DNA from: a virus
Reading direction: 5' to 3' (one strand)
DNA: 42,001 bases
Virus record (IMG/VR): IMGVR_UViG_3300044612_001226
Location: 1 to 42,001 of that record
Positions 1-42,001 of the stretch are shown one piece after another. The notes beneath the pieces are model-generated. The model saw nothing but the letters and a program-made list of their open reading frames with translations. It did not search any database and was not told the DNA's origin. Each line of letters opens with the position of its first letter. Within the stretch, counting starts at the first letter, position 1. A program made the position numbers and the translations under genes.

Positions 1-236
1 ACGGTGAGCATGTGCGCGGTACAACTGGCTTGCGTTCTGTCGAACAACTCAGAGAATCATTTGTTCCCGTTAATGTAATGAAGACGATGTTCTACGACAT
101 TACAGCAAAGCACCGACACATTGAGGACACTCTAAGAAAGGACATCGACGGTAACGTATCGGTAAACATTATTAACGAACCGCCTGTACCTCTTGCAGAC
201 CCGTCTGAGGATATGCAGTGCGATAGTTGTCAGTAA
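1..236 (+). CDS. Thioredoxin/glutaredoxin-like protein, 5'-truncated copy
   Basis: This is the C-terminal half of the protein encoded in full at 39236-39715, cut by the window edge. The first full codon is at 3. The retained part lacks the CPNC active site but keeps the C-terminal CDSC pair. It differs from the second copy only by four silent substitutions. The stop is one base before the next start codon. See the full copy for function. Confidence 0.9.
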   Translation, partial: GEHVRGTTGLRSVEQLRESFVPVNVMKTMFYDITAKHRHIEDTLRKDIDGNVSVNIINEPPVPLADPSEDMQCDSCQ

Positions 237-237
237 C

Positions 238-516
238 ATGCAAACTCACACAGAAAATAAAAGTGTCTCGAAAACGTATTCACTTGTACCAAACCTGTTA
301 ATTGCCGTTAATCCACTAACGGGAAAACGATTTGCGCGCGTATCAATTAACTACGAATCAAGTGAAGGAACGTCTGGTCTTGATGAAGTGTTTATCTCAG
401 AAGAAGATTTTGACGTATTCTATTCTGAGTACAACTCAGACGAGTATCTTTTGAGGTTAGTAAAGCCAGGGGTTGACGTTACTGAAGGAGATGTCAAGAA
501 CTTTATTGAGGAATGA
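238..516 (+). CDS. Hypothetical protein, 92 aa
   Basis: The protein is acidic and has no membrane segment or recognisable motif. I chose ATG 238, one base after the preceding stop. The longer frame from 193 would overlap the thioredoxin-like gene by 44 bases and adds an unlikely N-terminus. The stop overlaps the start of the holin gene by four bases (ATGA), so the two are translationally coupled. It belongs to the small operon thioredoxin-like, this protein, holin, lysin. The function is unknown. Confidence 0.75.
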   Translation: MQTHTENKSVSKTYSLVPNLLIAVNPLTGKRFARVSINYESSEGTSGLDEVFISEEDFDVFYSEYNSDEYLLRLVKPGVDVTEGDVKNFIEE

Positions 517-821
517 AAAACAATATGGAGTTTGACACAAAGCACACTTTTATACTTATAGCCGCTATTGGCGGTATCGCAAAACACCTGTCTGAGTACT
601 TAAAAGGCTCCACATTCAGAATCAGACAACTGATTGCGAACACTATTGTAAGCGGTTTTTCGGGATACATTTTTGCGGAAGCGGCATACCAAATGAATCC
701 AGAATGGTCTCACGTAGCGGCTGGTATTGGAGGTTACATGGGCGCACAGGCATTGGACTTTGTTTTTTACGTTATTAAAGAAAGATTTGATAAGAACAAA
801 TGTCAACCAGATTTGAAGTAA
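513..821 (+). CDS. Putative holin, 102 aa
   Basis: This is a small protein with three hydrophobic stretches, at about residues 9-25, 43-60 and 66-88. The last two are rich in glycine and alanine, and the C-terminus is short and charged. That layout fits class I holins of the LydA type, which form inner-membrane lesions and release the endolysin. It sits directly upstream of the lysin gene and overlaps it by 22 bases, the usual holin-lysin order. The start overlaps the previous stop (ATGA). The holin call rests on topology and context, so another small membrane protein is possible. Confidence 0.65.
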   Translation: MKNNMEFDTKHTFILIAAIGGIAKHLSEYLKGSTFRIRQLIANTIVSGFSGYIFAEAAYQMNPEWSHVAAGIGGYMGAQALDFVFYVIKERFDKNKCQPDLK

Positions 822-1801
822 ATAAAGTACTATCGGTACAACTGTACACAAATTCTAAGTTCAACTGGAGCAAGAAGTTTATTGCGATTAACGCATACCT
901 TGCAGAACATGCGTCTTTAAAGTGCGAGTTTGAAGTTAAACCATTTGATACTTCAAAGGTAAAGATTTCTGGTGAACACGTAGATAAGTCATGGTTTGAT
1001 ACCGCGGTAACGGCAAACTCAACAGCAGATGTTGTCTGTCTACACATCGACAGAAAGACATGGACAGCACTTGGAGGAAAGAAAGAAAACAACGGTAGAT
1101 ACTTTGTAGACAAAGACGGTGTATCTGAGTTCTATGTTGTAGCAGACGAGAAGCAAACAAAGAATCGCGGTCGCAAGTGGGATATGTTTGTACATACATT
1201 TATGCACGAACTATGTCACGCACTCTACTCACGTGGAGGACAACCTCTCAAGTCAATCGTTCTTGATGAGCAATTTATCGCTGGAACAGATAACACACAC
1301 TACTTCGATAAGGTGAAGAAGAATCTTGACCTCGTGTGGCCTGACATTACATTCCTTAAAGAGTCAAAGAGCGTAATTGCTCGTGTTGTCGATTCGTTGA
1401 AGTCTGCTTTCAATAAGCCAACAATCTCTCAGTTTGCAGAAGCAATTAAAGAGTTTGAGGGTTGGTTTGCTCCTGGAACAAACGGTTACCCAAAGGGTTC
1501 GGTATCGTACCGCAACAACAACCCAGGCAATCTCCGTTGGTCTCCATTTGAATCAGGAAGCGTAAACAACTTCTCTGTATTTAAAACATACGACGACGGT
1601 TGGAAAGCACTCCTTCATCAAATTAGAATTGCAGTAAACGGCAAGTCGAAAGTATATCGACCTACCGATACTATTCTTCAATTCTTTGAGAAGTACGCAC
1701 CATCGTCAGACAACAACTATCCACACATCTACGCACAATATGTTGCGAAGAAGTTGGGAGTTACAACTGCGTTACGATTGGAGAATCTCCTCGACCAGTA
1801 A
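800..1801 (+). CDS. Two-domain lysin: HExxH protease-like plus NNPGN lytic domain
   Basis: The protein has 333 aa. The N-terminal half (about 1-185) contains HELCH at residues 136-140, the HExxH zinc-protease signature, within a hydrophobic helix context. The C-terminal part (about 215-333) begins with a RNNNPGN block at 238-244 followed by a FKTYDDGW segment. That pattern is typical of phage structural-lysin domains resembling PRD1 P5 and other virion-associated muralytic proteins. A role in cell-wall degradation at lysis or entry is inferred. An HExxH domain could cut peptide cross-links while the second domain cuts glycan or binds wall, but neither activity is proven by sequence. It overlaps the holin by 22 bases and converges with a minus-strand gene over its last 41 bases. 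Confidence 0.7.
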   Translation: MSTRFEVNKVLSVQLYTNSKFNWSKKFIAINAYLAEHASLKCEFEVKPFDTSKVKISGEHVDKSWFDTAVTANSTADVVCLHIDRKTWTALGGKKENNGRYFVDKDGVSEFYVVADEKQTKNRGRKWDMFVHTFMHELCHALYSRGGQPLKSIVLDEQFIAGTDNTHYFDKVKKNLDLVWPDITFLKESKSVIARVVDSLKSAFNKPTISQFAEAIKEFEGWFAPGTNGYPKGSVSYRNNNPGNLRWSPFESGSVNNFSVFKTYDDGWKALLHQIRIAVNGKSKVYRPTDTILQFFEKYAPSSDNNYPHIYAQYVAKKLGVTTALRLENLLDQ

Positions 1802-1964
1802 TACCTTTGTAGGCAATGTAATCAAGGTCTGGTACTGGGAAGTATTGCCCGCACTTGTGGCACTTACGGTACAAAGCACCAACAATACCGATGTGGTCTG
1901 AACATCGAGATGTTTTAACTTCTTGCACCTTCTTTTGCTTGTTAGCGATTCTTCGGAATGACAT
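1761..1964 (-). CDS. Small zinc-ribbon-like protein, 67 aa
   Basis: Translation from ATG 1964 gives a basic N-terminus, then a Cys-x2-His pair and a CHKC motif, four likely zinc ligands spaced as in a small zinc ribbon. A longer frame starting at 2045 would lie inside the upstream gene and is unlikely. The start overlaps the end of the diphosphohydrolase-like gene by 23 bases, and the 3' end overlaps the convergent lysin gene by 41 bases. The short size and overlap lower confidence, but the cysteine motif argues for a real gene. Confidence 0.5.
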   Translation of the reverse strand: MSFRRIANKQKKVQEVKTSRCSDHIGIVGALYRKCHKCGQYFPVPDLDYIAYKGITGRGDSPIVTQL

Positions 1965-2400
1965 TGATATTTTTCTTAACGTACTCTGCTGCTGATATAT
2001 TAAAGAACACCGCCGCTCCATGGTCTTCTTCTGAATCCCATTCATTGAACCACTGCATAAAGTGTCGGAAGGCAGAGGCTTTGAATCTGTCTAACTCTTC
2101 TTGTGAGTTAGCCAACTTCCAATTGTTGTCTCCGTACTTCTCTGCACCACGGGTCATAAGTTCTGCCCAACGCTTGAACATATCCATGTCTACTAGGTCG
2201 TAGCGTACCTTTCCTTCCTGAACATCGCGTCTCATTCCAGACGGATAGTCGATTCTCTCGCCAGAATCCTTAGTCTCGAAATTTGGCGTTTTAAGCATGT
2301 CGATGACCGTAATGGTATCCAAGTACCCAGTACCCGTAGAATCGAAGATTTGACCGAGTTTCGTGTTCTCACGTGTTGTGGTTAAGCCATTTCTAGACAC
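1942..2400 (-). CDS. dATP/dGTP diphosphohydrolase-like protein (DUF5664 family)
   Basis: The conserved core has SGMRRD, EGKVRYDL, TRGAEKYGDNNW and FRHFMQWFNEWDSEEDHGAA blocks. These match the phage family formerly called DUF5664 and annotated as dATP/dGTP diphosphohydrolase (MazZ-related). Such enzymes hydrolyse purine deoxynucleotides and shape the pool during phage replication. The D, E and H residues in the AEKYGDNNW and EEDH blocks are the expected metal-binding positions. I chose GTG 2400, which overlaps the upstream stop by eight bases. ATG 2298 (118 aa) would still contain the whole family core and is a strong alternative. The frame open to 2517 adds a low-complexity, implausible N-terminus. 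Confidence 0.75.
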   Translation of the reverse strand: MSRNGLTTTRENTKLGQIFDSTGTGYLDTITVIDMLKTPNFETKDSGERIDYPSGMRRDVQEGKVRYDLVDMDMFKRWAELMTRGAEKYGDNNWKLANSQEELDRFKASAFRHFMQWFNEWDSEEDHGAAVFFNISAAEYVKKNINVIPKNR

Positions 2401-2617
2401 CGATTTTTGGTTCTTCGAGTTTCCCCTCTTTCGTGAGCCTGTTGAAGTGCTCAACGAGTTCTGGGAGTTGTCCGCGCGTGTAATCTTCTTTTTCGAGGAG
2501 TTTGACATATTTTGCAATTTGTATTCTACTAAACTTCATTCCTGAGACCGCTTTCGACAACCAGACGATTGACGAGACGTTCGGATACCTTTCCTTAAAG
2601 TGATTGAATCGTTTCAT
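2393..2617 (-). CDS. Hypothetical protein, 74 aa
   Basis: A small, basic, probably helical protein from ATG 2617. A hairpin with a T-rich tail lies just upstream and separates it from the metallophosphoesterase gene. Its stop overlaps the GTG start of the diphosphohydrolase-like gene, so the two are probably coupled. No motif is recognised. It competes for the same DNA with an extended version of the downstream gene, and its more regular composition favours it. Confidence 0.6.
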   Translation of the reverse strand: MKRFNHFKERYPNVSSIVWLSKAVSGMKFSRIQIAKYVKLLEKEDYTRGQLPELVEHFNRLTKEGKLEEPKIGV

Positions 2618-2627
2618 AATTAAAAGA

Positions 2628-2651
2628 CGCAGAGAGAATCACCCCTCTGCG
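2628..2651 (-). terminator. Hairpin with T-rich tail between minus-strand genes
   Basis: CGCAGAG pairs with CTCTGCG (2628-2634 and 2645-2651). On the minus strand it is followed by TCTTTTAATT. It fits a weak intrinsic terminator or processing site after the metallophosphoesterase gene, overlapping the promoter region of the next gene. Confidence 0.55.
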
Positions 2652-2657
2652 CCGTGG

Positions 2658-3785
2658 TTAGTCTAGCCATACAGGTGAGAAATCGGTTACTTCTTTTCGG
2701 TCGTGATTAACCAAGAAGAAAGCTTGCTTTGGCTTTTCATAATCTGCCTTGATACTCAGCGCGAACGCATTGTATCCGATAAGACAGCCGTTGCAGACGA
2801 AGTTACCTCCGTAGAGCAACTGGTGAAAGTGACCAAAACAATCAAGTTCAACAGGGCGAGCCTTATTCCACTGGGCGATTGCCTTTCGCGTCGGGATAAA
2901 GATTCCTCCAACACCACCATTGTACTTCAAGTTGTGTCCGTGATGGAAACGAATCTTGAAGCCAGCGATGTCGAGGTAGGAATGATAACCCTTAGCGATG
3001 ACAAACTTCACACGCTTCTCATCTTTGAACTCACCACCGAGAAAGTGGTACATGAGATACTCGAACGAGTTTGCGTGTTCGTTGCCTTGGTGGACAGTTC
3101 GCGTTGCGCGACCGTGATTACCTGAGTGACACGGAACAGTGATGTTCACGTTTGTATTCTTCAAAAGGTAGCGAATCCCTGAACCGATATGACTCGCGAC
3201 CTCCAAAAGAGCCTCACCTGGGTCGAGGTTGGTGTCGATTTCCTCGTGAATGTTTCCTGTGATGAAGTCACCAAGGAGAGCAAACACGAGGTTTTTCACC
3301 TCAATCGACTTTTGTTTAGCATTGACCAGACGTGCGACGTTGTTAAAGAAGTTGTGGATTCTGACAGTACCGATTTTACGGTCGAACTCATTGAGTCCAT
3401 CTACTGCATCTCCACGCACGTCTTCTTCGTAGTGCCAGTCGGAAGCCAGTACAACAGCAGTTGCTTCTGAAGCCTTTGACTTCTTTGTGGGTAACTCATA
3501 GAACGTGACTTCTGGAAGAATCTTTACTGCGTCAATGAGACTCTGTTGCTCCTCAATGATTCGTGCAGATTCTTTCAACTTCTCCTTATCGTTTGCGCGG
3601 TCTCGGATTTCCTTACCACGCTCGATGTCAGCTAGTACCGAAGTACCAGGTTTCACCGCCGTAAACGAGTGCCCGTGAACCGTCTTGTAACGCTTGCGAT
3701 AAGCGTCGTAAGAGATTCCGCACTTCTCAGCACCAGTCGAAATATCAACTGATGGATTCTCTAGTATGTATTTGTTGATGTTCAT
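2658..3785 (-). CDS. Calcineurin-like metallophosphoesterase, 375 aa
   Basis: The set of metallophosphoesterase motifs is visible in order: DWH at 116-118, GD at 172-173, GNH at 222-224, HGH at 282-284 and GHFH at 318-321. These bind the two metals and the scissile phosphate. Phage members are usually annotated as nucleases or phosphoesterases, and the substrate here is unknown. Residues 14-35 resemble a helix-turn-helix, suggesting DNA binding. ATG 3785 is preceded by GGAGGT with six bases of spacing, a strong Shine-Dalgarno site that decides the start over the longer frame from 3932. It heads the minus-strand unit that continues to 1761. Confidence 0.85.
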   Translation of the reverse strand: MNINKYILENPSVDISTGAEKCGISYDAYRKRYKTVHGHSFTAVKPGTSVLADIERGKEIRDRANDKEKLKESARIIEEQQSLIDAVKILPEVTFYELPTKKSKASEATAVVLASDWHYEEDVRGDAVDGLNEFDRKIGTVRIHNFFNNVARLVNAKQKSIEVKNLVFALLGDFITGNIHEEIDTNLDPGEALLEVASHIGSGIRYLLKNTNVNITVPCHSGNHGRATRTVHQGNEHANSFEYLMYHFLGGEFKDEKRVKFVIAKGYHSYLDIAGFKIRFHHGHNLKYNGGVGGIFIPTRKAIAQWNKARPVELDCFGHFHQLLYGGNFVCNGCLIGYNAFALSIKADYEKPKQAFFLVNHDRKEVTDFSPVWLD

Positions 3786-3832
3786 AGAACGACCTCCAGA
3801 AATAAGTATGAATCCAAAATGAGGTCTTTGAC

Positions 3833-3880
3833 ATTGTACTACTTTCTGTAGTGTAGAAATAGTCAAGAGACTGTGGATAA
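3833..3880 (-). promoter_or_regulatory. DnaA-box-like site with -35 for the minus unit
   Basis: The 9-mer TGTGGATAA lies at 3872-3880 (TTATCCACA on the minus strand). Five bases further along the minus strand is TTGACT (3861-3866). Candidate -10 elements are TAGTAC (3836-3841, spacing 19) or TACAAT (3833-3838, spacing 22), both at poor spacing. On the plus strand the same box lies nine bases before TATACT (3890-3895), so it could influence both directions. Confidence 0.5.
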
Positions 3881-3943
3881 CTTTCGTTGTATACTCAAAA
3901 ACAGAGGAACGTGAATTACTCACAATCCACAACCCCGTACATT

Positions 3944-4222
3944 ATGAATCATGAAAACACTTCTCACTCGAATCGAGGAGGACAATCCTCTGGTGTGCCG
4001 AATCTTTTTCGGTCTTCTGAAATTGCCCAAATCGAAGAAGAATCGCTCAAGGCGCGCAAGGCACCTACCAAGAGATTCGTGTCGTTCTGCATCAAAACGC
4101 TGACACACAAATTTACTGGTTGGTGCAAGCACCCCGTCGCAAGCACAAAACAAACCGTTCAATCGGTTCGCAACAAACTTTCGACACCTGCTGTCCAACA
4201 AGAATTTCCCCTCGGGGATTAG
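3944..4222 (+). CDS. Hypothetical basic protein, 92 aa
   Basis: A Ser/Thr/Lys-rich protein without membrane segments or a recognised domain. A TATACT element at 3890-3895 lies upstream. The frame is open from a TTG at 3887, but that codon overlaps the -10 element. GTG 3911 has an AGAGGA only two bases away, too close to be ideal, so I chose ATG 3944. A structured terminator follows immediately. No function can be given. Confidence 0.5.
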   Translation: MNHENTSHSNRGGQSSGVPNLFRSSEIAQIEEESLKARKAPTKRFVSFCIKTLTHKFTGWCKHPVASTKQTVQSVRNKLSTPAVQQEFPLGD

Positions 4223-4284
4223 TGCCGACTGGAGTCGCTACCTTAGGCACCCACACTATCTCTTCGGGGGTAGTGTGGTTTTTC
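4222..4284 (+). terminator. Intrinsic terminator with an extra upstream stem
   Basis: CCACACTA (4251-4258) pairs with TAGTGTGG (4271-4278), followed by five T. Just before it, GTGCC (4222-4226) can pair with GGCAC (4246-4250) around a GACTGGAGTC palindrome. The hairpin also overlaps the last codons of the convergent minus-strand gene. Confidence 0.85.
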
Positions 4285-4648
4285 TATCAAAAATATCGAC
4301 GGTCGCACTGTATTTCTTTTTACACATACTAATTACTTTCAATACCGCACCGAATCTTCTTGCGTAATACTGCTCAACAACGTCAGATTGATAATACGTT
4401 TTTATGTGCCAACCGTCGTAGTTTTCTATGACAATAATGTTGTATGGTTTTGATACAAACGGGCTTTCTTGTTTAACAAATTCACGTGTTGTTTTTGTAA
4501 CGACAATATCCTTTTTATTGAAAAGATACTTTGGCCTGCTACAAACATCGCAGGTTCTCCAACGTGCTATGTGTAAGATACAACCACATTTCTTGCACCT
4601 ATTCTTTGGTCCAGTCTTTGCACAATATGGCTTCTTGTACCGCTTCAT
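4256..4648 (-). CDS. Zinc-ribbon protein, 130 aa
   Basis: The N-terminal 40 residues hold five cysteines, including CKKC and CDVC, giving a zinc-ribbon or zinc-finger arrangement. The rest is basic with a short beta-rich middle. The function is unknown; nucleic-acid binding is plausible. I chose ATG 4648 because a TATACT -10 element (4655-4660 on this strand) ends six bases before it. That fits a leaderless transcript and rules out the ATG seven codons upstream. The 3' end overlaps the terminator of the convergent gene. It is transcribed divergently from the holin-like gene at 4737, and one DnaA-box-like site sits between the two promoters. Confidence 0.65.
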   Translation of the reverse strand: MKRYKKPYCAKTGPKNRCKKCGCILHIARWRTCDVCSRPKYLFNKKDIVVTKTTREFVKQESPFVSKPYNIIVIENYDGWHIKTYYQSDVVEQYYARRFGAVLKVISMCKKKYSATVDIFDRKTTLPPKR

Positions 4649-4654
4649 ACACAT

Positions 4655-4730
4655 AGTATAGGCGTACAACTTCGTATCACAAACCGAGGGTGTGGATAAA
4701 CCGCTTGTGTATGCTTGTAGGCGTTATAAT
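4655..4730. promoter_or_regulatory. Divergent leaderless promoters around a DnaA-box-like site
   Basis: The box TGTGGATAA is at 4691-4699. On the minus strand TTGTGA (4682-4677) and TATACT (4660-4655) are 16 bases apart, and the -10 ends six bases before the ATG of the zinc-ribbon gene. On the plus strand TATAAT (4725-4730) ends six bases before ATG 4737, with a weak -35 around 4702-4710. Confidence 0.75.
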
Positions 4731-4736
4731 ATGAGT

Positions 4737-4955
4737 ATGGCTCAAAAAGTTCCAACAAAGAACCCATACGAGTCCAAGACAATCATTGGTGCGGTAGTAA
4801 TGCTCATCGCGTATCTTGCACAAGCAAATGGATACGAAATTGGTGAGGGTGAAATTGCAACCGTGATTGAATCGGCAATCGGTCTTATCGGTGCTGCGCT
4901 CGTAATCTACGGACGTATTACCGCTAAGTCGAAGGTCGTCTGGACGGCAAAGTAA
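4737..4955 (+). CDS. Holin-like small membrane protein, 72 aa
   Basis: There are two hydrophobic segments, near residues 14-30 and 42-60, joined by a short acidic loop and followed by a GRITAK-type basic tail. This pattern is common in small phage holins and holin-like proteins. It lies upstream of a secreted lysozyme-like protein, giving a second possible lysis pair besides 513-1801. TATAAT at 4725-4730 abuts ATG 4731 and is six bases from ATG 4737. The second ATG is the likelier leaderless start, and the longer frame from GTG 4692 runs through the promoter. Confidence 0.6.
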   Translation: MAQKVPTKNPYESKTIIGAVVMLIAYLAQANGYEIGEGEIATVIESAIGLIGAALVIYGRITAKSKVVWTAK

Positions 4956-5034
4956 CGACCCCCGCCTAGTCGTCGGGTAGTGTGACATAGCGTCGTTACG
5001 AGAAGCGACTGTTTTCGACGTTCTCTACAAATAT

Positions 5035-5439
5035 ATAAAATACAAATCATTCATTCTTGGTTTAATTGTTGGCTCGGCTGTATTTACTAATCATGTTTAC
5101 GCAGAAGCCCCAATAATTGAACAACCAGTAGTTGAAGTTCCAAAGACACCTCGTCAGTTAGTTGATGAACTCTTCGGGAAAGACGCAGATAAGATGTGGC
5201 TGACATTCGGTTGTGAATCTGGACACCAACAGTTTTGGGCAGACGGTACGCCAAAGGCTTCTCCAACAAACGATTTCGGTTTTGCTCAGATTAACCGAAA
5301 GGTGTGGCACGAAAAATCAATCGAACTAGGTCTTGATTACCAGAACTCTCTTGAAGATAATTTGCTTATGGCAAAGTACGTCTACGAGGTTCAGGGAATC
5401 AGTGCTTGGGTATGCGCTCATAAACTTGGTATTGTGTAG
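5035..5439 (+). CDS. Secreted lysozyme/transglycosylase-like protein, no canonical start
   Basis: The C-terminal domain has a Cys-Glu-Ser-Gly site with the probable catalytic Glu, then DFGFAQIN, the G-x-x-Q-I-N signature of the lysozyme/SLT fold, and a DNL...YV segment. Upstream in the same frame lies a clear Sec signal peptide: a basic start, a hydrophobic core, then VYA before an acidic mature N-terminus. The first ATG (5194) falls after the signal peptide and would delete it. Between the in-frame TAG at 4978 and 5194 there is no ATG, GTG or TTG. An ATA at 5035 sits exactly where an initiator would be expected. It either uses ATA or carries a start-codon mutation. Confidence 0.65.
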   Translation: MKYKSFILGLIVGSAVFTNHVYAEAPIIEQPVVEVPKTPRQLVDELFGKDADKMWLTFGCESGHQQFWADGTPKASPTNDFGFAQINRKVWHEKSIELGLDYQNSLEDNLLMAKYVYEVQGISAWVCAHKLGIV

Positions 5440-5462
5440 TGTCCTTAGTTGTCCCCAGAGAG

Positions 5463-5485
5463 ACCCCGAAAGGGGTTTTTCTTTT
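5463..5485 (+). terminator. Intrinsic terminator
   Basis: ACCCC, loop GAAA, GGGGT, followed by a T-rich run. It ends the holin-like/lysozyme-like unit. Confidence 0.9.
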
Positions 5486-5515
5486 TGGCGTGATAGACTA
5501 TTTAAGTCAGGTAGA

Positions 5516-5642
5516 TAGAAAAACCACCCGCCAGTTCAGAGGAGAGGGTGGTATTTCTTTTACCTAGGTTGGGTTTGTTTACGCTACCCTCGCGGCTCTT
5601 CGGTTGCCCGAATCACCAAACGCACGAGCGAACACAGTTCAC
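5516..5642 (-). ncRNA. Candidate small RNA, about 127 nt
   Basis: A strong minus-strand promoter starts RNA near 5642. An intrinsic terminator ends it near 5516: ACCACCC/GGGTGGT (5523-5529 with 5546-5552) followed, on the minus strand, by a TTTTTCT tail. In between is a hairpin with the tetraloop GCAA closed by TTCGG/CCGAA, and a longer pairing of CGCT with AGCG around it. No convincing reading frame is present on this strand. It matches no RNA family I can recognise. Its role is unknown; regulation in trans of phage or host mRNA is possible. Confidence 0.65.
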
Positions 5643-5648
5643 AGTTTT

Positions 5649-5677
5649 ATATTACCACGTCTTTTGCACTTTGTCAA
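5649..5677 (-). promoter_or_regulatory. Promoter of the candidate small RNA
   Basis: On the minus strand TTGACA (5677-5672) and TAATAT (5654-5649) are separated by 17 bases, close to consensus. No DnaA-box-like site is attached. Confidence 0.8.
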
Positions 5678-5724
5678 GTAGACCATGGCTTAGTCATACT
5701 ACTTGAATCTCGCACGAAGTCAAC

Positions 5725-5768
5725 TTATCCACAGGCATTGACTTGCCCCTCTGTAATGGTTGTATACT
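5725..5768 (+). promoter_or_regulatory. DnaA-box promoter module
   Basis: TTATCCACA (5725-5733), four bases, TTGACT (5738-5743), then TATACT (5763-5768, spacing 19) or TGTATA (5761-5766, spacing 17). It should drive the structured leader and the HNH gene at 5950. Confidence 0.7.
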
Positions 5769-5774
5769 TGGAAC

Positions 5775-5949
5775 GACGGTACAACAGAATACCTACTTGG
5801 TAGGCGTGTGGGGGGTAATGTTGAGCGCACGAAAATTGCTCGACGGATTAAAGCGACGCGGAGAAATAGTTTCCAATCGCAATCTCTAAAAGTTAGTTCC
5901 GAACCGTAATGGGGGTTTGGGGGAGATTTGCTCAACGAAAAAATAGTTT
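5775..5949 (+). promoter_or_regulatory. Structured 5' leader of the HNH gene
   Basis: About 175 untranslated bases follow the promoter. CCTAC/GTAGG forms a hairpin at 5792-5804. GTTGAGC (5820-5826) pairs with GCTCAAC (5930-5936), enclosing about 100 bases and ending 13 bases before the ATG. Two G-rich runs flank the element. A leader of this length contrasts with the leaderless genes elsewhere. Confidence 0.45.
5818..5889 (+). CDS. Possible leader peptide, 23 aa
   Basis: An ATG follows a run of six G by two bases and opens a short frame coding a basic peptide with KLLDGLKRRG in its middle. The start codon overlaps the first strand of the long-range stem, so translation could affect leader folding. 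There is no direct evidence of expression. Confidence 0.25.
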   Translation: MLSARKLLDGLKRRGEIVSNRNL

Positions 5950-6399
5950 ATGAATACAGTTACTAAATCTAAGAAGATACAGAGGATTGAAGGGATATTG
6001 AATAGATTGTTGGAGAAGAAAGAACTGACAGAAAGAGAAAAGCATTACGCAAATAAGTTATGCAGAAGACTGGGAAAGAAGTTCGTGTTTGGTGGTTTAC
6101 GGAAATATGAAGGACGCGCGCCGCGTAAATACGAAATCTACATAAACAGTCAGTGGTGGGAGAAAAGAAAAAACCTGTACTTTCAGAATCATAAACGTCA
6201 GTGCCTTAACTGTGGTTCTTTTTCCTTTATTGAATTGCATCATTTGAAATACAGAGCGTCTGAATTTGGTTACGAAAAAGACGAAGACCTCGCACCTCTT
6301 TGTCGTCAGTGTCATAAAAGTTTCCACGAATTATTTGGAGTTAAGAAAGACAGCCATAAAGAGTTCCAGTTGTGGTTAAGAAACAACAATAATATTTAA
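5950..6399 (+). CDS. HNH endonuclease, 149 aa
   Basis: The C-terminal 75 residues form an HNH nuclease module: a CLNC zinc pair, the ELHHLKY catalytic His block, a DLAPLC segment and a CRQCHKSFHE block with the second CxxC and final His. The N-terminal part is basic and helical and may bind DNA. Free-standing HNH proteins of this kind act as homing endonucleases or DNA-processing enzymes. ATG 5950 follows a structured leader and has no evident Shine-Dalgarno site. No interrupted neighbouring gene is seen, so a homing role is only inferred. Confidence 0.8.
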   Translation: MNTVTKSKKIQRIEGILNRLLEKKELTEREKHYANKLCRRLGKKFVFGGLRKYEGRAPRKYEIYINSQWWEKRKNLYFQNHKRQCLNCGSFSFIELHHLKYRASEFGYEKDEDLAPLCRQCHKSFHELFGVKKDSHKEFQLWLRNNNNI

Positions 6400-6423
6400 C
6401 TAATATTTATTTAAGTCACAAAA

Positions 6424-6765
6424 ATGACTATTACATACGAGACAGCAAAGAAATTAAAAGAACTTGGGTTCAATCAAAATCTCGAAAGAGAAGATGAGAG
6501 AGAAGGAAGCTGGTATACAGATTACGGAGTACTAGATGAATTTCATTGGAGCCAACCTGGATATTACGTTCCAACACTTTCTGAATTAATCGACGCTTGT
6601 GGAAAAGATTTCATGCTAACGAATGAATGTGGAAAATGGGAAGCATGGAGCGGTTCAAACAGTGATTTTGTCCGCATGGGTGAAGGTGGTGCTGAATTCC
6701 AATGTGAGGCGGAAGAACCAGAAGAAGCAGTTGCTTTATTGTGGATTCAAATAAATACGAAATAG
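6424..6765 (+). CDS. Conserved phage hypothetical protein, 113 aa
   Basis: The protein has a PTLSELIDACG segment in the middle and an EEPEEAVALLWI ending, a pattern frequent in small early proteins of phages and mobile elements. The function is unknown. It is acidic and soluble. It follows the HNH gene by 24 bases and is probably co-transcribed. Its TAG stop is directly followed by the next DnaA-box promoter module. Confidence 0.75.
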   Translation: MTITYETAKKLKELGFNQNLEREDEREGSWYTDYGVLDEFHWSQPGYYVPTLSELIDACGKDFMLTNECGKWEAWSGSNSDFVRMGEGGAEFQCEAEEPEEAVALLWIQINTK

Positions 6766-6811
6766 TTATCCCCACCTAACTGTTTACACATTTAGTGTAG
6801 AGGAACATACT
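6766..6811 (+). promoter_or_regulatory. DnaA-box promoter module
   Basis: TTATCCCCA (6766-6774) directly after a TAG stop, eight bases, TTTACA (6783-6788), 17 bases, CATACT (6806-6811). It drives 6875-7206. Confidence 0.65.
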
Positions 6812-6874
6812 TACTGTATTAGTAATAAAACACGCACAACTCGTCGGTGATATGGCGAGAAGTGGAATGTAAAT

Positions 6875-7051
6875 ATGATAACAACACGAACAATCTCATT
6901 CCGCACACACAAAGACGACGAGAAAGAGTTTTCAAAGATTTGTGCAACGGTTGGAATAACTAAATGTGAAGCGTTGAGAAATCTATTGTCATCATTCTTG
7001 GAAATGTATTCTGATGATATGGAAATCGCGCGACAGGTAATTCAAAAGTAA
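6875..7051 (+). CDS. Ribbon-helix-helix-like DNA-binding protein, 58 aa
   Basis: The first residues form a short strand (TRTISFR), followed by two helices separated by a glycine turn. That is the layout of MetJ/Arc-type ribbon-helix-helix repressors, where the strand inserts into the DNA major groove. Such proteins usually repress their own or neighbouring promoters, and the nearby DnaA-box modules are possible targets. ATG 6875 lies about 60 bases past the promoter. Its stop overlaps the next start (TAATG). The family call rests on pattern only. Confidence 0.6.
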   Translation: MITTRTISFRTHKDDEKEFSKICATVGITKCEALRNLLSSFLEMYSDDMEIARQVIQK

Positions 7052-7206
7052 TGACAAAAGAAAGCGAAAAGAAGTTTTTAGAACAACTCAAAGCGATTAA
7101 AGATTTGCACCCACAAAGCGAGGAGTTTGCAAAACTATTGTCGAGATACGACTTGCCGTTTACGACAGTGCAAGCAATCAGAATCCTAAAAGGTATCGTA
7201 AATTAG
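7051..7206 (+). CDS. Hypothetical protein, 51 aa
   Basis: A small, helical, charged protein whose ATG overlaps the stop of the ribbon-helix-helix gene, so the two are coupled and may work together. No motif is recognised. Its TAG stop abuts the following DnaA-box-like site. Confidence 0.6.
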   Translation: MTKESEKKFLEQLKAIKDLHPQSEEFAKLLSRYDLPFTTVQAIRILKGIVN

Positions 7207-7252
7207 TTATCCCCAACCCTAGTGTTTACACATTATAGGCAAGGTATACAAT
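7207..7252 (+). promoter_or_regulatory. DnaA-box promoter module
   Basis: TTATCCCCA (7207-7215), nine bases, TTTACA (7225-7230), 16 bases, TACAAT (7247-7252). The arrangement repeats the module at 6766, including its position right after a stop codon. Confidence 0.7.
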
Positions 7253-7279
7253 GTAGGTATTAGAGGTTAAACAAAAAGT

Positions 7280-7470
7280 ATGCAACTTGTATTTCCAAAA
7301 ACACCGCAGTATCAGGCAAAGAAATCACAAAGATTGACGGTACAAGAATAATCCACAACGAACACTGCTTCACGTTCACATTACCAAACGGTAGCACATG
7401 GGAAGACAACGGAGAGTACATGGAAGCACGGACACCAGACGGTACATTACAGGCGGTAATTAAGAAATAG
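7280..7470 (+). pseudogene. Small gene, frameshifted or with a non-ATG start
   Basis: ATG 7280 opens only 23 codons before a stop. A different frame carries a coherent product with TKIDGTRII, then FTFTLPNGSTWEDNGEY, and ends at TAG 7468-7470. That frame has no ATG, GTG or TTG before its conserved part. It could be reached by a -1 shift at the five A around 7298-7302, or by starting at ATT 7294, which would give the natural-looking N-terminus SKNTAV after the initiator. A homopolymer error in the assembly is another possibility. The function is unknown. Confidence 0.5.
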
Positions 7471-7472
7471 AC

Positions 7473-7595
7473 ATGTTCGATAAAATCCTTAACTTTGTAA
7501 TCACTGCTTGCCTTATTGCAATTCTACTTTGTCTTGCTGTTGGTGCGATTGTAATGACGTACGCATTTTCAATTAACATGCTAACCAACTACTAA
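7473..7595 (+). CDS. Small single-pass membrane protein, 40 aa
   Basis: Nearly all of residues 8-33 is one hydrophobic helix, with a charged N-terminus (FDK) and a short polar tail. It starts two bases after the preceding stop and ends one base before the next ATG, so it is part of a tight run of tiny genes. The function is unknown. Confidence 0.6.
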   Translation: MFDKILNFVITACLIAILLCLAVGAIVMTYAFSINMLTNY

Positions 7596-7596
7596 C

Positions 7597-7953
7597 ATGC
7601 TCAAATCAGGACAATTCGCACTCGTAACAAACGACTGCGTGGTACGAAAGGGAGAGACGGTGGAAGTATTTATTCCATGCAAATACGGTGGCACATTTTG
7701 TTGGTACAACAACATGCAAGTTGTTATCCCCGATGAAAACCTCACCCCAATCAAAGCAGAGAGGTGGAAGCCGAAAGCACAGGAGTCCTATTGGTTTATT
7801 AGCGGTACTGGAGATGCTTCTCATACATATTGGGACGAATTCGGATTAGATGAAAAACGTTGGAACGCCTACAACGTATTCCGCACAGAGGAGGAGGCAA
7901 AAGCAGAAGCCGAAGCAACATTAGCAGACCGTAAAGCACGGTTGGATAAGTAA
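7597..7953 (+). CDS. Conserved phage hypothetical protein, 118 aa
   Basis: The C-terminal half has the WKPKAQESYWFI start and an NVFRTEEEAKAEAE end. This resembles a domain seen in many phage proteins of unknown function, with an aromatic beta region followed by a charged helix. The N-terminal half is beta-rich and contains three cysteines. It follows the small membrane protein by one base. Confidence 0.7.
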   Translation: MLKSGQFALVTNDCVVRKGETVEVFIPCKYGGTFCWYNNMQVVIPDENLTPIKAERWKPKAQESYWFISGTGDASHTYWDEFGLDEKRWNAYNVFRTEEEAKAEAEATLADRKARLDK

Positions 7954-7963
7954 CTAAAATAAA

Positions 7964-8185
7964 ATGAAAACACTAATTATCGTATATCTACCGTACCTTT
8001 TGTCAGCAATTACAATTTACTCGATGCTTCTTGCTGGAAATAAGAAGCGAGGCGCATGGCTTGTTGGCTTGGTGAATCAGTTGCTATGGCTTGTGTGGAT
8101 TGTAAACACAGCGTCATGGGGACTTATTCCAATGAATCTCGCGTTGTGGATTGTGTACGGCAGAAATTATTTCAAGTGGAAATAG
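7964..8185 (+). CDS. Small membrane protein, 73 aa
   Basis: There are two to three hydrophobic helices (about residues 4-24, 31-49 and 52-66) with a tryptophan-rich middle, ending YGRNYFKW. The order of segments resembles small multi-pass phage membrane proteins with no assigned function. It ends the run of tiny genes, and its TAG stop is immediately followed by a DnaA-box promoter module. Confidence 0.7.
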   Translation: MKTLIIVYLPYLLSAITIYSMLLAGNKKRGAWLVGLVNQLLWLVWIVNTASWGLIPMNLALWIVYGRNYFKWK

Positions 8186-8231
8186 TTATCCCCATAGCAC
8201 CTATTGGCGAGTAATACAGTGGTGGTAAACT
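8186..8231 (+). promoter_or_regulatory. DnaA-box promoter module of the structured RNA
   Basis: TTATCCCCA (8186-8194), nine bases, TTGGCG (8204-8209), 16 bases, TAAACT (8226-8231). Transcription would begin near 8238 and enter the non-coding stretch before the tRNA genes. Confidence 0.6.
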
Positions 8232-8237
8232 ATTAGT

Positions 8238-8604
8238 TGGTAGCACACGTTCGTACATTTAATCTGTGGCGGTGCGAGTAATCTAGCAGACGAACCACAA
8301 CGGGATTGCGTGGTGATAATGTATCCCTCTCGTTGCCCCACAGACTAAGTGTATGAACAACGTTTTGCCGACATCGGGAAAACGATAATCGAACATCACA
8401 GGGGCGGTCGGTCGTGAGGAAACAAATCGAACACAATACTTCGTAAGCGCGGTAAAGTTCTAAACCCGCGTTCTGTATCGACCCCGCCTGTGGTGTTTGA
8501 GCCACCGTAGTTGCACTTTAATCAAGTAGTAATAAATAATTACTCTATTGCCGATAAATGTGCCGTGGGTTGCTCCCTACCAGTACAATCGTGCAGCTAC
8601 GTAT
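8238..8604 (+). ncRNA. Candidate structured RNA, about 365 nt
   Basis: No convincing reading frame is present, but pairings are dense. They are: GTTCGT/ACGAAC (8249-8254, 8290-8295) with TGTGG/CCACA crossing it as a possible pseudoknot; CTGTGG/CCACAG (8264-8269, 8338-8343) as an alternative; CGTTTT/AAAACG closing CCGA/TCGG (8361-8384); GGCGG and TCG with CGA and CCGCC (8403-8410, 8479-8488) enclosing CGCGG/CCGCG (8448-8452, 8466-8470); and CGTAGTTGCAC with GTGCAGCTACG (8506-8516, 8591-8601), 11 bp with one G-U, enclosing AGTAAT/ATTACT (8528-8544) and GGG/CCC. It does not match tmRNA or RNase P landmarks I know. Confidence 0.5.
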
Positions 8605-8639
8605 TGCCTTGTCGTCTAACGGCAGGACTATATTATGTT
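8605..8639 (+). tRNA. tRNA-Asn(GUU), 5' half
   Basis: Acceptor strand TGCCTTG (8605-8611), D arm GTCT-loop-GGAC with the TAACGG loop (8614-8628), then the anticodon stem strand and loop with anticodon GTT at 8637-8639. The matching 3' half is 740 bases away, at 9346-9381. Acceptor pairing with CGAGGCA is complete with one G-U, and the anticodon stem pairs four of five. Joined, the halves give a 71-nt tRNA with a GTT anticodon followed by two A. Confidence 0.7.
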
Positions 8640-8666
8640 GTAACTATAAACTAGGTACGATATAAT
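8638..8666 (+). promoter_or_regulatory. Promoter of tRNA-Gln
   Basis: TTGTAA (8638-8643), 17 bases, TATAAT (8661-8666). The start site would be one to three bases before the mature tRNA 5' end. The -35 straddles the left junction of the insertion. Confidence 0.8.
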
Positions 8667-9345
8667 ATAGGTATTCCATCGTGGGGTAACGGTAGCCCGC
8701 TAAACTTTGGATTTAGAGATGCGCGTCCGATTCGTGCCGATGGAACAAATATATGCAAAAGAGAAACATTAAAGAGAAGATTATCGAAAGAATTAAACAA
8801 GGAAAAAACCTCCTTGAAATTACAAGAGAATTTAATTGTGCAAAATCGACAGTATCTCACCACGCGAAAAAGATTGGCCATAAATTTCCAAAGAGCAGAC
8901 CATTTGCTATATACAGCAAACTTGACTGGATTCGTGTTCAAGAACTGGTAGACCAAGGAAAGACATTTAACCAAATAAAAAAGGAAATCGGTATCTGTTC
9001 TGCAACCCTCACAAACGCAAAAAAGAGAGGACTTTTCAAAACAAAAAAACTTCCAGTCCAAATGAGTCTAAGTGAACTAGAAGATAACTTTGATGGGAAA
9101 AGAGCCGTATGTCACATAAGAAGACTTTTCAAAAATAAACTAAAAGAATTACACGGTTGCAAATGTTCGATGTGTCAAAACGAGGATTGGCTTGGTAAAA
9201 AACTATCACTAGAACTAGACCATATAGACGGTAATCCGTTTAACAACAAAGCAAGCAACATGCGTCTTATCTGCCCAAATTGTCATAGCATCACAGATAC
9301 ATGGAGAGGTAGAAATACTTTATTAGCAAGAATGAAGAAAGACCA
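8640..9345 (+). mobile_element. tRNA-Gln plus HNH cassette inside tRNA-Asn
   Basis: About 706 bases separate the two halves of the tRNA-Asn gene, entering right after the anticodon. The insert consists almost entirely of a promoter, a complete tRNA-Gln and an HNH endonuclease gene. The stop codon of that gene reads through into the 3' tRNA half. There is little room for a group I or group II catalytic core, so this looks like a homing insertion rather than an ordinary self-splicing intron. Confidence 0.55.
8675..8745 (+). tRNA. tRNA-Gln(UUG)
   Basis: Seven-pair acceptor stem TCCATCG/CGATGGA with U1-A72, as usual for tRNA-Gln. The D arm is GGGT/GCCC with a TAACGG loop. A five-pair anticodon stem CTAAA/TTTAG carries the loop CTTTGGA, so the anticodon TTG is at 8707-8709. 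The variable loop has four bases. The T arm is GCGCG/CGTGC with loop TCCGATT, where C replaces the usual T55. The discriminator is A and CCA is not encoded. Gene length is 71 bases. It is the first element of the cassette that interrupts tRNA-Asn. Confidence 0.85.
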
Positions 9346-9352
9346 AAAATAG
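8753..9352 (+). CDS. HNH homing-type endonuclease with N-terminal HTH, 199 aa
   Basis: The N-terminal 100 residues contain two helix-turn-helix-like units (around 9-40 and 60-88), each with an isoleucine- and lysine-rich recognition helix. The C-terminal part is an HNH module: CSMC, then LELDHIDGNPFNNKASNMRL, then CPNCH. DH is the catalytic pair, N the middle residue and the cysteines bind zinc. Such HTH-HNH proteins are typical mobile endonucleases of phages. It starts seven bases after tRNA-Gln, and its stop codon TAG is part of the anticodon stem of the 3' tRNA-Asn half. That placement suggests the enzyme spreads this cassette into tRNA-Asn genes. Confidence 0.85.
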   Translation: MQKRNIKEKIIERIKQGKNLLEITREFNCAKSTVSHHAKKIGHKFPKSRPFAIYSKLDWIRVQELVDQGKTFNQIKKEIGICSATLTNAKKRGLFKTKKLPVQMSLSELEDNFDGKRAVCHIRRLFKNKLKELHGCKCSMCQNEDWLGKKLSLELDHIDGNPFNNKASNMRLICPNCHSITDTWRGRNTLLARMKKDQK

Positions 9353-9381
9353 TCATCGTGGTTCGATTCCATGCGAGGCAA
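9346..9381 (+). tRNA. tRNA-Asn(GUU), 3' half
   Basis: Two loop A, anticodon stem strand AATAG (9348-9352, shared with the HNH stop codon), a four-base variable loop, T arm CGTGG/CCATG with canonical loop TTCGATT (9357-9373), acceptor strand CGAGGCA (9374-9380) and discriminator A. CCA is not encoded. It pairs with the 5' half at 8605-8639 and with no other nearby sequence. Confidence 0.7.
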
Positions 9382-9382
9382 C

Positions 9383-9700
9383 ATGATAAAAACAAATAAC
9401 TTATTCGGAGATGCGATAGATAGATACAAGTCCCAGAAGAAAGTAGCACGTTCAGCACGAGATGAAATTATAAATGCATTTGTTGAAGGGATAAACGGTG
9501 AGAGAAAATCCACAGGATTGAAACCGTTGAATCCGAGAGTGATTGCTGTGTTAATCAACAAGAATCCGTTTCTCGCAAACAGCGTGAGTGAGTGTTGGAA
9601 CCTTTACAACGAGTGCAAAAAGAACGGAAATTATAAGAAGTTTTGGTGGGTCGTTAAACCAAAGAAACCTGTGGATAACTCGGTTGACGACATATTCTGA
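9383..9700 (+). CDS. Hypothetical protein, 105 aa
   Basis: A basic protein with a helical N-terminus and a C-terminal half containing LINKNPFLAN and YKKFWWVVKP. I do not recognise the family. I chose ATG 9383, one base after the tRNA discriminator. The earlier in-frame ATG at 9371 lies inside the tRNA T arm. 3' processing of the tRNA would leave a near-leaderless mRNA. The last 30 bases hold the DnaA-box promoter module of the next operon. It shares a C-terminal DDIF-type ending with the annealing-like protein at 10380. Confidence 0.65.
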   Translation: MIKTNNLFGDAIDRYKSQKKVARSARDEIINAFVEGINGERKSTGLKPLNPRVIAVLINKNPFLANSVSECWNLYNECKKNGNYKKFWWVVKPKKPVDNSVDDIF

Positions 9701-9711
9701 ACGTCTATACT
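9670..9711 (+). promoter_or_regulatory. DnaA-box promoter module of the recombination operon
   Basis: TGTGGATAA (9670-9678), five bases, TTGACG (9684-9689), 16 bases, TATACT (9706-9711). It overlaps the 3' end of the upstream gene. The start site falls at about 9718, exactly where the cloverleaf-like leader begins. Confidence 0.85.
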
Positions 9712-9718
9712 AATAGTA

Positions 9719-9820
9719 GGTTATTGAATTGACAACTGGGTTTTTTGTTTTTCCCAGTCTTCCGAGGAGCTTACCTCCTCCATTTGTTCCTCACGGAACT
9801 CGGTTGTCAGTTCAATAGCC
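9719..9820 (+). ncRNA. Cloverleaf-like leader RNA, 102 nt
   Basis: An 18-base strand GGTTATTGAATTGACAAC (9719-9736) pairs along its whole length with 9803-9820, with two G-U pairs. It encloses three hairpins: TGGG/CCCA (9737-9740, 9753-9756) with a T-rich loop, GAGGAG/CTCCTC (9764-9769, 9775-9780), and GTTCC/GGAAC with loop TCAC (9786-9790, 9795-9799). The result is a four-way junction that starts at the predicted first transcribed base and ends 23 bases before the next ATG. It may be a riboswitch-like leader, a stabilising cap, or a released RNA. It is not a tRNA: there is no T loop or anticodon arm of normal size. Confidence 0.75.
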
Positions 9821-9843
9821 AATTACAAAAAACAAATAAAAAC

Positions 9844-10152
9844 ATGTTTGTAAAAATTCAGGTCATGGATAACAACACGACCACAGTTAGAGAGTCAATT
9901 TATAAATACCAAGGTCAGGATTTCGGTGAGATTGTAGAAAAGTTGGCTGAAGAAACAGCAGAACATCTTTCAAACCGCCGTAAGGAATGGCTAACAGAAC
10001 GCAAGTTGTCTGAATCAAGTATTCAGTACGACGAGAGCGGCGATGAGTACGTTGTTATCGAAGGTTACGAAGACTTTGTAGACGGCGAAGGTGTAGACCA
10101 CCCATCACACAAAGAGTATCTTCCAAACTACATTAACAAGTTGTATGCGTAA
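9844..10152 (+). CDS. Hypothetical acidic protein, 102 aa
   Basis: The first gene after the cloverleaf leader. ATG 9844 was chosen because the longer frame from 9745 runs through the leader hairpins. The N-terminus is beta-like, the middle a charged helix, and the C-terminus acidic. An A-rich stretch precedes the start instead of a Shine-Dalgarno site. It overlaps the next gene by eight bases. The function is unknown; its place in the operon suggests a recombination or early role. Confidence 0.7.
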   Translation: MFVKIQVMDNNTTTVRESIYKYQGQDFGEIVEKLAEETAEHLSNRRKEWLTERKLSESSIQYDESGDEYVVIEGYEDFVDGEGVDHPSHKEYLPNYINKLYA

Positions 10153-10378
10153 GCCATTTGTCCCTAGTCCTTACATGGTTGTTGCGATGCTACGCAAAGC
10201 ACGACACACAAAGGATTGGTTTAAGATGAAGAAAGCCGCACATATGGCAGAGTCGATGGGTTCCCACGCATTTGACTACAAGCCAGACGACGATGTTTTC
10301 ATCACACAGGGAGACGTCAAAGAGAATCAGTATCCAGGAGTAGATTTATCAGATTACGACCATAATGACCCATTCTAA
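10145..10378 (+). CDS. Hypothetical protein, 77 aa
   Basis: A small protein with a basic helical first half (PYMVVAMLRKAR, KMKKAAHMAESMG) and an acidic second half ending in DPF. It overlaps the preceding gene by eight bases and is followed at once by the annealing-like gene. No family is recognised. Confidence 0.7.
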   Translation: MRKPFVPSPYMVVAMLRKARHTKDWFKMKKAAHMAESMGSHAFDYKPDDDVFITQGDVKENQYPGVDLSDYDHNDPF

Positions 10379-10379
10379 T

Positions 10380-10784
10380 ATGCAAGACATATCACACAGA
10401 CAGTTAAAGGATAAGGCAATCGTTCTTAAAGGAAAGAATTACGTTCAGGTTGTAGACCGCATCAGATTCTTTAACGAGAATTATCCGAAGGGTTCGATTA
10501 CAACTGATGTTGTTCAGATACTTCCAGGAACAAACGCAACCTACGTTGTTAAGGCAACAGTAGACACGGGAGAAGGTCAGAAGTTCTGCGGTCATTCACA
10601 GGCTACAATGGGTACAAAGGGTGCGAACATGGAAGCCGCACTCGAAAACGCAGAGACTTCTGCTGTTGGTCGCGCTCTCGGAATGATGTGTATTGGAGTG
10701 ATTGATTCAGTCGCTTCAATAGACGAAATGAAGAAAGCAAAGGTTGACGGTACAGAAGACATAAACATTAACGATATATTCTAA
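10380..10784 (+). CDS. Putative single-strand annealing protein (Rad52/Sak-like)
   Basis: The protein contains YVQVVDRIRFFNENYP and, near its end, NAETSAVGRALGMMCIG. The second matches the ETSAxGRAL signature of a phage family related to Rad52-type or Sak annealing proteins, which coat single-stranded DNA and anneal homologous ends. At 134 aa it is shorter than many members. The downstream NinG-like nuclease supports a recombination role. I chose ATG 10380, one base after the previous stop; ATG 10365 in the same frame is an alternative. The distant family assignment is the uncertain part. Confidence 0.6.
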   Translation: MQDISHRQLKDKAIVLKGKNYVQVVDRIRFFNENYPKGSITTDVVQILPGTNATYVVKATVDTGEGQKFCGHSQATMGTKGANMEAALENAETSAVGRALGMMCIGVIDSVASIDEMKKAKVDGTEDININDIF

Positions 10785-10788
10785 ACAC

Positions 10789-11091
10789 ATGGAAATTAAG
10801 ATTTACCTCGCAAAGAACAACAAGAAGGAGAAGCCAACGCACCCAGACCTTCGATTGTCCCAGATTACAGAAGACGGTGAGTTCCTCGACATCGGTGCAT
10901 TGTGGCTTTCAAAAGACCCGAACAAGAAGTCGTACACAGGTCGCATTGATATGAACAAGGTGCAACTCGGTCCAAAGCCAGTGGAGGAGCCTGTCGAAGA
11001 CGCGGACCTCGCTAAGGTTGCAGCAGTGTTTGAGACACCAGCACCAAAGGTAGACAACTATCCAGCTAGCGCAGAGATGCCTGGATTCTAA
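10789..11091 (+). CDS. Hypothetical protein, 100 aa
   Basis: The N-terminal 60 residues look like a small beta-barrel with a GALWLSKDPNKKSYTGRID segment, reminiscent of DUF736-like small proteins. The rest is an acidic, proline-rich tail ending in PGF, like the acidic tails of single-strand DNA-binding proteins. A role beside the annealing protein is inferred from position only. The stop codon abuts the ATG of the NinG-like gene. Confidence 0.65.
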   Translation: MEIKIYLAKNNKKEKPTHPDLRLSQITEDGEFLDIGALWLSKDPNKKSYTGRIDMNKVQLGPKPVEEPVEDADLAKVAAVFETPAPKVDNYPASAEMPGF

Positions 11092-11505
11092 ATGAGAATC
11101 AAGACGGACAAAGCAGACGCATTGTTCTCGAAGATGATTCGAGAGAGAGACAACTGGACATGCGTATTCTGTGGAACCGTCTATACGCCACCTACAACTG
11201 GACTGCAATGCTCTCACTTCTGGGGAAGAAGTAACAAAGCAACACGCTTTGCGCCCTCTAATTGTGACGCGCTGTGCTACGGTTGTCACGTCAGGCATGA
11301 AGGAAACAAGCAAGGTTATTATCGGGACTTTAAACTAAAACAACTTGGAACTAAGGAATACAAAGCTCTCGAAAAGCAAGCACGCACTCCTGCGAGCTAC
11401 GGGAAGAAAGAAAAGAAAGAATGCTTCAAAGTCTTGCAAGCCCAATATGCAAATCGTGAGCATTTCAGACCAAACTGGTCAGGCTGGATTCCAAGTACCG
11501 AGTGA
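11092..11505 (+). CDS. NinG/Rap-like recombination nuclease, 137 aa
   Basis: The protein has CVFC, then LQCSHFWGR with the His block, then NCDALCYGCH. This is the zinc and HNH-type arrangement of the lambda NinG (Rap) family, which processes branched recombination intermediates such as Holliday junctions and D-loops. It follows the putative annealing gene, so 10380-11505 looks like a compact recombination module. ATG 11092 starts right at the previous stop. Its length is near the family core and no expected residue is obviously missing. Confidence 0.75.
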   Translation: MRIKTDKADALFSKMIRERDNWTCVFCGTVYTPPTTGLQCSHFWGRSNKATRFAPSNCDALCYGCHVRHEGNKQGYYRDFKLKQLGTKEYKALEKQARTPASYGKKEKKECFKVLQAQYANREHFRPNWSGWIPSTE

Positions 11506-11683
11506 GTTTCTGTTTGAGTACCGTGGTAAGTTCTTTCTATCAATGGAAGGAGCAATCTCTCTCCTCAAAGCACTAGAAGTTGACGCAGAGTCAATAGTTG
11601 CTAGTATCATGGACAGAGAAGTTGCTCAGGAGTTAGTCAGTGAATATTACAACAACGTAGAAACTAAATATCAAATCAAATGA
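11447..11683 (+). CDS. Hypothetical protein, 78 aa
   Basis: ATG 11447 lies inside the end of the NinG-like gene, with an overlap of 59 bases. The frame is open further upstream to 11345, but that part is plainly a shadow of the nuclease. The C-terminal 60 residues are well-formed, beta then helical, and may be the functional part. The stop overlaps the next ATG by four bases. No family is recognised. Confidence 0.55.
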   Translation: MQIVSISDQTGQAGFQVPSEFLFEYRGKFFLSMEGAISLLKALEVDAESIVASIMDREVAQELVSEYYNNVETKYQIK

Positions 11684-11862
11684 AGACAGCAATCGTACTC
11701 GCACTTATCGTTATCGCAGGACTCTTCGTCTATCAAGATGTAAACGGTTCAACCGCACTCTATACAAAGGGTAAGGTAACTGTTGAGAAGTTTGAGGACA
11801 AGACAACTAAGGCAACGTGTTACGTTCTCTCGAACGGCAATGGTCTCTCTTGCGTAAAGTAA
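11680..11862 (+). CDS. Small exported or membrane-anchored protein, 60 aa
   Basis: A hydrophobic N-terminal segment (residues 4-18) acts as a signal peptide or anchor. The rest is a small beta-rich domain with two cysteines near the end (CYV...SCVK), which could form a disulfide outside the membrane. It is coupled to the previous gene by an ATGA overlap. The function is unknown; a change to the host envelope is conceivable. Confidence 0.65.
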   Translation: MKTAIVLALIVIAGLFVYQDVNGSTALYTKGKVTVEKFEDKTTKATCYVLSNGNGLSCVK

Positions 11863-11865
11863 GAC

Positions 11866-11871
11866 TATAAT
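11866..11871 (+). promoter_or_regulatory. Leaderless-type -10 element TATAAT
   Basis: TATAAT ends seven bases before ATG 11879. Confidence 0.65.
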
Positions 11872-11878
11872 AAAAGGT

Positions 11879-12130
11879 ATGGTCACATACCGAGGAGAGA
11901 AATTCTCAGGCTACAACAAGCCAAAACGTACACCAAGTAACTCGAAGAAGTCGCATGCGGTTCTTGCAAAGGCAGGAGACCGTGTGCGTCTTATTCGTTT
12001 CGGTCAGCAAGGAGTATCTGGTTCGCCAGACGGCTCAAAGCGTAATCAGGCGTTCAAAGCACGACACGCAAAGAATATCAGTAAGGGTAAAATGTCTGCC
12101 GCGTACTGGGCAAACAAAGTTAAGTGGTGA
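11879..12130 (+). CDS. Conserved phage protein (DUF6321-like), 83 aa
   Basis: The sequence ends with RHAKNISKGKMSAAYWANKVKW-like features: a RHAKNI block, KGKMSAAYWA and a terminal KVKW. Together with the upstream RLIRFGQQG block these mark a small basic phage family of unknown function (DUF6321-like). A virion-internal or DNA-associated role has been proposed for proteins of this composition, but nothing here proves it. A TATAAT element seven bases upstream gives it its own leaderless promoter. Confidence 0.75.
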   Translation: MVTYRGEKFSGYNKPKRTPSNSKKSHAVLAKAGDRVRLIRFGQQGVSGSPDGSKRNQAFKARHAKNISKGKMSAAYWANKVKW

Positions 12131-12142
12131 TAGCATAAAAGT

Positions 12143-12283
12143 ATGAAATACAAACCAACAAAAAAGAAGTCAATGAGTCCTATGAAGGCGCTCAAGACAA
12201 AGATTCCAAAGACGATTGCTCCGATTAAAAACAAGACAAGGAAAAATACTGTTCCTGCAATTAGAAACCGTCGCTTCGTATAG
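12143..12283 (+). CDS. Very basic small protein, 46 aa
   Basis: About a third of the residues are Lys or Arg, spread evenly with prolines and threonines, and there is one acid-free stretch after another. It looks like a protamine-like DNA-condensing or RNA-binding peptide. The -10-like TAGCAT at 12131-12136 ends six bases before ATG 12143. It follows another basic protein, so the pair may act on DNA together. Its TAG stop is directly followed by the DnaA-box module of the chaperonin gene. Confidence 0.6.
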   Translation: MKYKPTKKKSMSPMKALKTKIPKTIAPIKNKTRKNTVPAIRNRRFV

Positions 12284-12323
12284 TTATCCACACCTTGAAG
12301 AAATACCACTTATGTGGTATTTT
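12284..12323 (+). promoter_or_regulatory. DnaA-box promoter module of the chaperonin gene
   Basis: TTATCCACA (12284-12292), two bases, TTGAAG (12295-12300), 17 bases, TATTTT (12318-12323). The -10 ends eight bases before ATG 12332. The spacer is also the hairpin of the upstream terminator. Confidence 0.55.
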
Positions 12324-12326
12324 TTT
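12301..12326 (+). terminator. Intrinsic terminator embedded in the promoter
   Basis: AAATACCAC, loop TTAT, GTGGTATTT, then a T run to 12326. It ends the recombination operon, while its hairpin lies between the -35 and -10 of the chaperonin promoter. Confidence 0.8.
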
Positions 12327-12331
12327 AATAT

Positions 12332-13789
12332 ATGAAGAAAAAGATTCTTGTTGGTAATGAAGCACGCGCAGCATTAATGGCAGGTATTAACTTTGTGGGC
12401 GATACACTCGGTAGAACACTTGGTCCCAACGGTAAGAATGCAATCTACGGCGATAGATTCCGTACACCGACCATCACAAACGATGGTGTATCAATCGCAA
12501 AGCAAATCGAACTAACCGACGACGCACAGAATCTCGGTGCTAAGACCATGATTGAAGTGTGCCAGAAGACCAATGACCGTGCAGGAGACGGAACAACAAC
12601 GTCCGCTGTTATCGCACAGAAACTCGCGAACACAGTTAATGACTTGATTACAGATAACGGATTGGTAATCACAAAGAAGCCAAACGTCTTGGAGATTCGC
12701 ACCAAGATTGAGAAGGAGCGCGAACAGGTCGAGGAACTGTTGAATAAGTCAGCACGTCCTTTGAAGAAAGGTGAGTTGGCTACTATTGGTCGTGTATCAA
12801 TGGAGAACGAAGAACTTGGAAAATTAGTTGCAGATGTTGTCGAGAAGGTTGGTGCAGATGGTTCAGTAAACGTCGAGGAAGCAGAACAGAAGGATATAAC
12901 GGTTGAATACAAAGAAGGTATTGAGATTCCTCTTGGACTCTACACACCGTTGATGGCGAACAAGAAAGACGGAACATTCAAGCAAGACAATCCTAAGATT
13001 ATCGTAACGAGCCACAAACTCACAGCGATTGCACAGGTTCAGAAGATTGCGCAAGAGGTTGCGAACACTACACCTGAGTCGGCACTCATTATTGTTGCCC
13101 CCGAGTTTGACCCCTCAATTATTGCCGCGTGTGTAGCAAACAAGATTCACCAAGGCTTTGTAATCCTGCCTGTTCGATACTATGAGTCATACCAAATGGA
13201 ACTCGCAGAAGATATTGCGGCTAAGACTGGAGCAACATTTATTCGCCGTGAGACAGACCGTCTTGAAGATGTACTTCTGTCGTCGCTTGGAACGTGCGAT
13301 TCTCTTTCAGTTGTTGATGACCGCACAACATTTATTGGTGCGAAAGCAGATGTATCAGAGCAAATCAAAAAGATTAAGGCGGTAAAGCCAAAGTCAGAAT
13401 ACGATAAGGTTCAGCAAGAAGAGCGCATCGCTTCATTGAAGGGCATGGTTGCAACAATTAAGGTAGGCGCAAAGACTCATCAAGAGCGTACCTATTTGAA
13501 GTTGAAGATAGATGATGCTGTGTGCGCATGTAAGATGGCTGCACGTTCTGGTGTTGTGCGTGGTGGTGGACTTGCTCTATACAATATCGCAGACCAATTC
13601 GAGATTCTTAAAGACGCTCTCAAAGCACCGCATGAAAAGATTAAGGAGAACGGAACAAAGACAATCCCTGAATGGGTGTATGACCCTGTTGATTCAGTAA
13701 AGGTTGGTTTGGAAAACGCCTGTTCAGTTGCGTCGTTGGTACTTACCACAGACATTCTTATCGCAGAAGTAGAAGATGAAAAAGAATAA
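12332..13789 (+). CDS. GroEL-like chaperonin, 485 aa
   Basis: The nucleotide-binding motifs of group I chaperonins are intact: TLGPNGKN at 29-36, DGVSIAK from 51, GDGTTT at 85-90, a KIDDA block with the expected catalytic Asp, and RGGGLAL near 408. The apical domain lies roughly between residues 175 and 360. The protein is about 60 residues shorter than bacterial GroEL, and its C-terminus ends in acidic residues instead of a GGM tail. Phage chaperonins fold the capsid or other virion proteins, alone or with host GroES. No GroES-like gene is seen here. It may work without a co-chaperonin or use the host's. Confidence 0.9.
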   Translation: MKKKILVGNEARAALMAGINFVGDTLGRTLGPNGKNAIYGDRFRTPTITNDGVSIAKQIELTDDAQNLGAKTMIEVCQKTNDRAGDGTTTSAVIAQKLANTVNDLITDNGLVITKKPNVLEIRTKIEKEREQVEELLNKSARPLKKGELATIGRVSMENEELGKLVADVVEKVGADGSVNVEEAEQKDITVEYKEGIEIPLGLYTPLMANKKDGTFKQDNPKIIVTSHKLTAIAQVQKIAQEVANTTPESALIIVAPEFDPSIIAACVANKIHQGFVILPVRYYESYQMELAEDIAAKTGATFIRRETDRLEDVLLSSLGTCDSLSVVDDRTTFIGAKADVSEQIKKIKAVKPKSEYDKVQQEERIASLKGMVATIKVGAKTHQERTYLKLKIDDAVCACKMAARSGVVRGGGLALYNIADQFEILKDALKAPHEKIKENGTKTIPEWVYDPVDSVKVGLENACSVASLVLTTDILIAEVEDEKE

Positions 13790-14171
13790 AGGATATCTTA
13801 TTGTTGGTTTCGATGGTGAACAGTACTTCACTCCGTTTTCGTTTCTGCCATTGCAGATTGGTGAGAATGACAGAAGTAATAGTGCGCTTCGAGACAATTT
13901 TAATGTGTTGCCAGACCTACAGACTGCTGTAACAGCACTTTCTGCTGGAAGAGGCATCGCAGAAGTAAACCGTGATGGCGAGCAACGAGTAACAATCAAC
14001 AAAGTTTCAGACTTTTTCTTGAATAAAGACTTAATTGATATTAATAAAAAAGTTCGTGACAAATTCAATATTTCGTCGCGACTGTCTGGTTTGTACTTTG
14101 GAGTACCGACTGATAAACAAAAAGAACTCGAACAGTATCTCGAATCGTTGATTTTTAAAAACAGACGATGA
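13776..14171 (+). CDS. Hypothetical protein, 131 aa
   Basis: It overlaps the chaperonin gene by 14 bases, so it is translated with it. The first half is beta-rich (YLIVGFDGEQYFTPF), the second half charged and helical. It is not a GroES by sequence: the mobile-loop and GGI-type motifs are absent and it is longer than 97 residues. A role as a chaperonin partner is a guess from position. The next gene overlaps its end by four bases. Confidence 0.7.
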   Translation: MKKNKGYLIVGFDGEQYFTPFSFLPLQIGENDRSNSALRDNFNVLPDLQTAVTALSAGRGIAEVNRDGEQRVTINKVSDFFLNKDLIDINKKVRDKFNISSRLSGLYFGVPTDKQKELEQYLESLIFKNRR

Positions 14172-14476
14172 AATTTTTTACTGATAGGGACGCTGCATCA
14201 ATAAGATTGTTTTCTGCGTACGACCATATTCGAGAAATGGTTGGAGATTATCTTTCAGAGACGAGAGTTACAACCAGCAATATAAGTGCATATTTTCAAT
14301 TATCAACGTCACAAATTCAAACAGCTCTTGGTTTATGCGGTAGTCAAATATTACTTGAGGGAAACCAGCCTGAAAAAGAATGCTGGAAAAAAGGAATATA
14401 TTTGAATCAAATTCTAACAAATCCCGATTTGGTTTTTCAAATTGAAAAAGATTTGTCCAGAGGACTTTCTTTTTAA
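14168..14476 (+). CDS. Hypothetical protein with possible winged-helix, 102 aa
   Basis: The middle contains ETRVTTSNISAYFQLSTSQI, spaced like a helix-turn-helix with the recognition helix at about 42-55, which would suit a small DNA-binding regulator. It is coupled to the preceding gene by ATGA and ends the chaperonin unit. No clear terminator follows on this strand. The assignment is weak. Confidence 0.6.
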   Translation: MKFFTDRDAASIRLFSAYDHIREMVGDYLSETRVTTSNISAYFQLSTSQIQTALGLCGSQILLEGNQPEKECWKKGIYLNQILTNPDLVFQIEKDLSRGLSF

Positions 14477-14527
14477 AACGGCTAGTTGTTTGTCATTTCT
14501 CGCAGCGTAATTGCGCGTCGATTTGAA

Positions 14528-14543
14528 CTCCAACTAATTGGAG
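14528..14543 (+). repeat. Perfect hairpin CTCCAA/TTGGAG
   Basis: Six paired bases around a CTAA loop, 52 bases after the last gene of the chaperonin unit, with no T run. It could be a weak terminator or an operator. Confidence 0.4.
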
Positions 14544-14670
14544 AAACTATAAATCTTTGTATCAAATTCATTTACCGATTTTCGGATTTGAAGTCGGGGT
14601 GGGGGTGATGTTTCTGTGGAAGTACTAGGCAACATAACTTGCATGTTGTCAAATTGTATGGTGTAGTATC

Positions 14671-14699
14671 TTGACATAGTGTACATTGTGTTGTGTAAT
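14671..14699 (+). promoter_or_regulatory. Plus-strand promoter in an intergenic region
   Basis: TTGACA, 17 bases, TGTAAT. An oppositely oriented TTGACA lies at 14646-14651 on the minus strand. Downstream there is no plus-strand gene before 14919. A transcript could be a short RNA including the hairpin CGTTG/CAACG (14719-14739), or an antisense RNA to the minus operon. The rest of 14477-14815 shows nothing I can assign. Confidence 0.45.
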
Positions 14700-14815
14700 G
14701 CGTGTATGCCTGATATTGCGTTGCTGCGATACCACAACGTAACAATAACACATCACCAGACTGCACAGAATCCCCGTAGCGTGAAGTAAATATGAATCAT
14801 GTAGGGTAGTAGCAC

Positions 14816-14842
14816 CCCGTATATTTACGTTCGTTATACGGG
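14816..14842. repeat. Hairpin CCCGTAT/ATACGGG
   Basis: Seven paired bases enclosing 13. The strand CCCCGTAT (14815-14822) could instead pair with ATACGGGG (14880-14887), one arm of the neighbouring terminator, so the two structures are mutually exclusive. Confidence 0.5.
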
Positions 14843-14851
14843 CAAATAACG

Positions 14852-14888
14852 CAAAAACCCCGCACCAGTAGTTAAACTGATACGGGGT
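14852..14888 (-). terminator. Intrinsic terminator of the minus-strand operon
   Basis: On the minus strand ACCCCG pairs with CGGGGT, with an inner ATCAGT/ACTGGT stem and a six-base loop, followed by five T. It ends the operon that runs from 17480. Confidence 0.85.
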
Positions 14889-14899
14889 AGAATTGCGTG

Positions 14900-14911
14900 C
14901 CCCTTGCGGGG
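14900..14911 (-). repeat. Small stable hairpin after the last minus gene
   Basis: CCCC, loop GCAA (minus strand), GGGG: a GNRA-type tetraloop just downstream of the stop codon. It may protect the mRNA 3' end upstream of the terminator. Confidence 0.5.
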
Positions 14912-14919
14912 GAGACAAA

Positions 14920-15654
14920 CTAGCGCGTTATTTCTTTGTATATACCTTTTGCGAGACGTTTAATCTGTTCGTTGCTTGATGTAAGCATCGTTCGTAGCGG
15001 TGTATCCATCGTGACTGATTCTGAGCGTGTTTCTTCTTCGATTTTTGCATCTTCTTTGACGGCTTCTTCTTCAAGGGTTTTTGCTGCGCTTCGTGCTTCT
15101 TCGAGACAATACTTTTCATAGTCTCCGTAGTAGCCCGAACATGAATCAATAACTTTTCCTTCTTCGTTTTTGATTGTGTACATGTAGCAACCATCAAAAT
15201 ATTCCTTCCATGTTGCAAGCGTGCTTTTTGCTTGCTCGTCACTATCTGCGACAATCATGCAATCACCATACTCCGTCTCGATATCACACTGATTCTCGAA
15301 TTCTTCCATGATTGTTTCATCATCCATACCGTCAAACCAGCCGCTATTCTTTGACTTCTCTAGGAATGACTTTTTTAAGTCATCTATCGTGTAGCCCTGA
15401 GTCATATCGCGCAATACTGGATTTGATGCTGATGAATATGAATTCCATGTAACGAAATAAAATTTACTCGTTTGATTATCGAGTACGGCATCTATCAAGT
15501 GTTTATATTTGAATTTACCTTCACTCATTACATGGAAGTCTCGTTGATTTGCGAATAGTAAACCATCTTCCATCTCGTTCGGATTCTGAGCGAATTCATC
15601 ATTATCAATCAACACGTTAAAACGACCAACCTTTTCTTGGTATATAGATTTCAT
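14920..15654 (-). CDS. Conserved phage hypothetical protein, 244 aa
   Basis: The middle part has EYFDGCYMYTI, SCSGYYGDYEKYCLEEA, a pattern found in uncharacterised early proteins of many phages. The last 60 residues are a long charged helix rich in Glu and Lys. The protein is acidic and cytoplasmic. It is the last and largest gene of the minus operon, separated from its upstream neighbour by two hairpins and a possible promoter. An A-rich leader precedes ATG 15654 with no Shine-Dalgarno site. The function is unknown; host take-over is a typical role for such genes. Confidence 0.8.
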   Translation of the reverse strand: MKSIYQEKVGRFNVLIDNDEFAQNPNEMEDGLLFANQRDFHVMSEGKFKYKHLIDAVLDNQTSKFYFVTWNSYSSASNPVLRDMTQGYTIDDLKKSFLEKSKNSGWFDGMDDETIMEEFENQCDIETEYGDCMIVADSDEQAKSTLATWKEYFDGCYMYTIKNEEGKVIDSCSGYYGDYEKYCLEEARSAAKTLEEEAVKEDAKIEEETRSESVTMDTPLRTMLTSSNEQIKRLAKGIYKEITR

Positions 15655-15678
15655 TGTTTTTTATTTTATTGTAAATGT

Positions 15679-15722
15679 GCGCGGGTAGTATCCCGCATCA
15701 ATGCCCCTACGGTCAAGGGCAT
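15679..15722 (-). promoter_or_regulatory. Two hairpins and a possible promoter
   Basis: On the minus strand AATGCCC/GGGCATT encloses ten bases that include TTGACC, and GCGGG/CCCGC follows. TTGACC and GATACT are 18 bases apart, so a promoter may be folded into the hairpins between the 15735 and 14920 genes. Confidence 0.4.
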
Positions 15723-15734
15723 TTGTGCGAGGGG

Positions 15735-16229
15735 CTACGATGTTACAGTCTGGTTTTCTGTATATGCTTCACACTCAAACTCATACATTGTATCCATGTA
15801 TATATTCGCATCAACAGCACCGTTGATATAGTGACACAATCCAGCATGATACAGTGATTCGCTTGATACTGAACCTTTCACGATAGAGTCATCGTATCCT
15901 GCCGCGAGTTTCTCAACCTCGGAATAATTACTCTCAATGTACTTTTTGAGATTCTCAGCGTTTACTTGATAATCAGCTGTATACCAGTCAGTTGTATAAT
16001 TGTAGTATTTTGGGGAACCGCTCTTGATAAAAAAGATGCCCTCGATTATTCCACCCGTTGACGTTTCCTTGTTGATAATTTCGATACTTTTTTGGGAGAA
16101 TGATTCAATAACGGCGTCAATATCGAATTCAGTTTCTGGGCTTTCATCGGTGTAAGATTCCCCCGTAAAAGTTTTGTAAGTATCAACCGTGATATTTTTG
16201 AGGTCTCGATTGTCGATAGTTATTTTCAT
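15735..16229 (-). CDS. Hypothetical acidic protein, 164 aa
   Basis: An acidic, tyrosine-rich soluble protein. The C-terminal half contains SLYHAGLCHYINGAVDANIYM and a Tyr/Glu-rich end. No domain is recognised. It starts one base after the stop of the small membrane protein gene. Composition resembles its operon neighbours, all probably early accessory proteins. Confidence 0.7.
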   Translation of the reverse strand: MKITIDNRDLKNITVDTYKTFTGESYTDESPETEFDIDAVIESFSQKSIEIINKETSTGGIIEGIFFIKSGSPKYYNYTTDWYTADYQVNAENLKKYIESNYSEVEKLAAGYDDSIVKGSVSSESLYHAGLCHYINGAVDANIYMDTMYEFECEAYTENQTVTS

Positions 16230-16230
16230 A

Positions 16231-16386
16231 CTAGAAAATTACGATTGCTAGAATTGCAAGCCCGAACACTGCTGCAATGGTCACCAATTCACAAACACCC
16301 GTAAATGTATCGCGAATGATGCGAGCAAGGCGGGATCGTGTGCGCTGGCCTGATACAGAACGATTGAATAGATATTTAAGTTTCAT
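16231..16386 (-). CDS. Small membrane protein, 51 aa
   Basis: A basic N-terminal half with several Arg, then one hydrophobic helix filling the last 20 residues. The likely topology is N-terminus inside. ATG 16386 is preceded by an AACAAACAAACAA stretch, the same A/C-rich leader seen before two other genes of this operon. A four-codon ATG frame (16412 downward) lies in the leader right after the -10 element. The function is unknown. Confidence 0.65.
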   Translation of the reverse strand: MKLKYLFNRSVSGQRTRSRLARIIRDTFTGVCELVTIAAVFGLAILAIVIF

Positions 16387-16412
16387 TTGTTTGTTTGTTA
16401 CCTAACTTTCAT

Positions 16413-16456
16413 ACTATATACCTTGTACCTTATAGCAACAAGGGGAGTTATCCACA
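16413..16456 (-). promoter_or_regulatory. DnaA-box promoter module
   Basis: On the minus strand: TGTGGATAA (16456-16448), six bases, TTGTTG (16441-16436), 17 bases, TATAGT (16418-16413). It drives 16386 to 14920. Confidence 0.8.
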
Positions 16457-16475
16457 TGTTCACAATAGGACACGT

Positions 16476-16688
16476 TTATAGATTGGTGTCAACTTTATAC
16501 CAAGTCCCTACCCTGCTACCTTTTAGGCGGTAGTGTGCTGTTCTACCGTTTTTCATGTTCACGCGCAGCAGAATAATTTTTCCATTTTCTGCCGTACCTA
16601 TCGAGTAGGATTCATCGCCAAAAAAGGCGATAGCATCGAAAAATACACGGTTTGAATCGTTGTTCCTGATTGCTTGTATTGTAACCAT
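16476..16688 (-). CDS. Hypothetical basic protein, 70 aa
   Basis: A short beta-rich basic protein with a GRTAHYRLKGSRVGTWYKV ending that could form an OB- or SH3-like fold. It starts six bases after the upstream stop. No family is recognised. It is the last gene before the internal promoter at 16413-16456. Confidence 0.65.
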   Translation of the reverse strand: MVTIQAIRNNDSNRVFFDAIAFFGDESYSIGTAENGKIILLRVNMKNGRTAHYRLKGSRVGTWYKVDTNL

Positions 16689-16694
16689 TTGGTT

Positions 16695-16931
16695 TTAGTT
16701 ATCGAATCGTACGGCTTCGAGTGTGATTGCGCCCTTGCCGTTGATAGGCTCAACTGTCCAACGGTCACGGCCATACGCGGGTTTATAATCGAGTACACGA
16801 ACACGAACCTCGCACCATGCGCTACCTGTACCGAGTATTGCGGTTGCTTCTTGGCCAATGCGTGATGCTTTTGCACGTACGGAATCGAGTGCAGCGTCAA
16901 CGCGCTTTTGTGTTTCTGTTGATAGTTTCAT
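16695..16931 (-). CDS. Hypothetical protein, 78 aa
   Basis: A charged N-terminal helix followed by a beta-rich half with DYKPAYGRDRWTVEPI. Soluble and basic. It is separated by ten bases from the upstream gene and six from the downstream one. The function is unknown. Confidence 0.65.
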   Translation of the reverse strand: MKLSTETQKRVDAALDSVRAKASRIGQEATAILGTGSAWCEVRVRVLDYKPAYGRDRWTVEPINGKGAITLEAVRFDN

Positions 16932-16941
16932 CTATATTTGG

Positions 16942-17292
16942 TTATACGTTGAGTGTTTCGGTGATGACTTTATAGTAATAATCGTATATTTCTTGTGCTT
17001 CTGGCGTGTACTCGATTTCATCGTGATTTTGGTCATAGTCTGACTTTACGACGTCGACGGGGATGTGAAGCGCTCCGCATTCGCGTATGGTTAGTGTATG
17101 TGCTAGTTCACACACACAATCCATTCCTACATGTTCGTTTTCGTACGCCATTTCCGCAACCTTCGCAATCTGTAGAATGCTTTGTGGAATATCCCCGCCC
17201 TCCTTTGTGTCCCATACTGTACCACATGGGCTTATTTCATATCTGTCGTTTACTATTGCACAATCCATCTGTTCGCTTATTTCGATTTTCAT
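16942..17292 (-). CDS. Hypothetical acidic protein, 116 aa
   Basis: An acidic protein with five cysteines, two of them in MDCVCEL, and a tyrosine-rich acidic C-terminus. An AAACAAACAA leader precedes ATG 17292. No domain is recognised. It is the second gene of the minus operon. Confidence 0.65.
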   Translation of the reverse strand: MKIEISEQMDCAIVNDRYEISPCGTVWDTKEGGDIPQSILQIAKVAEMAYENEHVGMDCVCELAHTLTIRECGALHIPVDVVKSDYDQNHDEIEYTPEAQEIYDYYYKVITETLNV

Positions 17293-17303
17293 ATGTTGTT
17301 TGT

Positions 17304-17480
17304 TTATTGGTTAGTTCTCAAGCCTTCTTTGATGCGCTCCTCTGTATCCTTCCACGTTATATCGCCGCAAGCATCTGAGTACAGTTCGATTGCATCTTTG
17401 ACGAATAAGGGGAGTTTCTTTTGCAATCTAGCAGCCTGCACAATCGCTAGAACAAATAATCGCTCTTGCTTGTAATCCAT
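17304..17480 (-). CDS. Hypothetical helical protein, 58 aa
   Basis: A mostly helical small protein starting DYKQERLFVLAIVQAARL. The frame is open upstream to 17573 but runs through the promoter. ATG 17480 follows an AAACAAACAA leader and is the best start; ATG 17513 is only two bases from the -10 element. It is the first gene of the minus operon. The function is unknown. Confidence 0.6.
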   Translation of the reverse strand: MDYKQERLFVLAIVQAARLQKKLPLFVKDAIELYSDACGDITWKDTEERIKEGLRTNQ

Positions 17481-17515
17481 CGTTGTTTGTTTATTGAGTA
17501 ACCTCGGACTCATGC

Positions 17516-17559
17516 AGTATATCCCTATCCCTGATAGTGTCAATGAGGAGTTATCCACA
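17516..17559 (-). promoter_or_regulatory. DnaA-box promoter module of the minus operon
   Basis: On the minus strand: TGTGGATAA (17559-17551), seven bases, TTGACA (17543-17538), 16 bases, TATACT (17521-17516). It is the closest to consensus of all the modules. Confidence 0.85.
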
Positions 17560-17619
17560 GCAACAAAACACACAACAATAAAAGGTGATTGTCAATAAAT
17601 ACATGCAGCGAATAGCGTC

Positions 17620-17645
17620 TATAATAGAGGTATACCGTACGGTAT
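17620..17645 (+). promoter_or_regulatory. -10 element with a 14-bp palindrome at the start site
   Basis: TATAAT at 17620-17625 is followed six bases later by the perfect palindrome ATACCGTACGGTAT (17632-17645), exactly where transcription would begin. This fits an operator for a dimeric repressor. The -35 is weak. Confidence 0.5.
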
Positions 17646-17653
17646 TTGGAAAG

Positions 17654-17765
17654 CATCACGGCACACTCATAGACGGTGCTGGTCGCCCTCAAACGAGGGG
17701 TACACAATAAACGCGAAGGGCAGGCATTGCATAGGCAACCTTGACTCAGAGCGATAAGCGTGATG
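17654..17765 (+). ncRNA. Candidate structured RNA, about 112 nt
   Basis: CATCACG (17654-17660) and CGTGATG (17759-17765) close a region without a convincing gene. Inside are GCAC/GTGC (17661-17664, 17676-17679), CCCTC-AAAC-GAGGG (17686-17699) and TTGC-ATAG-GCAA (17727-17738). Together they make a multi-branched fold downstream of the palindromic start site. TTGACT at 17741-17746 with TGTATA at 17764-17769 may be a further promoter at its 3' end. I recognise no RNA family. Confidence 0.45.
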
Positions 17766-17812
17766 TATAAAGAATACTCATCAGACAATACAATAAAGAG
17801 GAAGTAAACAGC

Positions 17813-17899
17813 GTCAACGACGTCTATGCTTTTGCATAACTATCTCAAAGGTACCAATCGGAGCGAAGTCAACGACCGTTATTGTGGGATTGTTGACGC
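17813..17899. repeat. GTCAAC-type repeats before the late promoter
   Basis: GTCAACGAC occurs directly repeated at 17813-17821 and 17868-17876. GCGTCAAC (17811-17818) has an inverted partner GTTGACGC (17892-17899). A fourth half-site, GTTGAC, is the -35 of the late promoter at 17911. The cluster may bind a regulator of late transcription. Confidence 0.45.
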
Positions 17900-17915
17900 C
17901 TTAATCAAAGGTTGA
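17826..17915 (+). CDS. Possible small protein, 29 aa
   Basis: An ATG-started frame between the repeats encodes a short peptide with KGTNRSEVNDRYCGIVDAL. It overlaps the -35 of the late promoter. No ribosome site is evident. It may be chance. Confidence 0.2.
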   Translation: MLLHNYLKGTNRSEVNDRYCGIVDALIKG

Positions 17916-17939
17916 CAATCCTAACAACCGTTGTATAGT
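17912..17939 (+). promoter_or_regulatory. Late (virion operon) promoter
   Basis: TTGACA (17912-17917), 16 bases, TATAGT (17934-17939), with the -10 ending six bases before ATG 17946: a strong leaderless promoter at the head of the structural genes. No DnaA-box-like site is attached. Confidence 0.85.
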
Positions 17940-17945
17940 AAATGT

Positions 17946-18497
17946 ATGCCTCCAGAGAAAGCTCGAAAGATTTTGCGCGAGTATCCATTGAATCACTATA
18001 ACGCTAAGAAAACATTGATGGCGAACGGATACACGGAACAAAGCGCCGAAAAGGCTTCCACTACTATTATGGCGCGTGCTGTTAAAGCTGTTGCGAAGGA
18101 TATTGCGAATACTCCGTTAGAAGATATTCGAAAGAAAACACGTTCTAGTATGGAAATACTGGGTTTATCGACGGATGACGTAGCGTCTACTCTTAGAAAG
18201 ATAGCAACAAACGACCGTGATTATGCTTCTGCTCTTAAAGTCCTCGCAGTCCTTGCGAAAGAGATTGGTGTTAACCTAACGAGTGAAGAGACAAAAACTC
18301 AACCGTTGTTGAATATCACCGTAGAATCAGGAAACAGTGACAAAGAACCAGACAATATAACTGGACATCTGTCAAGTAATGTTGTAGAGAAAACGGCTGG
18401 TGATAGTGCCGCTGATTACGTAGAGAATGTTGACGAGTGTCAAGAAATGTTGAGTGATGGGGAGGGGGGCATCGGCGAGGAGGAGGAGAATGAGTAA
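17946..18497 (+). CDS. Terminase small subunit-like protein, 183 aa
   Basis: The N-terminal 50 residues contain NAKKTLMANGYTEQSAEKAS, a helix-turn-helix like that of phage small terminases, which bind the packaging site. A long helical region follows (about 60-120), then an acidic tail. It is the first gene of the late operon, two genes before the large terminase, as expected. The open frame begins at a TTG in the promoter; ATG 17946 is the leaderless start. The assignment rests on the HTH and gene order. Confidence 0.7.
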   Translation: MPPEKARKILREYPLNHYNAKKTLMANGYTEQSAEKASTTIMARAVKAVAKDIANTPLEDIRKKTRSSMEILGLSTDDVASTLRKIATNDRDYASALKVLAVLAKEIGVNLTSEETKTQPLLNITVESGNSDKEPDNITGHLSSNVVEKTAGDSAADYVENVDECQEMLSDGEGGIGEEEENE

Positions 18498-18861
18498 AGT
18501 TATGGGGAGTGCTCGCTATAAATTTTCCAAATTAAGAAATATTACACAACACAAAATGAACTTTGTCAAGATACAGAATGCAAAGGTAGATAACTTCAAG
18601 TGGACTGAATATTCCTTCTTGTTCTTTGGAGAGGAATTTTCTTACTTCGATGAAAAGATTGGTTCTGTGTTCCAATTCGGTTTGATGGGAGACGGCAAGC
18701 ATGTGTATGTAGTTAAAGACGACCTCAGGCACGAGATTGCTGATGAGGTATTCTATCTTAGTTGTAACTCTCTATCGTTGTTTGGCTTTACTGTTGTGTG
18801 GAGGTTTGAATCTACTATTGTTGATTTTATTAAAGATGTTTGGAGTAAGCTCACACACTAG
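18490..18861 (+). CDS. Hypothetical protein, 123 aa
   Basis: It lies between the two terminase genes. ATG 18490 is preceded by an AGGAGGAG stretch with short spacing and overlaps the previous stop by eight bases; ATG 18556 is an alternative. The middle is rich in Phe and Tyr. No nuclease or HTH motif is evident. The stop is directly followed by the large terminase start. It may be a packaging accessory protein. Confidence 0.6.
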   Translation: MSKVMGSARYKFSKLRNITQHKMNFVKIQNAKVDNFKWTEYSFLFFGEEFSYFDEKIGSVFQFGLMGDGKHVYVVKDDLRHEIADEVFYLSCNSLSLFGFTVVWRFESTIVDFIKDVWSKLTH

Positions 18862-20364
18862 ATGGATTACGAAGAGATGGGAAAAGCGTGGCTCCGTGGT
18901 GAGTTAAACATCAAGGAGTTCAATGGAATCAAACTCAATCAGAAACAGATTGATTTCATTAAAGATAAGAACCGTTTTTCTCTTATCTCGGGAGGTATGG
19001 CTTCAGGAAAGACAACAGCGTGGATAATCAAGTTCATTCTGATTACTCAATGGTTTCCTGGTACACGTATTCTTATTGGTAGAAAGACGAAGACCAATGC
19101 GATTAGTACGTTTATGAAGGACTTTGCTGATATTTGTCCTCCTGGATTGTATGAACATAAGGTTGGTGAGGCTAAGTTGATATTCACCAATGGTACTGAA
19201 GCAGTGTTCTTTGGTCTTGATGCTCTTCAAGGTGGTGGTGAGGATATTAAGAAGGCAGAGCAGGAGTTGAAATCTCACAACTTCGGCTTTATCTTTATTG
19301 ACCAGTTGGAAGAAATCGAGAAGAAGGTCTTTGATGCTCTTAACTCTCGTATGCGTCGTAGACAGTGTAAGCACTCACCTGAACAAGATGCTACTGTTGT
19401 AAACGATAAGCAAGGAAATCCTTCGTATGAAATGTGTAATGTCTGTGGTAAGTACACATTCATGCAGATGTGTATGACAACAAACCCAGCAAACTATTGG
19501 GGATACAACTTCTTCAAGGCAGCACCACAACCGTTCTCACACCTTGTTGAGACTTCGATGATTGATAATAAGCAATTCCTTTCAAGACAGTTCTTGGAAT
19601 CTGAATTGAACAAACCAAAGATATACGTTGAGAGGTATGTCTACGGTATTTGGGATACGTCGATTATGGCTGAAGGTACTGTGTTCTATGAGGAACAGAT
19701 GCGTGACCAGGAGATGTACTCGAAGACTCCTATTCGTACACTCGATGGTATTAAGATATTTGTTGAGCCAGATAATCACGAGTACCAGATTGGTATTGAC
19801 CCGTCGCTTGGAGAATCTGACCCATGCTTTATTGCTGTTGTTGATAAAGATACAGGAGAGTTAGTTGCTACATGGTCTGCCTACGTTCCGACACGTGCTA
19901 TTACTGAGAAGGCTGTTCAGTTAGCGATGATGTACTCAAAGAAGTCCAAGCCACTTATTGTGCCTGAAGCAACGGGAGTAGGTCAGGCTCTTGTTGAAGA
20001 CTTGAAGAAGGTCTACGACGAGTTGTATGTTCGTGAAGTATTCTCTAATCGTCTTCAGAAGAAAACACAGAAGATTGGTTTCTATACAAACTTCCAAAAT
20101 AAGACACTCCTTATTGAAAACTTTAAGAACCTTCTTAATCGTCAGTTCCCAAAGATTTACGATACTTCCGTAATTGGTGAGTTAAAGATGTTCCGCTATA
20201 CCGATGAAGCTGCGAAGAAAGGTGCTGGTGCGCCAAATGGATTCCATGACGACATGGTTATGGGAACACTTCTTGCATACTGGAATCTCGAAGCAAAGTA
20301 CACACAACCGAAAAATACACACGAAGCAGATGAATATGTTATCTATTCGTCAGACTTTGAATAA
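18862..20364 (+). CDS. terL: Terminase large subunit, 500 aa
   Basis: The ATPase domain has Walker A SGGMASGKTT at 43-52 and Walker B FIFIDQLEE near 143-151. The RNase H-like nuclease domain has an Asp in IGIDPSLGESDP (about 313), a Glu in VPEATGVGQ (about 369) and the HDDMVMG pair near 463. Together these pump DNA into the prohead and cut it. Between the domains is a cysteine cluster (CKH...CNVC, about 169-190) that may bind zinc, an uncommon addition. Length is typical. It follows the small subunit by one gene and precedes the portal. Confidence 0.95.
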   Translation: MDYEEMGKAWLRGELNIKEFNGIKLNQKQIDFIKDKNRFSLISGGMASGKTTAWIIKFILITQWFPGTRILIGRKTKTNAISTFMKDFADICPPGLYEHKVGEAKLIFTNGTEAVFFGLDALQGGGEDIKKAEQELKSHNFGFIFIDQLEEIEKKVFDALNSRMRRRQCKHSPEQDATVVNDKQGNPSYEMCNVCGKYTFMQMCMTTNPANYWGYNFFKAAPQPFSHLVETSMIDNKQFLSRQFLESELNKPKIYVERYVYGIWDTSIMAEGTVFYEEQMRDQEMYSKTPIRTLDGIKIFVEPDNHEYQIGIDPSLGESDPCFIAVVDKDTGELVATWSAYVPTRAITEKAVQLAMMYSKKSKPLIVPEATGVGQALVEDLKKVYDELYVREVFSNRLQKKTQKIGFYTNFQNKTLLIENFKNLLNRQFPKIYDTSVIGELKMFRYTDEAAKKGAGAPNGFHDDMVMGTLLAYWNLEAKYTQPKNTHEADEYVIYSSDFE

Positions 20365-20371
20365 ATGGCTC

Positions 20372-20377
20372 TATAAT
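20372..20377 (+). promoter_or_regulatory. Leaderless-type -10 element TATAAT
   Basis: TATAAT ends eight bases before the portal ATG 20386, in the short gap after the terminase gene. Confidence 0.6.
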
Positions 20378-20385
20378 AAAAGTAA

Positions 20386-22230
20386 ATGAAACTTACTTCA
20401 GAGCAGATTTCCAAAGAGGCTATTGCTATCGTTGATAACGAAGTTACCGTCAATGAACGCGCAGTAGTACAGATTACTGACAAGGTACGCTTTGATATGC
20501 GTGACCTTATTAAAACATTCCGTAAGAACTATTACGGCGTATTTGATAAGCCATACGACCCAATCACACGTCGCAAGAAGATTTGGTATCCACTTACTGA
20601 AGAACTTGTAGACACCATTGCTCCGAAGATTAAGGTTGGTACAAAGAACATTCAGTTCCGCGCAAAGAACAACAAGGGTTACGGAACAACTGAACTCGTG
20701 CGTGAGTCTGTTCGTGAGTATCTTACTGGTACGTACTTTGGTGAAGATGCAGACAAGATTGCGTCAACAATTTCTATTGACGGTACTTGCGTTCTTAAAA
20801 CTTGGAAGGAAGGTAAGGGTCCAATGAAGCAATCGTTGAAGCGTTCTATTGTTGATTTGCTAAATGTCTACATTGACCCGAGTGCAGAGTCGATTCAGGC
20901 GGCGTATCGCTTCACTGAACGCTCTTTGATGTTTGCTGACCAACTCAAATCCATGAGTGGTTGGGTTAATACTGAAGGAGTACAAGGAGTTACAGGACTT
21001 CACATTAATGATGAGAACCTCTCAAACGGAAATGATTCAACAACTGAGTCAGTAGATGTTTACGAGATGTGGGGTAAGATTCCTAAGTATCTTGTAACTG
21101 GTGAGTCAGACGACACAGATGAGATTGATGGACATATCGTAATCTCTGGTCTCGAATCAAATGGTCCTCGTCTCCATCTTATCGAACAGAACAAGAACAA
21201 GGACAACGAAGGAAATATCATCAAGCCTTACGAGGAGGTTCGTTATACAAACATGCCTGGTCGTTGGTACGGCAAGGGTATTGCTGAAAAGGTTTTGATG
21301 ATTCAGTTGTCTCTCAACATCAACATCAACATTCGACACAACAGAGCATATGTTTCTCAGTTGGGTCTATTCAAGATTCGTAAAGGTGCGAACATCACAC
21401 CTCAGGAACTTTCACGCCTTGGTTCAAACGGTGCAATTCTCGTCAACAACATGGACGACATCGAGCAACTTGTTATGCAAGAGGCTTCGCCAGCGTCATA
21501 TACAGACGAGACAAACATGCGAACCATCGCGCAGCGCATCACTTCTGCGTTTGAGACGGTAACTGGTGAGTCACTTCCTGCTTCAACAACTGCTACCAAC
21601 GCAGTTCTTCTTAACCGTTCTGCATCTTCTTCATTCACAGGCATTATTGAACGCATCGGATTGTTCTACCAACGCTGGATTGACCGCCATGTCCTCCCAC
21701 ACGTAGCAGATGACCTTAAATGTGGAACGATTGTTCGCATGTTGGGTGGTACAGACGAGTTTGAGAAACTTGTTGAACGTGTTGCGGTATACGAAGTCAA
21801 CCGAAAGATGGACGAAGAGTACGAAAATGGTCGTATTCCTACTGACGAACAGATTATGCAAGCTGTTGAGGTTGCAAAGAAGCAGATTATGGCTCGCAAA
21901 GACCTTTTCATTAAGGTTATTGACGACGTCGTAACAAGTGCAGTTGATACTCACGTCTACATCACCAATGAAGACCTCGACATTTCTGTAACAATCGACA
22001 AACTCACGACTGTTCTTCAAATGACACCTGAATATCGTGAGGTTATTGTTCCTCGCATCTTCGATTTGATGGGACTACCTAAGCCTGAACTTCCAAATGT
22101 TCCTCGTGAGCAGACGGGTTCACTTCCTACTGGAAATCCTTCACAAACAAACGCAGAAGCAATGATTTCTTCGTTCTCAAATGGTCAACGTGACCAAAAG
22201 CAACCACGCATGTCTGTTGCTCAGATGTAG
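20386..22230 (+). CDS. Portal protein, 614 aa
   Basis: This is the dodecameric ring through which DNA enters and leaves the capsid. The size, the position right after the large terminase, and the pattern of an N-terminal alpha/beta domain, a WYGKGIAEKV segment near 290, and a long helical C-terminal part (about 460-614) fit podovirus-type portal proteins. The C-terminal 40 residues are Asn-, Gln- and Pro-rich and probably disordered. A TATAAT element lies eight bases before the start. I see no frameshift or gap. Confidence 0.85.
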   Translation: MKLTSEQISKEAIAIVDNEVTVNERAVVQITDKVRFDMRDLIKTFRKNYYGVFDKPYDPITRRKKIWYPLTEELVDTIAPKIKVGTKNIQFRAKNNKGYGTTELVRESVREYLTGTYFGEDADKIASTISIDGTCVLKTWKEGKGPMKQSLKRSIVDLLNVYIDPSAESIQAAYRFTERSLMFADQLKSMSGWVNTEGVQGVTGLHINDENLSNGNDSTTESVDVYEMWGKIPKYLVTGESDDTDEIDGHIVISGLESNGPRLHLIEQNKNKDNEGNIIKPYEEVRYTNMPGRWYGKGIAEKVLMIQLSLNININIRHNRAYVSQLGLFKIRKGANITPQELSRLGSNGAILVNNMDDIEQLVMQEASPASYTDETNMRTIAQRITSAFETVTGESLPASTTATNAVLLNRSASSSFTGIIERIGLFYQRWIDRHVLPHVADDLKCGTIVRMLGGTDEFEKLVERVAVYEVNRKMDEEYENGRIPTDEQIMQAVEVAKKQIMARKDLFIKVIDDVVTSAVDTHVYITNEDLDISVTIDKLTTVLQMTPEYREVIVPRIFDLMGLPKPELPNVPREQTGSLPTGNPSQTNAEAMISSFSNGQRDQKQPRMSVAQM

Positions 22231-22250
22231 ACAAGTGGTAATTTGTGTTG

Positions 22251-22256
22251 TATAGT
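22251..22256 (+). promoter_or_regulatory. Leaderless-type -10 element TATAGT
   Basis: TATAGT ends nine bases before ATG 22266. Confidence 0.5.
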
Positions 22257-22265
22257 TTTAAGTAG

Positions 22266-22556
22266 ATGCAAACACTGTCACCAGAAGAAGCAAAACGAAA
22301 AGATATGCACAGTTTGGTTGGACACCCAGGGTTCAAGCATATTGAAGCAATCTTTATCGACAAGATAATGGATTTGCAGTCAATCCTAAACCTTACAGTT
22401 ACTTCTGTTGAAGATACGGTAAAGGAGATTTCACTTCGTAAGAATCTTATCGAAGAACTTAAAAGTATTCTCGCTCAGATTAAGGGCGAGGCAAATGCAC
22501 ACGAGTTCGATGATACCGAGGTAGAAGACAAGGACTTGTACGAGAGAGAAGAGTAG
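22266..22556 (+). CDS. Hypothetical helical protein, 96 aa
   Basis: A mostly helical protein, probably coiled-coil between residues 40 and 80, with an acidic tail. It sits between portal and scaffold, where phages often encode head-completion or scaffold helpers. No family is recognised. A -10 element lies nine bases before its start. Confidence 0.7.
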   Translation: MQTLSPEEAKRKDMHSLVGHPGFKHIEAIFIDKIMDLQSILNLTVTSVEDTVKEISLRKNLIEELKSILAQIKGEANAHEFDDTEVEDKDLYEREE

Positions 22557-22587
22557 CGCACCCGAAACTGCCCCATCGGGCGCACTA
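22557..22587 (+). repeat. Hairpin CCCGA/TCGGG
   Basis: GC-rich hairpin directly after the stop codon, extended by GCG/CGC outside. There is no T run, so attenuation or mRNA protection is likelier than termination. Confidence 0.5.
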
Positions 22588-22625
22588 ACCATTCGCCCTT
22601 ATCAAGTCTCACTGTACAAATACAT

Positions 22626-23225
22626 ATGAATAACGACAACATTACCGAGGAAGCACTACCTGGTGGGGACGGCGTAGAGGAGGTGGAAACCGAATCAACC
22701 GAATTCGACCCGTCAGACGCAGAAACGGCTGTTGAAACACCCCAGCAAAAGGAAGCACAATCTCTTTCGTTGGAAGAACTCAACGCCTTTCTCGGAAAAA
22801 AGTTCTCCAGCAAGGAAACCGCTTTGAAGTCTATTAAGGATACTTACGGTTTCGTAGGTAAACGAAAACAAGACGCAAAAGAGGAAATTTCAAAAGAAGA
22901 TTTTATTCCTCGCAGCGAATTCGAGACGATTCTTTTCTATGACAAGAATCCCGACACTGCGAAGCATCGAGAGGTTATCGACGCTTACGCTAAAGCAAAC
23001 GGTATTACCGCGCGCGAAGCGGCTGAGGTCCCTGCCTTGAAGTCTCTCATTGAGAAGGCTTCGGGCTTCGAGAAGACAGAAGCATTGAAGACAGTAATGA
23101 CATCTAGCCCAAGACTCAAGCAAATGAAAACATTGAAGGAACAAGCTGCTGCCGCTGCTCAACGTGGCGACCAAGCAACAGCTGAAAGACTTGCAATGCA
23201 GATGATGCGTGAATCACGAGGCTAA
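22626..23225 (+). CDS. Scaffolding protein, 199 aa
   Basis: A very acidic N-terminal third, a helical middle and a Gln/Ala/Arg-rich C-terminal helix ending in RESRG make the usual profile of a phage scaffold, whose basic C-terminus binds the capsid protein during prohead assembly. The position immediately before the major capsid gene supports this. No protease motif is seen. Sequence motifs alone would not identify it. Confidence 0.75.
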   Translation: MNNDNITEEALPGGDGVEEVETESTEFDPSDAETAVETPQQKEAQSLSLEELNAFLGKKFSSKETALKSIKDTYGFVGKRKQDAKEEISKEDFIPRSEFETILFYDKNPDTAKHREVIDAYAKANGITAREAAEVPALKSLIEKASGFEKTEALKTVMTSSPRLKQMKTLKEQAAAAAQRGDQATAERLAMQMMRESRG

Positions 23226-23232
23226 TCGTAAA

Positions 23233-23238
23233 TAATAT
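23233..23238 (+). promoter_or_regulatory. Leaderless-type -10 element TAATAT
   Basis: TAATAT ends six bases before the capsid gene ATG 23245, allowing strong separate expression. Confidence 0.55.
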
Positions 23239-23244
23239 AAAATT

Positions 23245-24168
23245 ATGTCTGTTGCTAATGCATATCAGACTTACGGTGACGTAAGTCGAAAAGAAGACGT
23301 TGTAGAGAATGCTATTGAGATTCTCACAGCGACTGAGGATAATATCCAAAAGTCTCTTGGTAAGACTACTGCTATTGATGAGGTTCACTCATTCCTTACA
23401 GATACTCTTGCTACTGCTGGTTCACTCGCTGTACAACAGGGTGCTGATTTCACATCTGCTGCTCTTTCACAGCCTGTACGCCTTACTAACATCGTTCAGG
23501 AAGTTGCTCGTACCTTCACCGTTTCTCAGAAGCAGGTGGACATCGAACACTACACTGGCGGTAATGAACTCGACCGTCAGACCACGAAGGCTCTCAAGGA
23601 CTTCTCTAACGGTGTAGAATTCGACCTCGTACGTTCAACACTCGTTTCGGGTGCTTCAGGTACAACTGCAAAGATGAACGGTATCATCGCTGCAATCTCA
23701 AAGTCAACCAACACAACTGCTCAGACTTCAGGTACTGTCTTCTCTGCGTCTATCCTCGATGGACTTATGAAGGACAACTGGGAGAACTCAAACGGTGACG
23801 TTGCTACCGACGTTTACACAGGTGGTGGTCTCCGCCAAGTTGTCGACACGTTCGTTCAGAAGACAAACGTTGTTGTCAACACTCCTGGAATGACAGACAT
23901 CGTACGCACTGTTTCGACATTCGAGACATCGTTCGGTACTGTTAAGTTCATCAAGCACCGCTACGTTGAACAAGCTGCTGACGCTACTGGTCGTGTCCTC
24001 GCTATTCGCCCTGAGAAGTTGAAGATTGCATACCTCCGCCGCCCAGTGGAAATGGAACTTCCTTCAAGTGGTGCGTACAAGCGACGTACAATCTACGGTT
24101 CTATGACTCTCGAAGTCAACAACCAAGATTCAAACTTCTTCGTCTCTGGCTTCAAGAAGACTCTCTAG
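23245..24168 (+). CDS. Major capsid protein, SU10-like (DUF5309), 307 aa
   Basis: Length, order after the scaffold, and the pattern QPVRLTNIVQEVARTFTVSQ, GNELDRQTTKALKD, GLMKDNWENSNGD and the C-terminal QDSNFFVSGF region match the SU10-type major head proteins (DUF5309, HK97 fold). It forms the icosahedral shell. Codon choice is smooth and GCT/TCA-rich, as in a highly expressed gene. A -10 element lies six bases upstream and a strong hairpin follows the stop. It is a probable client of the phage chaperonin. Confidence 0.85.
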   Translation: MSVANAYQTYGDVSRKEDVVENAIEILTATEDNIQKSLGKTTAIDEVHSFLTDTLATAGSLAVQQGADFTSAALSQPVRLTNIVQEVARTFTVSQKQVDIEHYTGGNELDRQTTKALKDFSNGVEFDLVRSTLVSGASGTTAKMNGIIAAISKSTNTTAQTSGTVFSASILDGLMKDNWENSNGDVATDVYTGGGLRQVVDTFVQKTNVVVNTPGMTDIVRTVSTFETSFGTVKFIKHRYVEQAADATGRVLAIRPEKLKIAYLRRPVEMELPSSGAYKRRTIYGSMTLEVNNQDSNFFVSGFKKTL

Positions 24169-24226
24169 TTCGTTGCGTTCTCCCTCCTATCCTTTATGGG
24201 TGGGGGAACTCATAAAGGAAACGAAC
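24168..24226 (+). repeat. Nested stem-loop after the capsid gene
   Basis: GTTCGTT (24168-24174) pairs with AACGAAC (24220-24226). Inside, CCTTTATG (24191-24198) pairs with CATAAAGG (24211-24218). There is no T run. It is well placed to protect the capsid mRNA 3' end or reduce read-through. Confidence 0.65.
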
Positions 24227-24261
24227 TTGACGCTTTGTAAAGTCGGTGGGAAAATAAATAC

Positions 24262-24564
24262 ATGCGACAAGCAACTAAGCAAAAGATTATTGACGCGGTA
24301 GACCAGTACAAACAACAGTTCCCAGAAGAGTACAAAGCATTCATTGCACAGACAATCGAAAGACGAAAAGACTTGCGGTCTGAGTTTGCAGAAGCAAAAG
24401 GAAAGTACGCACTCAAACGTGTACTCATGGAAATGCCTGAAACTCTCCACAACATCATCAACGACAAACTCGATGTCGGTGAGGTAACAGAGTTCTCTGC
24501 GAAAGAAGCGGTAATTTGGTTTGCCCGTACTTACAAAGAATTTGCACTACCTGAGAAAATCTAA
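24262..24564 (+). CDS. Hypothetical helical protein, 100 aa
   Basis: A charged, helical small protein between the capsid gene and the glycosyltransferases. Its stop overlaps the start of the large glycosyltransferase gene, so the two are co-translated. No recognisable motif. A role in head completion or with the glycosyltransferases is possible. Confidence 0.7.
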   Translation: MRQATKQKIIDAVDQYKQQFPEEYKAFIAQTIERRKDLRSEFAEAKGKYALKRVLMEMPETLHNIINDKLDVGEVTEFSAKEAVIWFARTYKEFALPEKI

Positions 24565-26864
24565 TGTTTATTGCTCTTTCACTTATTGTTAAGGCTGATG
24601 ACGCAGAAGCAAAACTTCTCGACCGTTGCTTGGAGAATGTTGAGCCACACGCAGACGCTATCTACATCTATTTCTCAAACAAAGATGGTTCATGGAATGA
24701 TTCATGCGCCAAGGTTGCTGATAAGTACAATGCAAGTTATGTCTTCGCTCGTTGGGAAGATGATTTTGCGAAGGCACGCAACAATGCGTTCGCACTCGTA
24801 CCTGAATCAGTAGATTACATCATGTGGTGCGATGCTGATGACGTATTCAAGGGACTCGATAAACTACGAGACACCATTGAATCATCAAAGGCAGACGGTT
24901 ACGCGATGTGGTACCTCTACGACTTTGACGAGTACAAGCAACCAACTGTTGCTCACAAGAAGACAATGGTTATTAAGCGCGGTGCTGCTGAATGGGTTGG
25001 TAAAATCCACGAAGACCTCATGCCTAAGCGTGATTTGGATATTCGATTTATTGAAGGCATTGACCGTATTCACCTTACGACCGAGAAGCGTGCAGGAGAG
25101 AATCTTGAGCGCAATCTTCGTATTGCTAAGGTATCGTTGGAAGAGAATCCAAACGACCCACGCAACTATTGGAACGTAGCGAATACACTCTCTGGTCTTG
25201 GTCGTTGGAAAGAAGCAATTACTGCTTTCATCTCATTCGTAGAAGAGTCTGAATCAGACGACGAGAAGTACCTTGCGCTCATGCGTATGGCTGGTTGTTA
25301 CGATGCACTTGGCGACAAGGAGAATGCAAAGAAGCATATGTACTTGGCTATGGGTCAGAACCCAGAGATGCCTGACGCATATCTACAAACAGGAAATATG
25401 TTCTACGCTTGGGGGAACTTTAAGCAAGCAAAGCGTTATCTATTGCACGGTCTCAAACAGAAACCTTCGTACCACTCGATGATTGTATTCAATCCACGCG
25501 ATTACGACTACAACCCTTTGATGCTTTTGTCGAAGTGTTACTTCGCACTCAACGAGCCAGCACTTGCGATTCCACCACTTGAAGCGTGCATGAAAATCTA
25601 CCCAGAGAACAAGAAGTTGGGGGAGATGCTTGACGCGATGAAAGAGCAAGAAAACAAAGACAAAGCAATCGCTGAAAAAGTTAAATCTCTTGTAGGAGAA
25701 AAGGATAAAGCAAAGGTTAAGAAGATTCTTGATGGATTCACTGTCGAGGAACGCTCTCACCCTGCCGTGTGTTCTCTCTATAATCAGATTTTCGTAAAGG
25801 AAACATCGTCGGGTAAAGACTTGGTATTTTATTGTGGTTTCACGACCCACGAATGGAACCCTGAAATGTTCAAGACAAAGGGTGTTGGTGGTTCAGAAGA
25901 ATCTGTAATCCACTTGTCAAAGCACTTGAAGAAACTCGGTTGGAATGTAACTGTGTACGCAAACATTGGTCGTACAGAGATGGAATCAGATGGTGTCATT
26001 TGGAAACCATTCTGGGCCTACAATGTACGAGACAGACAAGACGTTACAATCCTGTGGCGCAGTCCTAAGTTGTGCGATTACGGACTCAACTCAGGTAAAG
26101 TAATTGTAGATTTGCACGACGTTGTATCACCAGAAGAATTCACGAAGGAACGCCTCGCAAAGATTGACAAGATTCTAGTAAAAACACACTACCACCGCAG
26201 TTTGTTCCCAAACGTCTCAGACGAGAAGTTTGCTGTCATTCCAAACGGACATACGATTGCTGTTGTTGAGGAGATTGAGAAGGACCAATACCTCATGGTC
26301 AACACTTCGTCACCAGAACGTTCTCTCGATACTCTTCCTGCACTGTTTAAGCGTGTAAAAGAAAAGGTACCGCAAGCACGTCTTCAGTGGGCATATGGTT
26401 GGGACATCTACGACAACGCGCATTCAGACAATCAGAAGATGATGGACTTGAAGGCTAGTATCGTAAAGGAAATGGAAGATGCGGGTGTCGAAGTACTTGG
26501 TCGTCTCTCACAGGGAGAAGTTGCGAAGTTGTACCACCGAGCAAACATTCTCGCATACCCAACTGTGTTCTCCGAAATTGATTGTATCTCAGTTAAGAAG
26601 GGTCAATCTGGTGGCGCGATTCCTGTAACAACAAACTACGGCGCGCTTGAAGAATCAAATAAGTATGGAGTAAAGGTTGCGGTAGACCCTAAGATGTATG
26701 ACGCACCATTCGGTCTCAAAGACGAAAAGGCACAACAAGAATGGGTAGATGCTTGCGTGAAGATTCTTAAAAAGAAGATTGGTGACCGTTCAGAGATGAA
26801 GAAGTGGGCTGACGAAAACTTTACGTGGGAATCAATCGCTAAAAGGTATAATGACGCTATATGA
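24564..26864 (+). CDS. Bifunctional glycosyltransferase (GT2 + TPR + GT-B), 766 aa
   Basis: Three parts are visible. Residues 1-190 form a GT2-type (GT-A) domain with a CDADD metal-binding motif at about 88-92. Residues 200-385 carry TPR-like helical repeats (LGRWKEA, LGDKENAKKHM, WGNFKQAKRYL). Residues 405-766 form a GT-B domain with VGGSEESV near 440, a VIPNG strand, and a SEIDCISVKKG...GAIPV sugar-nucleotide site near 670. The protein could add two sugars in sequence or build a short glycan. It lies inside the head-tail gene block, so virion glycosylation is the likeliest role; modification of host surface or DNA is an alternative. Confidence 0.85.
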   Translation: MFIALSLIVKADDAEAKLLDRCLENVEPHADAIYIYFSNKDGSWNDSCAKVADKYNASYVFARWEDDFAKARNNAFALVPESVDYIMWCDADDVFKGLDKLRDTIESSKADGYAMWYLYDFDEYKQPTVAHKKTMVIKRGAAEWVGKIHEDLMPKRDLDIRFIEGIDRIHLTTEKRAGENLERNLRIAKVSLEENPNDPRNYWNVANTLSGLGRWKEAITAFISFVEESESDDEKYLALMRMAGCYDALGDKENAKKHMYLAMGQNPEMPDAYLQTGNMFYAWGNFKQAKRYLLHGLKQKPSYHSMIVFNPRDYDYNPLMLLSKCYFALNEPALAIPPLEACMKIYPENKKLGEMLDAMKEQENKDKAIAEKVKSLVGEKDKAKVKKILDGFTVEERSHPAVCSLYNQIFVKETSSGKDLVFYCGFTTHEWNPEMFKTKGVGGSEESVIHLSKHLKKLGWNVTVYANIGRTEMESDGVIWKPFWAYNVRDRQDVTILWRSPKLCDYGLNSGKVIVDLHDVVSPEEFTKERLAKIDKILVKTHYHRSLFPNVSDEKFAVIPNGHTIAVVEEIEKDQYLMVNTSSPERSLDTLPALFKRVKEKVPQARLQWAYGWDIYDNAHSDNQKMMDLKASIVKEMEDAGVEVLGRLSQGEVAKLYHRANILAYPTVFSEIDCISVKKGQSGGAIPVTTNYGALEESNKYGVKVAVDPKMYDAPFGLKDEKAQQEWVDACVKILKKKIGDRSEMKKWADENFTWESIAKRYNDAI
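26847..26852 (+). promoter_or_regulatory. Leaderless-type -10 element TATAAT
   Basis: TATAAT lies within the end of the glycosyltransferase gene and ends eight bases before ATG 26861. Confidence 0.5.
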
Positions 26865-27280
26865 GTAACGAATCACTACTGCAAGGAATAGACATCAAGT
26901 TCTTCGCCGACGTTTACGAATGGATTGGTGCAAACCAACTGGACTTGGAAGACCCAGTTCGTTTCGCAAAGATTAAGGATATTATTGCGTACATCAAAGA
27001 TAAGCCAGACCCAAAGCACATTATAATTAAGGCTATCAACTCAAAGAACACCGATAAGGTTCAACATCTTTGGGAGTATGTTCAGGTTCGTCAGAAGGCT
27101 GAACAGTTGATGTCTGAATACGAGAAGATGGAGGAAATGGAAGGCGGTATTTCAGAGAAGTTTGAAGACACACAGTCTGAAGAAGACGCTTTTGAACTAT
27201 CTCGCGTTCGTGAGATGAAGGGTAATCTATATAAAGACCTCGAATATGCCCAAGAAGAAATCAGAATCTACGAGAAGTAA
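26861..27280 (+). CDS. Hypothetical coiled-coil protein, 139 aa
   Basis: An acidic helical protein with a likely coiled coil in its C-terminal half (about 70-139). It overlaps the large glycosyltransferase by four bases and the next one by 35, so it is embedded in the glycosyltransferase island. It may be an adaptor for these enzymes or an unrelated morphogenesis factor. No family is recognised. Confidence 0.7.
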   Translation: MSNESLLQGIDIKFFADVYEWIGANQLDLEDPVRFAKIKDIIAYIKDKPDPKHIIIKAINSKNTDKVQHLWEYVQVRQKAEQLMSEYEKMEEMEGGISEKFEDTQSEEDAFELSRVREMKGNLYKDLEYAQEEIRIYEK

Positions 27281-28184
27281 GATTGCGTTTGTCTGGCAGG
27301 GAGTATCGAACGAAAAGATATTCAACCAGTGGAACGACGGACTTCGTGAAGCAGTACGAATACTCTCGAAGAAATACGATATTTCATTCCATGAACCGTG
27401 GGACAACATATCAGGTGTAGATGTGATTCTTTATTGGGAAGCACCTTGCACCATAAACGGTAGCAACGCGCCACACTACAATAAAGTAAGGCAGAACACG
27501 ATAAAGAAGGCTCTTCTATTCGCTGGTGGTCCGATTCAAAAGGAATGGGTAGACGGTTTCAATATCGTCTGTGTGGAGTCAAAGATTAACTTCGATGAGT
27601 TCTCACAACTTGGTGTAGAGGTGTACACCGCGTTTGGAATCAACGATAAGGTGATGAAACCAAAGAAACTTCCAAAGAAGTGGAAAGCTATTCACCACGG
27701 AACGTCTGCATCATGGAAGAGACAGTGGCTACTTGGTGAAGCATTTGGTGCTGACGCTATTGTTGTGGGTCGTCATCAGAAAGAAGACCCATATCCATTC
27801 GATAAATGTAAAGAGTGCGGCTCAACCGTAATTGAAGAGAGTGGGGCAGAAGACATCTGTGATTACCTAAACCAATCGCATGTTCTTGTTCAGTCTGCTG
27901 ATTATTGGGGTGGCGGACAACGCGCAACCCTAGAAGCAATGTCGTGTGGTATTCCTGTTGTCTGTATGACTGATAGTCCGAAGAATCGCGAGTACATCGA
28001 AGAAAGCGGTGCGGGACTTATTGTTGAGCCTAGCGTCGGGCATATCAAGACCGCTGTTGCTGACATTATTGAGAATTGGTCTGATGAGGAAAAGGCGCGT
28101 GGTATTGCATATGTTCAATCCAAATGGACAGCACAACACTATGCAGATAGTCTTGACTTTGTTATAAAAAAGTTGTCTAATTAA
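27246..28184 (+). CDS. GT-B (GT4-type) glycosyltransferase, 312 aa
   Basis: The C-terminal half has GGGQRATLEAMSCGIPVV at about 221-238 followed by NREYIEESGAGLIVEP, the classical sugar-nucleotide-binding region of GT4 enzymes, with the conserved Glu in LEAM. The N-terminal Rossmann half is shorter than usual and holds a HHGTSASWKRQ loop. Two cysteines (CKEC) near 182 may bind zinc. It transfers a hexose or similar sugar from a nucleotide donor. It overlaps the preceding gene by 35 bases. Confidence 0.8.
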   Translation: MPKKKSESTRSKIAFVWQGVSNEKIFNQWNDGLREAVRILSKKYDISFHEPWDNISGVDVILYWEAPCTINGSNAPHYNKVRQNTIKKALLFAGGPIQKEWVDGFNIVCVESKINFDEFSQLGVEVYTAFGINDKVMKPKKLPKKWKAIHHGTSASWKRQWLLGEAFGADAIVVGRHQKEDPYPFDKCKECGSTVIEESGAEDICDYLNQSHVLVQSADYWGGGQRATLEAMSCGIPVVCMTDSPKNREYIEESGAGLIVEPSVGHIKTAVADIIENWSDEEKARGIAYVQSKWTAQHYADSLDFVIKKLSN

Positions 28185-28187
28185 GAT

Positions 28188-28826
28188 ATGAAAATCTCCG
28201 TAATTACTCCTTCGATTCGACCAGAATATCTCGATATGACACAGGAGTGTTTGGAGAGACAAACATTTAAGGACTTCGAGTGGAATGTGGTATTGGGACT
28301 GAGAAACGGAGAGTGGACACTTCCATCTGACTGGAATCGGCTCATTCGTCAGTGTTCAGGAGACATTATTGTGATGCTCCAAGACTGTATTAAGATTCCC
28401 GACGATGCTCTTGAACGTATTGCGAAACTTGACCACGATATGAAGGGGTACACATTCCCTGTTGGAAAGGCAAAGTTCTACGATGCACGCGCTAAGTGGG
28501 ATTGGCGCAAGCATGTTAATGGTAAGGTTCGACCAGACCAATGGGAGATTGATTTCGCATCTGCTCCACGTTCTCTTTTCTATGATGTCGGTGGATTCGA
28601 TGAGGATTTCAACAAAGGTTGGTCGTGGGAGAATGTTGAGATTGCACACCGCGCAGAGATGGCTGGATACAATTTCTTCTGTGAGAACAAACTCGCTGTT
28701 GTTGCTATGGACCATGATGCTGTTATGAAGCACCCATTCCGTACAACTCGTGAAGCAAACAACCTTCGTGCATACAACTCTCGTATGGACGCGATTAATG
28801 GTGACTGGAAGAAGAAGTACCTATAA
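28188..28826 (+). CDS. GT2-family glycosyltransferase, 212 aa
   Basis: It begins with KISVITPSIRPEYL, the first strand of GT-A enzymes. A MLQDC segment near 66 holds the Asp of an incomplete DxD motif. GGFDEDFNKGWSWENVEIAHRA near 142-163 is the acceptor-side Glu-Asn region of GT2 galactosyltransferase-like enzymes. It starts three bases after the previous stop. With its neighbours it brings four catalytic glycosyltransferase domains into the virion operon. Confidence 0.8.
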   Translation: MKISVITPSIRPEYLDMTQECLERQTFKDFEWNVVLGLRNGEWTLPSDWNRLIRQCSGDIIVMLQDCIKIPDDALERIAKLDHDMKGYTFPVGKAKFYDARAKWDWRKHVNGKVRPDQWEIDFASAPRSLFYDVGGFDEDFNKGWSWENVEIAHRAEMAGYNFFCENKLAVVAMDHDAVMKHPFRTTREANNLRAYNSRMDAINGDWKKKYL

Positions 28827-28833
28827 TCGGATA

Positions 28834-28875
28834 TATAATTGGAAATAGGATTATCGGGCAGATAACCTATTTTCC
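28834..28875 (+). promoter_or_regulatory. -10 element and hairpin before the connector gene
   Basis: TATAAT occurs at 28822-28827 and 28834-28839. GGAAATAGG (28841-28849) and TTATC (28851-28855) pair with GATAA and CCTATTTTCC (28861-28875). The result is a stem of about 14 pairs with loop GGGCA that ends at the base before ATG 28876. It could block initiation or stop read-through from the glycosyltransferase island. Confidence 0.6.
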
Positions 28876-29592
28876 ATGACCTTAGGAGACATAAATTCAA
28901 AAATCGAACAATTGACGGGCGCAGATACAACTGCGTACCCTATTGCTTCTCGCGTCATTGACGCAAACATCTGGCTCGAAAAGGTCGTGGGTATGATTCT
29001 TGATTCGCAAGATGAGTCAGACTATGACGACCCAAACTGGTCTGACTATGCGATTTTGACTACACCTCTTGTTGCAGGACAGCGCGACTACGCGATTCCT
29101 GTTTCAGAACAGGTGTTGAACATTAAGCGTATTGATATTTGTTACGACGGTACAAACCCTTATCGTGCTACTCCAATCGACGCTGGTGAAATTGTCGAAG
29201 GACTTGGTAACGATACACAAATCGACTCGTACTACTCAAAGGCAAGTCCTGTGTACGACACAGAAGGACTTTCATTCTTTATCTACCCTCGCGCAGATGC
29301 TACTGATGTAACCAACGGTGGTTATATCCGCGCAATGTGGAGCCGTAGTGCAAAGCACTTCACTACATCTGATTGGAACACTGGAACAGTTATTCCTGGA
29401 TTTGATTACACATTCCACGCAATGCTTGCATACGGTCCTGCTATGGAATATGCAATCTCAAAGCAAATGCCACAAGCAAAGGCGTACGCAGACATTATTG
29501 CTGACTTTGAGTCTCGTCTTCGCCGACAGTACGGCTCAAAGCAAAAAGACCGTGTTATGCAACTGATTAGTACTTACATAGATTACGATTAA
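28876..29592 (+). CDS. Putative head-tail connector (neck) protein, 238 aa
   Basis: The order after the capsid block, the length, a helical N-terminus, and a QRDYAIP...VLNIKRID motif followed by a SRLRRQYG helix resemble head-tail adaptor proteins of podovirus-type phages that bind under the portal. Sequence similarity is only a pattern. The upstream hairpin isolates it from the glycosyltransferase genes. It is the first of the tail-assembly genes. Confidence 0.6.
   Translation: MTLGDINSKIEQLTGADTTAYPIASRVIDANIWLEKVVGMILDSQDESDYDDPNWSDYAILTTPLVAGQRDYAIPVSEQVLNIKRIDICYDGTNPYRATPIDAGEIVEGLGNDTQIDSYYSKASPVYDTEGLSFFIYPRADATDVTNGGYIRAMWSRSAKHFTTSDWNTGTVIPGFDYTFHAMLAYGPAMEYAISKQMPQAKAYADIIADFESRLRRQYGSKQKDRVMQLISTYIDYD
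29584..29589 (+). promoter_or_regulatory. Leaderless-type -10 element TACGAT
   Basis: TACGAT (TANNNT) ends six bases before ATG 29596, within the end of the connector gene. Confidence 0.4.
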
Positions 29593-29595
29593 ATT

Positions 29596-30006
29596 ATGGC
29601 TACATTTACAAAATTCCAACCGTTCGTAGAAGCAATGGCTGAGGGAGTACACAACCTTGGTTCAAACCAACTCGTTGTCGCTCTTACAAACACGGCACCA
29701 AACGCAACAGACGCTACGCTTTCTCAAATTACAGAGATTTCGTACACAAACTGTTCGTCACGAAACATAACAACGACTTCGTCTGCACAGACATCGGGAA
29801 CATACAAACTAGTTCTTGCTGACTTGGTTCTCACTGCTTCTGGTGGTTCTGTCGGTCCATTCCGTTACGTTGTTGTTTATAACGATACTTCTGCGTCAGA
29901 CAACCTTATCGCTTACTACGACTACGGCTCTTCAATCACGGTAGCTTCTGGTGAGACATTCACAGTAGACTTCAACGCTTCGACTGGATTCCTAACGAAC
30001 GCTTAA
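29596..30006 (+). CDS. Virion protein, 136 aa
   Basis: A Thr/Ser-rich beta protein with HNLGSNQLVVALTNTAPNA, TTTSSAQTSGTYKL and YYDYGSSITVASGETFTV. I know this pattern from phage virion proteins near head-tail junctions in many genomes, without a fixed function. It may decorate the head or neck. It starts three bases after the connector stop and is followed one base later by the repeat protein. Confidence 0.7.
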   Translation: MATFTKFQPFVEAMAEGVHNLGSNQLVVALTNTAPNATDATLSQITEISYTNCSSRNITTTSSAQTSGTYKLVLADLVLTASGGSVGPFRYVVVYNDTSASDNLIAYYDYGSSITVASGETFTVDFNASTGFLTNA

Positions 30007-30007
30007 C

Positions 30008-31081
30008 ATGGCGATTGCGTTCAATACAAGTACGCAAGGCAAGGTAAACGCTGGAACGTCTTCCCTTACCATTTCCCACACCGCAAGCGGTTCTAACAGA
30101 ATCGCTATTATTGGTGTGGTAAACCAGAACGCTACGTCAGGAATTGTTACTGGCGTAACCTACGGTGGAGTTGCTTGTACAAACGTAATTAATAACGTTC
30201 AGGCAGGTTCTGGTGCAAGATTGTCTATTTGGTATTTCATAGCACCGTCTACATCAGCTACTAACGTAGTCATATCACGCTCGAACACATCTGGTGCGCT
30301 GTATGGACAAGTCCTATCGTATACCGGTGCTAGTCAGACAACACAACCAGATTCTTCAGACGATGACGGCGGTACAGGAAACGTAACATCAAGAACCGCA
30401 ACCGCCACATCAGTTGCAAACAATATCTGGGCTGCTGCTGTAGCGTACAACGACAACGGAAACCTTGCTGCGGGTACAAACTCTACTGCTCGTGGAACAC
30501 TCCAAGATTCTTTGTTCAGAATGTTTGATAACTCTGGTGTTGCACCGATTACTCCAGCGAGTACATCGTATAGCATGGAAGTTACTGGCAATAGTGGTGG
30601 TATGGGAATTGCTATGGTCGGTATTACTCCTTTTGTTGTAAATTATGACCTCGTTGCTGAAGTTGGCTCCTTTACACTTACTGGTCAAGATGCAGACCTA
30701 CTTGCACAAAGAAAACTCGTAGCAGAAGTCGGTTCATTTGTACTAACGGGATTTGATGCGATTCTCCGTAAGGGATACATTATTGCTGCCGAAGTTGGAA
30801 CATTTGCACTAACTGGGTTTGATGCAGCACTCCTCTTTGCACGAAAACTAATTGCTGAAACAGGTTCATTTGTACTAACGGGATTTGACGCTAGTTTGAA
30901 CAAAGGATACCGAATGATGGCTGATGCTGGTGAATTTGTTCTCACATTCTTTGGATTGGGTGGCTGGATTGGTATGCAAAAGAACTCATCAACGTGGGAA
31001 AACGGAGGAAAGAACTCTTCAACTTGGAACAATGGAAGCAAGAATTCATCTACGTGGTCAAACACCGACAAAAACTCGTAG
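30008..31081 (+). CDS. Repeat-containing virion protein, 357 aa
   Basis: The N-terminal 205 residues are beta-rich and Ser/Thr-rich, possibly carbohydrate-binding. From about 213 to 313 come five copies of a 22-residue unit built on AEVGSFxLTGFDA. The last 30 residues hold three KNSSTW repeats. The units are regular enough to vary in number by recombination. A surface role, as a tail-associated or head fibre, is inferred. The gene lies directly after another beta-rich virion protein. Confidence 0.75.
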   Translation: MAIAFNTSTQGKVNAGTSSLTISHTASGSNRIAIIGVVNQNATSGIVTGVTYGGVACTNVINNVQAGSGARLSIWYFIAPSTSATNVVISRSNTSGALYGQVLSYTGASQTTQPDSSDDDGGTGNVTSRTATATSVANNIWAAAVAYNDNGNLAAGTNSTARGTLQDSLFRMFDNSGVAPITPASTSYSMEVTGNSGGMGIAMVGITPFVVNYDLVAEVGSFTLTGQDADLLAQRKLVAEVGSFVLTGFDAILRKGYIIAAEVGTFALTGFDAALLFARKLIAETGSFVLTGFDASLNKGYRMMADAGEFVLTFFGLGGWIGMQKNSSTWENGGKNSSTWNNGSKNSSTWSNTDKNS

Positions 31082-31087
31082 TACAAT
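31082..31087 (+). promoter_or_regulatory. Leaderless-type -10 element TACAAT
   Basis: TACAAT ends six bases before ATG 31094. Confidence 0.55.
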
Positions 31088-31093
31088 AAAATC

Positions 31094-31294
31094 ATGGTAC
31101 GCGACCAACTCACAGAAAATCTAGGTGATTCACAGAATCTAGTACCAAAGTACACATACAGGCAACTTGAAAATCTCGTGTTTGAACTCGCAAAGAAAGT
31201 AAACGAGATGTACCCATGGTATCAACAAAGAAAACGACAGCAACTACAAGGTCCACTCGATAAAGCAACTCAAGATTTAATCCGAAGACTATGA
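31094..31294 (+). CDS. Hypothetical protein, 66 aa
   Basis: A small helical protein with YTYRQLENLVFELAKKVNEMYPWY, likely a coiled coil. The leaderless -10 element sits six bases upstream, and the stop overlaps the next ATG by four bases. It may be a tail chaperone or accessory factor. No family is recognised. Confidence 0.65.
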   Translation: MVRDQLTENLGDSQNLVPKYTYRQLENLVFELAKKVNEMYPWYQQRKRQQLQGPLDKATQDLIRRL

Positions 31295-33300
31295 TTATAT
31301 TCCCAGACCGAAACACACGTAGTTGGAAAAAGTCGAATAACTCCGATGTATTCGGAAGTCTCTATGTTACGAAAGACATTTCTCTTGATGAGGAAGGTTA
31401 TCTTTCCACATCTGGTCGTGCTGTAAAGATTTTTGCAGAGACAGACGACGCCGACTTCGGAGGAGTTCTTGCTGTTACGTACTTTGGAGATACGCTTCAA
31501 ATGGCTACAAGCGATAAGTATTTCACGCTTGATGATACTTCACCACTCGGTTCCGCACCAGCCGAAGATACCGCTAGTGATGTTGCTGATACAACGATTA
31601 ACAGTGACCAAGCCATCTTTGACGATAAATTGTTTGTAGCAGAAGCGTCAGACATCAACTATAAGTCCTCTGGTGGAACGTGGGCAGACACAGCGATTAC
31701 GATTGCATCTGGTGTACCGCACCCACTTGCTGTGATGAGAAATCTCAACTGGCTTCTTATTGGAAGTGGAAACACAATGAAGGTTGTAGACACAGCACTT
31801 ACGCGACCTTCTGCAATTGCGTCTGACCCAATTCTACCTTCGGAGTTTGTAATCACAGACATCTCTGTTGGAGGAAACCTTGCTGTTGTTACTACTCGCC
31901 ACAAATACGGTGGACAAGCCGCTATATTTACATGGGACGGTTCTTCGATTGCATTCGATGATGCGTATCCAATCTCAAGCAACATCATCTACTCAATCAA
32001 GCCATATAAGTCTGGTTGGGTAATTCTTGATGGAGACCTTAGTCTTCAATACTTTGACGGTGCTGGATTTGAGGTACTAGACCAATTTCCAACGTACTTC
32101 ACAAGTACGAGTTTTGCTGATTACGACAACATCAAACTTCGTTCAAACACTCTTGTTGTAGATGGTGATTTGATTTATGTAAACCTTAACGGAACACAGG
32201 TTCAGGGATACTTCCCGAATACACCAGTTGGCGTATGGTGCTACGACCCGAAGTTTGGATTGTATCAACGACACTCTCAATCATTCACGGGTATAACACG
32301 CGACACCGCGATTGATATTGATACGGAAGTCAATACAACAACAGACGTTATAACTGTTACGTCTGCGCCAATTACAGGAACACCAGCCTTGTATATCGTA
32401 TCGTCTGGCTCGATTACTCCTTTGGTATCAAATACAATTTATTACGTTATAAAGACAAGTGCTACAACGCTCAAACTTGCTTCTTCGTACACAAACGCGA
32501 TGGCAAGCACAGCGATTGACCTCACCGCAAAGTCTGCTGGTACGGTCGGTCTTACATTCTTCAATGTTAAGGATTGGGGAATAACTAAGTCTTCAAAAGA
32601 TTCTCCTGGATACGGTGTTTTCATTAACACAGCCGCTTCAATAAACAAACTCGGAGTCAGAACCATGTTCTCTTCTGATACGCGAAATGTTGCTGGTTCA
32701 GAACAAGACACTCTTAATGGTGTCGTGGACTATCTAGAAGGTCGTTCGTACGTTGTGTTGCCTTGGTGCGAGTCAACTGAGGTTAGAGACACATGGAAGA
32801 ATCTCACTATTAAATACAACGGTGTTGTAACTGATTTGGATAAAATCATTGTTAAGTACCGAACAGAAGAACACGAACAACAATCGTACGACACCAACAA
32901 CGACAATGCCTACGATATTACATGGACAGACACGGACACATTTACGTCTACGTCTACCATCTGGGCAAATGCTGTTGCGGGTAACGAAGTAACAATTCTT
33001 TCAGGAGTTGGTGCTGGATTTATCGCACACATCAGTTCGATTTCAAATTCATCAGGAACCTACACAGTAAACCTCGATGAGTCGTGCTACTTCATTACCG
33101 CATCAGATACTGCTGAGGCTATCTGGGAGAACTGGACAAAGATTCCTACAACAATTACAAGCACAGACGATAACGGCTACAAGGTACTTCCTATTGGTCG
33201 TTCTTCAAAGAAGATTCAGTTCAAGATTGAACTTCGCGGTATCAAACCTCGCATTGAGGAAATTATCGTAAGCAACGAAGTGTCTCAACCAATAGTATAA
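31291..33300 (+). CDS. Tail protein, possibly beta-propeller, 669 aa
   Basis: A long beta-rich protein with no membrane segment. Repeated short strand pairs such as GDTLQMATSDKYFTL, VFHNV-like turns and LLIGSGNTMKVVD suggest a propeller or stacked beta domain, followed by an Ig-like insertion near 340-430. The position between the connector and the internal virion proteins matches tail-hub or stabilisation proteins of short-tailed phages (P22 gp10-like in place). The specific family is uncertain. Confidence 0.65.
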   Translation: MIIFPDRNTRSWKKSNNSDVFGSLYVTKDISLDEEGYLSTSGRAVKIFAETDDADFGGVLAVTYFGDTLQMATSDKYFTLDDTSPLGSAPAEDTASDVADTTINSDQAIFDDKLFVAEASDINYKSSGGTWADTAITIASGVPHPLAVMRNLNWLLIGSGNTMKVVDTALTRPSAIASDPILPSEFVITDISVGGNLAVVTTRHKYGGQAAIFTWDGSSIAFDDAYPISSNIIYSIKPYKSGWVILDGDLSLQYFDGAGFEVLDQFPTYFTSTSFADYDNIKLRSNTLVVDGDLIYVNLNGTQVQGYFPNTPVGVWCYDPKFGLYQRHSQSFTGITRDTAIDIDTEVNTTTDVITVTSAPITGTPALYIVSSGSITPLVSNTIYYVIKTSATTLKLASSYTNAMASTAIDLTAKSAGTVGLTFFNVKDWGITKSSKDSPGYGVFINTAASINKLGVRTMFSSDTRNVAGSEQDTLNGVVDYLEGRSYVVLPWCESTEVRDTWKNLTIKYNGVVTDLDKIIVKYRTEEHEQQSYDTNNDNAYDITWTDTDTFTSTSTIWANAVAGNEVTILSGVGAGFIAHISSISNSSGTYTVNLDESCYFITASDTAEAIWENWTKIPTTITSTDDNGYKVLPIGRSSKKIQFKIELRGIKPRIEEIIVSNEVSQPIV

Positions 33301-33301
33301 T
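33296..33301 (+). promoter_or_regulatory. Leaderless-type -10 element TATAAT
   Basis: TATAAT overlaps the previous stop codon and ends eight bases before ATG 33310. Confidence 0.6.
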
Positions 33302-33309
33302 AAAATCAA

Positions 33310-35028
33310 ATGCCTCCATTCTCACTCACTAGCGCGATAACTGGAATCGCAAAGAACGTAGGAACTCGAATTGGTAATTCTCTTCGTAGTAAGAAAACAG
33401 AACCAGTAAATATGTCTGCGGAGGTAATGTCACGACCAACAACAGTTGTCGCACCAAAACCAGTAGCAACTGCACCAAAGCCAACTGCAACAACATCATC
33501 ACCAACGGCAACGCCTACCGCTGGCTCCGTGCAACTTGACCCACGTTTCCAAGGAATGTCTGCTGGAAAGATTGCAGATACTCTCGAAAATGAACGAAGA
33601 GATGCGGAGCGCGCAAAGCGACGTGCAAATATAACTCCTGAAATCGGAGATACTACTACCTCAGATGCTCTTTCACCAGACAATACAACAGATTCACTTG
33701 TGGCGCAGAATCAAAAGCGTATGCAAGATTTGTTTGCTAAGTTTGACACTTCAGAATCAGAAACACAAGCACAAACAAGAATCAATGAGCTTACAGAGTC
33801 AAGGAACTCTCTCGAATCGAAGAAGAAGAAACGCATCTCTGAGTTGATGAAAAACACAGAAGGTCTAACAGAAGTTGGACTTGAGCGTGTTGTTCGTGGA
33901 GAGGAAGCTGCTTTTGACGACCAGATTGCAGACCTCGATACACAGATTAGCGGTTTCCAATCTAACATCAAATCTTCACAGGAAGCAAGAACTCTTGCTT
34001 TGCAGAACGCAAAAATGGTTCAGGAGATGACTGGTGAACAAATGATTGGCTCTGTACAGACAGACCCAGTAACAGGAGAACAAAGTGCGTACTTCCAGAA
34101 TCCAGTAACAGGAGAACTGTCTCAACGCTACGTTGGAACAATCAACATCTCGCCAGAGGATTCATTCTTCAACCTATCTGCTGGTGAACGACGTTACCGA
34201 ATAAACCCAGAAACAGGCCAAGCAGAACTTGTTGCCTCTGCTCCTTCTGCCGCATCGTCTGCTGGAGGAAGTGGTTTTGGAGGATTTGGACTTAGTGGAC
34301 AAACTTCTGCTGGAGGAATCAATCTTGGACAACTAGAAACGTCGTTTAGCCGTGTTATTACAGGACTACCGCTCAACCAACGTCAGTACGCAACGAGTTT
34401 CTTTAAGCAACTCGTAAACTCTGGCGATGCTCAGGGTGCCTATGACTACACAAAGCAGTTGATTATCGATTCTCTTCCTGCTGATGCTAAGAACAAGGTA
34501 ATTGGTCGCGATGCTGCACTTGCCTCAATTAAATCTATCGAGCAAGACATCAAAGAGTTTGAAAGTGCAGGAGGAAGCACAGGATTCTTCACGGGAACAC
34601 TGGAATCAATCAACAACAAGATTGGAAAAACTTCTGACCCGCGACTTGCTGAAATTGCCAACCGTATTGCTTTGCAAATTCAAGCATACCGCCAAGCAGT
34701 TTCTGGTCAAGGATTCACAGTATCCGAATCCGCTGAGTACTCTAGCGTATTCCCTGGAATTGGAAAGTCTGGAGAACTAAACCAGGCGAAGATAAACTCA
34801 GTAAAGAGAGAATTTACAAATCAACAGAATCAAATTTTCAGTGCGTATAATCTCCCTGAACCAGCTTCTGTGAATGATTCCCAGAATTCCGAACTCAGTG
34901 AAGAGGACAAATTGTCAATCTTTAATGAGGTTGCTGGTGGTCAAACAGAAGATAAACCAGCTACATCAGTGATTGCTAACACAGCAAAGAATCTTTGGAG
35001 CGGACTTAAAGGACTATTCTCAAACTAA
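33310..35028 (+). CDS. Internal virion / ejection-type protein 1, 572 aa
   Basis: The N-terminus is followed by a Pro/Thr/Ala linker (about 38-75). A long helical, Glu/Arg/Gln-rich region (about 90-245) with likely coiled coils comes next, then a Gly/Ser-rich segment (about 310-335), and a second helical region. No enzyme motif is visible. The two-gene pair with the next large helical protein, placed before the fibre gene, resembles ejection proteins that leave the capsid with the DNA. It has its own -10 element. Confidence 0.6.
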   Translation: MPPFSLTSAITGIAKNVGTRIGNSLRSKKTEPVNMSAEVMSRPTTVVAPKPVATAPKPTATTSSPTATPTAGSVQLDPRFQGMSAGKIADTLENERRDAERAKRRANITPEIGDTTTSDALSPDNTTDSLVAQNQKRMQDLFAKFDTSESETQAQTRINELTESRNSLESKKKKRISELMKNTEGLTEVGLERVVRGEEAAFDDQIADLDTQISGFQSNIKSSQEARTLALQNAKMVQEMTGEQMIGSVQTDPVTGEQSAYFQNPVTGELSQRYVGTINISPEDSFFNLSAGERRYRINPETGQAELVASAPSAASSAGGSGFGGFGLSGQTSAGGINLGQLETSFSRVITGLPLNQRQYATSFFKQLVNSGDAQGAYDYTKQLIIDSLPADAKNKVIGRDAALASIKSIEQDIKEFESAGGSTGFFTGTLESINNKIGKTSDPRLAEIANRIALQIQAYRQAVSGQGFTVSESAEYSSVFPGIGKSGELNQAKINSVKREFTNQQNQIFSAYNLPEPASVNDSQNSELSEEDKLSIFNEVAGGQTEDKPATSVIANTAKNLWSGLKGLFSN

Positions 35029-35029
35029 T

Positions 35030-37003
35030 ATGGCTCTCTCTAAACAGCAAATCGAACAACTGAAAGGTCGCGGTCTTACTGACCAAGATATTGCGCGTTT
35101 TAGTGGTTCATCGGTAACAGACGTACAACAACGGGCAACAGAGCCTTCTGGTTTTGTTGGTTCTGCCGTTCAAACAGTTAAGAACATTCCACGTTCTGCT
35201 GCAAATCTCGTTAAGGACGTTGGAACGGCGGTTTTCAATCCTATTGATACAGCAACTGCTCTTGGAAAAACTGGACTTGGTTATGTACAAAAACTAACTC
35301 CACAAGAAGAGGGTTACGAAAAGTACGCAGACGCTACGAATCAGTTCTTTAAGGAACGATACGGCTCTGCTGATGCGGCGAAGAGAACTCTTATCAATGA
35401 CCCTGTTGGATTCCTTGGTGATGTATCATCAGTGTTTACTCTCGGAGGTGGTGCAGTATCGACTGCTGCTCGTGTTACAGGAAAGACGAGTCAGATTGGA
35501 AGTACTGTATCAAAGGTTGGTAAAACTGCTTCTCGTATCGGTGAAGTTGTAGACCCCGTTCGTGCTGGAGCTATCGCTACATCAAAAGCTGTTTCAAAGA
35601 TTCCTGGAGTTAAAGCGATAGGTAGCACAATCTCAAGAGGTCTCGGAAGTTCACCAGAAACAGTTTCAGCTGCTTCTCGTATTGGAGTAGACATTCCAGC
35701 TGGTGCCAAATCAATCGAGAACACTCGTGCAACATCTCTTATTGAAGGTGTTGCCGCTCGAACCTTTGCAACCAAGAAAGTTGCTGATATGTATAACCGC
35801 GCATCGAATGCTCTCGTCAATGCTTCTGACGATATTGTTTCTCGCGTCGGAAAACTAGAAGACATGTCTACTCTCGGTGAAGAACTTGCTAAGTCATCTA
35901 AATCATTTGCAGAGAATTTGCAAGCGATTAAAAACTCTTTGTACGAACAAGCAAAACTACCGAGCAAGTTTGCTCCGAAGTCGAAGCAAATTATTGTTGC
36001 CCCAACGAGAACTCTTGAATTCTTGAAAGAACTTGTTCGTCGCGAAACACCCGCCGCTGGACTCCGTGGAAAGAATACGGAGTTGTTCAACACATACTCG
36101 AAATTGCTTACAAACATTGAGGCACGAAATAAAAAGGGAGACCTTCGAGTTTCTGATTTTGATGCTCTCCACAAGTCTCTTAACAGAGAAGTGGGTTCTG
36201 CAACATCTCCGTTCTCTGGCGGTGCTACTGGTGAGTTAAAAAAGTTGCTTGCACAGATGGACGGTGACATATTTGATTCACTCGAAAAGCGACCAGACCT
36301 TCGCGATGCGGTTGTTAAAGCAAAGGATTCGTACATGAAGTACCGCGAAGCAGTGGATTCTGTCTACGCACAAAAGATATTCAAGTTTGCTGACGAAGGA
36401 CAATACGACAAAATCGTTCCAGCAATCATAAATAAGAACATGTCTGCTGACGATGTTGCTCGAATCTACGAAATGATTGGAGAAGAGAATGTTCCAAAGG
36501 TTCGCGCAGCTCTTCTCGACGACATCTTCACCAAGGCTCGTAACGACTCTGGTGATGGATTCCGTAAAGGAACCCTCGATGGAGCTTTCCGTGGATTTGG
36601 AGACAGAAAACTTGCAGCAATCTTTGGCGAAGACAACCTTGGTGTCATTGATGATATTCGTCGCGTTGCTCGAAATCTTGAGGAAGCACGTGGAGTAGCA
36701 CTTGCTAACCAGAACTCTTCCATCGTGCAGATGGTTGCTTCTATTGGTGCGCTTCTGGGAACATCTCTCATAAGTCCAGCAGCATTCCTCTCAACCGCTG
36801 GAATTATCCTAGGTGGTAGCAGTATGTCAAAACTTATTTCTTCCGCGACTGGTCAAAAGATTCTGTCGCAAGGTCTATCTTCGACACGTCCTGCTCAGAT
36901 GGCTGGACAAGTAATCGAAGCCGCTACACCTGCGGTACGCCCAGTAGGAATGGTTCTTCGTGGAGCTGGTCAAGTCGAACAGAATGTAGAAGAAGCACAA
37001 TAA
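35030..37003 (+). CDS. Internal virion / ejection-type protein 2, 657 aa
   Basis: It begins SKQQIEQLKGRGLTDQDIARFSG, a small helical head. It then has Ala/Gly/Ser/Val-rich helices with amphipathic and partly hydrophobic stretches (about 110-190 and 590-625) and a helical bulk. That composition fits proteins that insert into the cell envelope during DNA ejection. ATG 35030 follows the previous stop by one base; the frame open from 34973 overlaps the upstream gene and was rejected. No catalytic motif is seen. Confidence 0.65.
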   Translation: MALSKQQIEQLKGRGLTDQDIARFSGSSVTDVQQRATEPSGFVGSAVQTVKNIPRSAANLVKDVGTAVFNPIDTATALGKTGLGYVQKLTPQEEGYEKYADATNQFFKERYGSADAAKRTLINDPVGFLGDVSSVFTLGGGAVSTAARVTGKTSQIGSTVSKVGKTASRIGEVVDPVRAGAIATSKAVSKIPGVKAIGSTISRGLGSSPETVSAASRIGVDIPAGAKSIENTRATSLIEGVAARTFATKKVADMYNRASNALVNASDDIVSRVGKLEDMSTLGEELAKSSKSFAENLQAIKNSLYEQAKLPSKFAPKSKQIIVAPTRTLEFLKELVRRETPAAGLRGKNTELFNTYSKLLTNIEARNKKGDLRVSDFDALHKSLNREVGSATSPFSGGATGELKKLLAQMDGDIFDSLEKRPDLRDAVVKAKDSYMKYREAVDSVYAQKIFKFADEGQYDKIVPAIINKNMSADDVARIYEMIGEENVPKVRAALLDDIFTKARNDSGDGFRKGTLDGAFRGFGDRKLAAIFGEDNLGVIDDIRRVARNLEEARGVALANQNSSIVQMVASIGALLGTSLISPAAFLSTAGIILGGSSMSKLISSATGQKILSQGLSSTRPAQMAGQVIEAATPAVRPVGMVLRGAGQVEQNVEEAQ

Positions 37004-39217
37004 ATGTACAGACAAGTATCAACAGTACAAGGAATCCCCGTAAACAAACTCGTTAAAGACGGGGTATATGTTCGTACTGTTAATGGTCAATCTGGTGATG
37101 TAACTGTAAGTGGTGGCGGCGGAACACTTCAAGAAGTAACCGACGAGGGTGCAACAACAACAGTTGAATCCACATTCTCTGGTGGTCTTATAACACCACA
37201 AGTAAAAGCATCAACATCTGCTGGTCTTGATTTGAAATCAAACAGCGGTACAGATATTGGTCGTCTCGGTGCAGGTGGTGGTGCAGGTGTTACTTGGTAT
37301 GGAAACCATGCTTTCTCACAAATGACAGAGGGTTCAATCGGTTTCTTCGGTGCAAATGGACTTCTTTCACAAGATAACCAAAACTTCTACTGGAACTCAC
37401 CGTCAAGACGACTGGGCGTATACGCCTCATTAGGTACAGAACTTCTCACCAATCCAAACTTCACAGGAAACGCAACAGGCTGGACTCTTGGTTCTGGTTG
37501 GGAGTATTCGTCTAACTCGGTATCGAAGACTTCAAACGGCACTGCTACACTTTCACAGTCAAACGTATTCCAGCCGAACGAGGAATACATTATTTCTTTG
37601 GTCGTATCTAATCTCACTGTTGGAACACTGACGCCAACATTTGGTGGTGTCGGGCAAGCCACTATTTCAGCAAACGGTACATATACGTATCGCGTGATTA
37701 CTCCAGCCAGCAGTCCTTTTTTACTTACTCCAAGCAACACTGCCCGACTCACTGTCGATACAACATCAGTAAAACTTCTTTCTGGTGGTTCAATACGAAC
37801 AGGACAACTCAACACATGGGCAAGCCACAGCAACAGTAATCCTGGAACGACATACCAACAACGATTCGATAACAAGGGTGGAAACACGTGGACTGAATAT
37901 CGCTTTAACGGAACACTCCGTTCGGCTATTGGTGCAAACAGTAGTGGTGTGCTTTCATTGTACTCATCAGGTGGTAACGGATTTGAGTTCTACACAGGAA
38001 ACTCTGGTCTAACTTCAAACACGCTTTCAGCGTACCTGTACCCAAGTGGTTTTGTTCACTATGGATTTGGTCTTTTTGGAGACAAGGTACACGCTGGTTC
38101 AACATTAACAGCGCACAGCACGTTACAATCAAACGGTGGTTTTGCTGTAAAAGGTCGTCGCATTACGGCAAACACAACACTAGATAACAGCGCAACCGAT
38201 TGGTTTGTTGACGCTTCAAGTGTGGCTTGTAGCGGTACACCAACAACACCGTGTTCCTCATACACCAACTCAACAGACTGTCTTGCGCGCGATGCACACG
38301 GCGGCTGTTCATGGTTTGCTGGTTACGATTGTTCTGCCTACAACGGAGACCAATCTTCATGCGAAAATCAGTCTGGCTGTACATACGAGACGGCATCATG
38401 CGCACCATTTGGAGACGAATCAACATGCAACTCATACAGCGGTTGTTCATGGACAAACACGCCACAAGACTGTTCTGTGTACAACGGAGACCAGTCAACA
38501 TGTGAATCGACATCTGGCTGTACAGCAAACTTCGATTCTTGTTCTAACTACTCAGATGGTGGTGGAGACGGTAGTGCATGTGATTCCGTCGCTTCTCAGG
38601 GTTGTACGTATGATTCGGGAACAGGAGAGTGTTCTGGTGGTTCATGGTTTACATCATGTTCTGGTACATACGATTCATTATCGTGCGAAGGTAACTACTT
38701 TACTGGCAACTGCACAGGCTCATATGGCGCCGCATGTTCAGGTACCGCTTCTTGTGTCGGTATAGATGACCAGACCAACTGTAACAACGAGAGCGGTTGT
38801 TCTTGGTCTACCGCTGTTACTCTTACGCTACCATCGGCGGTAACGTATGTTGGTAGGCACTACAACATTGTTAATGACTCATCGACTGGTTCAGACGTTA
38901 TCATTACACCAACAAGCCCAGACACAATTAACGGAACAACTTCTTTGACGCTTGCAGACTACAAAGATGCTGTTGGCCTCACAGCATTCTTTGAGACCGC
39001 TTCATGCGCGTCTCTTTCGGAAGGAACGTGCGGTTCTACTTCTGGTTGTACTTCGACAAACCCAAACTGCACTTGGAATGGTTCAGAATGTACGGGCGGT
39101 ACTGGTTGTGATGGCTACACAGATGAATCCTCCTGCATAAGCGCAACATATTTTGAGTGTGTAGGAACGTATTCCATTCGACGCAATTGGTACGTTAGAG
39201 CAGGCTACGGAATCTAA
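37004..39217 (+). CDS. Tail fibre with cysteine-rich insertions, 737 aa
   Basis: The first 400 residues are a Gly/Ser/Thr-rich beta fibre without a single cysteine. Residues about 390-737 show the common fibre motif: a VDAS strand, a TLTLPSA strand at about 604, a GRHYNIVND block, a DTINGTTSLTL block and a final NWYV strand. Two cysteine-rich blocks are inserted into it, at about 409-600 (24 Cys) and 664-720 (8 Cys). They are built from units like SGCSW and YNGDQSTCES. The blocks probably form disulfide-bonded knobs for receptor binding. The thioredoxin-like gene directly downstream may help fold them. Confidence 0.8.
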   Translation: MYRQVSTVQGIPVNKLVKDGVYVRTVNGQSGDVTVSGGGGTLQEVTDEGATTTVESTFSGGLITPQVKASTSAGLDLKSNSGTDIGRLGAGGGAGVTWYGNHAFSQMTEGSIGFFGANGLLSQDNQNFYWNSPSRRLGVYASLGTELLTNPNFTGNATGWTLGSGWEYSSNSVSKTSNGTATLSQSNVFQPNEEYIISLVVSNLTVGTLTPTFGGVGQATISANGTYTYRVITPASSPFLLTPSNTARLTVDTTSVKLLSGGSIRTGQLNTWASHSNSNPGTTYQQRFDNKGGNTWTEYRFNGTLRSAIGANSSGVLSLYSSGGNGFEFYTGNSGLTSNTLSAYLYPSGFVHYGFGLFGDKVHAGSTLTAHSTLQSNGGFAVKGRRITANTTLDNSATDWFVDASSVACSGTPTTPCSSYTNSTDCLARDAHGGCSWFAGYDCSAYNGDQSSCENQSGCTYETASCAPFGDESTCNSYSGCSWTNTPQDCSVYNGDQSTCESTSGCTANFDSCSNYSDGGGDGSACDSVASQGCTYDSGTGECSGGSWFTSCSGTYDSLSCEGNYFTGNCTGSYGAACSGTASCVGIDDQTNCNNESGCSWSTAVTLTLPSAVTYVGRHYNIVNDSSTGSDVIITPTSPDTINGTTSLTLADYKDAVGLTAFFETASCASLSEGTCGSTSGCTSTNPNCTWNGSECTGGTGCDGYTDESSCISATYFECVGTYSIRRNWYVRAGYGI

Positions 39218-39223
39218 CAGTGC

Positions 39224-39229
39224 TATACT
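39224..39229 (+). promoter_or_regulatory. Leaderless extended -10 element TATACT
   Basis: TGCTATACT is an extended -10 that ends six bases before ATG 39236. Confidence 0.65.
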
Positions 39230-39235
39230 AAAACC

Positions 39236-39715
39236 ATGGAACAACTCACAACGCTTGCAGAAATAAAAGCGGCAATCGCAACAGGTAGGACCATTATTAT
39301 TTTCTCGAAGGAGAATTGCCCGAACTGTACCATCACCAAGGCAAATATTGAGAAAATTCAACAAGAAGCAACCGACGTTGTTTTCTACGAAGTAAAAGCG
39401 ATTCAAGAGGATAACGAAATTAACCGTTCGTTCTTGCCTAGAAAGAACTTTATGTTCCCCGTTATTCACTCGTTTGCAAACGGTGAGCATGTGCGCGGTA
39501 CAACTGGCTTGCGTTCTGTCGAACAACTAAGGGAATCGTTTGTTCCCGTTAATGTAATGAAGACGATGTTCTACGACATTACAGCAAAGCATCGACACAT
39601 TGAGGACACTCTAAGAAAGGACATCGACGGTAACGTATCGGTAAACATTATTAACGAACCGCCTGTACCTCTTGCAGACCCGTCTGAGGATATGCAGTGC
39701 GATAGTTGTCAGTAA
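39236..39715 (+). CDS. Thioredoxin/glutaredoxin-like protein, 159 aa (complete copy)
   Basis: A thioredoxin-fold start with strand TIIIFS, the active site CPNC at 28-31, and a cis-proline in MFPVIHSF at 75 followed by a GEHVRGTTG turn as in glutaredoxins. A further 65-residue extension ends in CDSC, a second redox pair or metal site at 155-158. It would exchange or form disulfides in the cytoplasm. It begins 18 bases after the cysteine-rich fibre gene, so assisting fibre disulfides is a reasonable inference; supplying electrons to a reductase is an alternative. Its 3' part recurs at 1-236. Confidence 0.8.
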   Translation: MEQLTTLAEIKAAIATGRTIIIFSKENCPNCTITKANIEKIQQEATDVVFYEVKAIQEDNEINRSFLPRKNFMFPVIHSFANGEHVRGTTGLRSVEQLRESFVPVNVMKTMFYDITAKHRHIEDTLRKDIDGNVSVNIINEPPVPLADPSEDMQCDSCQ

Positions 39716-39716
39716 C

Positions 39717-39995
39717 ATGCAAACTCACACAGAAAATAAAAGTGTCTCGAAAACGTATTCACTTGTACCAAACCTGTTAATTGCCGTTAATCCACTAACG
39801 GGAAAACGATTTGCGCGCGTATCAATTAACTACGAATCAAGTGAAGGAACGTCTGGTCTTGATGAAGTGTTTATCTCAGAAGAAGATTTTGACGTATTCT
39901 ATTCTGAGTACAACTCAGACGAGTATCTTTTGAGGTTAGTAAAGCCAGGGGTTGACGTTACTGAAGGAGATGTCAAGAACTTTATTGAGGAATGA
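39717..39995 (+). CDS. Hypothetical protein, 92 aa (copy 2)
   Basis: Identical in sequence to the product at 238-516. Here its true upstream neighbour, the complete thioredoxin-like gene, is visible one base away. Confidence 0.75.
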   Translation: MQTHTENKSVSKTYSLVPNLLIAVNPLTGKRFARVSINYESSEGTSGLDEVFISEEDFDVFYSEYNSDEYLLRLVKPGVDVTEGDVKNFIEE

Positions 39996-40300
39996 AAAAC
40001 AATATGGAGTTTGACACAAAGCACACTTTTATACTTATAGCCGCTATTGGCGGTATCGCAAAACACCTGTCTGAGTACTTAAAAGGCTCCACATTCAGAA
40101 TCAGACAACTGATTGCGAACACTATTGTAAGCGGTTTTTCGGGATACATTTTTGCGGAAGCGGCATACCAAATGAATCCAGAATGGTCTCACGTAGCGGC
40201 TGGTATTGGAGGTTACATGGGCGCACAGGCATTGGACTTTGTTTTTTACGTTATTAAAGAAAGATTTGATAAGAACAAATGTCAACCAGATTTGAAGTAA
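39992..40300 (+). CDS. Putative holin (copy 2)
   Basis: Same protein as 513-821: three hydrophobic segments and an ATGA overlap with the gene before it. Confidence 0.65.
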   Translation: MKNNMEFDTKHTFILIAAIGGIAKHLSEYLKGSTFRIRQLIANTIVSGFSGYIFAEAAYQMNPEWSHVAAGIGGYMGAQALDFVFYVIKERFDKNKCQPDLK

Positions 40301-41280
40301 ATAAAGTACTATCGGTACAACTGTACACAAATTCTAAGTTCAACTGGAGCAAGAAGTTTATTGCGATTAACGCATACCTTGCAGAACATGCGTCTTTAAA
40401 GTGCGAGTTTGAAGTTAAACCATTTGATACTTCAAAGGTAAAGATTTCTGGTGAACACGTAGATAAGTCATGGTTTGATACCGCGGTAACGGCAAACTCA
40501 ACAGCAGATGTTGTCTGTCTACACATCGACAGAAAGACATGGACAGCACTTGGAGGAAAGAAAGAAAACAACGGTAGATACTTTGTAGACAAAGACGGTG
40601 TATCTGAGTTCTATGTTGTAGCAGACGAGAAGCAAACAAAGAATCGCGGTCGCAAGTGGGATATGTTTGTACATACATTTATGCACGAACTATGTCACGC
40701 ACTCTACTCACGTGGAGGACAACCTCTCAAGTCAATCGTTCTTGATGAGCAATTTATCGCTGGAACAGATAACACACACTACTTCGATAAGGTGAAGAAG
40801 AATCTTGACCTCGTGTGGCCTGACATTACATTCCTTAAAGAGTCAAAGAGCGTAATTGCTCGTGTTGTCGATTCGTTGAAGTCTGCTTTCAATAAGCCAA
40901 CAATCTCTCAGTTTGCAGAAGCAATTAAAGAGTTTGAGGGTTGGTTTGCTCCTGGAACAAACGGTTACCCAAAGGGTTCGGTATCGTACCGCAACAACAA
41001 CCCAGGCAATCTCCGTTGGTCTCCATTTGAATCAGGAAGCGTAAACAACTTCTCTGTATTTAAAACATACGACGACGGTTGGAAAGCACTCCTTCATCAA
41101 ATTAGAATTGCAGTAAACGGCAAGTCGAAAGTATATCGACCTACCGATACTATTCTTCAATTCTTTGAGAAGTACGCACCATCGTCAGACAACAACTATC
41201 CACACATCTACGCACAATATGTTGCGAAGAAGTTGGGAGTTACAACTGCGTTACGATTGGAGAATCTCCTCGACCAGTAA
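40279..41280 (+). CDS. Two-domain lysin (copy 2)
   Basis: Same protein as 800-1801, with HELCH at 136-140 and RNNNPGN at 238-244. Confidence 0.7.
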   Translation: MSTRFEVNKVLSVQLYTNSKFNWSKKFIAINAYLAEHASLKCEFEVKPFDTSKVKISGEHVDKSWFDTAVTANSTADVVCLHIDRKTWTALGGKKENNGRYFVDKDGVSEFYVVADEKQTKNRGRKWDMFVHTFMHELCHALYSRGGQPLKSIVLDEQFIAGTDNTHYFDKVKKNLDLVWPDITFLKESKSVIARVVDSLKSAFNKPTISQFAEAIKEFEGWFAPGTNGYPKGSVSYRNNNPGNLRWSPFESGSVNNFSVFKTYDDGWKALLHQIRIAVNGKSKVYRPTDTILQFFEKYAPSSDNNYPHIYAQYVAKKLGVTTALRLENLLDQ

Positions 41281-41443
41281 TACCTTTGTAGGCAATGTAA
41301 TCAAGGTCTGGTACTGGGAAGTATTGCCCGCACTTGTGGCACTTACGGTACAAAGCACCAACAATACCGATGTGGTCTGAACATCGAGATGTTTTAACTT
41401 CTTGCACCTTCTTTTGCTTGTTAGCGATTCTTCGGAATGACAT
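41240..41443 (-). CDS. Small zinc-ribbon-like protein (copy 2)
   Basis: Same protein as 1761-1964, convergent with the lysin. Confidence 0.5.
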   Translation of the reverse strand: MSFRRIANKQKKVQEVKTSRCSDHIGIVGALYRKCHKCGQYFPVPDLDYIAYKGITGRGDSPIVTQL

Positions 41444-41879
41444 TGATATTTTTCTTAACGTACTCTGCTGCTGATATATTAAAGAACACCGCCGCTCCAT
41501 GGTCTTCTTCTGAATCCCATTCATTGAACCACTGCATAAAGTGTCGGAAGGCAGAGGCTTTGAATCTGTCTAACTCTTCTTGTGAGTTAGCCAACTTCCA
41601 ATTGTTGTCTCCGTACTTCTCTGCACCACGGGTCATAAGTTCTGCCCAACGCTTGAACATATCCATGTCTACTAGGTCGTAGCGTACCTTTCCTTCCTGA
41701 ACATCGCGTCTCATTCCAGACGGATAGTCGATTCTCTCGCCAGAATCCTTAGTCTCGAAATTTGGCGTTTTAAGCATGTCGATGACCGTAATGGTATCCA
41801 AGTACCCAGTACCCGTAGAATCGAAGATTTGACCGAGTTTCGTGTTCTCACGTGTTGTGGTTAAGCCATTTCTAGACAC
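41421..41879 (-). CDS. dATP/dGTP diphosphohydrolase-like protein (copy 2)
   Basis: Same protein as 1942-2400. The alternative ATG start would be at 41777. Confidence 0.75.
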   Translation of the reverse strand: MSRNGLTTTRENTKLGQIFDSTGTGYLDTITVIDMLKTPNFETKDSGERIDYPSGMRRDVQEGKVRYDLVDMDMFKRWAELMTRGAEKYGDNNWKLANSQEELDRFKASAFRHFMQWFNEWDSEEDHGAAVFFNISAAEYVKKNINVIPKNR

Positions 41880-42001
41880 CGATTTTTGGTTCTTCGAGTT
41901 TCCCCTCTTTCGTGAGCCTGTTGAAGTGCTCAACGAGTTCTGGGAGTTGTCCGCGCGTGTAATCTTCTTTTTCGAGGAGTTTGACATATTTTGCAATTTG
42001 T
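41872..42001 (-). CDS. Hypothetical 74-aa protein, truncated by the window end (copy 2)
   Basis: Matches the C-terminal part of 2393-2617. Its start lies beyond the window. Confidence 0.6.
   Translation of the reverse strand, partial: QIAKYVKLLEKEDYTRGQLPELVEHFNRLTKEGKLEEPKIGV

What the first reader, a model, noticed from the sequence alone, without database searches (positions are those of the whole stretch)
8605..9381. tRNA-Asn split after its anticodon by a tRNA-Gln plus HNH cassette
The 5' half (8605-8639) and 3' half (9346-9381) of a tRNA with anticodon GTT pair in the acceptor (7 bp, one G-U) and anticodon stem. They are separated by about 706 bp holding a promoter, a full tRNA-Gln(UUG) and an HTH-HNH endonuclease whose stop codon lies inside the 3' half. 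Almost no sequence is left for a self-splicing core, so this is not an ordinary group I intron. It may be a homing cassette that carries a replacement tRNA, or a tRNA whose halves are joined in trans.
Basis: partly seen in the sequence, partly recalled or inferred. Interest (0 to 1): 0.85.

Follow-up and report, generated by a model that had tools for sequence, protein, structure and literature searches.

The report
Selfish nuclease cassette carrying spare tRNA
In this phage a gene-cutting selfish element has split a tRNA-Gln gene in two and brought along its own intact tRNA-Gln to replace it, and related phages show the same site still empty, so this looks like a natural 'cut the target, supply the spare' element.

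Summary
The two outer tRNA halves are real, but they are remains of a tRNA-Gln, not a tRNA-Asn. An uninterrupted homologue of both halves (L023) is tRNA-Gln(UUG). The 'GTT anticodon' is promoter/hairpin sequence. Between the halves lies a cassette: promoter, complete tRNA-Gln(UUG), HTH-HNH nuclease. Rfam finds no group I core in it, although the same search finds group I introns in control loci L061 and L071.

Orthologous cassettes (HNH 41-42% identical) occur in L026, L027 and L028. Around L027, 65 of 80 relatives carry an intact tRNA-Gln and no HNH at that site: empty sites. Empty versus filled shows insertion after the D-stem GGAC (position 25), resuming at position 32, with six bases of the anticodon stem lost. 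The L027 and L028 cassettes are identical over 661 bp, while their flanks are 81-97% identical and derive from different target alleles, as recent homing predicts.

Elsewhere HNH plus tRNA-Leu(UAG) has replaced the anticodon arm of a tRNA-Leu(UAG) (L011).

Best reading: a free-standing HNH homing element that breaks a tRNA gene and supplies a same-isoacceptor replacement. The outer halves are dead relics, neither spliced nor trans-joined. Cleavage and charging are untested.

The parts
8605..8628 (+). 5' relic of the broken target tRNA-Gln (acceptor 5' strand, D-arm, ends GGAC)
   Evidence: 24/24 identical to the start of the uninterrupted tRNA-Gln(TTG) in L023; same end point in L027 against its empty relatives
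8628..8670 (+). Left end of the cassette: 15-bp inverted repeat (8628-8642/8656-8670) overlapping a promoter-like -35 TTGTAA (8638-8643) and -10 TATAAT (8661-8666), spacer 17
   Evidence: -10-like hexamers also sit in this place in L026 and L027/L028. Consensus match only, activity not tested
8675..8746 (+). Replacement tRNA-Gln(UUG), complete
   Evidence: ARAGORN; Rfam RF00005, 56.4 bits
8753..9352 (+). HTH-HNH homing endonuclease (199 aa); HTH at about aa 7-40, HNH core at about aa 122-189
   Evidence: Pfam HTH/HNH, mostly below the curated cut-off; PHROG 10822 HNH endonuclease E=1.5e-22; AlphaFold model with confident HNH core
9353..9381 (+). 3' relic of the broken target tRNA-Gln (T-arm, acceptor 3' strand, discriminator A; no CCA encoded)
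   Evidence: 25/27 match to L023; 7/7 acceptor pairs with 8605-8611; four changes and a mispaired T-stem in the sibling L002

Best explanation
This is a free-standing (non-intron) homing element of about 0.72 kb: promoter, replacement tRNA-Gln(UUG), HTH-HNH endonuclease. Its insertion site is the anticodon-arm region of a phage tRNA-Gln gene. Proposed cycle: during co-infection the HNH protein cuts an uninterrupted tRNA-Gln allele between the D-arm and the anticodon arm (inferred). Repair from the cassette-bearing genome copies the cassette into the break (inferred; supported by cassette identity across diverged flanks). The target is left as two dead pieces lacking part or all of the anticodon arm (shown for the L027 pair and L011). 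The tRNA-Gln carried by the cassette, with a different D-arm sequence, restores the same isoacceptor and should not be cut (sequence difference shown, resistance inferred). The logic is natural 'home-and-rescue'. The outer halves are relics, not parts of a working tRNA.
For: Same order of parts in five contigs, HNH 41-42% identical between lineages. 65 empty sites with intact tRNA-Gln and one filled site among 80 relatives of the L027 locus. Exact junctions: after GGAC, before CTTTGACTCCG, six bases lost. L027 and L028: 661 bp cassette identical, adjacent flanks 81-97%, 5' relics of different target alleles. Relic decay in L002, loss of the 3' half in L026. Parallel case in L011: HNH plus tRNA-Leu(TAG) in place of the anticodon arm of a tRNA-Leu(TAG). 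Flanking halves exceed the null: 6 of 93 against 0.04.
Against: No cleavage or homing has been observed. No empty site with the window's own flanks was found; L023 is another phage. The Gln-type cassette was found in only five contigs. L027's two relics come from different target alleles, so recombination after insertion is also involved. The PDB fold search gave no significant match.
Confidence: 0.8

Rival explanations
1. The HNH is a passenger. Phages exchange tRNA-Gln alleles by ordinary recombination, a foreign tRNA-Gln with a neighbouring HNH gene was inserted into the old tRNA, and the change was kept because the new tRNA was useful (for example resistant to a tRNA-cutting host defence). 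Cutting by the HNH played no part.
For: tRNA-Gln alleles of two kinds occur at the L027 locus, 11 of them cassette-type without an HNH.
Against: The cassette boundaries lie inside the tRNA at the same point in separate lineages, and the identical tract between L027 and L028 ends at those boundaries. HNH with a same-isoacceptor tRNA also replaced a tRNA-Leu anticodon arm.
Confidence: 0.13
2. The outer halves are a functional split or intron-containing tRNA, joined by splicing in cis or in trans around the cassette.
For: Acceptor, D and T stems pair.
Against: No group I match at E up to 5 while controls are found. The anticodon-stem 5' strand is deleted in the L027 pair; L026 lacks the 3' half; the L002 T-stem is mispaired; an intact tRNA-Gln with the same anticodon is already present.
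Confidence: 0.03
3. The HNH is aimed at the host's chromosomal tRNA-Gln genes as a weapon, and the phage supplies its own resistant tRNA-Gln.
For: The target D-arm motif is of a common bacterial tRNA-Gln type (own knowledge; not tested here). The cassette carries a differing tRNA-Gln.
Against: The insertion sits in the phage's own tRNA-Gln at a fixed site and moves between phage alleles, the signature of homing. The host is unknown.
Confidence: 0.03

Closest known systems
Fungal mitochondrial mobile ORFs (mORFs) that carry a replacement C-terminus (Allomyces atp6; Glomus atp6, atp9, cox2, nad3; PMC3630166)
   Same: Endonuclease element inserted in a gene, bringing a diverged replacement of the part it cuts off and leaving the native part as a remnant; filled and empty relatives known.
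   Different: Those restore a protein-coding 3' end with LAGLIDADG or GIY-YIG nucleases in mitochondria; here a complete tRNA gene is supplied, with an HNH nuclease, in phages.
SegB of T-even phages (PMC2988022, PMC13096335)
   Same: Free-standing homing endonuclease of a phage tRNA region, with cuts inside tRNA genes.
   Different: GIY-YIG family; sits between tRNA genes rather than inside a broken one; not described as carrying a replacement for its target.
HNH-bearing group I introns in tRNA-Leu (L061, L071 here; group I introns in tRNA genes reviewed in PMC3984707)
   Same: HNH gene of the same superfamily within a tRNA, between paired halves.
   Different: There a self-splicing core restores the tRNA and the anticodon arm is kept; here there is no core and the arm is lost.
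Engineered home-and-rescue gene drive (HomeR, PMC7968924)
   Same: Same logic: nuclease inserted into the gene it breaks, plus a replacement copy that should resist cutting.
   Different: Synthetic Cas9 systems in insects; the phage element would be a natural counterpart acting at co-infection.

Membership tests
Free-standing HNH homing endonuclease (intronless homing) | HNH nuclease with a DNA-binding domain | tested here: met
   PHROG HNH endonuclease E=1.5e-22, HTH matches; HNH core modelled with confidence
Free-standing HNH homing endonuclease (intronless homing) | Present in some and absent from other close relatives at a fixed site | tested here: met
   For the orthologue L027: 65 empty and 1 filled. 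Not available for the window's own flanks
Free-standing HNH homing endonuclease (intronless homing) | Cuts the cassette-free allele and is copied into it | not testable with these tools
   Indirect only: identical cassette, diverged flanks
Group I intron | Catalytic core matching RF00028 | tested here: not met
   No match at E up to 5; positive controls L061 and L071 matched
Group I intron | Exons rejoin to the intact gene | tested here: not met
   In the L027 filled/empty pair six anticodon-arm bases are missing
Trans-spliced split tRNA (archaeal type) | Halves together hold a complete tRNA | tested here: not met
   Anticodon-arm sequence lost in L027; 3' half absent in L026
Trans-spliced split tRNA (archaeal type) | Joined RNA product | not testable with these tools
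   Needs RNA from infected cells
Endonuclease mORF carrying a replacement gene part | Replacement of the disrupted gene function carried next to the nuclease | tested here: met
   Same-isoacceptor complete tRNA in the cassette: Gln/Gln here, Leu(TAG)/Leu(TAG) in L011
Endonuclease mORF carrying a replacement gene part | Protein-coding host gene completed in frame by the insert | tested here: not met
   The host gene is a tRNA and the replacement is a separate, complete gene
IscB/HEARO (RNA-guided HNH) | RuvC domain and HEARO RNA | tested here: not met
   199-aa protein with HTH and HNH matches only; no HEARO match

The most novel reading that the evidence does not exclude
Phage tRNA genes host a general class of natural home-and-rescue elements. 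Different HNH nucleases have each been packaged with a complete replacement tRNA of the isoacceptor they destroy: tRNA-Gln before the nuclease here, tRNA-Leu after it in L011 and L004/L007, and perhaps tRNA-Lys before it with only a 3' tRNA remnant downstream in L015 and L017. Their invasion and later loss would be a main cause of tRNA-allele turnover in phages.
Probability: 0.5. Interest if true: 0.8.

Novelty: new variant of a known kind. Interest (0 to 1): 0.7.

Why it matters
Homing nucleases usually avoid harming their host gene by sitting between genes or inside self-splicing introns and inteins. This element breaks a gene outright and pays with a whole replacement gene, a natural counterpart of engineered home-and-rescue drives. 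It gives a testable reason for HNH genes scattered through phage tRNA clusters, for tRNA fragments next to them, and for swapping of tRNA alleles between close phages. It also warns annotators not to read such halves as exotic split tRNAs.

Tried and rejected
tRNA-Asn identity: rejected (L023 homology; chance-level anticodon pairing). Group I/II intron: no match; positive controls work. HEARO/IscB: no match. DNA search of known phages with the locus: no match. HNH relatives in named phages are all below 60% identity to the window's protein; inspected loci in T5-like, Pakpunavirus, Mooglevirus and T4-like phages show HNH next to tRNAs, but I saw no clear pair of acceptor-matched halves by eye. 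Gln-cassette HNH in bacterial genomes: only distant HNH hits. Window's downstream gene as a probe for empty sites: only the sibling. My first detector required a full D-stem and missed the Leu case; relaxed, so the detector was tuned once after seeing examples. PDB fold search: nothing significant. Literature searches turned up no title or abstract reporting an HNH cassette with a same-isoacceptor tRNA inside a broken tRNA; only five papers were opened, and no preprints and few subscription journals are held.

Full report
OBSERVATION. The sequence at 8605-9381 is as described in outline. ARAGORN and Rfam each find one tRNA in the whole window, a tRNA-Gln(TTG) at 8675-8746. An HTH-HNH reading frame of 199 codons follows at 8753-9352. 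Outside these lie TGCCTTGTCGTCTAACGGCAGGAC (8605-8628) and TCATCGTGGTTCGATTCCATGCGAGGCAA (9353-9381). Acceptor 7/7 (one G-U), D-stem 4/4 and T-stem 5/5 pair; the proposed anticodon stem pairs 4 of 5, all A-U, with 8.3% of 5-mers in the HNH ORF doing as well. The 3' strand of that stem is the end of the HNH coding sequence.

IDENTITY OF THE OUTER tRNA. A scan of IMG/VR for the 5' 24 nt found one contig besides the near-identical sibling of the window: L023, where it begins an uninterrupted tRNA-Gln(TTG) whose 3' part matches our 3' part at 25 of 27 positions. A scan with the 3' part returned tRNA-Gln genes only, apart from the sibling. In the orthologous cassettes L027 and L028 the 3' half still contains the anticodon loop CTTTGAC, anticodon TTG. 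The outer tRNA is therefore a tRNA-Gln, not a tRNA-Asn. The bases read as a GTT anticodon lie in a 15-bp inverted repeat (8628-8642/8656-8670) that overlaps a promoter-like TTGTAA-17-TATAAT just before the inner tRNA.

ORTHOLOGUES AND EMPTY SITES. A profile scan with 16 HNH relatives found three cassettes, L026, L027 and L028, with the same order (5' tRNA-Gln part ending GGAC, or GAAC in L028; -10-like element; complete tRNA-Gln(TTG); HTH-HNH) and 41-42% protein identity over the full length. The gene upstream of L027 was used to fetch 80 related loci. Of these, 66 have a tRNA-Gln(TTG) next to it; one (L107, the L027 contig) carries the cassette and 65 do not. Empty...GTCGTCTAACGGTCGGAC-AACGGA-CTTTGACTCCGTGAATGAAGG...; filled...GTCGTCTAGCGGTAGGAC-[cassette ending in the HNH stop]-CTTTGACTCCGTGAATGAAGG.... 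The insertion thus follows tRNA position 25, target sequence resumes at position 32, and the 5' strand of the anticodon stem is gone. The outer pieces cannot give a normal tRNA.

MOBILITY. L027 and L028 are identical over 661 bp covering the cassette plus the first bases of the 3' half, whereas 100-bp blocks of the adjacent flanks are 81-97% identical. The 5' relic of L027 matches one target allele (TGGAGAG.., as in L160) and that of L028 another (TGGCGAG.., as in L105). In the window and its sibling L002 the cassette differs by one base, while the 29-nt 3' relic differs at four positions and has a mispaired T-stem in L002. This is what a recently moved cassette flanked by a decaying relic should look like.

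REPLACEMENT. Inner and outer tRNAs decode the same codon but differ strongly in the D-arm next to the insertion point: inner GTGGGGTAACGGTAGCCC (window) or GTAGTTTAACTGGCAAAAC (L027), targets such as GTCGTCTAACGGTCGGAC. At the L027 locus 49 relatives carry the target-type tRNA and 11 carry a tRNA almost identical to the cassette's without any HNH. These could be leftovers after loss of the nuclease or the source of the cassette tRNA; the data do not decide.

GENERALITY. In L011, HNH followed by a complete tRNA-Leu(TAG) lies between GCGCCTGTGGTGAAATTGGTAG and GTGCTTTACGGCGTGGGGGTTCAAGTCCCTCCAGGCGCACCA. The last 28 bases of that 3' piece are part of an intact tRNA-Leu(TAG) in 40 other contigs, and comparison shows that the 21-nt anticodon-arm stretch was replaced. 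L004/L007 show the same layout by eye. Several HNH genes of phage tRNA arrays are followed at once by a 3' tRNA remnant (L015, L017, L020). Across 93 HNH genes, acceptor-matched orphan halves occur at 6, against a null mean of 0.04; the detector had been relaxed once after a first version missed the Leu case. Two of the six, L061 and L071, are group I introns in tRNA-Leu genes (Rfam E 8.8e-8 and 4.3e-10, below the gathering score), which also shows that the negative result for the window is not for lack of sensitivity.

MECHANISM AND STATUS OF EACH STEP. Shown from sequence: broken target, same-isoacceptor replacement, empty and filled sites, loss of anticodon-arm sequence, cassette identity across diverged flanks. 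Inferred: cutting of the intact tRNA-Gln gene by the HNH protein, copying by recombinational repair in co-infection, resistance of the inner tRNA, promoter activity, charging of the inner tRNA. The protein has predicted HTH helices and a confident HNH core; PDB fold matches were not significant.

COMPARISON. The nearest described design is the fungal mitochondrial mobile ORF that inserts in a gene and supplies a foreign C-terminus, leaving the native end as a remnant (PMC3630166). In phages, SegB is a free-standing nuclease of the tRNA region that cuts in tRNA genes, but it sits between genes and is GIY-YIG (PMC2988022, PMC13096335). Engineered home-and-rescue drives share the logic (PMC7968924). 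In the papers opened and the search listings I found no report of an HNH cassette with a complete same-isoacceptor tRNA inside a broken tRNA gene, but the library lacks most subscription journals.

LIMITS. No empty site with the window's own flanks was found. L026 has lost or never had a 3' half. The Gln-type cassette was found in only five contigs. The host is unknown; the window is a tailed-phage genome of about 39.5 kb with terminase, portal, major head protein and a groEL.

Noticed in passing
window 8215-8545: Intergenic, strongly structured RNA-like region (-119 kcal/mol, z = -6.35) without an Rfam match. It is identical in the sibling L002 except for an exchanged internal module at about 8425-8480. 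An exact-pattern scan found it only in that sibling.
   Followed up: partly
window 1-2522 and 39480-42001: The ends of the record repeat each other (2518 of 2522 bases), so the unit genome is about 39.5 kb.
   Followed up: no
L061:2700-3520, L071:2600-3450, L047:2800-3600: Phage tRNA-Leu genes interrupted by group I introns that carry an HNH gene (Rfam for L061 and L071; L047 by eye).
   Followed up: partly
L105-L184, next to the 193-aa gene: Two unlike tRNA-Gln(TTG) alleles occupy the same locus in close relatives: 49 of the target type, 11 of the cassette type without HNH.
   Followed up: partly
L015:5299-5340, L017:5336-5380, L020:5336-5375: HNH genes in large phage tRNA arrays whose stop codon is followed at once by an orphan 3' tRNA end with CCA; L017 has an intact tRNA-Lys upstream of the HNH.
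   Followed up: partly
window 12332-13789: Phage-encoded GroEL-like chaperonin (PHROG 5725, E=4e-84).
   Followed up: no
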